Assembly (NCBI RefSeq): GCF_900102815.1
Contig: NZ_FNGF01000001.1
Coordinates: forward strand, 765,443-829,442
Direction: 5' to 3'
DNA from: Glycomyces sambucus
Lineage (GTDB): Bacteria; Actinomycetota; Actinomycetes; Mycobacteriales; Micromonosporaceae
Length of the DNA: 64,000 bases
In this document: positions 1 through 64,000 of the stretch, in pieces
Numbering within the stretch: position 1 is the first letter of the stretch
Layout: every line of letters starts with the position of its first letter
The notes under the pieces: generated by a model
Databases searched by the model: none
Told to the model about the DNA's origin: nothing
Seen by the model: the letters and a program-made list of their open reading frames with translations, nothing else
Position numbers and translations under genes: made by a program

Positions 1-1366
1 CCAGCGCGAAGTACAGCACGGCGGCGGCCGCGAAGGTGACGATCCACGCGATGCCGTCCTGGCCGATGCCGCGCATCACGTACCCGAGGACGATCGCGAG
101 CAGCCAGGCCCCGGTGGCGCGCCGCTCGATGCCGCCGCGGTACCAGTACGCGCTGGTGCGGCGCACGTCCATGAGCGCGGCCGGGTCGTAGGTGCGGCGC
201 TTGAGCATGTCGACGAGGAACACGCCGAGCCACGCGGTGATCGGGACGGCCAGCAGCGAGATGAAGGTGATGAACGGCCCGTAGAAGTCCCCGGCGATGA
301 GCATGAAGTAGATCGAGCCGAGGAACGTGACGACCACGTCCACCGTGACCGCGTACACGCGCTTGATGCGCACGCCGAGCGTCAGCGTCGTCAGGCCCGC
401 CGAGTACACCGACAGGTGGTTGGAGAGCAGCAGCCCGCCGAACGCGGCGATGAGGTACGGCACGGCCATCCCGGCCGGGAGCATCGCGCGGATCGCGGCG
501 ACCGGGTCGGGCGCGGTCGCGAGGTCGGGGCTCCCGGCCGTCAGCAGCGAGCCGAGCGCGATGAGCAGCAGCAGCGGGACGCCCGCGCCCGCGGCGCTGG
601 AGGCGACCAGGTGCGCGGCCTTGACGGAGGTCTTCTGGTAGCGGGCCATGTCGGCGCCCGCGTTGGCCCAGCCGATACCGGTGCCGGCGGCGATGGTGCC
701 GATGCCGAGGAGGACCGCGGACCAGGACCCGGCGGCGGTCGCGGTGACGGCGTCCCAGTCGACGGTGGCGATGAGGAACGCGGCCACGACGAGGTTGAGC
801 GCGCCGAAGATCCAGGTGGCCCACCGCTGGATGACGAGGATCGCGGCGTGGCCGAGCCCGGAGACCAGGAGCGTGCAGACCACGAACAGGCCGATCGCGA
901 CGAGCGTCAGCACCGGCGCGTCCTTGGCGGCGATCTCCTCCCCCGCGGCGAGGGAGAACAGCGAGAGGAGCACGAACGCGGCGGTCGTGGTGTTGACGGT
1001 CTCCCAGCCCAGGCGCGACAGGAGCGACACGAGCGTGGGCCCGGCGTTGCCGCGGACGCCGAACACGGCGCGCGAGAGCGTCATCGAGGGCGCGCCCCCG
1101 CGGCGGCCCGCGACGGACACGATGCCGACGAGCGCGAACGACCCGAAGGCGCCGATCGCGGCCACGACCACGGCCTGCCAGATGTTCAGGCCGAGCGCGA
1201 CCAGGGTCGCGCCCAGCGGCAGGCCGAGGACGGAGATGTTGGCGGCGAACCACACCCAGAACAGCTGGAAGGCGTTGCCGTTGCGCTCCCCGTCGGGCAC
1301 GGGTTCGATGCCGCGCTGCTCGATCGCGGTGAGCGAGCCGCCGGGGGCGGCGTCGGTGGTGGTCAT
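1..1366 (-). CDS. NCS1-family nucleobase:cation symporter (purine/cytosine permease-like), partial
   Basis: The reverse strand encodes at least 455 residues beginning at an ATG (1366-1364) with GGAG seven bases upstream; the 3' end is cut by the window edge. The N-terminus has the NCS1 pattern: an acidic segment with RGIEPVPDGER, then FQLFWVWFAANISV entering the first membrane helix. About ten to twelve hydrophobic helices follow, with GWANAGADMARY in the middle, typical of CodB/purine-cytosine permeases. The role is proton- or sodium-coupled uptake of a nucleobase or related heterocycle across the plasma membrane; the substrate cannot be told. It is the last visible gene of an operon with a GntR regulator and an ADP-ribosylglycohydrolase, so nucleoside or nucleobase salvage is likely. 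A sugar kinase or nucleosidase could follow beyond the edge. Confidence 0.85.
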   Translation of the reverse strand, partial: MTTTDAAPGGSLTAIEQRGIEPVPDGERNGNAFQLFWVWFAANISVLGLPLGATLVALGLNIWQAVVVAAIGAFGSFALVGIVSVAGRRGGAPSMTLSRAVFGVRGNAGPTLVSLLSRLGWETVNTTTAAFVLLSLFSLAAGEEIAAKDAPVLTLVAIGLFVVCTLLVSGLGHAAILVIQRWATWIFGALNLVVAAFLIATVDWDAVTATAAGSWSAVLLGIGTIAAGTGIGWANAGADMARYQKTSVKAAHLVASSAAGAGVPLLLLIALGSLLTAGSPDLATAPDPVAAIRAMLPAGMAVPYLIAAFGGLLLSNHLSVYSAGLTTLTLGVRIKRVYAVTVDVVVTFLGSIYFMLIAGDFYGPFITFISLLAVPITAWLGVFLVDMLKRRTYDPAALMDVRRTSAYWYRGGIERRATGAWLLAIVLGYVMRGIGQDGIAWIVTFAAAAVLYFAL

Positions 1367-1410
1367 GGTCGGACTCCAGTCTTCGTTGAATGGAACGGGC
1401 GAGGGGGCGT

Positions 1411-2544
1411 TCAGATCCGGCGGCGCTCGCGGACGGCGAGGAGGCCGGTGCACAGGGACGCGAGGTCGAGGCGGTTGCGGTCCTGGACGACCGCGAGGGC
1501 GTCGGCGGGCCAGGCGGCGGCGCCGTGGACGGCGCCGAGGACGGCCCCGGCCATGGCCGCGACGGTGTCGGTGTCGCCCCCGGCGCGGGCGGCGGTGCGC
1601 AGGGTCGTCCACGGGTCGGTGGAGGCGGCGGCGAGCGCGAGGGCCGCGACGACGGACTCCTGGGCCGCGACCGAGGTGCCGACGAGGTCGATGAGGAGCC
1701 GGGCGTGGTCGGCGGGGTCGGTGTCCCGGAGGAGCGCGGCGGCCCAGCGGACGCGGGGCCCGATGCGGCCCCCGGCGGCCCAGTGGGCGCGGCGTTCGGC
1801 GAGGTCGGCGTAGTCGGCGCCGATCGCGACCGCTTCGGCGGCGGTGGCGCCGTCGATCGCGGCGGAGACGGCCGCGCCGACCGCGGCCGCGGCGGCGAGG
1901 CCGAGGCTGGAGTTGTGGGTGATGCGCGCGGAGTCCTGGACGGCGTCGAGGAAGGGCGTGCGCGGCGCGAACGGGACGGCGATCCCGACGGGCGTCACGC
2001 GCATCGCGGCGCCGTTCGTGGACCCGCCCTGGCCGGTGGTGGCCGGGTCCTCGCCGTCCTGGAGGCGCTGGAGGGCGGCCTTCGTGGAGGGCCCGAGGAG
2101 GTCGAGGGAGTCCTTCGCGATCATGTCGCGCTCCCAGGTGAGGAGGCGGCGCGCGAACTCGTCGGCGGGCAGGTGCCCGTCGTGCTCGATGAGGAGTTCG
2201 GCGAGGAGGACGGCCTGCTCGGTGTCGTCGGTGACGCTGCCGGCGGGCATCCCGGCGGCGATCCTCTGGCGCGGGCCGGCGGCGGCGAGGCCGTCGAGGT
2301 CGCCGTAGTCCTCGGCGATCTCGCGGGGGGACATCGACTGGGTGGGCATGCCGAGGGCGTCGCCGAGGGCGAGCCCGGCGAACGCGCCCAGGGCACGGTC
2401 GTGGACAGCCCGGTCGTGGGCGGTGCTGTCGCGGGTGGTGCTGTCGTGGGTGGTGCTTCCGTGAGCAGTCCCGTGCCGGCCTGCACTGCCGTTCTTGGAT
2501 GCAGTGTCGTTCTTGGTTGCACTGCCGTGTGCGTCGCCGGTCAT
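1411..2544 (-). CDS. ADP-ribosylglycohydrolase family protein
   Basis: A 377-residue protein starting at an ATG that overlaps the stop of the upstream GntR gene (ATGA). After a low-complexity, His/Asp/Thr/Ser-rich N-terminus of about 55 residues, the ADP-ribosylglycohydrolase fold begins with GLALGDALGMPTQS. It contains the metal-binding GSVTDDTEQ motif and the C-terminal GGDTDTVAAMAGA motif, both needed for the dinuclear Mg centre of this family. Members cleave N- or O-glycosidic bonds of ADP-ribose adducts or related ribosides. In operons with a permease and GntR regulator they probably act on a nucleoside-like substrate rather than reversing protein ADP-ribosylation; that is inference. The N-terminal extension is repetitive at DNA level (about 2395-2540) and is not part of the catalytic domain. 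Confidence 0.85.
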   Translation of the reverse strand: MTGDAHGSATKNDTASKNGSAGRHGTAHGSTTHDSTTRDSTAHDRAVHDRALGAFAGLALGDALGMPTQSMSPREIAEDYGDLDGLAAAGPRQRIAAGMPAGSVTDDTEQAVLLAELLIEHDGHLPADEFARRLLTWERDMIAKDSLDLLGPSTKAALQRLQDGEDPATTGQGGSTNGAAMRVTPVGIAVPFAPRTPFLDAVQDSARITHNSSLGLAAAAAVGAAVSAAIDGATAAEAVAIGADYADLAERRAHWAAGGRIGPRVRWAAALLRDTDPADHARLLIDLVGTSVAAQESVVAALALAAASTDPWTTLRTAARAGGDTDTVAAMAGAVLGAVHGAAAWPADALAVVQDRNRLDLASLCTGLLAVRERRRI

Positions 2545-3266
2545 GCGGTCTCCCCGAAGCTGATGTGGACGCGGAAGTGGTCGGGGTCGAGCCAGGAGAC
2601 GACCTTCTCGACGAAGTCGCCGGCGGCGTCCCGCACGAGGCGGGTGGAGTGGAGGAAGAGGGTGCCCGCGGTGCGTTCGAGGTGGGCGGCGTCGTCGAGG
2701 TCGAGCGCGGCCACCGAGACCCACTGCTCGCCGGAGGCGGGGGTGAGTCCGGCTTCGCGGAGGGTCGCGGTGAGGGAGCCGTCGACGAGGCCGTCGCGCG
2801 GGACGGCCGCGAGCGCGCCGACGGCGGGGACGCGGCTGCGTTCCAGCGAGACGGGGGTGCCGTCGGGGAGGGCGCGGACCCGGTCGAGGGCGAGGAAGCG
2901 GGAGGAGGCGGCGCCGACGCCCACCGCGAGGTCGGGGTCGGCGATGATCTCGGCGCGCAGGACGGTGGTGGCGAGTTCGGCCCCGGCGAGCGCGCGGCCC
3001 CAGCCGAGGCGCTGGTCGAGGGCCCGGCCGCCGAAGGAGACGAAGGAGCCGACGCCGGTGCGGGTGTTGATGAGGGACTCCTCGCCGAGCTGGGCGAGGA
3101 CCTTGCGGATGGTGCCGCGGCTGACCTCGTACCGCTGGGCGAGCTCCTGCTCGCCGGGGAGGAGCTGGCCGTCGCGGTAGCGGCCGGTGAGGATGGCCCT
3201 GCGCAGGGACTCGGCGACGAGCGTGCTCTTCTTGGGCGGCCGCGCCGCCGCTGATTCAGCGGTCAT
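2541..3266 (-). CDS. GntR-family transcriptional regulator (HutC/UTRA subfamily)
   Basis: A 241-residue regulator. The N-terminal winged helix-turn-helix reads LLPGEQELAQRYEVSRGTIRKVL, a typical GntR DNA-recognition segment, and the remainder looks like a UTRA ligand-binding domain with the usual LDRVRALPDGTPVSLERS strand. I chose the ATG at 3266 over the upstream TTG at 3287 because a good promoter (-35 TTGTTG, 17-base spacer, -10 TACAGT) ends six bases before this ATG, which would make the transcript leaderless. It is the first gene of the regulator/ADP-ribosylglycohydrolase/permease operon. TGTACA repeats inside the promoter suggest autorepression relieved by a small metabolite of the pathway. 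Confidence 0.88.
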   Translation of the reverse strand: MTAESAAARPPKKSTLVAESLRRAILTGRYRDGQLLPGEQELAQRYEVSRGTIRKVLAQLGEESLINTRTGVGSFVSFGGRALDQRLGWGRALAGAELATTVLRAEIIADPDLAVGVGAASSRFLALDRVRALPDGTPVSLERSRVPAVGALAAVPRDGLVDGSLTATLREAGLTPASGEQWVSVAALDLDDAAHLERTAGTLFLHSTRLVRDAAGDFVEKVVSWLDPDHFRVHISFGETA

Positions 3267-3301
3267 CTCTGTACTGTACCTGTACAAGACCTGTACAACA
3301 A
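3267..3301 (-). promoter_or_regulatory. gntR promoter with overlapping TGTACA operator repeats
   Basis: On the minus strand, -35 TTGTTG (3301-3296), a 17-base spacer and -10 TACAGT (3278-3273) lie six bases before the ATG. Two TGTACA copies (3281-3286 and 3292-3297) are spaced exactly 11 bases apart, one helical turn, and a further TGTAC sits in the -10 region. TGTACA is itself palindromic, so the pair also forms an inverted repeat. Placement between -35 and -10 fits repression by the GntR protein encoded downstream. Confidence 0.6.
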
Positions 3302-3330
3302 ATATTCAGCGTCCGTCGCCGGAGGGATGC

Positions 3331-3358
3331 GAAAAGGGCGGGCCCGCGGGCCCGCCCT
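3331..3358 (-). terminator. Rho-independent terminator of araBDA
   Basis: A perfect 24-base palindrome (3335-3358, arms AGGGCGGGCCCG) is followed on the minus strand by TTTT. It sits 26 bases downstream of the araA stop and just before the gntR promoter, separating the two operons. Confidence 0.75.
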
Positions 3359-3384
3359 CCTCTACGTCGTCCCTGTTCAGGGGC

Positions 3385-4881
3385 TCAGATGCCGCCCTCG
3401 AGGTGGTGGTACACCTGGTTCCAGCGGAGCTCCTGCTTGAACTCGCGGGCGTTGGTGTCGCCGTCGATGGTCACCAGCTCGACGCCGGCGATCTCGGCGA
3501 AGTCCTCCATGACCTCGCGGCCGAACGCCTGCGTGAACGAGGTGTGGTGGGGTCCGCCCGCGGTCAGCCACGCCTCGGCCGAGGTCTGGAGGTCCGGGCG
3601 CGGCACCCACACGGCGCGCGCGACCGGCAGGTTCGGCAGGTCCTCGTCGGGCTCGACCGCGTCGACCTCGTTCGCGACCAGGCGCAGCCGGGTCCCGAGG
3701 TCGAGCAGGCCGACCATGAGGGCCGGGCCGGGCGGGGCGGTGAAGACCAGGCGGACCGGGTCCTCCTTGCCGCCGATGCCGAGCGGGTGGATCTCCGCCT
3801 TGGGCTTCTCGGACGCGATCGTCGGGCACACTTCGAGCATGTGCGCGCCGAGGATCTGCGGGGTCTCGGACCCGAGGTTGTAGGTGTAGTCCTCCATGAA
3901 GGACGTGCCGCCGTCGAGGCCGGTCGCCATGACCTTCATGAGGCGCACCAGGACCGCGGTCTTCCAGTCGCCCTCGCCGCCGAAGCCGTAGCCGTCGGCC
4001 ATGAGGCGCTGCACCGCGATGCCCGGGAGCTGCTTGAGCTTCCCGAGGTCCTCGAAGGTGTCGGTGAACGCCTTCGCGCCGTGCTCCTCCAGGACCGAGC
4101 GCAGGCCCAGCTCGATGCGGGCCGCGTCGCGCAGCGACTCGTGGCGGGCGCCGCCGGCGCGGAGCTCGGGGACCACGTCGTAGTCGGCCTCGTAGACCGC
4201 GGCCAGCTCGTCGACGGCCTTGTCCTCGATGGACGCGACGCGTTCGACCAGCTCGTTGACGCCGTACGTGTTCACTTCGACGCCGAGGCGGATCTGCGCC
4301 TCGACCTTGTCGCCCTCGGTGACGCCGACGTACCGCATGTTGTCGCCGAAGCGGACCAGCTTCAGGTTCTGGACCTCGTTCCAGCCCAGGGCGGCGCGGG
4401 CCCAGCCGCCCACGCGCTCCTGGACCTTCGGGTCGCCCCAGTGGCCGACGACGGTCTTGCGGCGGTGGCGCAGGCGCGTGAGCATGTACCCGAACTCGCG
4501 GTCGCCGTGGGCGGCCTGGTTCAGGTTCATGAAGTCCATGTCGATGTCGGCCCACGGCAGGTCGCGGTTGTGCTGCGTGTGCAGGTGCAGCAGCGGCTTC
4601 TGGAGGGCGCCGAGCCCGGCGATCCACATCTTCGAGGGCGAGAACGTGTGCATCCAGGCGATCACGCCGATGCACTCGTCGGACGAGTTCGCCTCCAGCA
4701 GGACCCGCCGGATCTCCTCGGGCGTGGTCAGCACCGGCTTCGCGACCACGGTCACCGGGATCGCGGCGGCGCCGTCCAGGCCGGCCACGATGTCGGCCGA
4801 GTTCTGCGCGACCTGCTCGATCGCCTCGGGGCCGTACAGGTGCTGGCTGCCGGTGACGAACCAGAGTTCTTTGTTTCCCAT
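3385..4881 (-). CDS. araA: L-arabinose isomerase
   Basis: A 498-residue protein, the usual length for bacterial L-arabinose isomerase (about 500). It begins [14 protein letters not shown], the family's N-terminal signature, and carries the metal-binding segments [12 protein letters not shown] and [10 protein letters not shown] together with the C-terminal HHTSFT region. It converts L-arabinose to L-ribulose in the cytoplasm using a divalent metal, the first step of L-arabinose breakdown. The gene is the last of three in the order araB-araD-araA, starting six bases after the araD stop with a weak ribosome site. A strong terminator follows. Confidence 0.97.
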
Positions 4882-4887
4882 TGCTTC

Positions 4888-5577
4888 CTACTGCTCCTTC
4901 GGGGCCGGCTGCTGGCCGTAGACGTTCTGGTAGCGGTCGTAGAGCCGGTCGATGTCGGCCTGCGGGATCGGCACGGGCTCGCCGAGCTGGCGCGAGATGT
5001 GGACCGTGCGCGCCACGTCCTCGGTCATCACGGCCGCCTTCACGGCCGACTTCGGGTCCTTGCCGATGGTGAAGACGCCGTGGTTCTGCATGATGACCGC
5101 CGGGGAGCGGTGGCCGCGGAGCGTCTCCACGATCCCCTTGCCGATCGCGTCGGAGCCGATGAGCGCGAACGGGCCCAGCGGGATCTCCCCGCCGAACTCG
5201 TCGGCCATCGCCGTGAGCACGCACGGGATCGGCTCGGCGCGCGCGGCCCACGCGGTCGCGTACGGGCTGTGCGTGTGGACGACCCCGCCGGTCTCGGGCA
5301 TGCGCCGGTAGACCTCGTTGTGGCTCTCGGCGTCCGAGGACGGCGCGAGGTCGCCTTCGAGAACCTTCCCGTCGAGGTCGGTCACGACCATGAGCTCGGG
5401 CGTCAGGTCGTCGTAGGAGACCCCGCTCGGCTTGATGACGATGAGGTCGGTGCCCGGGACGCGGCCCGAGACGTTCCCGCTGGTCCAGGTCACCAGGCCC
5501 CAGCGCAGCAGCTCGGCGTGGAGCGCGCAGACGCGGGCCTTCATCTCCTGGACCTCGGGCGTGGACGTGTAGGTCAC
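4888..5577 (-). CDS. araD: L-ribulose-5-phosphate 4-epimerase
   Basis: A 229-residue class II aldolase-like epimerase. Visible motifs are the WTSGNVSGR phosphate-binding segment, the KPSGVSYDDL strand, and the zinc-binding histidines in VVHTHSPYATAWA plus the later QNHGVF. It converts L-ribulose 5-phosphate to D-xylulose 5-phosphate, feeding the pentose phosphate pathway (the transketolase gene is 4 kb away). The start is a GTG that overlaps the araB stop (GTGA), indicating translational coupling. Length agrees with E. coli AraD (231). Confidence 0.95.
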   Translation of the reverse strand: MTYTSTPEVQEMKARVCALHAELLRWGLVTWTSGNVSGRVPGTDLIVIKPSGVSYDDLTPELMVVTDLDGKVLEGDLAPSSDAESHNEVYRRMPETGGVVHTHSPYATAWAARAEPIPCVLTAMADEFGGEIPLGPFALIGSDAIGKGIVETLRGHRSPAVIMQNHGVFTIGKDPKSAVKAAVMTEDVARTVHISRQLGEPVPIPQADIDRLYDRYQNVYGQQPAPKEQ

Positions 5578-7238
5578 TTCGCGGCCTCCGTGGCGATCTC
5601 GTTGAGCGTGTGCAGCGCGCGGGAGCCGCCACGGCCGAAGTGGTCGTGCAGCTCCTCGTAGACGGCGTACAGCCGGTCGTACGCGTCGGCGCGCGCCTGG
5701 TCGGGCACGTACGCGTTCCGCTCGACCTTGCCCATGGCCTCCGAGGCGGCGTGGATGTCCGGGTAGGCGCCCGCGGCCACGGCCGCGTGGATCGCCGAAC
5801 CCAGGGCCGGGCCCTGCTCGGAGGTGAGGACCGTGATCGGCATGCGCAGCACGTCGGCGTAGGTCTGCATGAGCCACCGGTTCTTCAGCAGCCCGCCCGC
5901 GGCCACGAACTCCTCGATCGGGACCCCGGCCTTGACCAGCGTCTCCACGATCATGCGGGTGCCGAACGCGGTCGCCTCGACCAGCGCGCGGTAGATCTCC
6001 TCGGGCCTGGTCTGGAGCCCCAGGCCCAGGACCGCGCCGTGCAGGGCGTGGTCGACCAGGACCGAGCGGTTCCCCGAGTGCCAGTCGAGCGCGACCAGGC
6101 CGTGCGCGCCCACGGGCTGCTCGGCGGCGAGGTCGGTGAGGTACTCGTGGATGGAGATCCCGCGCTTCGCGGCCTCCTCGGTGTAGGCGGCCGGGACGCC
6201 GTTCTTGGTGAACCACGCGAAGATGTCGCCGACGCCCGACTGGCCGGCCTCGTAGCCCCACAGGCCCTTGGTGATGCCGTCGCGGACCACGCCGCACATC
6301 CCCTGGGCCTCCTTCAGCTCCTCGCCGTTGACGACGTGGCAGGTGCTGGTGCCCATGATCGCCACCATCCGGCCGGGCCCGACGGCCTTCGCCGAGGCGG
6401 CGGTGACGTGCGCGTCGACGTTGCCGACCGCGATCACGGTGCCCTCGTTCAGGCCCGTCCACGCAGCGGCCTGCGCGGTGAGCCCGCCGGCCTTGTCGCC
6501 GAGCGCCGAGAGCGGGTGCTCCATCTTGGCGTTGAAGTCGGCGAACTCCGGGTTCAGGGCCGCGAGGTACTCGCGGGAGGGGCGCTGCCCGTCCTGGACG
6601 ATGCCCTTGTACCCGGCGGTGCAGGAGTTGCGGGTCTCCCGGCCACAGAGCTGCCAGATGATCCAGTCGGCGGCCTCGATCCAGCGGTCCGCGCGGGCGT
6701 ACAGCTCGGGGTCCTCCTCCAGGAGCTGGAGGCCCTTGGCGTAGGCCCACTCCGAGGAGATCTTGCCGCCGTAGCGGGGGAGCCACGACTCGCCGCGCTC
6801 GGCGGCGACCGCGTTGATGCGGTCGGCCTGGCCCTGGGCGGCGTGGTGCTTCCACAGCTTCGGCCACGCGTGCGGGCGCTCGCGGTACTCGTCGAGCTCG
6901 CACAGCGGCGTGCCATCGGCGGTGGTGGGGAGGATCGTGCACGCGGTGAAGTCGGTCGCGACGCCGATCACCTGGTCGGCGCTGACGCCGGCGGCGGCCA
7001 GCGCGGCCGGGACGGCGTGCTTGAGGACGTCGACCCAGTCCTGCGGGGACTGGAGCGCCCAGCTCCGCGGCAGGCGGACGCCGGAGCCGGGGAGGGACTC
7101 CTCGATGGCGCCGTGGGCGTAGACGTGCTCGGCGCTGGCGAGTTCGCGGCCGTCGGCTACGGACGCGACGACGGCGCGGCCGGAGAGCGTGCCGAAGTCG
7201 ATCCCGATAGCAACGGCACCGTTGTCGCTGCCAGTCAT
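5574..7238 (-). CDS. araB: L-ribulokinase
   Basis: A 554-residue FGGY-family kinase. It begins AVAIGIDFGTLSGRAVV, the phosphate-1 loop of ribulokinases, and has the later GVDG-type and FVAAGGLLKN motifs (adenosine binding). The family average is about 560 residues. It phosphorylates L-ribulose to L-ribulose 5-phosphate with ATP. The ATG at 7238 is preceded by a strong AAGGAGG; in-frame extensions upstream lack a ribosome site and cross the presumed operator. It is first in the araB-araD-araA operon and overlaps araD by four bases. Confidence 0.95.
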   Translation of the reverse strand: MTGSDNGAVAIGIDFGTLSGRAVVASVADGRELASAEHVYAHGAIEESLPGSGVRLPRSWALQSPQDWVDVLKHAVPAALAAAGVSADQVIGVATDFTACTILPTTADGTPLCELDEYRERPHAWPKLWKHHAAQGQADRINAVAAERGESWLPRYGGKISSEWAYAKGLQLLEEDPELYARADRWIEAADWIIWQLCGRETRNSCTAGYKGIVQDGQRPSREYLAALNPEFADFNAKMEHPLSALGDKAGGLTAQAAAWTGLNEGTVIAVGNVDAHVTAASAKAVGPGRMVAIMGTSTCHVVNGEELKEAQGMCGVVRDGITKGLWGYEAGQSGVGDIFAWFTKNGVPAAYTEEAAKRGISIHEYLTDLAAEQPVGAHGLVALDWHSGNRSVLVDHALHGAVLGLGLQTRPEEIYRALVEATAFGTRMIVETLVKAGVPIEEFVAAGGLLKNRWLMQTYADVLRMPITVLTSEQGPALGSAIHAAVAAGAYPDIHAASEAMGKVERNAYVPDQARADAYDRLYAVYEELHDHFGRGGSRALHTLNEIATEAAK

Positions 7239-7744
7239 GTGCGGCCTCCTTGGGGGATGCTCGTTCAACGGAAGTGACCGTTCACATGCGGGGAGTCCCC
7301 CGCCGTGAAGCGCAGTGATCCGGCTGCGCGCACGACAGATGACGCTTGCACACAGGTGGACCCCCAACAACCTAACGCATTCGCACGTTCGGTACCAGTG
7401 GCGGTCAGGCGTTCCGCCGCGGAAAGCGGACACGCCGCCCTGTTCGGCGGCCCCGCCGGCCCCGCCCGGCACCCCCGCGGTGACGCACTGTGACCGACGT
7501 CCCGCTCCCCCGAAGGCTCCGTCAGACCCCCGACTGTCGGACCCGAGGCGCAGGGTTGAGTCCGGGGGCCCATCGATGTCCGTTTTGCACAGACCCTCCG
7601 TTCACATTCCCAGCAGCAGCCGCGAACCGCTCCCGGCCGGGAGCGCCCGGCAGCGCCCGGCAGCGCACCGCATCCGATCCGGGCCGGTCCGGGCCGATCA
7701 GATCCAGCCCGATCCAAACCTGACCGAGGTGGCTCCCAGCACGC
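7239..7744. other. Upstream region of the ara operon, no gene seen
   Basis: About 500 bases between araB and the hairpin at 7745. I see the araB ribosome site (AAGGAGG near 7250), an inverted-repeat operator at 7272-7287 and a related half-site GTTCACAT at 7600-7607. Open frames here have poor codon bias and no ribosome sites. No araC or araR regulator gene is present in the window, so the regulator must be elsewhere. Confidence 0.5.
7272..7287 (-). promoter_or_regulatory. Candidate ara-operon operator (LacI-type inverted repeat)
   Basis: The minus strand reads ATGTGAACGGTCACTT, an imperfect inverted repeat with a central CG like LacI/GalR-family operators. It lies 34 bases upstream of the araB start, a position that would block transcription. 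The half-site ATGTGAACGG recurs on the same strand at 7598-7607. Assignment to an arabinose repressor is inference. Confidence 0.4.
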
Positions 7745-7780
7745 CCGTGCCCCCGGCGGCCATGGCCGCCGGGGGCACGG
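7745..7780 (-). terminator. Strong hairpin terminator
   Basis: A perfect 16-base stem (7745-7760 with 7765-7780) and CATG loop lies 17 bases downstream of the DUF3618 gene stop at 7797. It has no U-tract, as is common in GC-rich actinomycetes. Confidence 0.7.
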
Positions 7781-7796
7781 TGCGCGTCCGCCGGGT

Positions 7797-8441
7797 TTAA
7801 CGGTGCAGGAGGCGGCGGAACTTGGAGCGGCGCTTGGTGTGGGGGCGCAGCCGTTCCGCGGCGGTGCCGACGGCGGCCGCGGCGCGGTCGAGCTGCTTGC
7901 GCGCGGACTTGCGGCCGCGGCTGGTCCCCTTGAGGGCGTCGCCCGCGGCGAGCCGCAGGGCCTCGCCGCCGTGCTTGAGCGCCGTCCCGGCGCTCGACGC
8001 GGCGATCCTCGCGTTGTCGCGGGCGGTGCGCTTCTCGGCCCTGCGGTGGCCGCGCGTGATCGCGACGGTCACGACCGCGGTGGCCGCGGCGCCGGCCGCG
8101 GCGACGACCACCGTGTACGGGTGGCGCCGCACCGGCGCGAACGGCCCGTGGGCCGTCGCGGCGTCGGGGCTGAGCCCGAGGCGGTCGCGCAGTTCCAGGA
8201 CGGCGTCGTTGATGTGCTCGCGGGCCTGCGCGGCCTCGCGCTTGAGCTCGTCGGTGGTGGCGGTGTGCTCCGGTTCGTCGGCGCCCGCGTCGTGCTCGGC
8301 CCACTCGTGCCGGTGCTCCAGCTCGGCGGCCTCGTCGCGGCGCACCACGTCGACGTCGGGGTCGTAGGGCATGCCGGTGGCCGGGGGCGGCGCCAGGCCG
8401 GTCCCGGGGGGCATCGCGGATTGCGTGTTCATCGAGGTCAT
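7797..8441 (-). CDS. DUF3618-domain membrane-associated protein
   Basis: A 214-residue protein. Residues about 65-95 (TTDELKREAAQAREHINDAV and following) match the short DUF3618 helix found in actinomycetes next to holin-like genes. One hydrophobic segment follows (TVVVAAAGAAATAVVTVAI), then a basic, Arg/Lys-rich tail ending RRSKFRRLLHR. The function of DUF3618 is unknown; a membrane-anchored scaffold is the most that can be said. The ATG overlaps the stop of the holin-like gene (ATGA), so the two are translationally coupled. This gene closes the operon that begins at 9258. Confidence 0.75.
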   Translation of the reverse strand: MTSMNTQSAMPPGTGLAPPPATGMPYDPDVDVVRRDEAAELEHRHEWAEHDAGADEPEHTATTDELKREAAQAREHINDAVLELRDRLGLSPDAATAHGPFAPVRRHPYTVVVAAAGAAATAVVTVAITRGHRRAEKRTARDNARIAASSAGTALKHGGEALRLAAGDALKGTSRGRKSARKQLDRAAAAVGTAAERLRPHTKRRSKFRRLLHR

Positions 8442-8908
8442 CGGTCCATCCCTCCTCGCAGGGCCCGGGCGTCCTCCCGGGCGCGTTCCATGGTCTCGTC
8501 GGGGACCGGCGGCATCGCGCGCTTGATCATCGAGCGGCCCGACAGGGCCGCGATGCCCGCGATCGCGAACAGGACGACGCCGACGGCGAGCGCCGCCAGC
8601 CACGCCGGCCACACCAGGGCGAGCGCGATGCCCGCCGCCAGTGCGAAGGCCGCGCCGCCGTAGAGGGCGAACACGCCCGCGGCGGCGAACATGCCCCCGC
8701 CCTTGGCGCCGCGCTTGGCCTTCTCGGTCACCTCTCGGGCGGCGAGCTGGGCCTCGACGCGCGCCAGGTGCGCCACCTCGGTGGTCAGGTCGCCGACGAG
8801 GTGCCCGACGGAGCGGTCGTCGCGGTCGCGGCGGTCGCGCCGCGTCCAGTCGCCGTCCTGCTCCACCCGGCGGATCGCCGCGGCCTCGGGTTCGTGTCGA
8901 ACCTGCAT
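8438..8908 (-). CDS. Phage holin 3_6 / DUF1469-family membrane protein
   Basis: A 156-residue protein with an Arg/Asp-rich N-terminus, a helix SVGHLVGDLTTEVAHLARVEAQLAAREV typical of the actinomycete Holin_3_6 (DUF1469) family, then two membrane helices separated by a short loop and a charged tail. Despite the name, chromosomal members sit in stress-type operons rather than prophages. A good ribosome site (GGAGAGGTGAG) precedes the ATG. It lies between the SAP-like gene and the DUF3618 gene, with which it overlaps by four bases. Confidence 0.75.
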   Translation of the reverse strand: MQVRHEPEAAAIRRVEQDGDWTRRDRRDRDDRSVGHLVGDLTTEVAHLARVEAQLAAREVTEKAKRGAKGGGMFAAAGVFALYGGAAFALAAGIALALVWPAWLAALAVGVVLFAIAGIAALSGRSMIKRAMPPVPDETMERAREDARALRGGMDR

Positions 8909-8928
8909 GTCTCACCTCTCCCCCGGGC

Positions 8929-9258
8929 TCACTTGCGGCGCTCGACGGCGCGCAGGAGCTCGGCCTTGTTCATCTTGGACCGGCCTTCGACGTTCTTGCG
9001 GCGGGCCTCTTCGTAGAGCTGCGCCTTCGTGCGGCCCTTGGGGCCGGAGTGCGAGCGCTGCCCGCCGCGCCTGGAGGACGACATGTCCTCGGTGGACGTG
9101 CGGCTGGCCGTCTTGGTCCTGCCCTCGCGCGCCCGCTGCTTGTTCACCGTGCGGGCGGCGATCTCCTCGGCGCGCTCGTCGCTCTCGCCGCGGTCCTCGG
9201 CGCCGTCCCGGATGTGCCGGTACTTGCGCTCGTCCTTCTTCGTCCACTCCTTCGGCAT
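8929..9258 (-). CDS. Small SAP/Rho_N-like protein, often annotated 'plasmid stabilization'
   Basis: A 109-residue basic, hydrophilic protein starting MPKEWTKKDERKYRHI. The middle contains AEEIAARTVNKQRAREG and the C-terminus GRTKAQLYEEARRKNVEGRSKMNKAELLRAV, a helix-extended-loop-helix resembling SAP/Rho N-terminal nucleic-acid-binding motifs. Homologues in streptomycetes carry the label plasmid stabilization protein without experimental support. Start choice is backed by GGAGGTGAG upstream. A SigB/SigF-like promoter lies 48-72 bases upstream, so stress or osmotic induction is likely. First gene of a three-gene operon. Confidence 0.75.
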   Translation of the reverse strand: MPKEWTKKDERKYRHIRDGAEDRGESDERAEEIAARTVNKQRAREGRTKTASRTSTEDMSSSRRGGQRSHSGPKGRTKAQLYEEARRKNVEGRSKMNKAELLRAVERRK

Positions 9259-9305
9259 GGCCGTCTCACCTCCACGCGGTCGTCGGCCGGTCCGATGCCT
9301 TCCGG

Positions 9306-9330
9306 GTTCCCGGCCCCGCGGCGGGGAAAC
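9306..9330 (-). promoter_or_regulatory. SigB/SigF-type promoter for the SAP/holin/DUF3618 operon
   Basis: Minus strand GTTT (9330-9327), a 15-base spacer, then GGGAAC (9311-9306). The stress sigma consensus in actinomycetes is GNNT or GTTT, 14-16 bases, GGGTAY; one base differs in the -10. It is back-to-back with a second such promoter on the plus strand. Confidence 0.55.
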
Positions 9331-9338
9331 CTCGGGCG

Positions 9339-9363
9339 GTTTCGCACCGTGTCGGACGGGTAG
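9339..9363 (+). promoter_or_regulatory. SigB/SigF-type promoter for transketolase
   Basis: GTTT (9339-9342), a 15-base spacer and GGGTAG (9358-9363) lie 35 bases before the transketolase ATG. This closely matches the actinomycete SigB/SigF pattern. A SigB-family gene is encoded 3 kb away (12538-13344). Confidence 0.6.
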
Positions 9364-9397
9364 CCGTTTCGTCTGAGCAGGGAACGGAGTGAACGCG

Positions 9398-11239
9398 ATG
9401 GGCGTCATGGACGAACGGATCTCCGGCCTGGTGGAGCTCGGCCAGCAGCTGCGGGTGGACGCGGTGCGGGCCTCGGCGCGGGCGGGTTCGGGACACCCGA
9501 CCTCGTCCATGTCGGCCGCCGACCTGATGGCGGGCCTCCTGGCGGGGCATCTGCACTACGACTTCGAGCATCCGCACCGGGCCGGGAACGACCGGCTGGT
9601 GTTCTCCAAGGGCCACGCCTCGCCGCTGCTGTACGCGATGCTCCTCGCGGTCGGGGCGATCGACGAGGAGCACCTGATGTCGTACCGGCGGCTGGGCTCG
9701 GACCTGGAGGGGCACCCGACGCCGCGCCTGCCGTGGGTCGACGTCGCGACCGGGTCGCTCGGGCAGGGCCTGCCGGTCGGGGTCGGAATGGCGCTGGGCG
9801 CCAGGCTGGGCGGCTCGCCGGCGCGGGTGTGGGTCCTGTGCGGGGACGGTGAGCTCGCGGAGGGCTCGATGTGGGAGGCGTTCGCGGCGGCTTCCGATCT
9901 GGGCCTGGGGAACCTGTGCGCGATCGTGGACGTCAACCGCCTCGGGCAGACCGGCCCGACCAGGCACGAATGGGACACGGCGGCGTACGCGAAGCGGATC
10001 GGCTGCTTCGGCTGGCACACCGTCGAGATCGACGGGCACGACCCGGCCGAGATCGACCGGGCGCTCGCCGAGGCCGAGGCCGAGCAGGGCCGACCGACGG
10101 CGATCCTCGCGAAGACCCGCAAGGGCAAGGGGGTCGCGGCGGCCGAGGACAAGGAGGGCCTGCACGGCAGGCCGCTCCCCGAACCGGAGAAGGCCGTGGT
10201 CGAGCTCGGCGGGGTCCGCTCGAACACGGTGCGCGTGAGCCCGCCCAGGTCCACCGAGCCGCGCCAGCGCGGCCAGACGATGCCGCTGGTGCTGCCGTCG
10301 TTCCCGGTCGGGATCGCCGCGGCCACGCGCGACGGGTTCGGCAAGGGCCTCGAAGCGGTCGGCGAGGCCGAACCGGACGTGATCGTCCTCGACGCCGAGG
10401 TGGGCGACTCGACCCGGACCGCGGGCTTCGCCGAGGCGTTCCCGAACCGGTTCGTCGAGTGCTACATCGCCGAGCAGCAGATGGTCGCCGCCGCGACGGG
10501 CCTCCAGACGCAGGGGTGGATCCCGTACGCGGCGACGTTCGCGGCGTTCCTCACCCGCGCCCACGACTTCCTGCGCATGGCCGCGATCGGCGGCGCCGAC
10601 CTGCGGATCGTCGGCTCCCATGCGGGCGTGTCGATCGGCCGCGACGGCCCCAGCCAGATGGGCCTGGAGGACCTCGCGATGATGCGGGCGCTGTGGCGCA
10701 GCGTCGTGCTGTACCCGAGCGACGCGAACCAGGCCGCGCACCTGACGGCCACGATGGCGGACCTGCCGGGCATCAGCTACCTGCGGACCACCCGCGCCGA
10801 CACGCCGGTGATCTACCGGGAGGACGAGCTGTTCCCCGTGGGCGGCTCGAAGACGCTCCTGGGGTCGCGGCACGACCGGATCACGATCGTGGCCGCCGGG
10901 ATCACCGTCGCGGAGAGCCTGCTCGCGGCCGAGCAGCTGGTGCAGGACGGCGTCGCCGTGCGCGTCATCGACGCGTACTCGGTGAAACCGCTGGACGCGG
11001 CGGCGATCCGGAGGGCCGCGGCCGAGACCGGCCGGGTGCTCACCGTCGAGGACCACCGGCCCGTGGGCGGCCTCGGGGACGCCGTCCTCGACGCGATCGC
11101 CGGTAAGGTCCCGAACGTGCGGTTCACGAAGCTCGCGGTGCACGGCATGCCCGGCTCGGCCGGGCCCGCCGAGCAGCTCGCGGCCGCGGGGATCGACGCG
11201 GCGGCCATCGTGCACGCGGCGCAGCGGCTCCTGGCCTGA
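9398..11239 (+). CDS. tkt: Transketolase (single-chain, short form)
   Basis: A 613-residue thiamine-diphosphate enzyme. N-terminal half: RASARAGSGHPTSSMS, the FSKGHASPLLYA segment, and the ThDP/Mg motif GDGELAEGSMWEA...NLCAIVDVNRLGQTG. C-terminal half: the pyrimidine domain VECYIAEQQMVAAATGLQ with its activating Glu, and ITVAAGITVAES-type transketolase C-terminal domain. Length fits the roughly 620-residue class (like vertebrate enzymes) rather than the roughly 670-residue E. coli form. It transfers two-carbon units between sugar phosphates in the pentose phosphate pathway and probably acts in stress or carbon rerouting here. The ATG at 9398 has GGAG at 9386-9389; the GTG at 9389 overlaps that site and is less likely. 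Confidence 0.9.
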   Translation: MGVMDERISGLVELGQQLRVDAVRASARAGSGHPTSSMSAADLMAGLLAGHLHYDFEHPHRAGNDRLVFSKGHASPLLYAMLLAVGAIDEEHLMSYRRLGSDLEGHPTPRLPWVDVATGSLGQGLPVGVGMALGARLGGSPARVWVLCGDGELAEGSMWEAFAAASDLGLGNLCAIVDVNRLGQTGPTRHEWDTAAYAKRIGCFGWHTVEIDGHDPAEIDRALAEAEAEQGRPTAILAKTRKGKGVAAAEDKEGLHGRPLPEPEKAVVELGGVRSNTVRVSPPRSTEPRQRGQTMPLVLPSFPVGIAAATRDGFGKGLEAVGEAEPDVIVLDAEVGDSTRTAGFAEAFPNRFVECYIAEQQMVAAATGLQTQGWIPYAATFAAFLTRAHDFLRMAAIGGADLRIVGSHAGVSIGRDGPSQMGLEDLAMMRALWRSVVLYPSDANQAAHLTATMADLPGISYLRTTRADTPVIYREDELFPVGGSKTLLGSRHDRITIVAAGITVAESLLAAEQLVQDGVAVRVIDAYSVKPLDAAAIRRAAAETGRVLTVEDHRPVGGLGDAVLDAIAGKVPNVRFTKLAVHGMPGSAGPAEQLAAAGIDAAAIVHAAQRLLA

Positions 11240-11245
11240 TTCGGC

Positions 11246-11270
11246 GCTTACGGCCCGGGCGGCCGGGTAA
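11246..11270 (+). promoter_or_regulatory. SigB/SigF-type promoter for the CBS-domain gene
   Basis: GCTT (11246-11249), a 15-base spacer and GGGTAA (11265-11270) lie 60 bases before the CBS gene start. The spacing is identical to the two promoters near 9.3 kb. Confidence 0.5.
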
Positions 11271-11329
11271 CCGGAGAAGATCGAGGGACGTTCACTACTC
11301 GGGTGGATCCGATGAAGGAGATGGGCCAC

Positions 11330-11746
11330 ATGGCGACCGCACGCGAACTCATGCACAACGGGTGCACCTGCGTCAAGAGCGACGACTCCGCGGCCAACGC
11401 GGCGCGCCTCATGGTGCAGCTGAATGTCGGCGCGCTGCCGATCTGCGGCGCGGAGGACGAGAAGATCAAGGGCATGGTCACCGACCGCGACCTGGTCATC
11501 AACGTCATGGCCGCCGGGGAGGACGCCGAGGCGTACACCGTCGACCGGCTGCCCCAGGGCCACCTCGTCCTCGCCGACGCGAACGAGGACGTGGAGGTCA
11601 CCATCGCGAAGATGAAGGAGCACCAGGTCCACCGCATCCCCGTCATCGACGAGGGCCGCCTGGTGGGCATCATCGCGCTCGCCGACGTCTCGCACCGGAT
11701 GCCCGAGGCCGTCACCGGCGGCCTCGTGGAGTCCATCCGGTCCTGA
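11330..11746 (+). CDS. Tandem CBS-domain protein
   Basis: A 138-residue protein made of two CBS motifs. The first spans about residues 1-60 (TARELMHNGCTCVKSDDSAANAA, GALPICG, GMVTDRDL); the second about 70-130 (VTIAKMKEHQVHRIPVIDEGRLVGIIALADV). Paired CBS domains bind adenine nucleotides and act as energy or redox sensors; stand-alone ones in actinomycetes are often stress or dormancy induced. The ATG at 11330 has AAGGAG nine bases upstream, preferred over upstream in-frame GTG/ATG codons. A SigB/SigF-like promoter precedes it and a hairpin follows. Confidence 0.88.
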   Translation: MATARELMHNGCTCVKSDDSAANAARLMVQLNVGALPICGAEDEKIKGMVTDRDLVINVMAAGEDAEAYTVDRLPQGHLVLADANEDVEVTIAKMKEHQVHRIPVIDEGRLVGIIALADVSHRMPEAVTGGLVESIRS

Positions 11747-11763
11747 CCCGGAGCACCGGAGCG

Positions 11764-11783
11764 GCCGCCGCGCGAGCGGCGGC
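11764..11783 (+). terminator. Hairpin after the CBS gene
   Basis: Perfect 8-base stem GCCGCCGC/GCGGCGGC with GCGA loop, 17 bases after the CBS stop. It could terminate or attenuate read-through into the hemerythrin-like gene. Confidence 0.45.
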
Positions 11784-11862
11784 CCTTCGGCGCCCGGCAC
11801 CTCCCGAACCGAATCCCCCGAGCGACCCAGCAACGCCCCGCCACACCCCGAAGGAGGCAGCG

Positions 11863-12474
11863 ATGCCCCAGTCAGATTCCCCGCAGCCGGAGCAGGACAC
11901 CGAGGAGCAGGACACCGTCCAGGAGGACACCGACCTGATCCGCGTGATCGAGGCCGACCACCGCGCGTTCGAGTCCGCGTTCCAGCAGTTGGAGGCCAGC
12001 GCCGACGAGCCCGTGGGCCGCAAGGCGCTCGTCGACCACGTCATCGCCGAACTGGTCCGCCACTCGGTGGTCCAGGAGCAGTTCGTGCACCCGGTGATCC
12101 GCCGCCGCTTCGACGACGGCGAGGCCGTCGTCGAGCGCGAGTTGGCGGCCTACGCCGAGGCCGAGGAGGTCATGAAGGCCCTCGACGCGCTCGGCCCCGC
12201 GGACTTCGACTTCGAGCCGCTCCTGGAGCGGCTCATCGCCGGAGTGCGGTCGCACAGCGCCGAGGAGGAGGCCGGGCTGCTCCCGCGCCTCGCCGCGGCC
12301 TGCGACGCCGAGGAGCTCCAGGACCTGGGCTTCAAGGTGCGGGCCGCGAAGTCGTACGCGCCGACGCGCCCGCATCCGCACGCGCCGGACTCGACCCCGG
12401 CGAACCTCGTGATCGGGCCCGGGGTCGGGCTCGTGGACCACATCCGGGACGCGCTCGGGAACCGCGACGTGTGA
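11863..12474 (+). CDS. Hemerythrin HHE cation-binding domain protein
   Basis: A 203-residue cytoplasmic protein. After an acidic, Gln/Glu/Asp-rich N-terminus (about 25 residues), the helical HHE domain shows IEADHRAFESAFQQLE, a second helix ELVRHSVVQEQFVHPVIRRR, and HSAEEEAGLLPRL. These His/Glu positions form a di-iron or other metal site. Members bind oxygen, NO or iron, or act as stress proteins; the ligand here is unknown. AAGGAGG sits five bases before the ATG. The Pro/His-rich tail ends with GVGLVDHIRDALGNRDV. It follows the CBS gene in the SigB-linked block. Confidence 0.82.
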   Translation: MPQSDSPQPEQDTEEQDTVQEDTDLIRVIEADHRAFESAFQQLEASADEPVGRKALVDHVIAELVRHSVVQEQFVHPVIRRRFDDGEAVVERELAAYAEAEEVMKALDALGPADFDFEPLLERLIAGVRSHSAEEEAGLLPRLAAACDAEELQDLGFKVRAAKSYAPTRPHPHAPDSTPANLVIGPGVGLVDHIRDALGNRDV

Positions 12475-12498
12475 GGCCGCCCGCGTGAAGTGGGGCCG

Positions 12499-12528
12499 GG
12501 GCGGCGGGTCCGGGAGGGTCCGCCGCCC
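12499..12528. terminator. Bidirectional terminator between convergent genes
   Basis: A 9-base stem GGGCGGCGG/CCGCCGCCC lies between the hemerythrin-like gene (plus strand) and the sigma factor gene (minus strand), which converge here. Confidence 0.5.
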
Positions 12529-12537
12529 TTCGGCGTG

Positions 12538-13344
12538 TCAGGGCCCGGGTTCGGGGGGCCGGTCGAGGCCCTCGCGCAGCTCGTCGAGCGTGCGGTGGAG
12601 GAGCCGCGACACGTGCATCTGCGAGATGCCGACCTCGTCGGCGATCTGCGTCTGCGTCATGTCGCCGAAGTAGCGCAGGGCGAGGATCCTCTGCTCCCGT
12701 TCGGGGAGCTCCTGGATGAGCGGCACCAGGGACTCGTGGTCGTCCACCAGGCCCAGGGCCGTGTCCTCCTCGCCCACGGCGTCGGCGAGCGTGGTGCGGT
12801 CGTCGTCGGCGAACGGCGCCTCGTCGAGCGAGACGGCCCGGTACGCCTGCCGCGCCTCGTTCCCTTCCAGGACCTCGGCCTCGGTGATGTCGAGGTGGGC
12901 GGCCGTCTCGGCGTCGGTCGGCGGCCGGCCGAGGCGCTGGGAGAGCTCCGCGCCCGCCCGGTTCAGCGAGATCCGCAGCTCCTGGAGGCGCCGGGGCACC
13001 CGCATCGGCCAGCTCGTGTCGCGGAAGTGGCGGCGGACCTCGCCCATGACGGTCGGGACCGCGTACGAGAGGAAGTCGGTCCCGTGGTCGGGATCGAACC
13101 GGTCGACCGCGTGGATCAGGCCCACGGAGGCGACCTGCACGAGGTCGTCCTTGGCGATCCCCTTGCCGGAGAATCGCTGCGCGATGTGCTCGGCGAGCGG
13201 GAGGTGCCCGGTCACCAACTGTTCCCGGACCTCGGCCCGGCGGGGGTCGGCCTCGTCGAGCGAGGCCATCTCCCTGAACAGCGGCGCCAGGTGCCCGTAC
13301 TCGTCGGAACCCTGTCGTTTGCGTTCGGTCTTCTTGTCTCCCAT
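12538..13344 (-). CDS. RNA polymerase sigma factor, SigB/SigF/SigG family
   Basis: A 268-residue group 3 sigma-70. Region 2: GHLPLAEHIAQRFSGKGIAKDDLVQVASVGLIHAVDRFDP, followed by FLSYAVPTVMGEVRRHFRDTSW (region 2.3-2.4). Region 3 contains AELSQRLGRPPTDAETA; region 4 contains LPEREQRILALRYFGDMTQTQIADEVGISQMHVSRLLHRTL. The DTSWPMRVPRR and VGISQMHVSRLL segments are characteristic of actinomycete SigB/SigF factors for osmotic and general stress. The ATG at 13344 has AGGAGG eight bases upstream. No anti-sigma or anti-anti-sigma gene lies next to it. Three candidate target promoters occur within 4 kb. Confidence 0.92.
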   Translation of the reverse strand: MGDKKTERKRQGSDEYGHLAPLFREMASLDEADPRRAEVREQLVTGHLPLAEHIAQRFSGKGIAKDDLVQVASVGLIHAVDRFDPDHGTDFLSYAVPTVMGEVRRHFRDTSWPMRVPRRLQELRISLNRAGAELSQRLGRPPTDAETAAHLDITEAEVLEGNEARQAYRAVSLDEAPFADDDRTTLADAVGEEDTALGLVDDHESLVPLIQELPEREQRILALRYFGDMTQTQIADEVGISQMHVSRLLHRTLDELREGLDRPPEPGP

Positions 13345-13402
13345 GCGATCGCCCTCCTGCCCCTGTGGACATCGGTTTGAAGCATGTTGCCCCATATAGG
13401 TA

Positions 13403-13440
13403 CTTGACGCCCCCATCGTAGGCACGTTGCGGGCGTCAAG
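13403..13440. promoter_or_regulatory. Perfect 10-base inverted repeat upstream of the sigma gene
   Basis: CTTGACGCCC (13403-13412) and GGGCGTCAAG (13431-13440) flank an 18-base centre, 59 bases before the sigma factor start and 36 bases after the mutase stop. It may terminate mutase transcription or serve as an operator of the sigma gene; each arm also contains TTGACG, a -35-like sequence. Confidence 0.4.
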
Positions 13441-13475
13441 GCAATCCCGAACGTGTGAATTTCCCGTTTATCAGG

Positions 13476-15224
13476 TCAAATGGCGGCATTCTCGCGGTAT
13501 TCGCCCCACTCGTCGCGCAGGGCCCCGCAGATCTCCCCGAGGGTGGCCTCGGCGCGGGCGGCGGCGAGGATCGGCTCGATGAGGTTCGCGGTTCCCTGTG
13601 CGGCCGTGACGATGTCGGCCAGCGCGCGTTCGACGGCGGCGTTGTCGCGGCCCGAGCGGCGCTCGGCGAGGAGCGCGTTCTGGCCGTGCTCGACGTCGCC
13701 GGAGACGCGCAGGATCTCCAGGTCGGCGGTGACGGTGCTGGTGAGTTCGGTGACACCCACGATGTGCTTGGTGCCGTCTTCGAGCTGGCGCTGGTAGGTG
13801 AACGCGGACTCGGCGATCTGGGCGTTGAACCAGCCGTCCTCGATGCCGCGGAGGATCCCGGAGGTGACCGGGCCGATCTCGTGGCGGTCGGCGTCGTTCG
13901 CCATGGCGTCGCGGGCGAGTGCGGCCGGGTCGGCGCCGGCGTCGGCGGGGGTGCCGCCGAGGGCGAGGATCTGGAGGAACAGGGCCTCGGCCTCGGCCTC
14001 GATCCGGTCGGTGAGCGCTTCGACGTACCAGGAGCCGCCGAGCGGGTCGGCGACGTTGGTCACGCCGGTCTCGTCGCGCAGGACCGCCTGGGTGCGCAGG
14101 GCGATCTCGGCGGCCTGGTCGGTCGGGAGCGCCAGCGTCTCGTCGAGGGCGTTGGTGTGCAGGGAGTTCGTGCCGCCCATGACGGCCGCGAGGGCTTCGA
14201 CGGCGGTGCGCACCACGTTGTTGTACGGCTGCTGCGCGGTCAGGGAGACCCCGGCGGTCTGGGTGTGGAACCGGAGCCACTGGGCGCGCTCGGTCTGGGC
14301 GCCGTAGACGTCGCGCAGCCACTTGGCCCAGATGCGGCGGGCGGCGCGGAACTTCGCGATCTCCTCGAAGAAGTCGATGTGGGCGTCGAAGAAGAACGAC
14401 AGGCCCGGCGCGAACACGTCCACGTCGAGGCCGCGCGAGCGCCCGAGCTCCACGTAGGAGAATCCGTCGGCGAGGGTGAACGCGAGCTCCTGCGCGGCAG
14501 TGGAGCCGGCCTCGCGGATGTGGTAGCCGGAGACCGACAGGGGCTTGTAGCGCGGGATGTGCTCGGCGCAGTAGGCCATGAGGTCGCCGATGAGGCGCAG
14601 GTGCGGCTCGGGCGGGAACAGCCACTCCTTCTGCGCGATGTACTCCTTGTGGATGTCGGTCTGGAGCGTGCCGTCGAGGGTGGAGAGGTCGACGCCCTGC
14701 CGCTCGGCGGCGGCCAGGTACATGCAGAAGATCGGGACCGCGGGCCCGGAGATGGTCATCGAGGTGGTGACGCCGCCGAGGTCGATGCCGTCGAAGAGGC
14801 GGTCCATGTCGGCGGTCGAGTCGATGGCGACGCCGCAGTGGCCGACCTCGCCGAGGGACGCGGGCTCGTCGGAGTCGCGGCCCATGAGCGTCGGCATGTC
14901 GAACGCGACCGAGAGGCCGCCGCCCCCGGCGCCCAGGAGCATCTTGTAGCGGGCGTTGGTCTGCTCGGCGTTGCCGAAGCCGGAGAACTGGCGGATCGTC
15001 CACTGCCGGCCGCGGTAGCCGGTCGGGTAGAGCCCGCGGGTGTAGGGGAACTCGCCGGGCCAGCCGATGCCGGCCATGCGCGGGTCGCCGGTGCCCTCGG
15101 GTGGACCGTAGACGGGCTCGACTTCGAGACCCGACAGGGTCGTGAAGTCGGCGTCGCGTTTGGCGGCGGAGGCGTAGCGCTTGGCCCAGCGCTCGCGGCC
15201 TTCGTCGATCTCTTGAGCGTCCAC
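13476..15224 (-). CDS. icmA: Isobutyryl-CoA mutase large subunit (IcmA-like)
   Basis: A 582-residue acyl-CoA mutase TIM-barrel chain without the C-terminal B12-binding domain of methylmalonyl-CoA mutase. TIRQFSGFGNAEQTN, GTLQTDIHKEYIAQKEW and SGYHIREAG match the substrate pocket. The residues that distinguish substrates are Phe80 (Tyr89 in methylmalonyl-CoA mutase) and Gln198 (Arg207), the same two residues at the same numbers as in the Streptomyces isobutyryl-CoA mutase large subunit. So isobutyryl-CoA/n-butyryl-CoA interconversion is favoured over methylmalonyl-CoA. It needs a separate small B12-binding subunit (IcmB), which is not encoded in this window. GTG start with GAGGTG upstream. It serves valine and fatty-acid carbon flow or polyketide precursor supply. 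Confidence 0.85.
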   Translation of the reverse strand: MDAQEIDEGRERWAKRYASAAKRDADFTTLSGLEVEPVYGPPEGTGDPRMAGIGWPGEFPYTRGLYPTGYRGRQWTIRQFSGFGNAEQTNARYKMLLGAGGGGLSVAFDMPTLMGRDSDEPASLGEVGHCGVAIDSTADMDRLFDGIDLGGVTTSMTISGPAVPIFCMYLAAAERQGVDLSTLDGTLQTDIHKEYIAQKEWLFPPEPHLRLIGDLMAYCAEHIPRYKPLSVSGYHIREAGSTAAQELAFTLADGFSYVELGRSRGLDVDVFAPGLSFFFDAHIDFFEEIAKFRAARRIWAKWLRDVYGAQTERAQWLRFHTQTAGVSLTAQQPYNNVVRTAVEALAAVMGGTNSLHTNALDETLALPTDQAAEIALRTQAVLRDETGVTNVADPLGGSWYVEALTDRIEAEAEALFLQILALGGTPADAGADPAALARDAMANDADRHEIGPVTSGILRGIEDGWFNAQIAESAFTYQRQLEDGTKHIVGVTELTSTVTADLEILRVSGDVEHGQNALLAERRSGRDNAAVERALADIVTAAQGTANLIEPILAAARAEATLGEICGALRDEWGEYRENAAI

Positions 15225-15537
15225 GGTGACACCTCACTTTTGGCGAGACTCGGTGAGCCATGGTCCGGCTCGGGTCCAAGTCTACTGAACGGTCGTTAAG
15301 CCGCCAGACGGCATAACACCCCGAATCATCGCGCATCGAACGGGAGTGTCTGCACATTTCGGGCATCGGGGAACCCCCCGGTTCCAAGGATGCCCGCGGG
15401 GTCCGACAGCGAACCCGGATCAGTGCCGGAAGCGCGGTTCAGGCGAGCGCCGACACCGTTGAGGCGGGGCCGGCTGTGCCGCTGCGCCGGGGCGACTGCG
15501 CCGCCCGGCCGATCCCGCATCGCCGTTCCGGCGCCGT
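15225..15537. other. Intergenic region between ridA and icmA
   Basis: About 310 bases without a plausible gene. It holds a candidate -10 TAGACT on the minus strand (near 15281-15286), the inverted repeat at 15286-15299, and a short hairpin GGAACC/GGTTCC near 15368-15385 that may end the histidine operon. Confidence 0.4.
15286..15299 (-). promoter_or_regulatory. Candidate TetR-type operator upstream of icmA
   Basis: TGAACGGTCGTTAA is an imperfect inverted repeat (AACG-GT-CGTT core), resembling operators of TetR-family regulators of acyl-CoA metabolism. It abuts a TAGACT -10-like box 60 bases before the icmA start. No regulator gene is adjacent. Confidence 0.3.
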
Positions 15538-15939
15538 TCAGTCGATGTCGCGCCAGGCGCGGAACGCCTCCAGCTCCACGGCCACGAGCTGGCCCGGATG
15601 GAAGAGGCCGGTAACGATGACGACGGTGGCGGTCGGCAGGACCACGCCGAAGAACTCGCCGTGGACCCGGCCCACCGGGTCGGCGTGGGCCGGGTCGGTC
15701 ACATAGAGGCGGGAGCGCACCACGTCCGACACGCCCGCACCGGCGCGGACCATCGCGTCGAGCGCGGTCCGGAACGCCTCGCGGGCCTGCCCGGCGGGGT
15801 CCTCCCGCAGGTGCGGCCGCGCCTCGACGTCGGCGGTGCACGCGCTCGTGACCACGAGCGGCCCCACGGCCACGGCGCGCGAATACCCGTAGAGCTGCGC
15901 CCACGGCCCGGTCTCCGGAACCCGTTCGACCAGTGCCAT
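15538..15939 (-). CDS. ridA: RidA/YjgF-family enamine/imine deaminase
   Basis: A 133-residue protein of the RidA superfamily: the N-terminal PWAQLYGYSRAVAVGPLVVTSACTA, the central VRSRLYVTDPAHADPVGRVHGEFFG and the C-terminal TATVVIVTGLFHPGQLVAVELEAFRA. These proteins form trimers and hydrolyse reactive enamines or imines produced by PLP enzymes. Position at the end of the histidine operon, 17 bases after priA, suggests clearing of reactive intermediates, but the family is broad and some key Arg positions differ. ATG start with AGGGGAGG upstream. Confidence 0.85.
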   Translation of the reverse strand: MALVERVPETGPWAQLYGYSRAVAVGPLVVTSACTADVEARPHLREDPAGQAREAFRTALDAMVRAGAGVSDVVRSRLYVTDPAHADPVGRVHGEFFGVVLPTATVVIVTGLFHPGQLVAVELEAFRAWRDID

Positions 15940-15956
15940 GCGCGCCTCCCCTTGAG

Positions 15957-16685
15957 CTACATACCCTTCAGCAGGTTCAACGCCTCAGCGACGGTGAAGT
16001 TACGCTCGTACAGCGCGGTTCCCACGATCGCGCCCTCGACGCCGATCCCGGTCAGGCCCGCCAGCGCCCGCAGGTCCTCCAGCGAGGACACCCCGCCGGA
16101 GGCGATCACCGGCTTGTCGGTGGCCTCGCAGACGCTGCGCAGCAGGTCGAGGTTCGGGCCCGAGAGCATCCCGTCGCTGTTCACGTCGGTCACCACGTAC
16201 CGGGCGCACCCGGCGCGCTCCAGGCGCTCCAGGGTCGCGAACAGCTCCCCGCCCTCGCGGGTCCAGCCGCGCGCGGCCAGGTGCCCGCCCTTGACGTCCA
16301 GGCCGATCGCGACCCGGTCGCCGTACTCGCCGCAGATCCGGTCGCACCACTCCGGGTCCTCCAGGGCCGCGGTGCCGATGTTCACCCGCCGGACCCCCGC
16401 TGCCAGTGCGCGCGTGAGGGTCTCGTCGTCGCGGATGCCGCCCGAGAGCTCCACCTGCATGTCGACCTGGCCCGCGACCTTCGCCAGCAGCTCGTGGTTC
16501 GAGCCGCGCCCGAACGCCGCGTCGAGGTCCACCAGGTGCAGCCACTCGGCGCCCTGGCGCTGCCATTCGAGGGCCGCCTCCAGCGGGTCGCCGTACTGCT
16601 TGCCCGAGCCGGCCACGCCCTGGACGAGCTGGACGGCCTTGCCGCCGGTGACGTCGACGGCGGGCAGGAGCTGAAGTTCGGTCAT
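15957..16685 (-). CDS. priA: Bifunctional HisA/TrpF phosphoribosyl isomerase PriA
   Basis: A 242-residue (beta/alpha)8 barrel. It starts [18 protein letters not shown] with the first catalytic Asp; [13 protein letters not shown] and [17 protein letters not shown] carry the phosphate-binding and second catalytic Asp; the C-terminal [12 protein letters not shown] and [10 protein letters not shown] complete the phosphate site. In actinomycetes lacking trpF this enzyme serves both histidine (ProFAR isomerase) and tryptophan (PRA isomerase) synthesis, and the DVTGGKAV motif is PriA-like. ATG start one base after the hisH stop. Confidence 0.92.
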
Positions 16686-16686
16686 G

Positions 16687-17301
16687 TCAGAGATCCTTGA
16701 TCCAGTTGGACAGCAGTGCGTACCCGGCGTCGCCGGACTTCTCGGGGTGGAACTGGGTGGCCGACAGCGCGCCGCGTTCGACGGCGGCCACGAACGGCTC
16801 GCCGTGCACGGTGAGCGCGGCCTTCGCGCCCGGCGGGACGGCCTTGGCGGCGTAGGAGTGCACGAAGTAGAACCGCTCCTCGGGCCCGATGCCCGCGAAG
16901 AGCCGCATGCCCTCGTCGGCGCGGACGGTGTTCCAGCCCATGTGCGGGATGCGGTCGGCCGCAACGAGGTCGACTCGGCCTTCGAGGACGCCCACACCGC
17001 GGGTGCGGACCCCGTGCTCGATGCCCTCCTCGAAGAGGATCTGCTCGCCCACGCAGATGCCGAGCACGGGAGCGGCGGCCGCGACGCGCTCGCGGATGAC
17101 GGCGTCGACGCCGCTCTTGAGGACGCCCTCCATGCAGGCGGCGTAGGCGCCCACGCCGGGCACCACGAGGCCGTCGGCGCGGCGGGCCGCGTCGAGGTCG
17201 CTGGTCAGGGTGGTGTCGGCGCCGGCGCGCTCCAGGGCGCGGAACGCGGACCGGAGGTTCCCCGAGCCGTAGTCGAACAGGGCCACCGTCGGCTTGGTCA
17301 C
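16687..17301 (-). CDS. hisH: Imidazole glycerol phosphate synthase, glutamine amidotransferase subunit
   Basis: A 204-residue class I amidotransferase. [13 protein letters not shown] starts the domain; the nucleophile Cys is in [16 protein letters not shown] (usual family motif GICLGMQLLF) and the catalytic His-Glu pair in TQFHPEKSG. It releases ammonia from glutamine for HisF; hisF is not in the window. GTG start. It lies between the small membrane protein gene and priA in the histidine operon. Confidence 0.93.
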
Positions 17302-17311
17302 CTTGTCCCCC

Positions 17312-17470
17312 TTACCCGTAGACGAGATAGAGGCCGCCGCCGAAGGCGGCGACGGCGAGGAGCCCGGTGACGACCGCCGCGGGGAGCCTGCCGTTGCGGC
17401 GCAGGCTCACCGCGCCGCCGAGGAGGATTCCGGCGAGGGCCATGAGCAGGATCGGTCCGGCCCAGTTCAC
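17312..17470 (-). CDS. Small two-helix membrane protein inside the his operon
   Basis: A 52-residue protein. It starts at a GTG overlapping the hisB stop (GTGA) and ends 10 bases before hisH. The sequence has two hydrophobic helices, PILLMALAGILLGGAV and AAVVTGLLAVAAFGGGLYLV, joined by a basic turn LRRNGRLP, so both termini probably face outward. I recall unannotated small membrane ORFs in this place in other actinomycete his operons but cannot check. The function is unknown; coupling to hisB and hisH suggests it is really translated. Confidence 0.65.
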   Translation of the reverse strand: MNWAGPILLMALAGILLGGAVSLRRNGRLPAAVVTGLLAVAAFGGGLYLVYG

Positions 17471-18075
17471 AGGACCCCCTTGGTGGAGGGGATGTCGGTG
17501 CCGTCGATGCGGGTGGCGGACTTCAGGGCCCGCGCGAGGGCCTTGAACTGGGCCTCGATGACGTGGTGCGCGTCGGGCTTCTGGCCGGGGTTCGCGGACC
17601 GGAGCACGGTGACGTGCAGGCAGATCCGCGCGTGGTACGCGAAGGACTCCAGGATGTGGCGGGTCATCGAGGTGGGGTAGTCGGTGCCGATCATCGGCGC
17701 GATGTCCATCGGCTCCTCGTGGACCATGTACGGGCGGCCCGAGAGGTCGACCACGGCGCGCGCGAGCACCTCGTCGAGCGGCACGGAGGCGTCGGCGAAG
17801 CGGACCACGCCGGCCTTGTCGCCCAGGGCCTCGGCGAACGCCTGGCCGAGCGCGATCGCGGTGTCCTCCATGGTGTGGTGGGCGTCGATGTGGAGGTCGC
17901 CCTTGACGGCGATCTTGAGGTCGAACCCGCCGTGCTTGCCGAGCTGGTGGAGCATGTGGTCGTAGAAGCCGACGCCGGTGGCGATCTCGACGGCCCGGTC
18001 GGTGCCGTCGAGGTCGACGTACACGTCGACGCTGGTCTCACCGGTGGTGCGGACGATGTGCGCGGTGCGGCTCAC
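17467..18075 (-). CDS. hisB: Imidazoleglycerol-phosphate dehydratase
   Basis: A 202-residue HisB. Characteristic motifs: GVGFYDHMLHQLGKHGGFDL, DLHIDAHHTMEDTAIALGQA (metal-binding His clusters) and the repeat in SFAYHARICLHVTVLRSANPGQKPDAHHVIEAQFKALARAL. It dehydrates imidazoleglycerol phosphate to imidazole acetol phosphate with Mn. This is the monofunctional form; no histidinol-phosphatase domain is fused. GTG start immediately follows the hisC stop (TAAGTG). Confidence 0.96.
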   Translation of the reverse strand: MSRTAHIVRTTGETSVDVYVDLDGTDRAVEIATGVGFYDHMLHQLGKHGGFDLKIAVKGDLHIDAHHTMEDTAIALGQAFAEALGDKAGVVRFADASVPLDEVLARAVVDLSGRPYMVHEEPMDIAPMIGTDYPTSMTRHILESFAYHARICLHVTVLRSANPGQKPDAHHVIEAQFKALARALKSATRIDGTDIPSTKGVL

Positions 18076-19200
18076 TTACTTGCTCTCCTCGTTGGGCTCC
18101 GCGGGCGTCGCGAAGTGCTGGGGGCTGTCGGTCATGGCGGCGTCGAAGGCGTCGAGGAGCGCGGTGGTCTCCTCCTCGGTCCCGGCGGTGATGCGCAGGC
18201 GCCCGGGCAGGCCCACGTCGCGGATGAGGACGCCCCGGTCGAGGACGGCCCGCCACACGGCCGCGGCGTCCGCGAGGCCGCCGACGAGGACGAAGTTCGC
18301 GTCGGAGTCGGCGACGGGGAGTCCCTTGGCGCGCAGGTTCTTGACGATGCGGTCGCGCTGGTGCTTGAGCTCGTCGACCTCGGCCTGGAGCTGCGGGGCG
18401 CACGCGAGGGCGCCGCGGGCGGCGGCCTGCGTGAGGCTCGACAGGTGGTAGGGCAGGCGCACCAGCAGCAGCTTCTCGACCAGTTCGGGGTCGGCGGCGA
18501 GGTAGCCGACACGGGCCCCGGCGAACGCGAACGCCTTCGAGAGCGTCCGGGTGACGACGAGGCGCTTGCGGCCCGCCAGGCGGCCCAGGGCCGTGGAGGC
18601 GGGGTCGCGGGCGAACTCGGCGTACGCCTCGTCGATGACGACGATGCCGCGCGCGGCCTCGTAGGCGGCCTCGACGACCTCGGCGTCGAGCGCGGTCCCG
18701 GTCGGGTTGTTCGGGGACACCAGGAAGACCAGGTCCGGGTCGTGGGCGGTGATCGCGTCGCGCACGTACGCGGGGCTGAGCGTGTAGCCGTCCTCGCGTC
18801 CGGCGTCGGTGAAGGCCGTGCCGGTGCCGCGGGCGAGCAGCGGGTGCATCGAGTACGACGGCATGAAGCCGAGGACGGTGCGCCCGGGGCCGCCGAACGC
18901 CTGGAGGAGCTGCTGGAGGATCTCGTTGGAGCCGTTGGCGGCCCACACGTGGTCGGCGGTGAGGCCGTGCCCGAGGTAGGCGGCGAGGTCCCGGCGCAGG
19001 GCGACCGCGTCGCGGTCGGGGTAGCGGTTGAGGCCGCGCAGCTCCCGGCCGATGAACTCGGCGAGCACGGCCGCCACGTCCTCGGGGATGGCGAACGCGT
19101 TCTCGTTGGTGTTCAATTGGACCGGGACGTCGAGCTGGGGCGCGCCGTAGGGCGTCTGCCCGCGCAGGTCCTCGCGGAGCAGGTTCTCGATCTCGCTCAC
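18076..19200 (-). CDS. hisC: Histidinol-phosphate aminotransferase
   Basis: A 374-residue fold-type I PLP enzyme. LNTNENAFAIP and RYPDRDAVALR near the N-terminus, WAANGSNEILQQLLQAF (PLP phosphate), FLVSPNNPTGT, IDEAYAEFA (PLP-binding Asp/Tyr) and the Schiff-base Lys in RTLSKAFAFAGARVGY are all present. It converts imidazole acetol phosphate to histidinol phosphate. GTG start overlapping the hisD stop (GTGA). Other HisC-like enzymes handle aromatic acids, but the operon context settles the role. Confidence 0.95.
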   Translation of the reverse strand: MSEIENLLREDLRGQTPYGAPQLDVPVQLNTNENAFAIPEDVAAVLAEFIGRELRGLNRYPDRDAVALRRDLAAYLGHGLTADHVWAANGSNEILQQLLQAFGGPGRTVLGFMPSYSMHPLLARGTGTAFTDAGREDGYTLSPAYVRDAITAHDPDLVFLVSPNNPTGTALDAEVVEAAYEAARGIVVIDEAYAEFARDPASTALGRLAGRKRLVVTRTLSKAFAFAGARVGYLAADPELVEKLLLVRLPYHLSSLTQAAARGALACAPQLQAEVDELKHQRDRIVKNLRAKGLPVADSDANFVLVGGLADAAAVWRAVLDRGVLIRDVGLPGRLRITAGTEEETTALLDAFDAAMTDSPQHFATPAEPNEESK

Positions 19201-20522
19201 GGCGCGAACCTCGCGGACACCGCTTCGCCGTGCGAGGGCAGGTCCTCGGACTCGGCGAACACCACCACGTCGGCGGCGACGGCTTCGAGGGCCTCGCGGG
19301 AGTAGTCGATGACGTGGACCGCGCGCAGGAACGTGTGGACCGAGAGCCCGGCCGAGTGGCGGGCGCACCCGCCGGTGGGCAGCACGTGGTTCGAGCCGGC
19401 GCAGTAGTCGCCGAGGGACACCGGCGAGTACGCGCCGACGAAGATCGCCCCGGCGTTGCGCACGCGCAGGGCCACCTCGCGGGCGTTCGCGGTCTGGACC
19501 TCCAGGTGCTCGGCGGCGTAGGCGTCGGCGACCGCGACGGCCTCGTCCACGTCGGCGACGAGGATCGTGCCCGACTGCTCGCCCTTGAGCGCGGTGAGCA
19601 CGCGGTCGGCGTGGCGGGCCTGCGGCGCGCGGCGCTCGAGTTCGGCGTCGACGGCGTCGGCGAGGGCCGCGGAGTCGGTGATGAGCACCGAGGCGGCGGC
19701 CGGGTCGTGCTCGGCCTGGCTGATGAGGTCGACCGCGACGTGGACCGGGTCGGCCCCCGCGTCGGCGATGATCGCGATCTCGGTGGTCCCGGCCTCGGCG
19801 TCGGTGCCGACGAGGCCGCGCACGGCGCGCTTGGCGGCGGTGACGTAGACGTTCCCGGGCCCGGTGATCATGTCGACCGGCTCGCACTCGACTGTCCCGT
19901 CTTCGGCCACCGCCCCGTACGTGAACATGGCGACGGCCGCGGGGCCGCCGACGGCGTAGACCTCGTCGACGCCCAGGAGCCCGGCGACGGCGAGGATGCC
20001 CTGGTCGGGCAGGCCGCCGTTGGTCTTCTGGGCCGGGGTCGACAGGGCGATGGACTCGACGCCGGCGATCTGTGCCGGGACGGCGTTCATGATGACCGAG
20101 GAGGCGAGCACGGCGAGGCCGCCGGGCGCGTAGAGGCCGACGCGGCCGACCGGCAGGTACCGCTCGGTGACCGTGCCGCCCGGGGCGACCTCGGAGACGA
20201 CGTCGGGGAGGCGCTGGGCCTCGTGCGCGGCGCGGACCCGCTCGATCGAGGTGAGGTACGCGCGGCGCAGTTCAGGGGCGAGGCCCTCGACGGCGGCCTT
20301 GATCGCGGACTCGGGGACGCGCAGGTGCTCCAGGCGCACGCCGTCGAAGCGCTCGACGGCCTCGACGACCGCGGCCTTCCCCCGATGCGCGATGTCGTCC
20401 ATCAGCGGCTGGATCTGCGCCAGCGCCGCGTTGACGTCGAGCTCGGGGCGCGGCATCAGCCCGCGCAGGGCGCGGACCGGGTAGCCGGCGATTTCTCCTG
20501 AAAGGTCGATGCGTCTGAGCAC
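19197..20522 (-). CDS. hisD: Histidinol dehydrogenase
   Basis: A 441-residue zinc enzyme with ERYLPVGRVGLYAPGG, the NAD-binding MITGPGNVYVTAAKRAV region, the zinc site in AEHLEVQTANA and the C-terminal GDYCAGSNHVLPTGGCARH. It performs the last two oxidations to L-histidine. First gene of the his operon. GTG start; the promoter (TTGACC, 16 bases, TACGCT) ends six bases before this GTG, so the mRNA is predicted to be leaderless. Confidence 0.97.
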   Translation of the reverse strand: MLRRIDLSGEIAGYPVRALRGLMPRPELDVNAALAQIQPLMDDIAHRGKAAVVEAVERFDGVRLEHLRVPESAIKAAVEGLAPELRRAYLTSIERVRAAHEAQRLPDVVSEVAPGGTVTERYLPVGRVGLYAPGGLAVLASSVIMNAVPAQIAGVESIALSTPAQKTNGGLPDQGILAVAGLLGVDEVYAVGGPAAVAMFTYGAVAEDGTVECEPVDMITGPGNVYVTAAKRAVRGLVGTDAEAGTTEIAIIADAGADPVHVAVDLISQAEHDPAAASVLITDSAALADAVDAELERRAPQARHADRVLTALKGEQSGTILVADVDEAVAVADAYAAEHLEVQTANAREVALRVRNAGAIFVGAYSPVSLGDYCAGSNHVLPTGGCARHSAGLSVHTFLRAVHVIDYSREALEAVAADVVVFAESEDLPSHGEAVSARFAP

Positions 20523-20528
20523 GCCCCA

Positions 20529-20556
20529 AGCGTAGTCACCCGCAATTCCAGGTCAA
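20529..20556 (-). promoter_or_regulatory. Promoter of the histidine operon (leaderless)
   Basis: Minus strand -35 TTGACC (20556-20551), 16-base spacer, -10 TACGCT (20534-20529), then six bases to the hisD GTG. It matches the housekeeping sigma consensus well and leaves no room for a ribosome site or a his leader peptide. Confidence 0.65.
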
Positions 20557-20567
20557 AGGCCATACCG

Positions 20568-21245
20568 CTATTCGGGAGCGTCCGTTCGAAGGCCGGGCCG
20601 ACGTGACCAACCGGCGCAGACGGTGTAAGTGAAGGTCGCGGCGAGGGCGGTGACGGCGAGCGCGCCGAGTTGGAGCGAGCCGAGCGCCGTTGTGAGTTCG
20701 CCGACCTTCAGGGCCTGCCAGGCGGCGCCGGGGTCGAGTTCGACGAACAGGACCGACGGCGGGCGCCACATGTGCACGCCGATCGGGGCGCGCTCGACGG
20801 CGTCCCAGAAGTCCTGCCACTCGTTCGCGCCGATCTTCCAGGCCACGACCTGGCACGCGACCGAGCCGATGACGAGGCCGAGGAGGAGGATCGGGCCGCG
20901 GCGCTCGCGCATCGCGGCCCACGCGACGACGGCGGCGACGATGCCCAGGGCCAGGCCGATCCCGGCGAACATGAGGTCGCCTTCGATGTAGCCCTCGGGG
21001 TAGGTGTCGACGGAGACCCAGCCGCCGTCCACGACGACGAACTCGACGCGGGGCGTGACGATCTGCCACAGCATCGCGTACGGGAACCCGAGCGCGGTGA
21101 GGATCACCGCGAGCACGCCGGCGGCGAGCAGGTCGCGGCCGACGGTCCGCTGCGAGCGCGCGCGGACGCCGCGGCCGCCGTACACGTGAGGATCGGCGTG
21201 CGGATCGGTGCGGAGGTCGGGTTCCGGGGTCGCTTCGTCGGTCAC
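20568..21245 (-). CDS. DUF2567-like membrane protein
   Basis: A 225-residue protein with an acidic cytoplasmic N-terminus and about four membrane helices (LLAAGVLAVILTALGFPYAMLW, GIGLALGIVAAVVAWAAM, GPILLLGLVIGSVACQVVAW, LGALAVTALAATFTYTV). The GFPYAMLWQIVTPRVEFVVVDGGW segment and the following loop resemble actinomycete DUF2567 proteins. The function is unknown. It begins with GTG at 21245 and its stop is 12 bases beyond the his promoter. Confidence 0.6.
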   Translation of the reverse strand: MTDEATPEPDLRTDPHADPHVYGGRGVRARSQRTVGRDLLAAGVLAVILTALGFPYAMLWQIVTPRVEFVVVDGGWVSVDTYPEGYIEGDLMFAGIGLALGIVAAVVAWAAMRERRGPILLLGLVIGSVACQVVAWKIGANEWQDFWDAVERAPIGVHMWRPPSVLFVELDPGAAWQALKVGELTTALGSLQLGALAVTALAATFTYTVCAGWSRRPGLRTDAPE

Positions 21246-21304
21246 GCCTGGAATCCTGCCACAGCGGGCTCGGGGCCCGGCGGCATGTGCGGTGGAGGCG
21301 GCGG

Positions 21305-22408
21305 CTACAGACCGTCCACGATCGTCGCGGCGGCCTCGAACCAGGCGGCGCGGGTCTCGGGGCGCAGCGCGGAGAACTCGATCTTCGCGCCCGGCTCCAG
21401 CGACGGGTCGTACGGGACGACCGCGCAGGCGCGGGTGCGCTGCGAGAAGTGCCGCTGGAGGTCGTGCAGGAGCGGGCCGGGGTTCGGCGTGGGCATCGAC
21501 AGGAGCGTCACGGCGTTCTTGACGAGGTTGCCGTAGCCGCCCTCTTCGAGGTGGTCGAGCATCCAGTCCGCGGAGAACGCGGCGTCCTCGCGGGGCACCG
21601 TGGTGACCACGAGCCGGTCGACCGAGGAGACGACGGTCCGCCAGTTCGGGGACTCGACGTTGTTGCCGGTGTCGATGCAGACGATGTTGTGCGTGCGGGT
21701 GAGGATGTCGAGCACGCGCAGGACCGTGGTCGGGTCGAGGCGGCGCTGGAGCTTGGGGTCCTCGTCGCCGGCGAGCACGTCGAACGAGCCGTCGGAGGAG
21801 TGGCGCAGGAACTCGTCGAGGTGCTCGGGCAGGTGGACGCCGGCGGCCTCGACCTGGTCGAGGTGCTCCACGAGGTGGCGGATGGTGCGCCCGTGCCGGG
21901 CGGACCCGGCGCGCAGGCCGAGGGTGCCGCGGAGCTCGTTGTCGTCCCAGGCGATGACGCCGCCCTGGCGGGCCGTGCCCATGGCGGCGGCCGAGAGCAC
22001 CGTCGCGGTGGTCTTGTGGACGCCGCCCTTGGGGTTGATGAACGCGATGACGCGGCTGCGGCCGAGGTCGCGGCGCAGGCGCTGGAGCGCGACCGGGCTG
22101 GGCTCGACCTGGCGCTGCGGCTGCCGCGGCTGGGGCGGCAGGCCCTGCTGGGGCATCGGCCGGGTCAGCTGCGCGGCGCTGGGCGGGGTCTGCGTCGCGA
22201 CCGGCGGGCGGCGGCCCGCGGTCGGGACCGAGTAGTGGGCCTGTCCCGGCGGGGGCCCCACGGGGGGCGACGGCGGGTAGGACTCGCGGGGCGGCGGCGT
22301 GGGGGTCTGCTGGGCGCCTCCGGCGCGACCGCGGCCGCGTCCGAGGAGCTTCTGCCAGCGCGAGCCGTCGTTGTTGCGGTCGTTGCTCCATGCGTCGGGC
22401 GTGTTCAC
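21305..22408 (-). CDS. ParA/MinD-like P-loop ATPase with proline-rich N-terminus
   Basis: A 367-residue protein. The first 110 residues or so are disordered, Pro/Gln-rich. The ATPase domain starts RVIAFINPKGGVHKTTATVLSAA: a deviant Walker A with the signature Lys (KGG), but His replaces the Gly of KGGVGKTT. GVIAWDDNELRGTLGLR follows, then IVCIDTGNNVESPNW as Walker B/switch II and LVVTTVPREDAAFSADWML. Similar proteins in streptomycetes and ESX-linked MinD-like ATPases localize complexes on membranes or nucleoid. The GTG at 22408 has AGGAGG six bases upstream. No parB partner is adjacent, so this is probably not the chromosomal ParA. Confidence 0.78.
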   Translation of the reverse strand: MNTPDAWSNDRNNDGSRWQKLLGRGRGRAGGAQQTPTPPPRESYPPSPPVGPPPGQAHYSVPTAGRRPPVATQTPPSAAQLTRPMPQQGLPPQPRQPQRQVEPSPVALQRLRRDLGRSRVIAFINPKGGVHKTTATVLSAAAMGTARQGGVIAWDDNELRGTLGLRAGSARHGRTIRHLVEHLDQVEAAGVHLPEHLDEFLRHSSDGSFDVLAGDEDPKLQRRLDPTTVLRVLDILTRTHNIVCIDTGNNVESPNWRTVVSSVDRLVVTTVPREDAAFSADWMLDHLEEGGYGNLVKNAVTLLSMPTPNPGPLLHDLQRHFSQRTRACAVVPYDPSLEPGAKIEFSALRPETRAAWFEAAATIVDGL

Positions 22409-22629
22409 GTGCGACCTCCTCTCGACCGATGCGGTGGTCGGTCCGCGAGCGCTGCCGCTCGCGTTCCCTCGCCGTACCCACCGGACACCATTACCACCCG
22501 CGACTATTAGAACACAACGAATCCTCAAGGCCCGTTGCGAATCGCGGGCCGTTCGGGCCCGGGGGGTGAGGCGTGCGTCATGCCCGCTGCGACGGTGCGG
22601 CGAGCACCTGGGACCAGTCTAGTGGCTTC

Positions 22630-23580
22630 CTATTGGTCCGCTCGCAACCGCGCCAGCGCGGTCGCGAGGTCGTCGGGGTAATCACTCGTGAAGGTGACCG
22701 TCCGGCCGGTGCCGGGGTGGACGAACTCGAGGTGGTAGGCGTGCAGCCACTGCCTGGTCAGGCCCAGTCGCTCGGCGAGCACGGGGTCGGCGCCGTAGGT
22801 GAGGTCGCCGGCGAGCGGGTGGCCGAGCGCGGAGAAGTGGACGCGGATCTGGTGGGTCCGGCCGGTCTCCAGGCCGAGGTCCATGAGGGACGCGCCGGGG
22901 AAGACCTCGATGGTGTCGTAGTGGGTGACGCTGGGCTTGCCGTCGGCGACCACGGCCCACTTGTAGTCGTGGCGCGGGTGGCGCCCGATGGGGGCGTCGA
23001 CCGTGCCCGACAGCGGGTCGGGGTGGCCTTGCGCGACGGCCCGGTACCGCTTCGACACTCTGCGTTCCTTGAAGGCGCGCTTGAGTTCGGAGTAGGCCCG
23101 CTCGCTCTTGGCGACGACCATGAGGCCGGAGGTGCCGACGTCGAGGCGGTGGACGATGCCCTGGCGCTCGTCGGGGCCGTGACTGGAGATCCGGTACCCG
23201 GCGGCGGCGAGGCCGCCGGTGACGGTCGGGCCGGTCCAGCCCGGGCTCGGGTGGGCGGCGACGCCGACGGGCTTGGCGACCACGACGATGTCGTCGTCGT
23301 CGTGGACGACGTCGAGGCCCGCGACGGGCTCCTCGGTGCGGGCGCGCACGTCCTCGGGCGGCGGCGGGAGGACGACCTCGAGCCAGGACCCGGCGGAGAC
23401 GCGCACGGACTTGGTGGCGCAGGGCTCGCCGTCGAGCGTGACGTCCCCGGCGGCGACGAGCTCGGCCGCGACGGTGCGCGAGAGCCCGAGGAGGCGGGAG
23501 ACCACCTGGTCGATCCGCTGGCCCTCGAAGCCCTCGGGGACCGGCAGCGAGCGGGTCTGGCGGGCGGCGACGTCGCTCAT
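22630..23580 (-). CDS. rluD: RluD-family 23S rRNA pseudouridine synthase
   Basis: A 316-residue enzyme: an N-terminal S4-like domain ([28 protein letters not shown]), then the synthase fold with catalytic Asp in [19 protein letters not shown] and the [24 protein letters not shown] motif. It isomerizes uridines of 23S rRNA helix 69 in RluD; the exact target here is inferred. The ATG overlaps the lspA stop (ATGA). Third gene of the dksA-like/lspA/rluD operon. Confidence 0.92.
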
Positions 23581-24182
23581 GCGGCCTCGGCCTCCTCGCT
23601 CTCGCGCTGCGGCCTGCGCGACTCGGGCGAGAAGCCGTGGCCGGTGAGTTCGAGCAGGACGATGAGGACCACGCCGCAGCACAGGGCCGAGTCGGCGATG
23701 TTGAAGATGGGGAACGCCTCGCCGAAGGGCTTGAAGGCGCTGATGAAGTCGACGACGTGGCCGTGGGCGAACCCGGGCTCGCGGAAGTACCGGTCGACGA
23801 GGTTCCCGGCCGCGCCGCCGAGGACGAGGCCGATCGCGACCGCCCACATGGGGTAGGCGATCCTGCGGGAGAGGAACACGAGGAAGACCACGACCGCCGA
23901 GGCGACGATGGTGAAGATCCAGGTGTAGCCGGTGCCGAGGCTGAACGCGGCGCCGGAGTTCCACGTCAGGCTCAGGTAGACGAGGCCGCCGAGGATCCGC
24001 ACGGGCTCGTGGGGGTCGAGGTTGGCCTCGGCCAGGTACTTCGTCCACTGGTCCAGGCCCACGGCGAAGGCCGCTATGAGCAGGGCGGCCAGGGTCAGGC
24101 CCGGCCGCCGCCGCGGCTTGTCAGAGGTGGTGTCGTCGGGCCCGGGGCCGGCGTCGGCCTCGGGCTGGGTGTCCTCGCTCAG
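23577..24182 (-). CDS. lspA: Lipoprotein signal peptidase (CTG start)
   Basis: A 201-residue type II signal peptidase with four membrane helices. Catalytic aspartates are in [12 protein letters not shown] and FNIADSAL, and the segment VDFISAF between them is conserved. It cleaves prolipoproteins after lipid attachment; the L,D-transpeptidase lipoprotein at 43 kb is a likely client. The start appears to be CTG (24182-24180) overlapping the upstream stop as CTGA, with GGAGG seven bases before it. No ATG, GTG or TTG gives the full N-terminus with a ribosome site. The hydrophilic N-terminal tail is about 35 residues. Confidence 0.9.
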
Positions 24183-24790
24183 CGTCGCTCCTCCAGCTGT
24201 TTGCAACTGACGCAGAGGGTAGCCGACGGGAAGGCGGCCAGACGAGCCGCCGGGATGGGCTTGCCGCACTTCTCACAGAAGCCGTATCCGCCCTCGTCGA
24301 TGCGTTCGAGGGCGTGGGTGACCTGGCGGATGCGCTCGGAGATGGCGCCCGCGACGGCCACTTCGTGCTCGTGTTCGACGGTCTTGGAACCGGAGTCGAT
24401 CTGGTCGTCCCCGGCGGTGTCGCTCAGGCGCTCGCGCTGGGCGACGGCGATGGAGTCGCGGTAGCGCTGCTGCTCGGCGACGAGCTCGTCGAGCCGCTCC
24501 TTGAGGGCGGCCCGGAGTTCGGCCTGCTCGCTCTCGGTGCGGAGCTGGTGGTCGGCCTCGGCCTCGGCCGCGGGCGCGGCGGCCGGCGCGGGCTCGGCGG
24601 CCTTGGCGGTCTTGCGGACCGCCTTCTTGGCGGCCTTCTTCACCGGGGCCTCGGCGGTCTGCTTCACCGCGGCCTTCTTGACCGGGGCTTTTTTGACTGC
24701 GGCTTTCTTGACCGCGGCCTTCTTCACGGGCGCTTTCTTCACGGCCGCCTGCTTCGCGGCCTGCTGCTGGGTCTTCTTTGCTGGACTCAT
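24179..24790 (-). CDS. DksA/TraR-type zinc-finger protein with lysine/alanine-rich N-terminal tail
   Basis: A 203-residue protein in two parts. Residues 1-85 are built of repeats such as KKAPVKKAAVKKA, resembling the tail of histone H1 or mycobacterial HupB. Residues 110-203 form a DksA/TraR domain: a coiled-coil (AELRAALKERLDELVAEQQRYRDS), ERIDEGGYGFCEKCGKPIP and [11 protein letters not shown], a four-Cys zinc site. DksA-type proteins act in the RNA polymerase secondary channel; the basic tail could tether it to DNA. ATG with GAGG upstream. First gene of an operon with lspA and rluD. Confidence 0.85.
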   Translation of the reverse strand: MSPAKKTQQQAAKQAAVKKAPVKKAAVKKAAVKKAPVKKAAVKQTAEAPVKKAAKKAVRKTAKAAEPAPAAAPAAEAEADHQLRTESEQAELRAALKERLDELVAEQQRYRDSIAVAQRERLSDTAGDDQIDSGSKTVEHEHEVAVAGAISERIRQVTHALERIDEGGYGFCEKCGKPIPAARLAAFPSATLCVSCKQLEERR

Positions 24791-24915
24791 GACGCGCCTC
24801 TGGAGGGGTGTGTCGGCTCGGGTTCCGGTCGGGCCTGGGCACGCCGGGGCCGCGGCTGAGCCCTGCGTCGGGCGTTCGGCATCGCGGCTCCCGAGTTGGC
24901 GTACTCCTGACGACC

Positions 24916-24975
24916 TCGTCGAAACGAGGACAATTGCGCGCCAGCCCCCGCCGAGGCGGGTACTGCCGCGCAATT
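24916..24975 (-). other. Structured 5' leader of the dksA-like operon
   Basis: Between the promoter at 24984-25012 and the ATG at 24790 lie about 185 transcribed bases. They include an inverted repeat AATTGCGCG (24932-24940)/CGCGCAATT (24967-24975) enclosing a nested CCCGCC/GGCGGG hairpin, and a small hairpin CTCGT-CGAA-ACGAG at 24916-24929. A long folded leader is unusual in this window, where many genes are leaderless. Confidence 0.45.
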
Positions 24976-24983
24976 AAGCACAC

Positions 24984-25012
24984 AGGATACGCAAGACCTG
25001 CAACTAGGTCAA
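24984..25012 (-). promoter_or_regulatory. Promoter of the dksA-like/lspA/rluD operon
   Basis: Minus strand -35 TTGACC (25012-25007), exactly 17 bases, -10 TATCCT (24989-24984). The best consensus housekeeping promoter seen in the window. Confidence 0.7.
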
Positions 25013-25050
25013 TTACTTCGGGAACTTGCCCCCGGACGGAGCGTCAGCGT

Positions 25051-25668
25051 TCACCGGCCGCCGACAGGCGCCATCAGCAGTCGCGAGACGGGTTCGCACA
25101 TCCCGCAGGGCGTGAACCCCAGGTCGAGGGCCTCGGCGACCGGCAGCGGCTCGTGCTCGCGGCCGGTGAGGTGCGCGCACGCGGTGTGGTGGAACCGCGG
25201 CCGACCGTCGACGACGGCGACCTCGGTGTCCAGGCGCATCAGGGCCGCGGCCTCGACGCTGGACATGCGCTGCTCGGTGGGCTCGTCGGCCAGGGACTCG
25301 GGGGCCCGGTGGCTCGTGGCGCCCTGCCGCTGCGGCTCCTCGAAGCGCAGCTCCGGGTCGCGGTCGACGGCGTAGTCCGTGGACTCGAAGACCTTGCCCT
25401 CCAGGAGCGGCAGCTCGGTGGTGGGGGTGTCGTCGAGTCCGATCCGGCGGAACTGCTGGGTGTCGTCGTCGGCGGCGGTGCGGCCGGTCCGCTGGGAGGC
25501 GATGCGCGGACGCTTGGCGCCCCTCCCGCGGATGCCGGCGTAGAGCGCGATCCCCGCGGCCAGGCTCGCCGAGATCGACGAGACCAGCAACTGGTCGTTT
25601 CCGGTGATCATGCCGATGACCAGCAAGACCGCCGCAATGACGAGGATCAGCAGGCTGCTGACGATCAC
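25051..25668 (-). CDS. Conserved actinomycete membrane-anchored protein of unknown function
   Basis: A 205-residue protein. Two membrane helices at the N-terminus (VSSLLILVIAAVLLVIGMI and SISASLAAGIALYAGI), a long charged disordered stretch, then a compact C-terminal domain VVDGRPRFHHTACAHLTGREHEPLPVAEALDLGFTPCGMCEP. The HxxxC...CxxC arrangement suggests a metal-binding or redox fold in the cytoplasm. GTG start with GGAGGACTCGAC upstream. It sits alone between the dksA-like operon and divIVA. I do not recognise a named family. Confidence 0.7.
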   Translation of the reverse strand: MIVSSLLILVIAAVLLVIGMITGNDQLLVSSISASLAAGIALYAGIRGRGAKRPRIASQRTGRTAADDDTQQFRRIGLDDTPTTELPLLEGKVFESTDYAVDRDPELRFEEPQRQGATSHRAPESLADEPTEQRMSSVEAAALMRLDTEVAVVDGRPRFHHTACAHLTGREHEPLPVAEALDLGFTPCGMCEPVSRLLMAPVGGR

Positions 25669-25765
25669 GTCGAGTCCTCCCCTGCGAGCGGGTGGCGGTC
25701 CCGCACGCGGTCCTACGCGGCCCCTGGAAGGGGACCGCGGATCGTTAACGCATGGTGGTGGCGGT

Positions 25766-25811
25766 GGTGAGGGCGTCCGGTGGTGCTCCGCAGAGCACCG
25801 GCGCCCTCACC
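25766..25811 (-). terminator. Terminator downstream of divIVA
   Basis: Outer 10-base stem GGTGAGGGCG/CGCCCTCACC (25766-25775, 25802-25811) and inner perfect hairpin GGTGCTC-CGCA-GAGCACC (25782-25799). It closes the ftsZ-to-divIVA gene string. Confidence 0.65.
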
Positions 25812-25924
25812 CGCTCACCCATGGATAACGAGGCGATCCCCGTTCAGGTTATGCCCGCAGGCGTACCAATGTCGCTCGCGCGATCCTGCCTCGGCACGAC
25901 GCGTCCCCGGGGAGGCGGGGAGGG

Positions 25925-26878
25925 TCAGCCGCGGCCGCCCTGCATCACGAACGCCGACCGGGCGCCGGTGCGCTCGCCGCCGGCCTCGCGCTGCTGGGCC
26001 TCCTCGAAGACCTCCTCCTGCGTGCGGCCCTGCTGGCCGTTGAGGTCGCGGAGCTGGCTCTCGAGGTAGAGCTTGAGGCGGGTGCGGTACTCGCGCTCGA
26101 AGGTCTTGAGCTCCTCGATGTTGTGGAGCAGCGAGGTGCGGGACTCCTCCAGCTGGCCGATGACCTTCTGGCGCTCCTCCTCGGTCTCCATCTCCATGCG
26201 CTCGGCCTTGTCGCGGGCCTGGCCCACGAGGTCCTCGGCCTGGGTGCGGGCCTCGGTGACCATCGTCTCGGCGTCGCGCTGGGCCTCGGTGACCATGGTC
26301 TTGGACTCGCGCTGGGCCTGGGAGACCATCGTCTGCGACTCGCGCTGCGCCTCGGAGACCATCGACTGGGCCTCGCGCTGCGCCTCGCTCAGGAGCGTGT
26401 CGGCCTCCCGGCGGGAGTCCTCCAGGTGCTCGTCGGCGGTGCGCTGGGCGACCATGAGGAGGCGCAGGGCCTCCTGCTCGCCGCCGGCCCCGGCGGGCGC
26501 GGACGCGTCCTGCTGGGGGCCGCGCTGGGCCAGTTCCTGCTGGAGCTGCTGCGCCTGCTGCTGCGCGGCCACCATCTGCTGGTGCATCTCGTGCAGCTCG
26601 GCGTCGAGCTCCTGGAGCTGCTGCTCCATGCTGTGCTTCTCACGCTGCACCCGGTCGAGTGCGGCGGCCATCTCGGCGTGGTCGGCGGCTCCGGGGGGAG
26701 CACCGGCGCGGAGGGAGTCGAGTTGCGCGCGAAGTTCGCCGTTCTCATCGCTGAGGCGAGCGAGTTCGCGCTCGACCTCGTCGAGGAAGCCGTCGACCTC
26801 GTCCTCGTCGTATCCGCGCTTTCCGAGCATGGGTTTCTTGAACGTGACGTTGTGAACGTCGGCTGGGGTCAGCGGCAT
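25925..26878 (-). CDS. divIVA: DivIVA/Wag31 polar growth protein
   Basis: A 317-residue protein. The N-terminal membrane-binding domain reads [39 protein letters not shown], the actinomycete Wag31 signature. Gln-rich and coiled-coil regions follow, including a run of 11-residue repeats (...TMVTEAQRE...), and the C-terminal coiled-coil ends in a Gly/Arg tail. It recruits the elongation machinery to cell poles. The ATG has AAGGAG six bases upstream. Conserved position downstream of sepF and yggT. Confidence 0.95.
26252..26383 (-). repeat. Four 33-base tandem repeats inside divIVA
   Basis: Units 26252-26284, 26285-26317, 26318-26350 and 26351-26383 each encode an 11-residue coiled-coil unit such as [14 protein letters not shown] identity between neighbours is high, indicating recent in-frame expansion; 11 residues is a hendecad, which keeps the coiled-coil register. 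Confidence 0.8.
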
Positions 26879-26961
26879 TCGAAACTCCTTCTCAGCTGTT
26901 CGCCTGGCGCGCAAGGTCACTCGACACGATAACCGTGCCGTGCGACCCTGCCCGGCGCTGC

Positions 26962-27255
26962 TCAGGAGATGAATCCCGCGATCACGAAGTCCATCAGGAT
27001 CCACACGATCAGGAGCAGCGCCAGGAACGCCAGATCAATCGATACAGTACCAAGCCTGAGAGGGGGTATCACCTTCCTCAACCCCTTCAGGGGAGGGTCG
27101 GTCACGCTGTAGACCGTCTCCAGCAGGGCCGCGGCCCGGGGGCCGGGCTCCCAGCGGCGGGAGAACTGGACCACCACGCTGCACACCAGGCGAGCCAGGA
27201 GGAACAGGTAGAACGCGAAGAGCGCCAAGTAGACGAGCTGGAGTGCCAGGTTCAC
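26962..27255 (-). CDS. yggT: YggT-family membrane protein
   Basis: A 97-residue protein with two hydrophobic segments around the conserved [39 protein letters not shown] stretch, which defines the YggT family. In Gram-positives the gene lies between sepF and divIVA and affects division or osmotic tolerance. GTG start; a TAGACT box ends seven bases before it, so a separate leaderless transcript is possible as well as read-through from sepF. Confidence 0.9.
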
Positions 27256-27277
27256 GGTACGGAGTCTATCCGCCCGG

Positions 27278-27880
27278 TCACGGCTGGCTGAAGAACCCGC
27301 CCTCGGCGATCTTCGCCTTGTCCTCCGCCGTCACCTGGACGTGGGGCGGGGAGAGCAGGAACACACGGTTGGTGACCCGCTCGAAGGAGCCCCGGGTGCC
27401 GAAGATCAGCCCCGCCGCGAAGTCGACCAGGCGCTTCGCGTCGGCCTCCTCCATCTCCGACAGGTTCATGATGACGGGCGTGCCGTCGCGGTAGCGCTCG
27501 CCGATGGTGCGCGCCTCGTTGTACGTGGTCGGGTGGAGCGTGGTGATCCGGTAGTTCGCGTGGGGCTCCTCCTCGGCCGGGACCGGCCGGACCATCGCCG
27601 GCTCGGCGAGGGCGAGGTTGTCGCGCGTCAGGGGGGTCACCGAACCGGAGCCGCGGTTGAGCTGGCGGACGGGGCTGCGTTCCTCGGAGCGGCGGTCGTC
27701 GGCGGTCCGACGGTCCTCGGCGGTCCGGCCCACCCGGCCGGTCGTCCGCTGCGCGCCGCGCACACGGGTCGGCGCCGGCTCCTCGGCGAACTCGTCGTTC
27801 TCCTCGAAACCGTTGTAGCCGCGGTCCTCCTCGTCCTCGATGAGGCCGAGCCAGATGCCTGCCTTCCGCATCGCGCCCAT
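27278..27880 (-). CDS. sepF: Cell division protein SepF
   Basis: A 200-residue protein. The N-terminus [16 protein letters not shown] forms an amphipathic membrane-binding helix, then a long Arg/Glu-rich linker, and the C-terminal SepF fold ([56 protein letters not shown]). It tethers FtsZ to the membrane and is essential in actinomycetes lacking FtsA and ZipA. ATG with GGGAG eight bases upstream. Confidence 0.95.
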
Positions 27881-28022
27881 CGAACTTGCTCCCTCCTCGG
27901 GCCGCCCCTGCTGCTGAGTCAGGTACGCGGCTTCATCCTAGCGCCGACTCCTTACACGGAGGTGTTTTTCCGCGGTTCGCCGATGACCGGCCGCGGCATA
28001 GATCCCTTTACTGCCGTATACC

Positions 28023-28730
28023 TTACGCCATCGCCTCACGTTCGCCGAGGACGTTTCTGCCCAGTCTGACCATTGTGGTCCCAGCGGCGACCGCCTCGCG
28101 GAAGTCACCGCTCATGCCGGCGGAGACCTCGGCGGCGGCCGGTTCGACGCGCCGCACCGCCGCTGAGCACTCGTTCAGCAGCGCAAAGGCTTTGGCGGGC
28201 TCCCAGCCGAGCGGCGCCACGGCCATGACGCCCTTGAGGTCGAGGTGCGCGCTCGCGGCGATCCGCTCGGCCAGCGGCGCGATCCCGGAGACCGGGACGC
28301 CGCCGCGCGAGGTGTCCCCGTCGAGACTCACCTGAACGAGTGCGTTCATGTTGCGGCCGTGCGGGGTGAGCGCGGAATCGAGCGCGTCCACGAGGCGTTC
28401 GCGGTCGACCGAGTGGATCCAGTGCGCGTACGCGGCGACCGAGCGGGCCTTGTTGCGCTGGAGCTGTCCCACGAAGTGCCACACCGGGTCCAGGCCCAGT
28501 GAGGCGAGTTCGGCGGCCTTCGGCGCGGCCTCCTGGTCGCGGTTCTCCCCCAGGTCGGCCTGGCCGAGGCCGCAGAGCGCGGCCGCGTCGGAGGCGGGGA
28601 AGGTCTTGGTGACGACGACGAGCCGGACCGATCCGGGGTCGCGGCCCGCGTCGGCGCAGGCGGCGGCGATGGACTCGCGCGTCCGGTTCAGGCGCTCCCG
28701 CAACCGGGTTCGGCGCGCATCTGCAGTCAA
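28023..28730 (-). CDS. yggS: YggS-family PLP homeostasis protein
   Basis: A 235-residue alanine-racemase-like barrel that binds pyridoxal phosphate. The PLP lysine is in LVVVTKTFPASDA; LGENRDQEAAPKA, WHFVGQLQRNKAR and the phosphate-binding VRLGRNVLGER close the domain. Usual family partner: sepF and ftsZ cluster in Gram-positives. TTG start with GAGG six bases upstream. The pgeF/ylmD gene that usually lies between ftsZ and yggS is missing: the gap to ftsZ is only 77 bases. Confidence 0.93.
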   Translation of the reverse strand: MTADARRTRLRERLNRTRESIAAACADAGRDPGSVRLVVVTKTFPASDAAALCGLGQADLGENRDQEAAPKAAELASLGLDPVWHFVGQLQRNKARSVAAYAHWIHSVDRERLVDALDSALTPHGRNMNALVQVSLDGDTSRGGVPVSGIAPLAERIAASAHLDLKGVMAVAPLGWEPAKAFALLNECSAAVRRVEPAAAEVSAGMSGDFREAVAAGTTMVRLGRNVLGEREAMA

Positions 28731-28807
28731 GGCGGTCCTCGGCGTGGGGAGGTGGAGCGGGCGGGCGGCGGTCCGCCGAGTCCTCGGGACCCGACGGAGC
28801 GCCGCCG

Positions 28808-29920
28808 CTAGAAGCCCTCTTTCAGGAACGAGGGGACGTCGACGTCGTCGAACAGGACCTTGCCGCCGCCGCTCTCGCGCTCCGGCTCGGGCTTGGCCTC
28901 GCGGATCGGCTCCGGCTTCTGCTCGGGCAGGGCGGAGATCCGGGTCGGCTGCGCCAGTTCGAAGGCGGTCTCGTCCTCGACGTCGAAGCCGGCGGCGATG
29001 ACGGTCACCCGGGCCTCTTCGCCGAGGGCGTCGTCGATGACGGCGCCGAAGATGATGTTCGCGTCGGTGTGCGCGCAGTCGGAGACGAGCTCGGCCGCGT
29101 CGTTGATCTCGAACAGGCCGAGGTCCGAACCGCCCGCGATGGACAGGAGCACGCCGCGCGCGCCCTCCATGCTCTGCTCCAGCAGCGGCGACTCGATCGC
29201 CGCGCGCGCCGCCTCGACCGCGCGGTTCTCACCGCGCGCCGAGCCGATGCCCATGAGGGCCGAGCCCGCGCCGCTCATGACGCTCTTGACGTCGGCGAAG
29301 TCGAGGTTGATGAGTCCCGGCGTGGTGATGAGGTCGGTGATGCCCTGGACACCGGAGAGCAGCACCTGGTCGGCGAGGCGGAAGGCGTCCATCATGGAGA
29401 TGGAGCGGTCGCCGAGGTGGAGCAGGCGGTCGTTGGGGATGACGATCAGCGTGTCGCACTCGTTCCGCAGATCCTCTATTCCCGACACGGCCTGGGTCTG
29501 GCGGCGCTTGCCCTCGAAGGCGAACGGCCGGGTGACCACGCCGATCGTGAGCGCGCCGAGCTTGCGGGCGATGTTCGCGATGACCGGGGCGCCGCCGGTG
29601 CCGGTGCCGCCGCCCTCGCCGCAGGTCACGAAGACCATGTCGGCTCCCTTGAGGACCTCCTCGATCTCGTCGCGGTGGTCTTCGCAGGCTTTCGCCCCCA
29701 CTTCGGGATTGGCGCCGGCGCCGAGGCCGCGCGTCAGCTCCCGGCCGACGTCGAGCTTCACGTCGGCGTCGCTCATGAGGAGCGCCTGGGCGTCGGTGTT
29801 GATGGCGATGAACTCGACGCCCTTGAGGCCCGCCTCGATCATCCGGTTGACAGCATTGACGCCGCCGCCTCCGACTCCAACGACTTTGATGACGGCGAGG
29901 TAGTTGTGCGGTGGTGTCAT
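28808..29920 (-). CDS. ftsZ: Cell division GTPase FtsZ
   Basis: A 370-residue tubulin homologue. [16 protein letters not shown] binds nucleotide, [15 protein letters not shown] is the tubulin signature loop, and [11 protein letters not shown] is the T7 synergy loop with the catalytic Asp. The C-terminal tail carries the [10 protein letters not shown] peptide for SepF/FtsW binding. It assembles the Z ring. ATG with GAAGG upstream. Follows ftsQ by 77 bases. Confidence 0.98.
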
Positions 29921-29997
29921 CGCGGCTGCCTTCCTTCCCCTTCGCGGCCCTGGGTGCGACGAACGGGAGGTGCAAGCAACACCCGCTCCCCTTAACG

Positions 29998-30732
29998 CTA
30001 ACTCACAGTGGGTGCATCTGGTGCGCTGACATCGACATGTTCGTACCCGACCGCGAGCAATCGATCGACCACCTCGGCCTTCTGCTCGCCTTCGGACCCG
30101 TCGCCCCACGTGACCGTCCGTCCATCGTCGAGGAACAGGGTGACCCCCGCGGGGGACGGCGATTCGACGTGTTCGACCTCGTCGGCGAGCTTCGCGGGGA
30201 GGGACTGGAGCACCGCGAGGGTCTCCACCGTGGCGAGGTCGTCCGGTGACGGATCGTCGAGTTCGACCATCCACACAGAACCGGAAGGCGAATCGGACTC
30301 GTCGAATGCCACACCTTCGGAGTCGACCATGAGAAAAGTCTCTTCTCCGGTGGGAACGGCCATATACGGCTTTCGCTCCGTGACGTCCACGCGGAGCGCG
30401 TCCGGCCACGAGCGGGAGACGTCGACCGACTTCACCGGCGCCAGCGCCGCGACCGCGGACGCCAGCGCGTCGAGGTCGGCGCCGAGCAGCGGATCCCCAA
30501 GGGCCCCTTGGCCGAGCGCCTGGACCTCGGCCGGGTCGAGCACGGTCGTCCCCGTGACCTCGATCTGCCGCACCTGGAACCACGGCACGGTCCACAGCAC
30601 GGTGAACGCCACCAGGAGCAGGGCGAGGACGCCGACGACGGCGAACCGCAGGCGCTTGTCGGGCAGGCCCCGGCGCACCACGTGGACGAGCCGCCGGGAC
30701 CCGGGCTCGGTCGTATCGTCGGAGCCGCGCAT
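29998..30732 (-). CDS. ftsQ: Cell division protein FtsQ
   Basis: A 244-residue bitopic protein: a basic cytoplasmic tail, one membrane helix ([20 protein letters not shown]), a POTRA domain ([23 protein letters not shown]...[21 protein letters not shown]) and a beta domain. It links division proteins in the divisome. I prefer the ATG at 30732, where CATGAT ends six bases before it; an in-frame GTG at 30759 would add nine residues. It starts a segment separate from murC because a plus-strand gene lies between. The iron box at 30790-30808 is only 58 bases upstream. Confidence 0.88.
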
Positions 30733-30789
30733 GGGTCGATCATGGCACGGGCGGGCCACCGGACGGTGGCGGCACGCCGGGCCGTCGGA

Positions 30790-30808
30790 TAAGGTTAGGC
30801 AAACCTTA
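30790..30808 (+). promoter_or_regulatory. DtxR/IdeR iron box
   Basis: TAAGGTTAGGCAAACCTTA is a near-perfect match to the 19-base DtxR/IdeR operator (TWAGGTTAGSCTWACCTWA) with an 8-base inverted repeat when flanking bases are included. It lies 20-38 bases before the siderophore-interacting gene and between it and the divergent ftsQ gene. Confidence 0.85.
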
Positions 30809-30827
30809 TTCCTAGGAGGAGCAGCGC

Positions 30828-31751
30828 GTGGCGACGCAGACCCAGGCCCAGGCGGCCGAGACGACCGTCCGGGCGTTCGACCTGTTCCCCGCGGAGGTGC
30901 GGGCGCTGCGGCGCCTGAGTCCGTCCTTCCTCCGGGTGACCTTCGCGGGCGCGACCCTCCCCCACTTCGCGGACAACGGATTCGACCAGCGGTTCAAGCT
31001 CATCTTCCCGGCCCCGGCGTGCGGCTTCGACAAGATGCCGCGCTCGGAGCGCTGGTACTCCGAGCTGCGGGCGCTGCCCGAGCAGGAGCAGTGCGGGGTC
31101 CGCACTTACACCGTGCGGGCCGTCCGTCCCGAGCTCGGCGAGGTCGACGTCGACATGGTGATCCACGAGGCCGGCGCGAACGAGCACTGCGGCCCGGCCC
31201 TGCGCTGGCTCCAGACCGTCGCGGTCGGCGACGAGCTGCTGCTCCTGGGACCCGACGCGCGCTTCGACGGCAACGCCGGCGGCGTCGACTTCCACGCCCC
31301 CGACGGGGCCGAACTCCTCATCGCGGGCGACGAGACCGCCGCCCCGGCGATCGCCGCGATCCTGGAGGACCTGCCGGTCACCGCGCACGGCAAGGTGTTC
31401 ATCGAGGTGCCCACCGCCGCCGACGTGCTGGAGCTCGACGCCCCCGCGGAGGTGGAGGTGCACTGGCTGCCGCGCGAGGGCGCGGTCTGGGGCGACCGGC
31501 TCGTTCCGGCCGTCACCGACGCCGCGCGGGCGATGGACTTCGCGCGGGGCGGGGAGTTCGAGGAGACCGCGGAGGAGATGATCTGGGACGCGCCGCAGGA
31601 CGGCGCGGTCTCCGGCGGCGCGTACGTGTGGATCGCGGCCGAGACCGGCGTGGTCAAGACCCTGCGCTTCACGATCCGCAAGGAGCTGGGGCTCCCGAAG
31701 GAGTCGGGGGCGTTCATGGGCTACTGGCGCAACGGGATGCCCTGGGACTGA
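30828..31751 (+). CDS. Siderophore-interacting protein (FAD-binding ferric-siderophore reductase)
   Basis: A 307-residue SIP/ViuB-family protein. FAD-binding residues are in TYTVRAVRPELGEVDVDMVIH; the NAD(P)-binding part has LLIAGDETAAPAIAAILEDLP and the C-terminal AYVWIAAETGVVKTLRF plus KESGAFMGYWRNG. It reduces ferric siderophores in the cytoplasm to free iron. GTG start with AGGAGG eight bases upstream. A consensus iron box just upstream predicts repression by DtxR/IdeR in iron sufficiency. It is a lone plus-strand gene inserted between murC and ftsQ. Confidence 0.93.
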   Translation: MATQTQAQAAETTVRAFDLFPAEVRALRRLSPSFLRVTFAGATLPHFADNGFDQRFKLIFPAPACGFDKMPRSERWYSELRALPEQEQCGVRTYTVRAVRPELGEVDVDMVIHEAGANEHCGPALRWLQTVAVGDELLLLGPDARFDGNAGGVDFHAPDGAELLIAGDETAAPAIAAILEDLPVTAHGKVFIEVPTAADVLELDAPAEVEVHWLPREGAVWGDRLVPAVTDAARAMDFARGGEFEETAEEMIWDAPQDGAVSGGAYVWIAAETGVVKTLRFTIRKELGLPKESGAFMGYWRNGMPWD

Positions 31752-31763
31752 ACGATGCGAGGA

Positions 31764-31793
31764 GGGCGGCCGCCGGGGATCCGGCGGCCGCCC
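31764..31793 (+). terminator. Terminator of the siderophore-interacting gene
   Basis: Perfect 13-base stem GGGCGGCCGCCGG/CCGGCGGCCGCCC with GGAT loop, 12 bases after the stop codon and followed by TTCG. Confidence 0.75.
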
Positions 31794-31966
31794 TTCGCCG
31801 TTCACGGGGCCCGCAGGGGCGCGAGGGGCGCCGGGAGGCCCGTGTGCCGGTGCGGAACGGGTCGGGCAGCGGCGGGCGCGCCAGGCGGCCCACAGCGCCC
31901 GGAAGCGGTGGGCCGGTCGTCCCGGTCCGGTGGCGCCGTCTTGAGGCGGTTGCGGCGCAGCACGAT

Positions 31967-31992
31967 GGCGGGCCCGCCGGAGCGGGCCCGCC
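31967..31992 (-). terminator. Terminator of murC
   Basis: An 11-base stem with a CGGA loop lies 13 bases downstream of the murC stop. Together with the opposite hairpin at 31764 it insulates the convergent genes. Confidence 0.65.
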
Positions 31993-32005
31993 GCGTGCTC
32001 GGTGC

Positions 32006-33411
<1,406 letters not shown>

Positions 33412-33415
<4 letters not shown>

Positions 33416-34530
33416 GCCTGCGAGACCACCTTCAGCGTGTAGTTGCGGAGCGCCTCGTCGCCGGTGCGGGACCCGAAGGCGGCCGCGGCCTGCGACATCT
33501 GGAGGACACGGTTGCGGTCGGTGATGACCGGGATGAGGTTCTCGGCGATCCAGCCGGGGCTGAGGTTCTCGTCGTCGCAGAACATCGCGCCGCCGGCGGC
33601 CACGACGGGCCCGGCGTTGCGGTACTGCTCCTTGTTGCCCCACGGCATGGGGACGAACACGGTGGGGATGCCGAGCGCGGAGACCTCGGCGACGGTCATC
33701 GAGCCGCCGCGGGCGAGGACCATGTCGGCGGCGGCGTAGCCGAGGTCCATGCGGTCGAGGTACGGGAGGGTCCGGTACGGGACGGGCAGGCCGTCGGGCA
33801 CGTGGACCGGCTCGTCGCGGCGGGCGCCGGTGATGTGCAGGACCTGGACGCCGCGGTGCGAGAGCATCTGGGCCGCACCGGAGACGGCATTGTTGATCGA
33901 GGCCGCGCCCTGGGAGCCGCCGTAGACGAACAGGACGGGGCGGCGCGGGTCGAGCCCGAAGTACTGGCACGCCTGCGCGCGCAGGGCGTTGCGGTCGAGG
34001 TGGCTGATGGCCGGGCGCAGCGGGACGCCGGTGAACTCGCCGTCGGCGAGGATCGGCGACGCCTGCGCGAGGTGCGGGAAGCCGAGCGCGAGGTTGTCGC
34101 TGAACTTCAGGGCCAGCTTGTTGGCGACCCCGGGCGGGTCGTTGAACTCGAAGATGACCATGGGGGTCTTGCGGCGCCACGCGGCGAGGTAGGCGGGGAC
34201 GGCGACGTAGCCGCCGAAGCCGACCACGACGTCGGCCTGGACCTCGTCGAGGATGTCGCGGGTGGCCTTCATGGCCTTGAGCATGCGCGGCGCGGTGAGG
34301 AGGAGGTCAAGGTTGACCTTGCGCGGGAGCTGGTGCGCGGGGACGTTGCGCAGGTCGTACCCGGCCTTGGGGATGAGGTCGTTCTCCAGGCCCTTCTCGG
34401 TGCCGAGGCAGGTGACGCGCACGTGGGGGTCGTGGCGGCGCAGGCAGTCGGCGTAGGCCAGGAGCGGGTAGATGTGGCCGCCGGTGCCGCCGCCGGCGAG
34501 GACGACCGATCGAAGCTGTGGCAACGTCAT
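33412..34530 (-). CDS. murG: UDP-GlcNAc:lipid I N-acetylglucosaminyltransferase
   Basis: A 372-residue GT-B glycosyltransferase. VVLAGGGTGGHIYPLLAYAD is the glycine loop 1; GFGGYVAVPAYLAAW loop 2; VYGGSQGAASINNAV and ARGGSMTVAEVSALGIPTVFVPMP bind UDP-GlcNAc. It makes lipid II at the inner membrane face. ATG overlaps the ftsW stop. Confidence 0.96.
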
Positions 34531-35807
34531 GTCTTTCTGGTCGTGGGACTGGACTTCTTGGAGCCGGCGTCCGACTCCGAGCGGGGGGCGGGCGGCAGGG
34601 GGGCCCAGAGCAAGCGTACGAGACGGGAGGGGTTGCGCGCCCGCAGCGCCTGGGCGGCGTCGGGTTCGGCACGCGCGAACCCGGCGAGCATCCCGACCGC
34701 GGCGAGGACCACGACGAGCGCGGTGCCGCCGTCGGAGATGAACGGGAGCGGGACGCCGGTCATGGGGATGAGGCCGAGCACGCCGCCGATGTTGATGAAC
34801 GCCTGCCCGGCGATCCAGATCGTGACGCCCGCGGCGACGAGCGACCGGAACGGGTCGTCGGAGCGGCGCGCGATCCGGAAGCCGGTGTAGACGAGCACCG
34901 CGAACAGCGCCAGGATCACCAGGCAGCCGACGACGCCCAGCTCCTCGGCGATGAGCGCGAAGATGAAGTCGTTGTGGCCGTTGGGGAGCCAGTCCCACTT
35001 CTGGCGGCTCTCGCCGAGGCCGAGGCCGAACCAGCCGCCGTCGGCGATCGCGTAGTAGCCCTGGATGGCCTGGTAGCCCCAGGTGTCGGCGAAGTCCTCG
35101 GGCCGCGAGAAGGAGATGATGCGCTCCATCCGGTAGCCCTCGAACGCGATGAGCAGGACCGAGCCGAGCAGGGCGGTGCCGAAGAGGACGCCGAGGATGC
35201 GCAGCGGCACCCCCGAGGCCCACAGCAGGCCGATGAACATCGCGACGATGATGAGCATCGTCCCCAGGTCGGCGTAGCCGATGATGATCATGAGCAGGCC
35301 CGCGATGGGGAACATGGGGATCGCGAGGTCGCGCCAGGACGCGATGCGCGGGCCCAGGCGCACGAGCGAGTCGGCGGCCCACAGCAGCAGTGCGAACTTG
35401 GCGATCTCGGCGGGCTGGAACTGGACCGGCCCGATGTGGATCCACAGGTTGTCGGTGGCGATGCCGCCGGAGTCCTCGGAGCCGTCCTGGGCGATCGACA
35501 TGACGACCAGGAACAGGCCCAGGAGGATCGCGACGACCAGGAGCGGGCGCGAGACCGCGCGGTAGGTCCGCGAGGGCAGGCGCTGCGCGACCCAGAAGCA
35601 GATGAGGCCGACCACGGCCCAGATGATCTGCTGGAGGATGACGGTGTACGGGTCGCCGGTGGCCTCGTAGGACTCGACCATGGTGGCGGAGAAGACCATC
35701 ACCAGGCCGATGGTGAGCAGGAGGCCCGCGGAGGAGAGCAGCAGGTAGTACGAGGCGAGCGGCCGGTCGAGGAGGCCGCGCAGCAGCTCGGTGAACCCGC
35801 TTCTCAC
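34527..35807 (-). CDS. ftsW: SEDS peptidoglycan polymerase FtsW
   Basis: A 426-residue polytopic protein. Ten or so helices; LASYYLLLSSAGLLLTIGLVMVFSA at the start, WIHIGPVQFQPAEIAKFALLLW with the conserved Gln-Pro-Glu motif, IIGYADLGTMLII and the C-terminal GVPLPFISDGGTALVV. It polymerises glycan strands at the septum with FtsI. GTG start overlaps the murD stop. Its usual partner gene ftsI is not in this cluster. Confidence 0.95.
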   Translation of the reverse strand: MRSGFTELLRGLLDRPLASYYLLLSSAGLLLTIGLVMVFSATMVESYEATGDPYTVILQQIIWAVVGLICFWVAQRLPSRTYRAVSRPLLVVAILLGLFLVVMSIAQDGSEDSGGIATDNLWIHIGPVQFQPAEIAKFALLLWAADSLVRLGPRIASWRDLAIPMFPIAGLLMIIIGYADLGTMLIIVAMFIGLLWASGVPLRILGVLFGTALLGSVLLIAFEGYRMERIISFSRPEDFADTWGYQAIQGYYAIADGGWFGLGLGESRQKWDWLPNGHNDFIFALIAEELGVVGCLVILALFAVLVYTGFRIARRSDDPFRSLVAAGVTIWIAGQAFINIGGVLGLIPMTGVPLPFISDGGTALVVVLAAVGMLAGFARAEPDAAQALRARNPSRLVRLLWAPLPPAPRSESDAGSKKSSPTTRKT

Positions 35808-37213
35808 CCGTCGTCCTCCCCGAGGAGCTCCCGGACCGCCGCGGCGAACGCGTCGCCGCGGTGGGCGTAGGAGCGGAACATGTCGTAGGAGGCCGCGGCC
35901 GGGGAGAGCAGCACGGTGTCCCCCGGCAGCGCGAACTGCGCGGCGCGGGCGGCGACGTCGGTCATCACCGCATCGTCGCCGCCGTCGAGGACGGCGACGG
36001 GGAGGTCCGGGGCGTGTCGCGCGAGCGCGTCGGCGACCTCGGTCCGGTCCTGTCCGATGAGGACGGCCGCGCGGAGCTTGTGGGCGTACTCGGCGACGAG
36101 GCCGTCCACGTCGACGCCTTTGAGCTGGCCTCCGGCGACCCACACGATGGAGTCGTAGGCGGCGAGCGCGGCGGCGGCGGCGTGGGGGTTGGTGGCCTTG
36201 GAGTCGTCGACCCAGGTGACGCCCGCGTGCTCGGCGAAGGCGACGTTGCGGTGCGGCTCGGGCGTGTAGGTGCGGATCGCCTCGGCGATGTCGGCGTGGG
36301 AGACGCCGGCCTCGCGGGCGAGCGCGGCGGCGGCGAGCGCGTTGGCGACGTTGTGCCATCCGGCGGGGCGGACGAGGTCGACCGAGCAGATCTGGACGGG
36401 CGTCTCGCCGGTGTGGTCGACGAGGTAGCCGAGGGCCACCCCGAACTGGCCCGGTTCGGGCTGGTTCAGGGTGAAGCCGGTGACGTGCGCGTCGGTGTGC
36501 TTGGCGAGGGCGACCACGGCGGGGTCGTCGAGGTTGACGACGGCCCGGCCACCGCGCCAGACTGCGGACTTGGCCTCGGCGTAGGCGTCGAAGCTCCCGT
36601 GCCAGTCGAGGTGGTCGGGGGCGAGGTTGAGGACGGCCCCGGCGTCCGGTGCGAGCGTGGAGGACCAGTGGAGCTGGTAGCTGGAGAGCTCGACGGCGAT
36701 GGCGTCGTAGGGGCCGGTCGCGGCGTGGTCAGTGGCGGAGTGGCCGGTGACGGCCTGTCCGGTGACGGCGCTGACGAGGGGCACGCCGATGTTGCCGAGG
36801 GCGGCGGTGCGCAGGCCCCCGGCGGCGAGCATCGCGGCGAGCATGGTCGTGGTGGTGGTCTTGCCGTTGGTGCCGGTGACGGCGAACCAGCGGGCGGCCC
36901 CGGGTCCGCGCAGGCGCCAGGCGAGTTCGGGTTCGGAGTAGGTCTCGATCCCGGCCTCGCGGGCGGCCTCGGCGACGGGGTGGTGGGGCGGGAAGCCGGG
37001 CGACAGGAGGACCTGGCCGATCCCCGCGAGGAGGGCGGGGTCGAATTCCCCGTGGGCGGTCCGGGCTCCGCGGGCGGCGAGGGCGCGCAGGCGCTCGGAG
37101 TCGTCGCGGTCGTACACGGTGACGGCGGCGCCGCGTTCGAGGAGGACCTCGGCGCAGGCGGTGCCGGCGACGCGCGCGCCCGCGACGAGGACGCTGTCGG
37201 CGATGTCGGCCAC
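35804..37213 (-). CDS. murD: UDP-N-acetylmuramoyl-L-alanine--D-glutamate ligase
   Basis: A 469-residue Mur ligase with the P-loop VTGTNGKTTTTTMLAAML, AGAVLNLAPDHLDWHGSF, the HRNVAFAEHAGVTWVDDSKATNPHAA motif and LLSPAAASYDMFRSYAHRGDAF at the end. It adds D-Glu. After LGNIGVPLVSA there is an unusual Thr/Gly/His-rich insertion (about residues 140-160) encoded by repetitive DNA at 36715-36775. GTG start, three bases after the mraY stop. Confidence 0.95.
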   Translation of the reverse strand: MADIADSVLVAGARVAGTACAEVLLERGAAVTVYDRDDSERLRALAARGARTAHGEFDPALLAGIGQVLLSPGFPPHHPVAEAAREAGIETYSEPELAWRLRGPGAARWFAVTGTNGKTTTTTMLAAMLAAGGLRTAALGNIGVPLVSAVTGQAVTGHSATDHAATGPYDAIAVELSSYQLHWSSTLAPDAGAVLNLAPDHLDWHGSFDAYAEAKSAVWRGGRAVVNLDDPAVVALAKHTDAHVTGFTLNQPEPGQFGVALGYLVDHTGETPVQICSVDLVRPAGWHNVANALAAAALAREAGVSHADIAEAIRTYTPEPHRNVAFAEHAGVTWVDDSKATNPHAAAAALAAYDSIVWVAGGQLKGVDVDGLVAEYAHKLRAAVLIGQDRTEVADALARHAPDLPVAVLDGGDDAVMTDVAARAAQFALPGDTVLLSPAAASYDMFRSYAHRGDAFAAAVRELLGEDDG

Positions 37214-37216
37214 CGG

Positions 37217-38344
37217 CTACCCCGCTATCCGGAGGAAGTCGGCGAAGAAGAAGCCGAGGGCGATGGCGACGCCGATGCCGGCGATGATCCAGAAGCGCAC
37301 GACGATGGTGACCTCGGACCAGCCGGCGAGTTCGAAGTGGTGCTGGATCGGGGACATGCGGAAGACGCGCCTGCCGGTGAGTTTGAAGGAGGTCACCTGG
37401 ATCATGACGCTGGCGGTGGTGATGACGAAGAGGGCGCCGACGATGGGCAGGAGCAGGATCGTCTTGGAGGCGATGGCGAGTCCGGCGATGAGCGCGCCGA
37501 GGCTGAGGGAGCCGGAGTCGCCCATGAAGATCTGCGCGGGCGAGGTGTTCCACCACAGGAAGCCGAACATGGCGCCGGCGGCGGCGCCGGCGATGAGGGC
37601 GATCTCCAGGGGGTCGCGGACGTCGTAGCAGAGGTTGTCGGCGGGCTGGGCGCCGCCGCACCAGTGGCGGTACTCCCAGAAGCCGATGATCATGAACGCC
37701 ATGAAGGCCATCATGGAGGCGCCGGTGGCGAGGCCGTCGAGTCCGTCGGTGAGGTTGACGCCGTTGGCGGTGGCGTTGACGAGGAGGACGATCAGCACGA
37801 CCATGCCGATCTTGGTGATGTCGAGGGCCTCGATGTCGCGGGTGAAGGACACGAACGGGGTGGCGACGGTCTCGGAGATCTCGTCGGTGTCGATCGAGCC
37901 GGTGTAGTAGACGGCGACGATGCCGAAGACCGTGGCGGCGATGGTGAGGCCGACGACCTTGGCGCGGCCGGAGATGCCGCCGGAGTGCTTGCGGCGGATC
38001 TTGAGCCAGTCGTCGATGAAGCCGACGAAGCCGCAGGAGATGAACAGTCCGATGAGGACGATGCCGGTGGCGGTGAAGCCGGTGGGCCGGTTGAGGAGGA
38101 GCCCGTCGACGCGCTCGGGGAGGGCCATGAGGACGAGGTGGCCGCAGACGTAGGCGAGCACGGTGGTGAAGATGAAGACGACGCCGCCCATGGTGGGGGT
38201 GCCGGCCTTGGCGAGGTGGGTCTGGGGTCCGTCGGAGCGGATGGGCTGTCCGGCCTTGAGGCGGCGGAACAGCTTGGCCGCGAGGGGCGTCAGCGCCATG
38301 GTGAGCGCGAACGCCACGAACGCGGCGACGATGACTGCTCTCAC
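37217..38344 (-). CDS. mraY: Phospho-MurNAc-pentapeptide translocase
   Basis: A 375-residue ten-helix enzyme: [33 protein letters not shown] with the DD pair, [12 protein letters not shown] with catalytic Asp, and [14 protein letters not shown]. The C-terminal [14 protein letters not shown] contains the HHFE motif. It transfers phospho-MurNAc-pentapeptide to undecaprenyl phosphate (lipid I). GTG start overlapping the murF stop. Confidence 0.96.
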
Positions 38345-39747
38345 TGGTCGGTTTCCTCCTTGGCGCGCAAGTGGTCGGCGACGTCCCAGGTCCGGTAGCG
38401 GGACCCCTTCACCAGGACGGCGTCGCCGGGGCGCAGCCGGTTTTCGAGCAGCGCGATGGCCGCGGCTTGATCGGGGACGTGGGTGGCGGTGACGCCGTCG
38501 GCACCGTCGATGATGGGTTCGGTGCCGTCGCCGGCTGCGCCTTCGACGATGGGTTCGGTGCCGTCGCCGACGGCGATGACCTCGTCGATGCCGGCCTCGC
38601 GGGCCTGCTCGCCGAGGCGCCGGTGGCATGCCTCGCTCTGCTCTTCGAGGTCGGCCATGAGACCGAGGACCGCGATGCGGCGGCCGCCGGTGGGCAGGAG
38701 CCCCAGGGTTCGGACGGCCGAACCCATCGAGGCGGGGTTGGCGTTGTAGGAGTCGTCGATGACGACGGTGCCGTCGGGGCGGGTGAAGACGTCCATGCGG
38801 CGCTCGGAGAGGCGCCCGGCCTCGGCGAGTCCCGCGGCGATCTCCTCGGGGGCCGCGCCGAGCCGCCACAGGACGCCGGCGGCGGCGAGGGCGTTGTGGA
38901 CGTGGTGGGCGCCCCACAGGTTGAGCCGGACGCGGGCCTCGCCGGCGGGGGTGACCAGGGTGAAGGCGTGGCGGCCGTCGCCGGGGTCGACGTCGGCGGC
39001 CCTGACGGCGGCGTCCTCGCCGAGGCCGAAGAAGTAGGTGTCGGCCTCGGTCTTGGCGGCCATGGCGGCCACGCGCGGGTCGTCGCCGTTGAGCAGGACG
39101 GTGCCCCCCGCGCCGATGAACCGCGGCAGTTCGGACTTGGCCTCGGCGGTGGTCTCGATGGAGCCGAAGCCGTCGAGGTGGGAGATGCCGACGTTGAGGA
39201 CCGCGCCGATCTCGGGCGGGGCGATCTCGCACAGCTTCGTGATGTGGCCGAGCCCGCGGGCGGCGAGTTCGAGGACCAGGTACTCGGTGTCGGGCGTGGT
39301 GCGGCAGACCGTGTACGGGTGGCCGAGCTCGTTGTTGAAGTTCGCCTCGGTGGCGACCGTGGGGCCGAGCCGGGCGCAGAGCTGGCCGATGAGGTCCTTG
39401 GTGGAGGTCTTGCCGTTGGAGCCGGTGACGCCGATGATGCGGGCCTTCGCCACCGAGGCGACGTGCTTGGCGAGCAGGGTGAGCGCCGCGACCGCGTCGT
39501 CGACGTACACCGCGGGGGTGTCGATCGGCCGCGTGGCGATCGTGGCGGCGGCGCCCTGCGCGTGCGCCTTGGCGGCGAAGTCGTGGCCGTCGGCCTTGGC
39601 GCCGGGGATCGCGAGGAAGAGGCCGCCGGGCCCGGCCTTGCGGGAGTCGAACTCGACGTCGCCGGTGACGACGGCGTCCGGATCGGCCGTCTCGCTGAGC
39701 TTGCCGCCGGTGACGGCGGCGACCTGGGCCAGGCTCATGGGGATCAC
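38341..39747 (-). CDS. murF: UDP-MurNAc-tripeptide--D-Ala-D-Ala ligase
   Basis: A 468-residue Mur ligase with [18 protein letters not shown] (P-loop), [27 protein letters not shown] and [18 protein letters not shown]. It completes the UDP-MurNAc pentapeptide. GTG start with GGAGGAG eight bases before. Near the C-terminus a 12-residue stretch (GDGTEPI...) is duplicated by a 36-base tandem repeat at 38501-38572, in a surface loop before the LKGSRYR motif. Confidence 0.95.
38501..38572 (-). repeat. 36-base tandem duplication within murF
   Basis: Units 38501-38536 and 38537-38572 differ at only a few positions; each encodes GDGTEPI plus five residues. The frame is kept, so the enzyme carries a 12-residue extra loop. 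Confidence 0.75.
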
Positions 39748-39792
39748 GCGGCGGACTCCTCCTGCTGTTGTGAGGTCATGCTTGTCGGACTA

Positions 39793-41295
39793 TCACGCTT
39801 GAGCGCGCGGTTCCGGTTTCACCCATCCCGCATCGGTGAGCGCGCGGGCCAGGAGCACGCGGTCGTCGCTCGCCACCGGGCCGTCGGCGGTCTCGGTGTA
39901 CGTCTCGTGCCCCTTGCCGAGCAGGGCGACGGCGTCACCGGGCGCGGCCAGCGCGGCGGCCTCCCGGACGGCCCGCTCCCGTCCCGGAATATTACGGCAG
40001 GGCACACCCTGGACGGCGGCGGCCACCTCGTCCCGGATGCGCGCGGGGTCCTCGGTGCGCGGATTGTCGTCGGTGACGATGACCAGGTCGGCGGCGGCAG
40101 CGGCGGCCGCGCCCATGAGGGGGCGCTTGGACCGGTCGCGGTCGCCCCCGGCGCCGAGGATCGCGATGACCTTCCCGGGCGTGGACTCGCGGAGCGCGTC
40201 GAGGACGGCGGTGATCGCCTCGGGCTTGTGGGCGTAGTCGACGACGCCGCGCACGGGCCCGTCGCCGGAGACGAGCTCCATGCGGCCGGGCACGCCGGTG
40301 CAGGAGGCGACGCCCGCGAGCGCGGTGTCGGTGTCGAGGCCGACCGCTTCGAGGAGCGCGACGGCGAGGACGGCGTTGGCGACGTTGTGGCGCCCGGGCA
40401 TGTTGACCCGGCCGTCGCCCTTGCCGTACGGGCCGCTCAGGTGGAACGTCTGCGTGAAGCCGTCCCCGGCGAGGTCGGTCGCGTAGTAGTCGGCGGCAGG
40501 GTCGCGGAAGGAGAAGGTGCGGTTGACGCCGTCGGCGAGGGTCGCCACGCGCGCGTCGTCGGCGTTGAGGACCTCGGTCTCGGCGCGGCCGTCGAAGAGG
40601 CGGGCCTTGGCGGCGAAGTAGTCGTCGAGGTCGCGGTGGAAGTCGAGGTGGTCGGTGCCGAACATGGTGAACCCGGCGGCCTTGAAGCGGCAGCCTTCGA
40701 CGCGGCCGAGGACGAGGGCGTGGCTGGAGACCTCCATGACCACGTCGGTGACGCCGCGTTCGAGGGCGGTCGCCAGGAGCGCCTGGAGCTCGGGGGCCTC
40801 GGGGGTGGTCCGCTCGGACTCGACCCGGTCCCCGGCGATGCGGGTCTCGACGGTGCCGATGATGCCGGTGGTGCGCCCGGCGTGCGCGAGCGCGGCCTCC
40901 ACGAGGTAGGCGGTGGAGGTCTTGCCGTTCGTGCCGGTGATGCCGATGAGGTTGAGGCGCTCGGAGGGGCGGCCCCACACGCGGGCGGCGGCCTCGCCGG
41001 TGAGCGTGCGCGGGTCGTCGGCGACGAGGACCGGCAGGATCCCGTCGGCGAGTGCGGCGCCGCGGGCGTCGGTGAGGACCGCGGCCGCGCCGCGCTCGGC
41101 GGCCTGGGCGGCGAACTCGGCGCCGTGCCGGTTGGCCCCGGGGAGGGCCGCGAAGAGGTCGCCGGGCTCGACCGCGCCGGCGGCGAGGCTCACTCCGGTG
41201 ACCGCGAGGTCCAGGTCCCCGGCTCCGGGCAGGAGGTCGGCGAGGCCGTCGAGGCGGTACGGGACGGTCCGGTGGGGACGTGGAAAGGTCGGCAC
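39793..41295 (-). CDS. murE: UDP-MurNAc-L-Ala-D-Glu--meso-diaminopimelate ligase
   Basis: A 500-residue Mur ligase: ITGTNGKTSTAYLVEAAL, ERTTPEAPELQALL, VMEVSSHALVLGRVEG, TMFGTDHLDFHRDLDDYFAAKA and the DNPRTEDP motif that specifies meso-diaminopimelate rather than lysine. So the wall is probably DAP-type. GTG start; TAGGGT ends six bases before it, suggesting a leaderless transcript and the operon start. Upstream there is no ftsI; instead a marR gene lies 74 bases away. Confidence 0.95.
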   Translation of the reverse strand: MPTFPRPHRTVPYRLDGLADLLPGAGDLDLAVTGVSLAAGAVEPGDLFAALPGANRHGAEFAAQAAERGAAAVLTDARGAALADGILPVLVADDPRTLTGEAAARVWGRPSERLNLIGITGTNGKTSTAYLVEAALAHAGRTTGIIGTVETRIAGDRVESERTTPEAPELQALLATALERGVTDVVMEVSSHALVLGRVEGCRFKAAGFTMFGTDHLDFHRDLDDYFAAKARLFDGRAETEVLNADDARVATLADGVNRTFSFRDPAADYYATDLAGDGFTQTFHLSGPYGKGDGRVNMPGRHNVANAVLAVALLEAVGLDTDTALAGVASCTGVPGRMELVSGDGPVRGVVDYAHKPEAITAVLDALRESTPGKVIAILGAGGDRDRSKRPLMGAAAAAAADLVIVTDDNPRTEDPARIRDEVAAAVQGVPCRNIPGRERAVREAAALAAPGDAVALLGKGHETYTETADGPVASDDRVLLARALTDAGWVKPEPRAQA

Positions 41296-41368
41296 GGCCT
41301 GACCCTACACCGGTACCGACCGTCCGCAGGCCGTACACCGCCCGGGGACCCGGACGGGGCCGGCGGGG

Positions 41369-41869
41369 TCAGTGGTCGGGTCGGTGGACCGGGTTCCGGT
41401 CGTGCTCGTCGAGGTTGTCCGACCACGTCCCGAGGAGCTTGTCGAGCTCCGCGGACTGGTCGCAGTTGAGGTCGTCGAGGAACAGCTCGCGCACGAGCGA
41501 GAGGATGCACGGCGCGGCCTGCTCGAGGCGCTCGAGCCCGGCCGGGGTCAGCTTCACCCAGGTGCCGCGGTTGTCGCGGTCGCACTTGTGGCGCTCGACC
41601 AGGCCCATCTCGGAGAGCTTGTTGACCTGGTAGGTGACGGCGCTCTTGGCGGTGACGATGGAGTCGGCGAGGTCGCTCATGCGCATCGCCTGCTCCTCGC
41701 CGTCGGCGAGGCGCACCAGGATCTCGTACTGGGTGTGGGTGATGCCGTGGTTGACCTGGAGGCGGCGGTCGATGTGGTGCTCCAGGCGGTGCGTGACCTG
41801 GAGGAACCGGGTCCAGACGGCGTTCACGTCGGGTCGGAGCCAGCGGCTCTCGAAATCGCCCGCGCCCAT
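41369..41869 (-). CDS. MarR-family transcriptional regulator
   Basis: A 166-residue regulator: THTQYEILVRLADGEEQAMRMSDLADSIVTAKSAVTYQVNKLSEMGLVERHKCDRDNRGTWVKLTPAG covers the winged helix-turn-helix including the wing DRDNRG. Terminal helices give dimerization. ATG with GGAGGAG upstream. It reads toward murE and is divergent from a secreted wall-protein gene. A palindrome at 41913-41926 in the shared intergenic region is the likely operator. The signal sensed is unknown. Confidence 0.9.
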   Translation of the reverse strand: MGAGDFESRWLRPDVNAVWTRFLQVTHRLEHHIDRRLQVNHGITHTQYEILVRLADGEEQAMRMSDLADSIVTAKSAVTYQVNKLSEMGLVERHKCDRDNRGTWVKLTPAGLERLEQAAPCILSLVRELFLDDLNCDQSAELDKLLGTWSDNLDEHDRNPVHRPDH

Positions 41870-41912
41870 CCCGCTCCTCCTCTCGTCGCGCCCGGCACCA
41901 GCTCCGAGGCTG

Positions 41913-41926
41913 GTTCAATTTCGAAC
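41913..41926 (-). promoter_or_regulatory. Candidate MarR operator
   Basis: GTTCAATTTCGAAC has perfect GTTC/GAAC ends and an AT-rich centre, directly downstream of a minus-strand -10 box TAGGAT (41933-41928). Binding would cover the marR transcription start and may also act on the divergent gene. Confidence 0.5.
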
Positions 41927-42104
41927 AATCCTAGCAGCCCGTGAGCGGTTCCACGGTCCGCGAGGCGGACGCCACATTCCCGTGATCCGGCGACCACCAG
42001 CGGTTATGCACACTGGCCCGGTTCGGATTGAAGAATCCTTCCGTTCTAGGCTGGGGCCGACCACGGCCCCCACTCGGCCCCGAGCATCCGAAGGACCGCC
42101 TCCC

Positions 42105-43124
42105 TTGAACGCCGGAACCATCGCCAGGCGCGCCGCCCGCCCCTTCCGCGGCGCGAAGCGGCTGCTCACCTTCCCGGTCGCCGCGACGGCCGCCGTGGTC
42201 TTCCTCATCGCCCCCGGCTCCCAGTCGAACGCGCAGGAGGAAGAGGAGGGCGCCTCGGCCGAACTGAGCCAGGCCATCGAGGACTACCTCAACGCCCAGG
42301 ACGAGCTCGAATCCCTCCAGCAGCAGGAAGAGGACCTCGCCGCCGAGCTCGCCGCCTCCGTCGAGGAGCGCGCCGCGCTCCAGACCGAACTGGAGGACTA
42401 CGCCTACATCGCGTCCACCACCTCCGACTACCAGTCCACCGCCGCGCTCCTCGCCTCCGGCGACCCCCAGGACGCCATCGCCGCCCTGGAGATGCTCCAG
42501 TTCCTCGGCGAGTCCCGCGCCGCCCGCCTCAACGAGCTCATCGACCGCCTCGCCGAGATCGAAGCCCTCCAGCAGACCCTCGACGACACCATCGCCGAGC
42601 AGGCCGACGTCACGGAGGAGATGGAGGCCGCCCGCGACGAGGCCGCCCGCGAGCTCGCCGCCTCCGGAGGCGACAGCGCCGACGGCCCCACCGCCTCCGA
42701 CGCGCCCGCCGCCGAACCGTACGAGGGCGACAGCTACGGCTGCACCGAGGACGACCCCACCCCCGCCGACGGCTGCCTCACCCCCCGCACCCTCCACGCC
42801 CTCGAACAGGCCCAGATCGCCGGGTTCACCAGGTACGTCTCCTGCTACCGGCCCTCCGGCTCCGGCGAGCACCCCAAGGGCCGGGCCTGCGACTTCTCCT
42901 CCGAACCCGGCGGGTTCGGCGGCGACGCCGGCGGCGAGGACTACGACTACGGGCAGAACCTCGCGGCCTGGCTCATCGAGAACTCCGACGCCCTCGGCGT
43001 CCAGTACGTCATCTGGTACCGCCAGATCTGGTTCCCCGGCAACGGCTGGAAGTCCTACTCCGGCGCGTACGGCGACCCCTCCTCCGACCACACCAACCAC
43101 GTCCACCTGAGCATGCGCAGCTGA
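42105..43124 (+). CDS. Secreted coiled-coil protein with C-terminal wall-hydrolase-like domain
   Basis: A 339-residue exported protein. A TTG start gives a Sec signal peptide (basic TIARRAARPFRGAKR, hydrophobic FPVAATAAVVFLIA, cleavage likely after SNA). Residues 50-190 form coiled-coils (SLQQQEEDLAAELAASVEERAALQTE...), like the N-terminal half of NlpC/P60 or FtsX-partner proteins. The C-terminal domain FTRYVSCYRPSGSGEHPKGRACDFS...SDHTNHVHLSMRS has the His/Asp pattern of actinomycete M15-like/ARB_07466-type domains, probably zinc-binding. It may be a wall hydrolase. AAGGA lies nine bases before the start. A L,D-transpeptidase gene follows. Confidence 0.75.
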   Translation: MNAGTIARRAARPFRGAKRLLTFPVAATAAVVFLIAPGSQSNAQEEEEGASAELSQAIEDYLNAQDELESLQQQEEDLAAELAASVEERAALQTELEDYAYIASTTSDYQSTAALLASGDPQDAIAALEMLQFLGESRAARLNELIDRLAEIEALQQTLDDTIAEQADVTEEMEAARDEAARELAASGGDSADGPTASDAPAAEPYEGDSYGCTEDDPTPADGCLTPRTLHALEQAQIAGFTRYVSCYRPSGSGEHPKGRACDFSSEPGGFGGDAGGEDYDYGQNLAAWLIENSDALGVQYVIWYRQIWFPGNGWKSYSGAYGDPSSDHTNHVHLSMRS

Positions 43125-43193
43125 GCGGCGGGGCAGCCGAACTCACAGGTGCACAGGGGACGCGAACTCGCCGGGCGGTTGTACCGTGGGGCG

Positions 43194-44402
43194 ATGAGCT
43201 TCGGACGATCCTCTCTGACCCGCCGCGGCGCCTTCGTCGCCGCCGGCTCGGCGGCCGCACTCGGCCTCGCCGCGGCCTGCACGAAGGAGAACGGGACCAT
43301 CTCGGAGGACGGCGGCTCCTCCGAGGAGCCCCAGAGCGCGGCGAAGGTCCAGATCACCCCCGCCGACGGCTCGGCCGAGGCCACCGCCGCCACCGAGATC
43401 GCCTGGACCGTCGAGAGCGGCGAGTTCCAGGAGTTCGCGCTGGCCGACGCCTCGGGGGCGGCCGTCGAGGGCGCGATGCACCCGGACGGGACCACCTGGG
43501 TCCCCGCGAGCCCGCTCGAATGGGAGGGCGTCTACACCGCGACGGTCACCGCCGCCGACGAGGCGGGCCTGGTGGCGACCGCGACCTCCACGTTCACCGT
43601 GATCGCCTCCCCCGGCCAGCGCATCGGCATCGAGAACTACCTGCCGGGCCAGGACTCCACGGTCGGGCAGGGCGCGATCCTCGCGTTCCGCTTCACCGAC
43701 CACGAGATCCCCGAGGACCTGCGGCCCTCGGTCGAGCGGCGCCTGTTCGTGGCCTCGGAGCCGGAGCAGGAGGGCTCGTGGCACTGGATCACCGGCCGCG
43801 CGCTCGAGTACCGGCCCAAGGAGTACTGGCAGCCGAACTCGCAGGTCACGGTCCGGCTCGGCCTCGGCGGCCTGGACCTGGGCGAGGGGTACTACGGCGA
43901 GTTCGACCAGGAGACGGCGTTCGGCACCGACTCGGAGGCGCGGCTGCTGGAGGCCGACAACGACACCAAGGAGATGCGGGCGTACCTCGACGGCTCGGTC
44001 GTGCAGACCATCCCGATCTCGCTGGGCTCGGACGAGCCGATCGACGGCAACGACGCGCGGTCGTTCTCGGGGACGATGACGATCATGAGCCGCGAGGAGT
44101 CCTCGACGTTCGTCTCGGACCTGTACGACTACGAGACCGACGTCAAGTGGGCGATGCGCCTGACGTTCTCGGGCCAGTTCATCCACGGCGCCCCGTGGGC
44201 GGCCGACCGGCTCGGGGTCTCGAACGGCTCCCACGGCTGCCTCAACGTCTCCGACGAGATGGGCGAGTGGATCTACAACTTCGTGCGCTGGGGCGACCCG
44301 GTCGTGGTCATGAACACCGGTGTCGAAGTGCCCCAAGGGGACGGCTTCACCGGGTGGTCGCTGGACTGGGAGACGTTCAAGGCCGGCTCGTACCTGGACT
44401 GA
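43194..44402 (+). CDS. L,D-transpeptidase (YkuD) lipoprotein
   Basis: A 402-residue exported lipoprotein. The signal SLTRRGAFVAAGSAAALGLAAAC has a twin-arginine pair and a lipobox LAAAC. Two Ig-like domains follow, as in mycobacterial Ldt enzymes, and the YkuD catalytic domain with FIHGAPWAADRLGVSNGSHGCLNVS, catalytic Cys near residue 349. A C-terminal extension packs against the domain. It forms 3-3 crosslinks in peptidoglycan. ATG start; TACCGT ends six bases upstream (leaderless-like). It follows the coiled-coil wall protein by 69 bases. Confidence 0.92.
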   Translation: MSFGRSSLTRRGAFVAAGSAAALGLAAACTKENGTISEDGGSSEEPQSAAKVQITPADGSAEATAATEIAWTVESGEFQEFALADASGAAVEGAMHPDGTTWVPASPLEWEGVYTATVTAADEAGLVATATSTFTVIASPGQRIGIENYLPGQDSTVGQGAILAFRFTDHEIPEDLRPSVERRLFVASEPEQEGSWHWITGRALEYRPKEYWQPNSQVTVRLGLGGLDLGEGYYGEFDQETAFGTDSEARLLEADNDTKEMRAYLDGSVVQTIPISLGSDEPIDGNDARSFSGTMTIMSREESSTFVSDLYDYETDVKWAMRLTFSGQFIHGAPWAADRLGVSNGSHGCLNVSDEMGEWIYNFVRWGDPVVVMNTGVEVPQGDGFTGWSLDWETFKAGSYLD

Positions 44403-44407
44403 GACGC

Positions 44408-44443
44408 GCGAGAAGGGCCCGGCATCTGCCGGGCCCTTCTCGC
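44408..44443. terminator. Bidirectional terminator after the L,D-transpeptidase
   Basis: Perfect 16-base stem (44408-44423 with 44428-44443), loop ATCT, lying between the transpeptidase stop and the convergent DUF3817 gene. Confidence 0.75.
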
Positions 44444-44449
44444 TGCGCG

Positions 44450-44794
44450 CTAGACGTGCTCGTCGTGCCGGACCTTCGGGTCGGCGGCCTGCGGGTGCTC
44501 CTCGAGGATGCGGCGGTGCGCCCAGCGCTCCACGAAGAAGGAGGCCACCGGGACGGTCCCGCCGAGCAGAAGGCCCACGGTCTGCGGCCAGAACTTCCAG
44601 CCCGCCTGCTGGGCGAGGTGGAAGCCGAGGACCAGGTAGACCATGTAGCAGAGGCCGTGGATCGGGCTGATGACGGTCACGAGGACGTCGTCGCCGCCGA
44701 AGTACTTCAGCGGCATGGCCACGAACATGAGCAGGATGAGGAACGTGCCGACGATCCAGGCGACGATGCGGAAGCGTTTCAGAGCGGCGTTCAA
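44450..44794 (-). CDS. DUF3817 membrane protein
   Basis: A 114-residue protein with three membrane helices (IVAWIVGTFLILLMFVAMPLKYF, ISPIHGLCYMVYLVLGFHLA, PQTVGLLLGGTVPVASFFVE) matching actinomycete DUF3817, ending in a His/Asp-rich tail. Function unknown. The start is TTG overlapping the upstream stop (TTGA) with GGGAG six bases before, coupling it to the next gene. Confidence 0.8.
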   Translation of the reverse strand: MNAALKRFRIVAWIVGTFLILLMFVAMPLKYFGGDDVLVTVISPIHGLCYMVYLVLGFHLAQQAGWKFWPQTVGLLLGGTVPVASFFVERWAHRRILEEHPQAADPKVRHDEHV

Positions 44795-45150
44795 GCGTGG
44801 CTCCCCTGGGAGGATTCGGATGGTGACCGCCGCACGCCCGCGGCGTGGTCGTGGCGGGCCTCGATGATCGCGGCCTCGAACGGCGAGGTCATCGGGGGCG
44901 GCTCGGGGCGCCCGCGGCGCGGCGCCTCGCCCTCGGGGCGGTCCTTGCGCAGCTCCAGGCGCATCTGCCGCACCCACAGGGCGATCGTGAAGACCGCGAA
45001 CAGCGGCCATTCGAGGGCGTAGCCCCAGCTGATGGCGTTGCCGTGCTGGGCGCGGCCGAGCTGCCACCACCCGAGCAGCCCGAAGGCGACCGTCAGGACC
45101 ACGGCGAAGCAGTGGAGGACGATCCAGGGGGGCGTCAGCAGCCGTCGCAC
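44791..45150 (-). CDS. Small conserved actinomycete membrane protein
   Basis: A 119-residue protein with two membrane helices (IVLHCFAVVLTVAFGLLGWWQLGRA and WGYALEWPLFAVFTIALWV) and a charged, Pro/Arg-rich cytoplasmic tail. The first helix and LGWWQLGRAQ resemble the start of SURF1-like proteins but the rest of that domain is absent. It pairs with DUF3817 in one operon. GTG start with TAGTCT ending six bases before it (leaderless). Confidence 0.75.
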   Translation of the reverse strand: MRRLLTPPWIVLHCFAVVLTVAFGLLGWWQLGRAQHGNAISWGYALEWPLFAVFTIALWVRQMRLELRKDRPEGEAPRRGRPEPPPMTSPFEAAIIEARHDHAAGVRRSPSESSQGSHA

Positions 45151-45215
45151 CGCCCCAGACTATGGTGACCGACCCGATGTTGCCGCCGGGGGGCCGTCCA
45201 TGGTGACATAGGCCG

Positions 45216-46124
45216 GTGACTCAGGACCTTCCCCGGGCGGGCGCCGTGCGGGCCTACCCGGCCCCCGACGCCGCCGCCGTCCGCGAGCTGCTCCTCGACT
45301 GGTGCGGCGCCGACCCCGAGGACGCCGACGACGCGGTGCGCGCCCTCGGCGCCCTCGACGCGGACGCCCGCGAACTGGGCGACCGGCTCTACCAGAGCAT
45401 CGCCGGCGACATGGGCGGCAAGAAGTGGCTGCCCTGGCCCAAGCCGCCCGCCGATCACCCGCTCGCGAGCCTGTTCCCGGTCCTCGCGGCCGTCCCGGAC
45501 ATGCTCGCGTTCCACGCCGAGCGCGGCATCGACGAGGACCTGTCCCGGCGCCTCCTCGGCGACGTCGGCGAGAAGCTGCGCCTGAACCGGCGGCTCTACG
45601 GCCGGGCCGGGCTCGACGTCGCGCACTGGTTCACCGGGCACGTGCGCGGCTCGCTGTTCCAGCTCGGGCGGCTCCAGTTCTGCGTCGAGGGCCCCGACCC
45701 GAAGCCGTTCGCGGGCCTGCACATCCGCGGCGAGGGCGGGCCGCTCACGCTCGACGCGGTGCGCGACTCGGTCGAGTGGGCCCTCGAGTTCCTGCCCGCG
45801 GTGTTCCCCGAGCGGTACGCCGGTCCCGAGGACCTGGTGTTCGTGTGCGAGTCGTGGCTGCTGGACCCGCAGCTCGGGGACTGGCTCCCGGAGAAGTCGA
45901 ACATCCCCGGGTTCGCGGCCCTGTTCGCGCTCGAAGGCGAGGGCGACCCGGGCGGGAACCGCTCCGACCTGTGGCGGTTCGTGTTCGCGCGCCCCGAGGA
46001 CGTCCCGGTCGCCGAGCTCCCGCAGGACAACACCCTCCAGCGCTCGGTCCTGGCCGGGATCAAGGCGGACGTGCAGTGGCGCAACCGCTTCGGCCGGCTC
46101 GACCTGGCGCGGCTGGGTCTGTAG
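45216..46124 (+). CDS. Two-domain GNAT-like acyltransferase protein
   Basis: A 302-residue protein resembling actinomycete acyltransferase-domain proteins with an all-helical N-terminal domain and a C-terminal GNAT-like domain: VRGSLFQLGRLQFCVEG, GLHIRGEGGPLTLDAVRDSVEWALEF and VFVCESWLLDPQLGDWLPEKSNI. The acceptor is unknown. GTG start at 45216; a weak TAGGCC-like sequence precedes it. It stands between a divergent membrane operon and the epimerase gene. Confidence 0.65.
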   Translation: MTQDLPRAGAVRAYPAPDAAAVRELLLDWCGADPEDADDAVRALGALDADARELGDRLYQSIAGDMGGKKWLPWPKPPADHPLASLFPVLAAVPDMLAFHAERGIDEDLSRRLLGDVGEKLRLNRRLYGRAGLDVAHWFTGHVRGSLFQLGRLQFCVEGPDPKPFAGLHIRGEGGPLTLDAVRDSVEWALEFLPAVFPERYAGPEDLVFVCESWLLDPQLGDWLPEKSNIPGFAALFALEGEGDPGGNRSDLWRFVFARPEDVPVAELPQDNTLQRSVLAGIKADVQWRNRFGRLDLARLGL

Positions 46125-46176
46125 GGGAACGCCCGTCCAGGGGCGCGGAGCGCGGGCGAGGCAATAGGCTGTCGTC

Positions 46177-47055
46177 ATGCGCATCGTCATCGCCGGATCG
46201 AGCGGCTACCTCGGCAGGCCGCTGATGGAGGCCCTCGCGGGCCACGACATCGTCCGGCTGGTCCGCCACCGGCCCGACGAGGAGAACGAGATCCAATGGG
46301 ACCCTTACAAGGAGCCCCTGGACCCGCAGATCCTCGACGGCGTCGACGCGGTCGTGAACCTCTGCGGCGCCTCGATCGGCGGGCGGCGCTGGAACGACGC
46401 CTACAAGCAGCGGCTGCGCACCACCCGCGTGGTCCCGACGACCGTCCTCGCCGCGGCCGTGGCGCAGGCGAAGGTCCCGGCGCTCATCAACGCCTCCGCG
46501 ATGGGCTGGTACGGCGACCGCGCCGACCTGGAGGTGGACGAGAGCTTCCCCGCCGCCGCGGACTTCCTCGGGAAGCTCTGCCTCGCGTGGGAGCAGTCGA
46601 CGGCCGCCGCCGAGGAGGCGGGCGCGCGGGTCGTCCACCTGCGCACCGGGCACGTGCTCGGTCCGGGCAGCCTGCTGGTGGCGCGGCTCGCCCCGGCGTG
46701 GAAGCTGCTGCTGGGGGGCCGCTTCGGCAGCGGGCGCCAGTACCTGAACTGGATCTCCCTGCGCGACTGGACCGCCGCGGCCAAGGCGATCATCGAAGGC
46801 GACGTCTCCGGCCCGGTCAACATGGTCGGCCCGCACGCGGTGCGCAACAAGGACTTCGCGAAGGCCCTCGGCGCGGCCCTGCACCGGCCCGCCCCGTGGA
46901 TCATCCCGGGCTGGGCGGTCAAGATCGTCGCGGGCGAGGCCGCCGTCGAGATGCTGCGCGGCTCGAACATCAAGCCGGGCAAGCTGGCGGAGATGGGCTT
47001 CGAGTACCAGGACCAGACCGTGCTCGAGGCGTTGAGGACCGCGATTCCGCGCTGA
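46177..47055 (+). CDS. TIGR01777-family sugar-nucleotide epimerase-like protein
   Basis: A 292-residue short-chain dehydrogenase-like protein. RIVIAGSSGYLGRPLMEAL is the NAD-binding loop; VVNLCGASIGGRRWNDAYKQRLRTTRV, LINASAMGWYGDR and YLNWISLRDWTAA are TIGR01777 hallmarks, and a DUF1731 tail (LRGSNIKPGKLAEMGFEYQ) ends it. The E. coli relative is YfcH; the reaction is not established. ATG start with TAGGCT ending six bases before it. A terminator follows. Confidence 0.9.
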   Translation: MRIVIAGSSGYLGRPLMEALAGHDIVRLVRHRPDEENEIQWDPYKEPLDPQILDGVDAVVNLCGASIGGRRWNDAYKQRLRTTRVVPTTVLAAAVAQAKVPALINASAMGWYGDRADLEVDESFPAAADFLGKLCLAWEQSTAAAEEAGARVVHLRTGHVLGPGSLLVARLAPAWKLLLGGRFGSGRQYLNWISLRDWTAAAKAIIEGDVSGPVNMVGPHAVRNKDFAKALGAALHRPAPWIIPGWAVKIVAGEAAVEMLRGSNIKPGKLAEMGFEYQDQTVLEALRTAIPR

Positions 47056-47078
47056 CCCGCCGCCCCCGCAACGCACCT

Positions 47079-47110
47079 GAGACCGGCCCCACTGGTGTGG
47101 GGCCGGTCTC
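47079..47110 (+). terminator. Rho-independent terminator
   Basis: Perfect 14-base stem GAGACCGGCCCCAC/GTGGGGCCGGTCTC, loop TGGT, followed by a T-rich run, 23 bases after the epimerase stop. Confidence 0.8.
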
Positions 47111-47143
47111 TTGTCCTTTCACGACCGGCCCGCCGGACGTAAA

Positions 47144-47159
47144 GTTGAACATGTTCAAC
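47144..47159 (+). promoter_or_regulatory. Perfect 16-base palindromic operator
   Basis: GTTGAACATGTTCAAC is its own reverse complement. It overlaps the end of a -10 box TAAAGT (47140-47145) and lies 24 bases before the ATG of the next gene, so a bound dimer would block transcription start. The regulator is unknown and none is encoded next to it. Confidence 0.6.
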
Positions 47160-47183
47160 TCACCTCTCTTCAGGAGCGCCCGC

Positions 47184-47675
47184 ATGGTGTTGCTTCACCC
47201 GGTGCCCCCGCCCCCGTGGCCGCGGTTCATCTCCACCGTCCGAGTCCTCACCGGCGTGCAGGTCGCGCTGGTCATGGTCTGCGGGAACTGCTCGTTCGGG
47301 TGGCCGCTCCTCGCCGCGTTCACCTGGGCCACGGAGCGATTCGACTGGCATGAGGACGCCGTCGGGTTCGCGGTGCTCTGGGCCTGGGTCGTCGGCTTCG
47401 CCGCGATGCTGATCTACGCCTCCTTCACCATCCGCTGGGCCGCTCTGGCGGACCGCCGAGCGCGGGCCGCGATCATCGTCGGAACGGCGGTACTGGTCGC
47501 CTTCACCGTCGCGTCGATCTCGCTCACGGGAGGAGACCCGCCGATGGTCGGCATCATCCTCATCACCGCCGCACCCTCGCTCATCGTCCAACTGATCGTC
47601 CTGCGGTGCGTCTACGGCAGGGAAGGCCGCCGCTGGTTCGAGCACGGCCCGAACCCGAGCGGGCCGGAGCGGTAG
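47184..47675 (+). CDS. Four-helix membrane protein of unknown function
   Basis: A 163-residue integral membrane protein with four hydrophobic helices (for example VLTGVQVALVMVCGNCSFGW, LWAWVVGFAAMLIYASF, AAIIVGTAVLVAFTVASISL, VGIILITAAPSLIVQLIVL) and a short charged tail. CAGGAG lies seven bases before the ATG at 47184; an ATG at 47151 is inside the palindromic operator and lacks a ribosome site. I do not recognise the family. It is the first of three small membrane-protein genes in a row. Confidence 0.65.
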   Translation: MVLLHPVPPPPWPRFISTVRVLTGVQVALVMVCGNCSFGWPLLAAFTWATERFDWHEDAVGFAVLWAWVVGFAAMLIYASFTIRWAALADRRARAAIIVGTAVLVAFTVASISLTGGDPPMVGIILITAAPSLIVQLIVLRCVYGREGRRWFEHGPNPSGPER

Positions 47676-47739
47676 GCGCGCGGCACTGCCTCGGACCGGT
47701 CGTTCGGTGGTCGGCGCCCGGCTGAGCGACACTTGGGCC

Positions 47740-48192
47740 ATGACCCCACCCAGGGAAGGCCGGGACAAGCCGCGCTCGATCAGCCTCGCGCAGGCCGGGC
47801 TGTGGCTCCAGTTCGGATACCTCGTCGGTGGCGGGCTGCTGTCCTCCGCGTTCGTGCCCTACCCGTTCGGCGCGCTCATGCTGGCCGCGGCCGGGGACGG
47901 CCTCGCGGTGCTGCTCCTCATCGTGGGCGTGCCCGCGCTGGGGATGGGCGCGGGGCTGCTGACCCTGATGATCGCCGACGGGTTCCCCGGGGCGCGCACG
48001 GCCGCGACCGTCGCGTCACTGGTCCTCGCCGCCGCGGCGGTCGCCGTGTCCTTCGCCTCCCCGATCCCGTGGATCACCTTCGCGACCGCCCTCCCGTGGT
48101 TCGCGCTCCAGGCCATGACCGTGGTGAACCTGCGCACGGCCGAGGCGGACCGGTGGTTCTCCGGCTCCGGCCCGGTGGCCCCCGAGCCCTAG
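47740..48192 (+). CDS. Small membrane protein, paralogue of the next gene
   Basis: A 150-residue protein with four membrane helices. Its N-terminal SISLAQAGLWLQFGYLVGGG aligns with TVTTAQVMLWLQFSFLICCG of the following gene, suggesting a duplicated family. A conserved RWFSGSG near the C-terminus corresponds to QWFRQKG in the neighbour. ATG start with GACACT ending six bases before it. Function unknown. Confidence 0.65.
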   Translation: MTPPREGRDKPRSISLAQAGLWLQFGYLVGGGLLSSAFVPYPFGALMLAAAGDGLAVLLLIVGVPALGMGAGLLTLMIADGFPGARTAATVASLVLAAAAVAVSFASPIPWITFATALPWFALQAMTVVNLRTAEADRWFSGSGPVAPEP

Positions 48193-48225
48193 ACTTCAGG
48201 GACCGCCCACCCGGAGGACCCGCCC

Positions 48226-48789
48226 ATGCTGACCCCGCCTTCCATCCCGCTGCCCCCGGAGCTGCTGCACCGCAAGCCCGGCACGGTCACCACCGCCCAG
48301 GTGATGCTGTGGCTCCAGTTCTCGTTCCTCATCTGCTGCGGCGCGGGGACCGGGCTGATCGGGGTGTTCTGGACCTCGGTGGACTTCGGCGACTTCGCGT
48401 TCGACACCGACCTGACCGACGTCATCGAGGACCTCGCCGCGCTCGTCATCCTGGTCGTGGTGGCGACGATCCTGGTCGTGATCCTCTACGGCGTCCTGGC
48501 GGTGAAGATCGGCGCGGGCAGGCGCTGGGCGCAGGTCGTGACGATCCTGGTCATGCTCGCGACGATCGTGGTCGGCTTCCTGGGCCTGTACACGGGCTTC
48601 AAGACGGACGACGAGGCCGGCGCGGCGGTCGACGGGTCGCGGCTGATCTGGACGCTCCTGGGCCTGTCGATGCCGCTGGTGACGCTCCTGTGCCTGTTCA
48701 CGGGCTCGGCGAACCAGTGGTTCCGCCAGAAGGGCCGCGAACCGCTCAGGGACGTGCCGCCGCAGGTGCCGCAGTACCGGCCGTACTGA
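48226..48789 (+). CDS. Small membrane protein with LWLQF motif
   Basis: A 187-residue protein: a Pro-rich N-terminus, then four membrane helices and a Gln/Pro-rich tail. It shares the AQxxLWLQF N-terminal motif and a tryptophan-containing C-terminal motif with the preceding gene. GGAGG lies upstream of the ATG. Its last 44 bases overlap the 3' end of the opposite-strand oxidoreductase gene. Function unknown. Confidence 0.65.
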   Translation: MLTPPSIPLPPELLHRKPGTVTTAQVMLWLQFSFLICCGAGTGLIGVFWTSVDFGDFAFDTDLTDVIEDLAALVILVVVATILVVILYGVLAVKIGAGRRWAQVVTILVMLATIVVGFLGLYTGFKTDDEAGAAVDGSRLIWTLLGLSMPLVTLLCLFTGSANQWFRQKGREPLRDVPPQVPQYRPY

Positions 48790-49768
48790 GGGCCTCGCCG
48801 AGCGCGGCGATGTTGCCGCGCACGGCCGCCTCGTCGCCCAGGCCCTCCACGAGCAGGAGCTGGCGGGCGACCCCGGTGGCCGCCGCGGACGCCGCGAGCC
48901 GTTCGGCCACGTGCGATGCGGTGCCGACGGCGTGGCGATGGACCATCCAGTCGACGTAGGCGCCGTGGTCGCGCTGCGCGCGGCCGGGTTTGAGGGACAC
49001 GTACTGGCCGACCCCGCGGGTGAGCAGTTCGGTGAGCGAGGCGCGGAGCCGGTCGGTGTCGGCGGGCGCCTCCACGACCTGCGCGAGGTGGGTCGAGACG
49101 TGCTCGGCCGCGTCGGGATCGCGCCCGGCGTCCTCGGCCGCTTCGCGCCAGGCGCCGATGAGCGAGCGGTGCTCCTCGTCGGGGGCGTGCATGCCGAGCA
49201 TGAGCGGGAGCCCGAGGCGCCCGGCGAGGCGCGCGGTGCCCTCGCCGGTGGCGGCGACCCAGATGGGCGCGCCGGTGCCCGGGGGCATGACCCGGACGGG
49301 CAGCACGTCGAAGAATTCACCCGTGTGGGCGACCTCGGGCTCACCGGAGAGCCAGCTCGCGAGCAGCCGCAGGCCCTCTTCGAAGCCGCGCTCGTAGCGT
49401 TCGAGTCCGGTGGCGAACACGTCGAGGTCGATCCAGGGGCCGCCGCGGCCGACGCCGAGGCGGAAGCGGCCGGGGGCCAGCGCGTCGAGGGTGGCGGCCT
49501 CCTCCCCCAGGGCCACGGGGTGGCGGTTGGAGAGGACGGCGACGGCGGTGCCGACCTGGATGGTGTCGGTGGCGGCGAGGAGGTGGGCGGCCATGAGGGT
49601 CGCGGAGGGGCTGGCGCCGTACTCGATAAAGTGGTGCTCGGCGGTCCAGACCCCGTCGAGTCCGGACGACTCGGCCTGGCGCGCATAGGAGACGACTCGG
49701 CGGAGCGCCGCCGCCGGTGCGGTACCGGGGAACACTCCGCCGAGCAGGAACACGTCGTGTGCACTCAT
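48746..49768 (-). CDS. Luciferase-like (bacterial LLM family) flavin oxidoreductase
   Basis: A 340-residue TIM-barrel flavoprotein. GLDGVWTAEHHFIEYGASPSATLMAAHLLAAT, VGTAVAVLSNRHPVALGEEAATLDALAPGRFRLGVGRGGP and APIWVAATGEGTARLAGRLGLPLML are typical of luciferase-like monooxygenases using FMN or F420. Substrate unknown. ATG at 49768, TAGAGT ends seven bases before it. The Ala/Pro-rich C-terminal tail overlaps the convergent gene. Confidence 0.88.
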   Translation of the reverse strand: MSAHDVFLLGGVFPGTAPAAALRRVVSYARQAESSGLDGVWTAEHHFIEYGASPSATLMAAHLLAATDTIQVGTAVAVLSNRHPVALGEEAATLDALAPGRFRLGVGRGGPWIDLDVFATGLERYERGFEEGLRLLASWLSGEPEVAHTGEFFDVLPVRVMPPGTGAPIWVAATGEGTARLAGRLGLPLMLGMHAPDEEHRSLIGAWREAAEDAGRDPDAAEHVSTHLAQVVEAPADTDRLRASLTELLTRGVGQYVSLKPGRAQRDHGAYVDWMVHRHAVGTASHVAERLAASAAATGVARQLLLVEGLGDEAAVRGNIAALGEALSTAGTAAPAAARP

Positions 49769-49844
49769 GCACACCACTCTATGGCTTGTGGACGAGCGCG
49801 CCGGGGCCGCGGAGGGCCGGTGGCGCGGTCGCTCCGCGACGCGG

Positions 49845-51353
<1,509 letters not shown>

Positions 51354-51423
51354 TCACCGGGGACGCGACACACTCGGGCGCGCGGAGACATCCCACCTTT
51401 GGCGGCGCGTCTAGGCTGGTCGG

Positions 51424-52047
51424 GTGCGCAAGACGACGATTGAAGAGTGGCTGACCGACCTCGCGTCGGAGCAGCCGGCGCCCGGTGGGGGCGCCGCGGC
51501 GGGGGTGAACGCGGCCATGGGCGCCGCCCTGGTCTCCATGGTGTGCAACCTGACGATCGGGAAGCCCAAGTTCGCCGAGCACGAGGCGGTGATGCGGGAG
51601 GTCCTGGCCGAGGCCGAGCGGCTGCGGCTGGAGGCGCTCCAGCTCGCGGAGGACGACGCCGAGGCGTTCTCGGGCGTCGTGGCGGCCTACAGGCTGCCGA
51701 AGTCCTCCGACGAGGAGAAGGCGGCGCGGACCGCGGCGATCCAATCGGGCCTGATCGAGGCGGCGGCGGTGCCGCTCGCGGTGGCGCGGGTGGCGGCCGA
51801 GGTCATCAAGCTGTCGGGCCGGGTCCTGGAGGGCTCGAACCCGAACGTGCTCTCCGATGTGGCGGTGGCGGCGTCGGCGGCGAAGTCGGCGCTGGAGTCG
51901 GCGGCCCTGAACGTGGACATCAACCTGGTGTCCATCAAGGACGCCGGCGAGCGCGAGCGGCTCGCGGGCGCGCTCAACGAGGCGCTCCAGGCGAAGGTGC
52001 AGGCCGAGGCGATCATGCACGCGGTGGCGAAGCGGATCCGGGCATGA
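51424..52047 (+). CDS. Cyclodeaminase/cyclohydrolase family protein (FTCD C-terminal type)
   Basis: A 207-residue all-helical protein. EEWLTDLASEQPAPGGGAAAGVNAAMGAALVSMV is the family start and the later KSALESAALNVDINLVSI is conserved in formiminotransferase-cyclodeaminase C-terminal domains. It probably acts on a tetrahydrofolate one-carbon form. GTG start with TAGGCT ending six bases before it (leaderless). It overlaps folD by four bases, so folate metabolism is well supported. Confidence 0.88.
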   Translation: MRKTTIEEWLTDLASEQPAPGGGAAAGVNAAMGAALVSMVCNLTIGKPKFAEHEAVMREVLAEAERLRLEALQLAEDDAEAFSGVVAAYRLPKSSDEEKAARTAAIQSGLIEAAAVPLAVARVAAEVIKLSGRVLEGSNPNVLSDVAVAASAAKSALESAALNVDINLVSIKDAGERERLAGALNEALQAKVQAEAIMHAVAKRIRA

Positions 52048-52892
52048 GCGACATCGACGGGCGCGCGGTCGCCAAGCAGATCAGGGCCGAGGTCGCCGCG
52101 GCGGCCGCGAAGCTGCGGGCGGACGGGACCGTTCCGACCCTCGCGGTGGTCGTCCCGACCGACGACGAGGGCACGGCCTGGTACGTGCGGTCGATCAAGA
52201 AGGCCGCCGAGAAGGAGGGCGTCGACTGCCGCGTCGAGCAGCTGACCGCGCCCGGCCGGGCCGAGATCATCGCGAAGCTCGAAGCGCTGTCGGCCGACCC
52301 TGAGGTGCACGGGATCATCTGCCAGACGCCGCTGCCCGAAGGGGTGACCCTCGCCGAGGTCGGCTGGTACATCAGCCCGTTCAAGGACGTCGACGGCGCG
52401 AACCAGGAGAGCCTGGGACGCCTGGCGCAGGGCCGGCGCACGTTCGCCCCGGCGACGGCCGCGGCCGTCCTGGAGCTGCTCAAGCACGAGGACCTGACGC
52501 TCGCGGGCGCGCGGGCCGTGGTGGTCGGCCGGTCCACGGTGGTCGGCAAGCCCGCGGCGCTGCTGCTGCTCAACGAGTCGGCGACGGTGACGGTGTGCCA
52601 TTCGCGGACGAAGGACCTCGCCACGGTGTGCCGCGAGGCGGACGTCCTGGTGGCGGCCGTGGGCCGCGCGGAGATGATCGGCGCGGACTTCGTGAAGCCG
52701 GGTGCGACGGTGATCGACGTGGGCACCAACCCGACCGACGACGGCGGCCTGGTCGGCGACGTCGACTACGCGGCGGTCGCGCCGGTCGCGGGCCGCCTGA
52801 CGCCGGTCCCCGGCGGGGTCGGCCCGGTGACCACGGCGCTGCTGCTGCGCCACACGGTCGAGGCGGCGGAGCTGTCCCTGACGCACCCGTAG
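52044..52892 (+). CDS. folD: Methylenetetrahydrofolate dehydrogenase/cyclohydrolase
   Basis: A 282-residue bifunctional enzyme. The catalytic Lys is in the AWYVRSIKKAAEKEG helix; GIICQTPLPEG, KDVDGANQESLGRL, VVVGRSTVVGKPAALLLL and PVPGGVGPVTTALLL follow in order. It interconverts methylene-, methenyl- and formyl-tetrahydrofolate with NADP. ATG overlaps the cyclodeaminase stop (ATGA). A terminator follows. Confidence 0.95.
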   Translation: MSDIDGRAVAKQIRAEVAAAAAKLRADGTVPTLAVVVPTDDEGTAWYVRSIKKAAEKEGVDCRVEQLTAPGRAEIIAKLEALSADPEVHGIICQTPLPEGVTLAEVGWYISPFKDVDGANQESLGRLAQGRRTFAPATAAAVLELLKHEDLTLAGARAVVVGRSTVVGKPAALLLLNESATVTVCHSRTKDLATVCREADVLVAAVGRAEMIGADFVKPGATVIDVGTNPTDDGGLVGDVDYAAVAPVAGRLTPVPGGVGPVTTALLLRHTVEAAELSLTHP

Positions 52893-52908
52893 ACCTGCGA
52901 ACACGTCG

Positions 52909-52940
52909 ACGGCCGATCGCCCGGCAGGGCGGTCGGCCGT
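52909..52940 (+). terminator. Terminator of the cyclodeaminase-folD operon
   Basis: A 14-base stem (52909-52922 with 52927-52940, one G-U pair), loop GGCA, then TTTCG. It is just next to the first TTCAG-repeat element. Confidence 0.75.
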
Positions 52941-52949
52941 TTCGCGTGC

Positions 52950-53029
52950 ACCCGAAAGGCCCTGGCGCGGCCTGGGGAAGGCCCCCCGGTTCTCCAAGCT
53001 ACCGGCCCGCACCTGAAGGGGACCTGAAG
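52950..53029 (-). ncRNA. TTCAG-repeat promoter element 1 (candidate small RNA)
   Basis: Minus strand: TTCAG at 53028-53024 and 53017-53013 (11 bases apart), 11 bases, -10 TAGCTT (53001-52996), then ACCGGGGGGCC, TTCCCC, and a hairpin AGGCC...GGCCT followed by TTTCG at about 52950. It points toward the folD terminator; no open frame follows. It is the only minus-strand copy and lies within the 335-base gap after folD. Confidence 0.5.
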
Positions 53030-53227
53030 CCGACCGCGGCACCGTCTGCGGCCGTGCACGGCACAGTCGGCGCCGCCCGCTCGTTCCACTCCCGCCGCAT
53101 GCTCCCGCCCCGTGCGATTCGCCCGGAAGATCCGCATCGATCCGGGTCCGGCTAGTGGCGGATACCCGACAGACACGGGCCGTCACCGGACGTAGCGTTA
53201 AGACTCCGCACGCAAAGGAGGTCACGA

Positions 53228-53614
53228 ATGACACGTCGTCTTGCCTTCGTGGCGACCGTCGCCGCCATGATCGTGGCGGTGTCGAGCCCGGCGATGGCGT
53301 TCCAGCACGACCGGGTCCACAATCCGGTCCTGCACTGGACGCTCGACATCGCGACCCTCGCCATCGTGGTCGCGCCCATCTGGACGGCGCTCCTGTGGGG
53401 GCGGGGCCAGAACAAGTGGCTGCTGGTGGGCCTGATCGCGATCGTACAGGTGCCCGTGGCGATCCTCGGCTTCTCACCGGGGGCCTCGGCCCTGTTCGCC
53501 GGCGGCGGCCTGTTCGCCGGGCTCGCGGTCACGACCGCGGCGATCGTCTACACGCGACGGGCCACCCGTCTGGAGAGCGCCCAGGCGCAGGCCCGGGTCG
53601 CCGAAGGCGATTGA
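53228..53614 (+). CDS. Small exported/membrane protein
   Basis: A 128-residue protein with an N-terminal signal-like helix (FVATVAAMIVAVSSPAMA followed by FQHD, cleavage possible) and two or three further hydrophobic helices (LDIATLAIVVAPIWTALLWG, WLLVGLIAIVQVPVAILGF, ALFAGGGLFAGLAVTTAAIVY). A very strong ribosome site AAAGGAGGT precedes the ATG, with TAGCGT as possible -10 about 30 bases upstream. Function unknown. Confidence 0.75.
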   Translation: MTRRLAFVATVAAMIVAVSSPAMAFQHDRVHNPVLHWTLDIATLAIVVAPIWTALLWGRGQNKWLLVGLIAIVQVPVAILGFSPGASALFAGGGLFAGLAVTTAAIVYTRRATRLESAQAQARVAEGD

Positions 53615-54061
53615 ACCCGGCCCGGCAGGGGCCGCACCGGCCGGGCGCGCGGTGACCGCGCCCGATACAACTGGATCCGCAATGACGAGGTACCGCCGGG
53701 CGCGGCGCCCCGAGCCCAGCTCGAAGCCGCGCACCCGGTCGCCCTCGCGGAGCACCCGCAGCAGCGGGCAGCCCGCGAAGGGGCCGTCGAACCCGCCAGT
53801 GGCGGGGTCGCGGTAGGCGTGCCAGGAGCAGTGCTCCTCGCCGACCCAGCCCCAGGCCCGGTGGGTCTCGGCCCCGGCGAACCGGTACACCCCGACGCTG
53901 AGCAGCCGCCCGGCGACCGGGCGGCGGTAGAAGTCGGCGTCGAGACCCGCGACAGGGACGCCGTCGAAGTCGACGTCCGCGAGGGTCTTGCGATACGTGA
54001 AATCGGCGAGATGCGGGATCTCGCCGATTTCCTCTTCCTCAAGGGGATCTGCATAAGCCAC
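53474..54061 (-). CDS. Hypothetical protein, uncertain start and end
   Basis: The minus strand has an open frame of about 195 codons with good codon bias from roughly 54045 to 53650: EEEEIGEIPHLADFTYRKTLAD, VYRFAGAETHRAWGWVGEEHCSW and GSGRRARRYLVIADPV. The only in-frame start codons are GTGs within a large hairpin (54058-54097), none with a ribosome site. The C-terminal 45 residues run antisense into the gene at 53228-53614 and look non-coding. It may be a real small gene, a remnant, or a truncated copy. Confidence 0.35.
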   Translation of the reverse strand: MAYADPLEEEEIGEIPHLADFTYRKTLADVDFDGVPVAGLDADFYRRPVAGRLLSVGVYRFAGAETHRAWGWVGEEHCSWHAYRDPATGGFDGPFAGCPLLRVLREGDRVRGFELGSGRRARRYLVIADPVVSGAVTARPAGAAPAGPGSIAFGDPGLRLGALQTGGPSRVDDRRGRDREPGEQAAAGEQGRGPR

Positions 54062-54097
54062 GGGCACGCCCGGTCTAACGACCGGGCGTGCCCGTGG
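54058..54097. terminator. Perfect 18-base hairpin
   Basis: CCACGGGCACGCCCGGTC (54058-54075), loop TAAC (54076-54079) and its exact complement (54080-54097). It is the longest perfect inverted repeat seen in the window. It may terminate pfk transcription from the right or transcripts arriving from 53.2 kb on the left. Confidence 0.6.
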
Positions 54098-54129
54098 TTG
54101 CGCGTTCACTGTGCATTGCGGCCGACTCG

Positions 54130-54215
54130 CCTTCAGCTCCCCTTCAGGAGCCCCGGACTACCGTTGCGAACCGGGGGCCCACCCCAGGGCTCCGATCGGC
54201 TCTCGCCGTGCCCGG
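54130..54215 (+). ncRNA. TTCAG-repeat promoter element 2 (candidate small RNA)
   Basis: TTCAG at 54132-54136 and 54143-54147, 11 bases, -10 TACCGT at 54159-54164, then AACCGGGGGCCCACCCCAG with a GGGG/CCCC hairpin and a second GC-rich hairpin around CCGATCGG. No coding frame. Confidence 0.5.
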
Positions 54216-54261
54216 CTCCAGGTCCCCTCCGCTCGGCCCGTTCGGCATCCCGCCGGGCCTC

Positions 54262-54350
54262 GCTTCAGCTCCCCTTCAGGTCGCCCCCGCTACCGTTGCA
54301 AACCGGGGGCCCACCCCAGCGGCCGTGGCCGGCCTGCGGTGTGCCCTCGG
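54262..54350 (+). ncRNA. TTCAG-repeat promoter element 3 (candidate small RNA)
   Basis: TTCAG at 54264-54268 and 54275-54279, 11 bases, -10 TACCGT at 54291-54296, then AAACCGGGGGCCCACCCCAG and hairpin CGGCC-GT-GGCCG. It begins 132 bases after element 2 and points toward the convergent pfk gene. Confidence 0.5.
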
Positions 54351-54372
54351 CCGGAACCGGCCGCGGCGTGCG

Positions 54373-55398
54373 CTACACGCCGAAGAACACCTCGGCGTCG
54401 GCGTAGCGCTCGACCGGCACGGTCTTGAGCACGTCGGTGCCCTCGTTGATCGGGATGCGCACCACATTGGTGCCCTGGAGCGCCATCATCTTGCCGAAGT
54501 CGCCCTCGCTGACCGCGTCGGCGGCCTCGAGGCCGAGGCGCGTCGCCAGGACCCGGTCGAACGCGGTCGGCGTGCCGCCGCGCTGGAGGTGCCCGAGGAT
54601 GATCGCGCGGGTCTCGATCTCCGCGCGCTCCTTGATCTGCGCCGCGACCCAGTCGCCGACGCCGCCGAGCTTCACGTGGCCGAACGCGTCGACCTCGCCG
54701 TCCTTGAGGACCATGCCCTCCTGGGCGTGCGCGCCCTCGGAGACCGCGACGATGGTGGCCTTGCCGGCCTCCTTGCGCTCCTTGACGAAGTTCGCGACCT
54801 TCTCGATGTCGAACGCGACCTCGGGGATGAGGACCACGTTCGCGCCGCCGGCGATGCCCGCGTGCAGCGTCATCCAGCCCGCGTGGCGGCCCATGATCTC
54901 CACGACGATGCAGCGGTCGTGCGAGTCGGCGGTCGTCCACAGGCGGTCGATGGCCTCGGTCGCGATGTTCACGGCCGTGTCGAAGCCGAACGTGTAGTCC
55001 GTGCCCGACAGGTCGTTGTCGATCGTCTTCGGCACGCCCACGCAGTTGACGCCGTCGGCGGTCAGCTTCGTGGCCACGCCCAGGGTGTCCTCGCCGCCGA
55101 TGGCGATGAGCGCGTCCACGCCCAGGTCCGCCATGTTCTTCTTGATGGCCTCGACGCCGCCCTCGATCTTGTAGGGGTTGGTCCGCGAGGAGTGGAGGAT
55201 GGTGCCGCCCTGGTCGAGGATGTTCTCGACGGTGTCCCAGTTCAGCTCCTGGGTGATGCCCTCGATGGGGCCCCGCCAGCCGTACCGGAAGCCCACGAAC
55301 TCGTGGCCGTATTCCTTGGTGCCCTTACGGACCGCGGCTCGGATGACCGCGTTGAGACCGGGGCAGTCGCCGCCGCCGGTGAGCACGCCAATGCGCAT
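54373..55398 (-). CDS. pfp: Pyrophosphate-dependent 6-phosphofructokinase
   Basis: A 341-residue group III PFK. LTGGGDCPGLNAVIR binds phosphate; PKTIDNDL carries the catalytic Asp, MGRHAGWM the fructose-6-phosphate region, and GHLQRGGTPTAFDR the end. The donor-specifying residues are Asp104 (in GGEDT; Gly in ATP enzymes) and Lys124 (in PKTIDND). Both indicate pyrophosphate as donor, as in Amycolatopsis-type PFKs, so the step is reversible. ATG with GGGAG eight bases upstream. Confidence 0.92.
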   Translation of the reverse strand: MRIGVLTGGGDCPGLNAVIRAAVRKGTKEYGHEFVGFRYGWRGPIEGITQELNWDTVENILDQGGTILHSSRTNPYKIEGGVEAIKKNMADLGVDALIAIGGEDTLGVATKLTADGVNCVGVPKTIDNDLSGTDYTFGFDTAVNIATEAIDRLWTTADSHDRCIVVEIMGRHAGWMTLHAGIAGGANVVLIPEVAFDIEKVANFVKERKEAGKATIVAVSEGAHAQEGMVLKDGEVDAFGHVKLGGVGDWVAAQIKERAEIETRAIILGHLQRGGTPTAFDRVLATRLGLEAADAVSEGDFGKMMALQGTNVVRIPINEGTDVLKTVPVERYADAEVFFGV

Positions 55399-55538
55399 GC
55401 GTCTAACTCCCTAGAAGATGAGGACTGTTAACTGGGCGGCCTCATTGCCGAAACACCGCCCACCATATATCGGGGCCCGGGAGCGGCGACCAGGGGTTCC
55501 GGAGCGCGACCCGGCATGGGACGGGCGCCGGAACGCCA

Positions 55539-56081
55539 TCAGTGGTGGGACTCGACCGCGCGCTCGGCGCGCGTCGCCTCCAGCGTCTTCCAGCGCGCGA
55601 GGTTGAGCTTCGCGTCGGTGAGCGCGTCGTGCATGTCGGCGTCCGGGGTCACCGGCAGCTCGGGCCGGCCCAGGTCCTCCCAGCGCTGGCGCAGGTCCTT
55701 GGTCATCCGCGGGAGCGCCCGCGGCAGCTCCGGCATCGTGCCCCACAGCTGCGCGAGGACCACGTGGTCGTACGCGCCGATCCACGCCCACAGCTCCACG
55801 CGCTCGCCCGGGTGGCTGCCGGTCTTGCGGCGCACCGGCTCCACGAGGAACTCGTAGAGCTCGTCGCGGATCGTGGACCGGTCCTTCCAGAGGTGGCTGG
55901 AGGGGGCCGGGAGCTTGTCGAGGACGTTGCGCCGCACCCATTCGATGGCCCGCGACGGGTCGAACTCGGTCGACACGGCGTAGTACTCGCGGCCGCGCTC
56001 GTCGACGACGGCGATCGAGACCAGGTCGATGGTCCGGCCGTCCTCGATGAACTCGGTGTCGTAGAAGTAGCGGTACGCCAC
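55539..56081 (-). CDS. Rv2179c-type 3'-exoribonuclease
   Basis: A 180-residue DEDDh nuclease. RYFYDTEFIEDGRTIDLVSIAVV has the first Asp-Glu pair; WIGAYDHVVLAQLWG and MHDALTDAKLNLARW supply the other acidic and His residues. The mycobacterial homologue Rv2179c is a 3'-5' exoribonuclease. GTG start at 56081 with AAAGG seven bases upstream; longer in-frame starts lack a ribosome site. Confidence 0.88.
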   Translation of the reverse strand: MAYRYFYDTEFIEDGRTIDLVSIAVVDERGREYYAVSTEFDPSRAIEWVRRNVLDKLPAPSSHLWKDRSTIRDELYEFLVEPVRRKTGSHPGERVELWAWIGAYDHVVLAQLWGTMPELPRALPRMTKDLRQRWEDLGRPELPVTPDADMHDALTDAKLNLARWKTLEATRAERAVESHH

Positions 56082-56409
56082 GCATCGGCCTTTCGTATGA
56101 TCACGGGCGGTCTGTTCGGCCCGAATCGGGACCCGCCCGTATGTCGCCGGGCTGGAGTCGACGCTACGCCATACGATCAGGCAGCCGGAATCTGACCTCG
56201 CAATCTGCATATGAGAAGCGCGATACCGGACAATAGACGCGAAAGCACGTAGACTCGATCGTACGCTCGGCCGAGCGACAAGTGCACCGTCTGGACACAT
56301 GACCCAACGGAGCGTGAAGTTTCCGACACCGGGCCCTGTACAACGACGGAAAAGACAGCGATCATCGGAGGGAACCCGCGGACCCGGGACCCACCGAAGG
56401 GGGAGAACT
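56082..56409. other. Intergenic region between exoribonuclease and Crp-like genes
   Basis: About 330 bases, divergent promoters expected. On the plus strand TAGACT (56250-56255) is a -10 candidate, followed by CGCTCGGCCGAGCG, a perfect 14-base palindrome at 56264-56277 near the predicted start, which could be an operator. On the minus strand TTGTCC with TATGCA at 16 bases is a candidate promoter. No gene seen. Confidence 0.45.
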
Positions 56410-57099
56410 ATGGGTGTCAGCCCATCTGAAGACCCGCTTGCAGGCGTCGCCATGTTCGCCGGCCTCGACCCGCAGGCCCGGCGACAGATCGCAGGTGTGG
56501 CGGTACAGCGCCACTACCGGCGTGGGCACCTGCTGTTCTTCGAAGGCGAGCCGGGCGAGTCGCTCATCATGATCCGCTCGGGAGCCGTCAGCGTCTTCAG
56601 GACCGCCGCCACCGGCGAGCGGGCCATGCTCCACGTCGCGCGCGCACCCGAGGTGCTCGGCGAGGTGTCCCTCCTGGACGGGTCGCCCCGGTCCGCCAGC
56701 GCGGAGGCCCTGGAGGACACGTCGGCGCTGGCGCTGGCGCGGTCGTCGTTCCTGGAGCTGGTGCACGGGAACCCGAAGATGCTCGACGCGGTGCTGCGGT
56801 CGATGGGCATGATCGTGCGGCGGTTGACGGAGCAGTCTTCGGACCACGTGTTCCTGGACCTGCCGGGCCGGGTGGCGAAGACGCTGGTGCGGCTGGCGGA
56901 GCAGCACTCCTCGCCGATGACGACGATCGAGCTGAACCAGACGCAGCTGGCCGAGATGGCCGGGGGCTCGCGCCAGAGCGTGAACCAGGCGATAGGGATC
57001 TTCGCGAACCGCGGCTGGCTGCGGACCGAGGGCCGCAAGATCGTGGTGGTCGACCTGCCGGCGCTCAGACGCAGGGCGGGCTTCGGGGGGCCTGAGTAG
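56410..57099 (+). CDS. Crp/Fnr-family transcriptional regulator
   Basis: A 229-residue protein. N-terminal cyclic-nucleotide-like domain: GHLLFFEGEPGESLIMIRSGAVSVFRTAATGERAMLHVARAPEVLGEVSLLDGSPRSASAEA; the phosphate-cassette Arg-Ser is present as PRSASA. Dimer helix, then the C-terminal HTH with ELNQTQLAEMAGGSRQSVNQAIGIFANRGWL. No cysteine cluster, so not a classical Fnr. It resembles actinomycete GlxR/Crp-type or related sensors. ATG after GGGGGAG. Confidence 0.9.
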   Translation: MGVSPSEDPLAGVAMFAGLDPQARRQIAGVAVQRHYRRGHLLFFEGEPGESLIMIRSGAVSVFRTAATGERAMLHVARAPEVLGEVSLLDGSPRSASAEALEDTSALALARSSFLELVHGNPKMLDAVLRSMGMIVRRLTEQSSDHVFLDLPGRVAKTLVRLAEQHSSPMTTIELNQTQLAEMAGGSRQSVNQAIGIFANRGWLRTEGRKIVVVDLPALRRRAGFGGPE

Positions 57100-57210
57100 A
57101 GCGGAAGCGCGGTGGAGCCCGAGTGAGCGCGGGCGACACTTGTAACCCGTTCGGGTGAAGCAGCAGAACTGAACCAGTGCAGAGGCAAGGCGCGGCGCGG
57201 ACCGGTGGGG

Positions 57211-57894
57211 CTACCCCTGCTGTCCGCGTTCTTTGACTTTCGCGGCGTACTCGTCGACGTAGTCCTGGCCGGAGAGCTCCCGGAGGGCGTCCATGACCTC
57301 GTCGGTGACGGCGCGCTCGATGAAGCGGTCGCCCACGAGCTCCCGGTACCGGTTGAAGTCGTGCGGGGCCCCGAACTTGATGCGGACGCGGCCGATGCGG
57401 GGGATGCGGCGGCCGATCGGCTGAAGCTCACCGGTGTTGAGCATCGCGACGGGCACCACCGGCGAGCCGGTCTGGAGGGCGAGGCGGGCCACGCCGGTCT
57501 TGCCGCGGTACAGGCGACCGTCAGGCGAGCGGGTGCCCTCGGGGTAGATCCCGAACAGGCGGCCCTCGGAGAGGACGCGCTCACCGGTGTCGAGGGCGAC
57601 GTTCGCGGCGTCGCCACCGGCGCGGTCGACGGGGATGGCGCCGACGGCGTTCATGAAGGACCGCACGAACCAGCCCTTGAAGCCGGTGCCGGTGAAGTAC
57701 TCCTCCTTCGCGATGAAGGTGACCCGGCGCTTGACGACCAGGGGCATGAAGAATGAGTCGGTCACGGCGAGGTGGTTCGAGGCGAGGATCGCCGGGCCCT
57801 CCTCGGGCACGTGTTCGAGCCCTTCCACCTTCGGGCGGTAGACCACCCACAGCAGCGACCCCAGTGTCGCCTTCAACAACCACCACATGATCAC
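57211..57894 (-). CDS. plsC: 1-acyl-sn-glycerol-3-phosphate acyltransferase (PlsC family)
   Basis: A 227-residue acyltransferase. ILASNHLAVTDSFFMPLV contains the NHxxxxD catalytic motif, IPVDRAGGD the second motif, and GIYPEGTRSPDGRLYRGKTG the substrate-binding EGTRS motif. An N-terminal hydrophobic helix anchors it. It acylates lysophosphatidate in phospholipid synthesis. GTG at 57894 chosen because the promoter (TCGACC, 17, TACGCT) ends seven bases upstream. Confidence 0.9.
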   Translation of the reverse strand: MIMWWLLKATLGSLLWVVYRPKVEGLEHVPEEGPAILASNHLAVTDSFFMPLVVKRRVTFIAKEEYFTGTGFKGWFVRSFMNAVGAIPVDRAGGDAANVALDTGERVLSEGRLFGIYPEGTRSPDGRLYRGKTGVARLALQTGSPVVPVAMLNTGELQPIGRRIPRIGRVRIKFGAPHDFNRYRELVGDRFIERAVTDEVMDALRELSGQDYVDEYAAKVKERGQQG

Positions 57895-57901
57895 GCGTCC
57901 A

Positions 57902-57930
57902 AGCGTATCGGCAGCGGTCAATCCGGTCGA
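57902..57930 (-). promoter_or_regulatory. plsC promoter (leaderless)
   Basis: Minus strand -35 TCGACC (57930-57925), 17-base spacer, -10 TACGCT (57907-57902), seven bases before the GTG start. The -10 TACGCT is identical to that of hisD. Confidence 0.5.
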
Positions 57931-58100
57931 TGGCGTCCGCCCCCGGGCGCGACGGGCGGGCCCTCAGCGGTGGCAGCGCGGGGCGGGCGCGTGCGAGAAT
58001 GGGCACGCAGCGCGAAAAGGGACCACCCGGTCGCGGCCCGAGTGCCGCGGTCGTGCCGGGCGGGCCGCGCGCCCGTCATTCAGCCGATCCGGGAGGCGAC

Positions 58101-58871
58101 GTGTCGATCGATTCCGAGGAGTTCACGTTCGACCTCGGTCCTGACGCCAAGGCGACGATGCTGCTGTGCCACGGGTTCACGTCGGATCCGGCCTCGATGC
58201 GGCCGTGGGGCGAGTACCTGCGGGACGCGGGCTTCAACGTCGTCGCGCCGCTGCTGCCGGGCCACGGCCAGACGTGGCAGGTGCTGGCGAAGTCGACGTG
58301 GCAGGAGTGGTACGGCCGGCTGGAGGAGGCGCTCGACGAGGCGCTGGCGCTGGGGCGGCCGGTGTTCGCGGGCGGCCTGTCGATGGGCGGGTCGCTGACG
58401 CTGCGGCTGGCCGAGCAGCGCGGCGGGGACCTCGCCGGGCTGGTGCTGGTGAACCCGGCGATCTTCGACGACAAGCGGCAGGGGTTCCTGGCGCCGGTGC
58501 TGCGGTACGTGATGCCGTCGGTGGCGTCGATCGGGTCGGACATCAACATGCCGGACACGCGCGAGAAGACGACGGACCGGACGCCGGTGGCGGCGTACGC
58601 GTCGCTGCGGCGGCTGTGGAAGGTGACCCGGCCGGAGCTGGCGCGGGTGACGGTGCCGCTGCGGATCTTCACGAGCGCGCAGGACCACGTGGTGAGTCCG
58701 CGCAACAGCGCCGTGGTGCGGGCGGGGGTGCGGTCGAAGGACGTGGAGTCGACGGTGCTGCCGCGGAGCTTCCATGTGGCGACCCTCGACTACGACGCGG
58801 AGACGATCTTCGCGGGGAGCGCGGCGTTCATGGAGCGGCAGCTGTCGAAGGCGCGGAGCGTCCATGACTGA
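58101..58871 (+). CDS. Alpha/beta hydrolase (carboxylesterase/monoacylglycerol lipase type)
   Basis: A 256-residue hydrolase. The oxyanion HGFTSDP, nucleophile Ser94 in GGLSMGGS, Asp in TSAQDHVV and His in SFHVATLDYD form the triad, as in Est30-type carboxylesterases. Substrate: short or medium acyl esters, inferred. GTG start after GGGAGG. The stop overlaps the next gene by eight bases. Confidence 0.88.
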   Translation: MSIDSEEFTFDLGPDAKATMLLCHGFTSDPASMRPWGEYLRDAGFNVVAPLLPGHGQTWQVLAKSTWQEWYGRLEEALDEALALGRPVFAGGLSMGGSLTLRLAEQRGGDLAGLVLVNPAIFDDKRQGFLAPVLRYVMPSVASIGSDINMPDTREKTTDRTPVAAYASLRRLWKVTRPELARVTVPLRIFTSAQDHVVSPRNSAVVRAGVRSKDVESTVLPRSFHVATLDYDAETIFAGSAAFMERQLSKARSVHD

Positions 58872-59361
58872 CCGGGGCGAGGAATCCGAGCGCAGCGAGC
58901 AGGAGGACGGCCGCGAGGGCGAGCTGCTGCCCGAGGACGTGGACCGGCGGTTCAACGAGCTGATCAAGGACCTGGAGGACTCGGGCGTCGGGTCGTCGAA
59001 GTCCTTCGGGACGGACGAGGATCCGGCGGAGCCCGCTCCGGCGGCGCCGCCGTCGTCGACCCAGGACGAGGAGCCGGGTCTGCTGGAGCTGTGGGACGCG
59101 GAGCTGCCCGACGACGAGGAGGACGACTACGATCCTCCGGATCCGCCGCCGGTGCCGTGGCCGAGCCTGCCCGCCGTGGGCGGGGTCCTGCTCATCATCG
59201 CGGGTCTGGCGCTGCTGGTGAACCCGACCATCGCGCCGCTGGGCACGAACCCGGGCCGCCTGGTCGGCTTCTGCGGCTTCCTCATCGGCGTGTGGCTCCT
59301 CATCAGCCGCCTCCGCCCGGACAAGGACGCCGACGACACCGACGACGGCGCCGTGGTCTGA
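58864..59361 (+). CDS. Acidic two-helix membrane protein
   Basis: A 165-residue protein: the first 100 residues are Glu/Asp/Pro-rich and disordered, then two membrane helices (AVGGVLLIIAGLALLVNP and LVGFCGFLIGVWLLISRL) and an Asp-rich tail. Similar DUF308-like tails occur downstream of esterases in actinomycetes. The ATG lies inside the 3' end of the esterase gene (8-base overlap). Function unknown. Confidence 0.75.
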   Translation: MTDRGEESERSEQEDGREGELLPEDVDRRFNELIKDLEDSGVGSSKSFGTDEDPAEPAPAAPPSSTQDEEPGLLELWDAELPDDEEDDYDPPDPPPVPWPSLPAVGGVLLIIAGLALLVNPTIAPLGTNPGRLVGFCGFLIGVWLLISRLRPDKDADDTDDGAVV

Positions 59362-59390
59362 CCCCGGCCGGGCGCGGACGACTGGCGACC

Positions 59391-59515
59391 GCACCGCACC
59401 GCACCGCACCGCACCTCACCTCACCTCACCTCACCTCACCTCACCTCACCTCACCTCACCTCACCTCACCTCACCTCACCTCACCTCACCTCACCTCACC
59501 TCACCTAAGAGTCTG
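59391..59515 (+). repeat. Pentanucleotide array (GCACC)5(TCACC)20
   Basis: Five GCACC units (59391-59415) run straight into twenty uninterrupted TCACC units (59416-59515). The change from G to T at one position across all later units shows expansion from one variant. It is intergenic, 29 bases after the stop of the preceding gene, and ends nine bases before TTCAG-repeat element 4. Confidence 0.95.
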
Positions 59516-59522
59516 ACTCCCC

Positions 59523-59610
59523 GCTTCAGCTCCCCTTCAGCATCACCCCGGTAGCGTTGAAACCGGGGGGCCATCCCCAGCGCCCCGACCGGCCTCCAGC
59601 GTGCCCTGCC
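59523..59610 (+). ncRNA. TTCAG-repeat promoter element 4 (candidate small RNA)
   Basis: TTCAG at 59525-59529 and 59536-59540, 11 bases, -10 TAGCGT at 59552-59557, then AAACCGGGGGGCCATCCCCAG. First of three tandem copies directly after the pentanucleotide array. Confidence 0.5.
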
Positions 59611-59627
59611 CCGGTCCCGCCGCACCT

Positions 59628-59712
59628 TCTTCAGCGCAGCTTCAGTTTCCCGGAAGTACCTTCGAAACCGGGGGCCCTTTCCCAGCGCTCGGCCGGGCCC
59701 TTTGCGTGCGCC
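59628..59712 (+). ncRNA. TTCAG-repeat promoter element 5 (candidate small RNA)
   Basis: TTCAG at 59630-59634 and 59641-59645, 11 bases, -10 TACCTT at 59657-59662, then AAACCGGGGGCCCTTTCCCAG and a GGGCCC/GGGCCC pairing followed by TTTGCG. Confidence 0.5.
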
Positions 59713-59798
59713 GCTTCAGCTCCGCTTCAGGTTCCCCCTAGTAGCGTTGGAAACCGGGGGGCCTTCCCCAGGCCCTTGGCGGGCCTTTCGTGTGCGCC
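59713..59798 (+). ncRNA. TTCAG-repeat promoter element 6 (candidate small RNA)
   Basis: TTCAG at 59715-59719 and 59726-59730, 11 bases, -10 TAGCGT at 59742-59747, then AAACCGGGGGGCCTTCCCCAG and a terminator hairpin AGGCCC-TTGGC-GGGCCT (59770-59786) followed by TT. Predicted transcript about 40 bases. It ends just before the convergent hydrolase-like gene. Confidence 0.55.
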
Positions 59799-59802
59799 GG
59801 GT

Positions 59803-60435
59803 TCAGTCCTTCTTGCTGGCGAGCCAGGAGAGGATCGCGTCGAGGAGTCCTTCGGCGCCAGCGCCCTTGAACACGTCGTCGGGCGAGCCCGCGAAGGTCA
59901 GGGGGGCGATGCCGTAGGCGTCGGCGACCGCCTGGGTCTCCTTCGTCTGGGTCTCGGACTCGGCGACGACAAGCAGCACCGAGGGATTGCCGACCGGGGT
60001 CGGCGGCTGCTTCGGGACCTTCTGCGGCGACACGAGCACCAGACCGGCGGCCGGGTACCGGCCCGCGGCGAGCGCGGCCCAGGCCGCGCCCTCCTTGTGC
60101 CCGATGAGGACCGCCTGCCGCGGCACGGTGACCGCGGCCTGCACGATGTCGTGCGCGCGCGCCTCCAGGCCGCCTTCGGCGATCGGCGTGCCGCCCTGGC
60201 CGCGCACGCTCACCGCGGCCGCGTACCGGCCGGAGGTGGCGATCCGCTTGAGCCACAGGGCGTTGAAGGCGGCGGCCCCGGCCGGGTCGCCGGTGCAGCA
60301 GAGCACCGGGCTGGCCTCGGGGTCGTCCTTGATGTCCATGTCGAAGAGGTCGGCGGGCTCGAAGAACGCGTACTCGCGCTTGACGGGGGCGGGAGCGGGG
60401 GTGCGGGCGCGCCGGACCCAGGCGGCGAGGCTCAT
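59803..60435 (-). CDS. Alpha/beta-hydrolase-like protein lacking the nucleophile serine
   Basis: A 210-residue protein. The fold is hydrolase-like (SPVLCCTGDPAGAAAF, AVLIGHKEGAAWAALAAGRYPAAGLVLVSPQ), but the nucleophile elbow reads GHKEG with Glu115 where GxSxG is expected, so ordinary esterase activity is unlikely. ATG overlaps the stop of the flavin monooxygenase (ATGA), so the two are coupled and it may be a partner or accessory of that enzyme. Confidence 0.65.
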   Translation of the reverse strand: MSLAAWVRRARTPAPAPVKREYAFFEPADLFDMDIKDDPEASPVLCCTGDPAGAAAFNALWLKRIATSGRYAAAVSVRGQGGTPIAEGGLEARAHDIVQAAVTVPRQAVLIGHKEGAAWAALAAGRYPAAGLVLVSPQKVPKQPPTPVGNPSVLLVVAESETQTKETQAVADAYGIAPLTFAGSPDDVFKGAGAEGLLDAILSWLASKKD

Positions 60436-61808
60436 TTGGCGGGCTCCTGTTCGAGGGTGTCGATGATGCGGCCGAGGCTCGCGAGGTACACCTCGGCGTC
60501 CACGGCGAGCCGGTGGCGCGGCGACGTCCCCGCCGGCTCCCCCGCGTCCTGCTCGGACTCGCTGCGCACCTGGAGGCGGAAGTTCGCGGCCCGCTCGGGG
60601 TCGCTCTTGCGCACCAGGAGCCAGTGGGCGATGGCGTGGGTCTGCCAGTGGACGATTGGGAGCACGCCCACCCCGGGCTCGACGAGCCCGGCGACGGCGA
60701 GCGTTTCCTTGCGCGGAGAGAACATGCGCGCGTACAGGTTCGGGTAGGGCGAGTCGCCCTCGATGCCGAGCAGGCGCGGCTCCACCGAGGTGAACTTCGG
60801 CCGGTACCCGGTGGCGAGGACGGTCAGGTCGGGCCGCATCTCGGTGCCGTCGGCGAAGGACACGTCGAAGCCGTCGAAGCGGGCGACCTCGCCGCGGCGC
60901 TGGATCGACCCGTCGCCCACGTGCTCCATGTACCGGCCGTTGCGCACCGGCTCCTCCTCCGAGGGCCGGCTCTCGGCCGTGACGCCCATGCGCGCGGCGA
61001 GGCTCTCGGGGCCCTTGAGGAGGCGGTCGGTCAGGAAGCGGCGCAGGAACTTCGGGCGCGAGTTCAGGCGCGCGAGCGCGTAGTCCGCGGGCTCGCCGCC
61101 GAGGTACTTCGGCAGGTGCCGGGAGCCGCGGCGCACGGAGTGGACGCAGCTCGCGGCGTTCACCGCGGCCTCGCACGCGATGTCGGCGCCGGAGTTGCCG
61201 CCGCCGATGACCAGGACGTGCTTGCCGCGCAGCCGGGACGGGTCCTTGAGCTGCGAGGAGTGCAGGACCGTTCCGCGGAACTGGTCGAGCCCGGGGTAGG
61301 ACGGCAGGTTCGGGGACCAGTGGTGGCCGGTGGCGATGATGACCGCGGCGTAGCGCAGGCGCCGGGCGGCGTTCCCGGCGGCGGGCTTGACGACGACCTC
61401 GAAGCGCGAGCCGTCGACGGGCTCGACGTGGGAGATCTCGGAGCCGTACCAGATGTGCTCGGACAGCCCGAAGTGCTTGGCGTACGAGGTCAGGTACGTG
61501 AGCATCTGCGCCGCGGACGGGTAGTCGGGCCAGTCGTCGGGCATCGGGAAGTCGGGGATCTCGGTCTGGGACCGGGAGGTGACCAGGTGCGTGTTCGGGT
61601 ACAGCGGGCTGTGCTGGTTCTGCGGGTTCCACAGGCCCCCGAGGACGGTGTCCCGCTCGTAGCAGTCCACTTCGAAGCCGTTCTCGCGGAGGTTCTTGAC
61701 CGCTATGAGTCCCGACGCCCCGGCGCCGATCACGCAGACGGCCTCGCCGCGGTCGTACGCGGCCTGGGAGGAGTACTCCTGCAAGGGACGGTCTCCTTCT
61801 GTGGGCAT
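60432..61808 (-). CDS. Flavin-containing monooxygenase
   Basis: A 458-residue FMO. AVCVIGAGASGLIAVKNLRENG binds FAD, the FMO fingerprint FRGTVLHSSQLKDP follows, HVLVIGGGNSGADIACEAA binds NADPH, and VLATGYRPKF is conserved. It oxygenates nitrogen or sulfur centres or ketones; substrate unknown. ATG at 61808. It is divergent from the cytochrome P450 gene and coupled to a degenerate hydrolase, suggesting a small oxidative pathway. Confidence 0.92.
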   Translation of the reverse strand: MPTEGDRPLQEYSSQAAYDRGEAVCVIGAGASGLIAVKNLRENGFEVDCYERDTVLGGLWNPQNQHSPLYPNTHLVTSRSQTEIPDFPMPDDWPDYPSAAQMLTYLTSYAKHFGLSEHIWYGSEISHVEPVDGSRFEVVVKPAAGNAARRLRYAAVIIATGHHWSPNLPSYPGLDQFRGTVLHSSQLKDPSRLRGKHVLVIGGGNSGADIACEAAVNAASCVHSVRRGSRHLPKYLGGEPADYALARLNSRPKFLRRFLTDRLLKGPESLAARMGVTAESRPSEEEPVRNGRYMEHVGDGSIQRRGEVARFDGFDVSFADGTEMRPDLTVLATGYRPKFTSVEPRLLGIEGDSPYPNLYARMFSPRKETLAVAGLVEPGVGVLPIVHWQTHAIAHWLLVRKSDPERAANFRLQVRSESEQDAGEPAGTSPRHRLAVDAEVYLASLGRIIDTLEQEPAK

Positions 61809-61936
61809 TGTTCTGTGCCGGACGGGCGCCCCCGGCGCGGTGCGGCCTGCGGGCCGCAGGGGTGAAATGCGCCGAAAGACTGAGAGCAGATTACCGTGAG
61901 CGGACCTCGTACTTTCGGGGGAGGTAGGCTGCGCCC

Positions 61937-63076
61937 GTGCTGTTCGAGCTGTGGAAACATCCGCGCCCCGAGGCCCCGGTGTTCCGGCGCGACGGCCAGG
62001 TCGTGGTCGCCTCGCACCGCCTCGCCCGCGAGGTCCTCGCCGACCGCGAGCGGTTCTCCGCGGCGAACGCCCTGGACGCGGTGGTCCCGATCCCCGCCGG
62101 CCCCCTCCGCGAGCTGGCCGCCCACCGGTTCCGGCTCCCGGCCACGCTGGCCAACAACGACACCGCGACCCACGGGCCGATCCGCGAGCGCTTCGGCGAG
62201 GTCTTCGCGCCCGCGCGCGTGGAGGCGCTGCGGCCCTGGCTCACCGGCCTGGCCCGGCGGACGGCCGCGGGCGTCGCGTTCCGGCTGCGCGCGGGCGAGG
62301 CGGTCGACCTGGACGCGGCGGTCTCCTCGGAGATCCCGCTCGCCGCGCTGGCGCGGCTGATGGAGCTCGACGTGCTCATGGACGACACCGCCGCGACGGC
62401 CGAGGTCAAGCGGTTCAGCCGCGCGGCCCTGGAGCTGTTCTGGGGCGACCCGACCCCCGAGCGGCAGCGCGAGCTGGCCGGGACGACCGGTCCCTTCCAT
62501 GCGCTGCTCCGCGGTTGGGCCGCCGAGTCGACCGGCGCCACGAGGGCGCTCTTCGAGGCGTACGGGGAGGACGCGGCGACGGCCGCACTGTTCTTCCTCC
62601 TGGTCGCGGGCCAGGAGACGACCTCGCAGTTCCTGACGCTGCTGCTGCACCGCCTGGTCGTGGAGCCGGGCCTGCTGGGCTCGGCGCCGACCGCGATCGT
62701 CGAGGAGGGCCTGCGGCTGCTGCCGCCGATCACGTCCTGGCGGCGGGTCGCGCTGCGGGACACGGAACTCGACGGGGTGCCGGTCGGCGCGGGCGACTCG
62801 GTCCTGGTGTGGCTCGCCGCGGCGGGCGCCGACGAGGGCGTGGCCGAGTGCCCGGCGGGGATGATCCCGGGCCAGCGCGGTTCGCGGCGGCACCTGGCCT
62901 TCGGTGCGGGGGCGCACCGGTGCCTGGGGAGTCAGTTGTCGCGCTTGGAGGCCGAGGTCGTGGTCGCGGAACTCGCGCCGCTCCTCCCCCGCTGCGAGGT
63001 GGTCGCGGCCCCGGTCAGCGACCCGAACCTGTCCTTCCGCATGCCGAGTCCGCTGGTGGTCCGGTTGCGGCGCTGA
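61937..63076 (+). CDS. Cytochrome P450
   Basis: A 379-residue soluble P450. I-helix LLVAGQETTSQFL, K-helix EEGLRLLPP (ExxR), and the haem loop LAFGAGAHRCLGSQLSRLE with axial Cys329. It is slightly short relative to the usual 400 residues, mainly before the B helix. No ferredoxin is adjacent. GTG start with TAGGCT ending six bases before it (leaderless). Substrate unknown. Confidence 0.93.
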   Translation: MLFELWKHPRPEAPVFRRDGQVVVASHRLAREVLADRERFSAANALDAVVPIPAGPLRELAAHRFRLPATLANNDTATHGPIRERFGEVFAPARVEALRPWLTGLARRTAAGVAFRLRAGEAVDLDAAVSSEIPLAALARLMELDVLMDDTAATAEVKRFSRAALELFWGDPTPERQRELAGTTGPFHALLRGWAAESTGATRALFEAYGEDAATAALFFLLVAGQETTSQFLTLLLHRLVVEPGLLGSAPTAIVEEGLRLLPPITSWRRVALRDTELDGVPVGAGDSVLVWLAAAGADEGVAECPAGMIPGQRGSRRHLAFGAGAHRCLGSQLSRLEAEVVVAELAPLLPRCEVVAAPVSDPNLSFRMPSPLVVRLRR

Positions 63077-63244
63077 GGAGAAAGGTGACTCAGGGACGGC
63101 GGCCCGACGGCCCGACGGCCCGACGGCCCGACGACACCATCGCACCCGGTTTACGGTCGGCCCGGCACGATCCGGCCGACACCCGGATCCACCTGCTGCG
63201 AAATCTCGTTGCACTGCGGTGCAGGTGCTTGCGACGCTTGCCGG

Positions 63245-63736
63245 ATGCCTGAGCCGCTGAAGTTCCGCCAGCGCGGTGCCGCCTACGTCCTGCGCCGCCG
63301 CACTGAGCAGACCGGGATCGAGGTCCTGGTGATGCTCCACCAGGACCACCCGGAGGCGGGGGTCCAGATCCCCGGCGGCGGGGCGCGGCCCGGCGAGACG
63401 CCCGGGGAGACGGCGATGCGCGAGGCGTTCGAAGAGACCGGTGTTCAGGGCCTCGAATTCGGAGAGGTGCTGGGCAGCAAGCTGATAGCGGTTCCGGAGT
63501 GGACGGCCCACGACCACCAGGTGACCACCTACTCGTGGCTCGCGGCCACGGATGCGCGGACCGCCTGGGACCACACGGTCGCCGTCACCGGGGACGAGGA
63601 CGACGGGCTGCGGATGCGCTGCGAGTTCCGGCCGGTCGCGGCGGCGGGCATCGACTGGGGTCTGGACTGGCTGCTCGACTTCGCGGTGCCGAGGTTCGCG
63701 GCCTGGTGGGAGGCCCCGAAACCAGTGTCCGCATAG
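63245..63736 (+). CDS. Nudix hydrolase
   Basis: A 163-residue protein with a complete Nudix box, GGARPGETPGETAMREAFEETGV, matching GX5EX7REUXEEXGU. Typical substrates are nucleoside diphosphates linked to other groups; specificity is not clear. A Trp-rich C-terminal region is unusual. ATG with GACGCT ending six bases before it and TTGCAC 18 bases further upstream. A terminator follows. Confidence 0.88.
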   Translation: MPEPLKFRQRGAAYVLRRRTEQTGIEVLVMLHQDHPEAGVQIPGGGARPGETPGETAMREAFEETGVQGLEFGEVLGSKLIAVPEWTAHDHQVTTYSWLAATDARTAWDHTVAVTGDEDDGLRMRCEFRPVAAAGIDWGLDWLLDFAVPRFAAWWEAPKPVSA

Positions 63737-63786
63737 CAGTCGTACGTGCGTCATGCGCACAGTGAAAAGAGGTGCCCGATCTGGCG

Positions 63787-63825
63787 CGCGATGCGGGCGC
63801 CGGGGGTAGGGGCGCCCGCATCGCG
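63787..63825 (+). terminator. Terminator of the Nudix gene
   Basis: Perfect 15-base stem CGCGATGCGGGCGCC/GGCGCCCGCATCGCG (63787-63801, 63811-63825) followed by TTGATAT. Confidence 0.7.
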
Positions 63826-63890
63826 TTGATATGGCCTGAGTTGGACCAGATCGCTGCCAAATGTAGCGGAGCCCGGCAACTCTGCTCGGG

Positions 63891-64000
63891 CGTCGGGGAC
63901 GCGGTGCCGGAGCGCCGGGGAGACGAGGCAAGCGCGTCGGGGACACGAGGCCAGTGGATCAGGGACGCGAGGCCGAAGTGCCGGGAACGCGAAGCCGGTG
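63891..64000. repeat. Degenerate 21-23-base tandem repeats at the right edge
   Basis: About five imperfect units such as CGTCGGGGACGCGGTGCCGG, with a shared GGGGAC(A/G)CGAGGCC core, run to the window end. No reading frame or hairpin explains them. Confidence 0.5.

Follow-up and report, generated by a model that had tools for sequence, protein, structure and literature searches.

The his operon of Glycomyces sambucus carries, between hisB and hisH, a 52-codon reading frame which almost certainly (probability about 0.97) represents a real gene and, judging from the sequences compared here, belongs to an uncharacterised family of two-helix proteins of approximately 50-60 residues that is part of the actinobacterial his operon. 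The 52-residue small membrane protein and its gene are both referred to as SMP. The window, that is, the whole 64,000-nucleotide stretch of DNA that was analysed, holds the gene on the minus strand, with the GTG at 17468-17470 and the TAA at 17312-17314, and the translation of 17470 down to 17312 reads MNWAGPILLMALAGILLGGAVSLRRNGRLPAAVVTGLLAVAAFGGGLYLVYG (MNWAGPILLM...LYLVYG). An earlier note on this DNA had given the coordinates 17312-17470, a length of 52 residues and a GTGA overlap with hisB, all of which can be read directly from the sequence, and the strand, left unstated there, is the minus strand. The hisH gene, said to lie close behind, starts 10 nt downstream of the TAA, and the placement among histidine genes is borne out by HisB, HisH, PriA and HisC, which all score above curated cut-offs. 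The gene order, all on one strand, is hisD, hisC, hisB, SMP, hisH, priA and a RidA-like gene, with the following features:

19197..20522, minus strand: hisD, an open reading frame which as a query retrieves hisD ahead of hisC in relatives
18076..19200, minus strand: hisC (NF002877, 521 bits, cut-off 409), start deduced from its overlap with hisD
17467..18075, minus strand: hisB (NF002110, 277 bits, cut-off 266)
17475..17481, minus strand: AAGGGGG, Shine-Dalgarno-like, before the SMP start, read from the sequence
17467..17470, minus strand: GTGA overlap of 4 nt, hisB stop TGA and SMP start GTG
17312..17470, minus strand: SMP gene for a two-helix membrane protein, 52 codons, GTG start, TAA stop
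17306..17311, minus strand: GGGGGA, Shine-Dalgarno-like, before the hisH start, read from the sequence
16687..17301, minus strand: hisH (TIGR01855, 204 bits, cut-off 105.4)
15957..16682, minus strand: priA (hisA-trpF, bifunctional isomerase; TIGR01919, 366 bits, cut-off 306)
15538..15939, minus strand: RidA-like gene downstream of priA (PF01042, 45.5 bits, cut-off 27.3)

The AAGGGGG motif does not count as independent evidence for a ribosome-binding site, since the conserved C-terminus of HisB is encoded by the same bases. The source genome has a single convincing copy of SMP, and no MFS gene stands beside it in the his operon of the window.

The HisB of the window is up to 97% identical to that of named Glycomyces species. 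Within the genus, a frame of 52-53 codons at the -4 overlap with hisB is present in all 22 Glycomyces genomes (22/22), with a TTG start in one of them. Of 151 relatives, 148 have a HisB match, and the region behind hisB was taken from all of these, giving 149 loci, some of which end at contig edges; a comparable reading frame is present there in many of the other genera, and in others hisB directly joins hisH. In the GTDB family, the SMP profile matches 214 of 250 genomes, representing 34 of 44 genera, with the locations examined for part of them, and gives no match in 36/250 genomes and 10/44 of the genera sampled. Among the named loci, the best 80 of 190 from the HisB scan, SMP lies between hisB and hisH in 79, including those of Glycomyces, Micromonospora, Actinoplanes, Asanoa and Longispora, and the sole locus without it is a short metagenome contig where hisH was likewise not found. 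An overlap of the hisB stop with the SMP start is seen in 48 of these 79 loci; the starts were assigned by rule, and in seven cases the assigned codon is not a standard start codon. These overlaps are consistent with the translational coupling to hisB suggested in the earlier note. The note had proposed a comparison of the hisB-hisH gap in relatives, with a lack of conservation, together with a lack of ribosome footprints, as the refutation; the frame is conserved far beyond the genus, so that the first half of this refutation is excluded.

Outside the family, a profile from a broader 25-row alignment (A2), applied at E 0.001 to genomes of at least 90% completeness, matches 125 of 199 genomes in the order and, in the class, 123 of 393 genomes, with no SMP found in the other 270/393. 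A narrower profile (A1) gave 17 matches in 396 genomes of the phylum, one of which (G537) is false and was rejected as part of a larger membrane protein. Position relative to hisB was assessed for 144 genomes of other families, of which the class search supplied 80 and the order search 64; 39 further genomes of the putatively Streptomyces-type family f18 and 18 order genomes already used for the locus comparison were left out. SMP is located within 6 kb downstream of hisB and on the same strand in 137 of the 144, at a distance of up to 60 nt in 115, up to 300 nt in 122 and up to 1 kb in 128. Of the other seven, four belong to the genus g63 and have a solitary copy elsewhere, two have SMP and hisB on different contigs, and one has no HisB match but retains SMP immediately before hisH and priA. 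SMP was also found behind hisB in 11 of the 39 f18 genomes left out.

The exact slot in the cluster varies. SMP is found 640-1285 nt behind hisB in five genomes of two families (four f17, one f120), and the three of these that were read (L281, L338 and L334) have the order hisB-hisH-SMP-priA. In 8 of 31 genomes of another family (f15) it lies 1.5-4.1 kb behind hisB, with intervening reading frames in L333 and L335, and in the putatively Streptomyces-type locus L283 an insert with a TnpB-like reading frame, named by eye, splits SMP from hisH. Since SMP is retained in several slots of the his cluster, it follows the operon rather than one particular junction. The genus g63 is an exception, as in all four of its genomes (L279, L280, L341 and L342) SMP is a solitary gene, remote from hisB or on a separate contig. 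SMP is also dispensable, given the 36 family genomes, ten genera and 270 class genomes in which no match was found.

That the frame is open says little in itself, as 2805 of 5000 random 51-codon frames generated with a model of the local composition were open too. If SMP were only a chance open frame and not a gene, as more than half of such frames being open would allow, its sequence, length, position and hydropathy should not be conserved class-wide as they are, and this explanation can be practically dismissed. Two separated hydrophobic 19-mers are present in the real SMP and in none of the 2805 open random frames. Codon models (MGK+F3X4, on the hisB tree) give an omega of 0.104 for SMP versus 0.026 for hisB in 31 Micromonospora loci and of 0.106 versus 0.036 in 12 Actinoplanes-type loci, with pairwise dN/dS for SMP of 0.28 and 0.31, respectively, and from these sequence comparisons SMP is judged to be under purifying selection in both groups. 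Constraint within Glycomyces looks weak, with a pairwise dN/dS of 0.86 for SMP versus 0.16 for hisB and an omega of 0.43-0.48 for SMP under F1X4 codon models; the F3X4 value of 1.0 was discarded since a fixed omega of 0.3 fits better (lnL -1436.5 versus -1481.0). Many of the Glycomyces changes appear to exchange one hydrophobic residue for another.

The two-helix architecture claimed in the earlier note agrees with the two hydrophobic stretches of the sequence and with the AlphaFold prediction. From a 35-row alignment with a 51-residue query lacking the start residue, the best model is a hairpin with helices at residues 3-24 and 28-50 and a mean pLDDT of 92.1, the five models averaging 92.1, 90.8, 76.9, 76.5 and 66.2. 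Lysine and arginine are concentrated in the turn between the helices (residues 22-31), with 80 such residues over the 35 sequences compared to none on the N-terminal side and three on the C-terminal side. By the positive-inside rule, positively charged segments stay on the cytoplasmic side of the membrane, and both ends of SMP are accordingly predicted to lie outside. It is mainly the basic character of the turn that is conserved. Numbered without the start residue, the nearly invariant small residues are Gly13, Gly17 and Gly18 in the first helix and Ala38, Ala41 and Gly45 in the second, which would fit a tight packing of the helices, and a leucine and a glycine are invariant across families.

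Searches of family models did not place SMP in any established family. The window SMP reaches no cut-off in Pfam or NCBIfam, and its best match in PHROGs, where no cut-off is set, has an E-value of 0.18. The sole NCBIfam row at E-values up to 1 is TIGR02234 (trp_oprn_chp), membership of which was rejected, as SMP scores 13.9 bits where 71.15 are required and the model has 202 positions against 52 residues; PF11174 (DUF2970) was likewise rejected with 13.2 bits against a Pfam gathering score of 27. Member-by-member scans of the SMP relatives returned just scattered weak rows, among them PF04588 (HIG_1_N) in 3 of 45 A1 members, the window SMP not included, with a best E-value of 0.013; the rows of the 25 A2 members do not contain it. 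In the PDB, sequence searches gave no match up to E 10 for A2, a single unrelated row for A3 and another for a putatively Corynebacterium-type member, and Foldseek returned no row with an E-value below 0.001. The first Foldseek row is chain K of the Corynebacterium glutamicum III2IV2 respiratory supercomplex (7q21_K; E 3.2, Z 7.7), which stands amid many unrelated hairpins. Fold searches are thus uninformative for SMP, since two-helix hairpins match many unrelated chains. An identification of SMP as that supercomplex subunit is not supported by the sequence searches, which gave no match, and cg2302, a C. glutamicum gene discussed below, is not mentioned in the relevant parts of the 7q21 structure paper. 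No report of SMP was recognised by title or abstract start among the matches listed in the open-licence literature.

One recurrent neighbour of SMP is an MFS permease gene (PF07690). In the putatively Mycobacteriaceae-type family f8, with 61 genomes surveyed by eye and HisB found in 60, SMP is near hisB in 22/60 and the permease gene directly follows it in 12 of those 22. The permease stands by hisB without SMP in nine genomes, SMP stands near hisB with no permease there in ten, and neither is found by hisB in 29, two of which have the lone g63 copy; the counts disregard the weak SMP matches (E 7e-4) away from hisB in two putatively Mycobacteriaceae-type genomes (G1136 and G1130). The association has a Fisher p of 0.024, uncorrected for relatedness among the genomes. 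The permease is not an obligate partner of SMP. In 78 of the 79 named loci with SMP (from the best 80 of 190), hisB and hisH leave no room for one between them, and the hisB-hisH insert in the remaining locus has no MFS match. Of three genomes of the putatively Corynebacterium-type genus g314, one (L367, genome G1167) has the order hisD-hisC-hisB-SMP-MFS, the second (L368, genome G1150) is the same except that a divergent PNPOx-type gene separates hisB from SMP, and the third (G1004) has the permease and no SMP match.

The C. glutamicum operon hisDCB-cg2302-cg2301 is described, in the portion of the source available, as encoding an MFS permease in cg2301 and a protein listed with function unknown in cg2302, and deletion of cg2301 is stated there to leave growth and histidine uptake unchanged (PMC3896937). 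This order equals the hisB-SMP-MFS order of the f8 and g314 genomes, so that cg2302, also orf1 of strain AS019, is probably a member of the SMP family; as far as the source goes, the two are alike in gene order, in the slot after hisB and before the MFS gene, as in L367 and, with its extra divergent gene, L368 (PMC3896937). The statement in the earlier note that such a protein has no known role stands, the listing of its probable counterpart cg2302 in that part of the same paper agreeing with it (PMC3896937).

Of the roles considered for SMP, the one tentatively preferred, at somewhat less than even odds for the mechanism as a whole, is that of a subunit, accessory or regulatory, in a membrane transport step geared to the synthesis of histidine. 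SMP would be translated after hisB, by the stop/start overlap in most of the named loci (best 80 of 190), and would insert as a hairpin whose ends both lie outside and whose short basic turn lies inside, packing through the conserved small residues of both helices. The transport step may consist in the release or balancing of histidine or of a pathway compound; in the putatively Mycobacteriaceae-type genomes the adjoining MFS permease would act as the transporter, and in other genomes the transporter would be encoded elsewhere or be formed by an oligomer of SMP itself. Transport is preferred since SMP is left with almost no cytoplasmic part that could hold a soluble enzyme, since it follows the his cluster and since a permease gene shares its slot in one family. 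AcrZ, KdpF and MgtS are small accessory membrane proteins of transporters, and SMP may be likened to them in its size, its membrane insertion and the working mode proposed here. A narrower proposal, which is doubtful, makes SMP, along with the his-linked MFS permease in genomes that have one, part of a dedicated membrane valve for the release of histidine or a pathway compound, produced in parallel with the pathway; if true, this would be the first lead from genetics to an exporter of histidine.

Nearly as likely as a part in transport, given that some copies stand alone, that many genomes lack the gene and that its link to the permease is imperfect, is that SMP is a general envelope or bioenergetic membrane protein unrelated to histidine, which rides the his operon for constant expression. 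The lone copies away from his genes in all four g63 genomes would agree with such a passenger, as would the 36 of 250 family genomes with no SMP match, some of which have hisB joined to hisH, and the weak constraint in Glycomyces. The first Foldseek row also comes from a respiratory supercomplex, albeit at E 3.2 and with no sequence match to 7q21 or a related PDB chain. A passenger should, however, be more scattered than a gene that stands close behind hisB in 137 of 144 genomes and in more than one slot.

The earlier note had suggested that SMP might anchor the pathway or sense the state of the membrane, and the overlap with the hisB stop and the proximity of hisH in most named loci (best 80 of 190) could indeed point to a membrane anchor or scaffold for HisB, for HisH/HisF or for the whole pathway. 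Such a role is improbable, since both termini are predicted to lie outside, the prediction leaves in the cytoplasm just a short turn of which chiefly the basic character is kept, the gene also occurs after hisH or behind 1-4 kb of other DNA in some lineages and outside the his cluster in another, and hisB is directly joined to hisH in lineages without SMP. Far less likely still is a spacer that couples the translation of hisB and hisH and whose peptide is irrelevant. The overlapping starts, 48 of 79 in the named loci (best 80 of 190, starts by rule), would suit a spacer, but neither the conservation of amino acids across families, including the invariant leucine and glycine, nor the signs of purifying selection would be expected of it, and SMP is retained after leaving the hisB-hisH junction.

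Small proteins encoded in or beside amino-acid operons are already known, TrpM and TrpP being examples. TrpM (SCO2038) of Streptomyces coelicolor, which modulates the supply of tryptophan precursors, is like SMP a small protein of an unfamiliar family within an amino-acid operon; going by its description in the available part of that paper, it differs in having protein-interacting terminal domains, with PepA and ribosomal proteins as partners, and in not being a membrane hairpin (PMC5036795). The same part calls small open reading frames in amino-acid clusters widely acknowledged and cites a 1990 paper on the S. coelicolor his cluster by Limauro et al., so that the SMP frame may have been seen before (PMC5036795). 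In the S. coelicolor numbering, from the portion of the source at hand, hisD is SCO2054, hisB SCO2052 and hisA/trpF SCO2050; one number remains, for hisH, and an SMP gene in this species, if present, would therefore seem to be unnumbered. TrpP of C. glutamicum is, like SMP, a membrane protein, possibly regulatory, beside an amino-acid (trp) operon, and its deletion slowed growth; unlike SMP, it is described in the excerpt of the source as a protein of 170 residues with three predicted helices that belongs to the SdpI/YhfL family (PMC11995493). The TIGR02234 family resembles SMP as well in being a membrane protein named for an amino-acid (trp) operon.

These comparisons place a conserved membrane protein gene, outside the Pfam and NCBIfam models, in the textbook his operon of many Actinomycetes families, which suggests that histidine metabolism has a membrane side that had gone unrecognised, and cg2302, so far listed with function unknown, gains a probable family. 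The transport reading is of particular interest since no histidine exporter is known according to the available parts of two sources (PMC3896937; PMC7696456).

Several loci have additional reading frames in or near the cluster. The TnpB-like transposon frame between SMP and hisH in L283 lies at 5444-6838, and a 412-codon frame between hisB and SMP in L284 (4768-6006) matches nothing in Pfam or NCBIfam at E 0.001. In two f16 loci (L072 and L076), with hisB-hisH gaps of 827 and 873 nt, an extra frame of about 200 codons lies between SMP and hisH. The lone SMP of g63 adjoins similar AtuA-like, acyl-CoA dehydrogenase and carboxylase frames, named by eye, in the four genomes. A second small membrane-like frame of 86-134 codons occupies the hisH-priA gap in four f8-type loci (L374:5467-5727, L366:594-854, L362:378-728 and L363:345-749), and a very basic 113-codon frame with a hydrophobic tail is found between hisH and priA in an f101 locus (L376:2388-2729).
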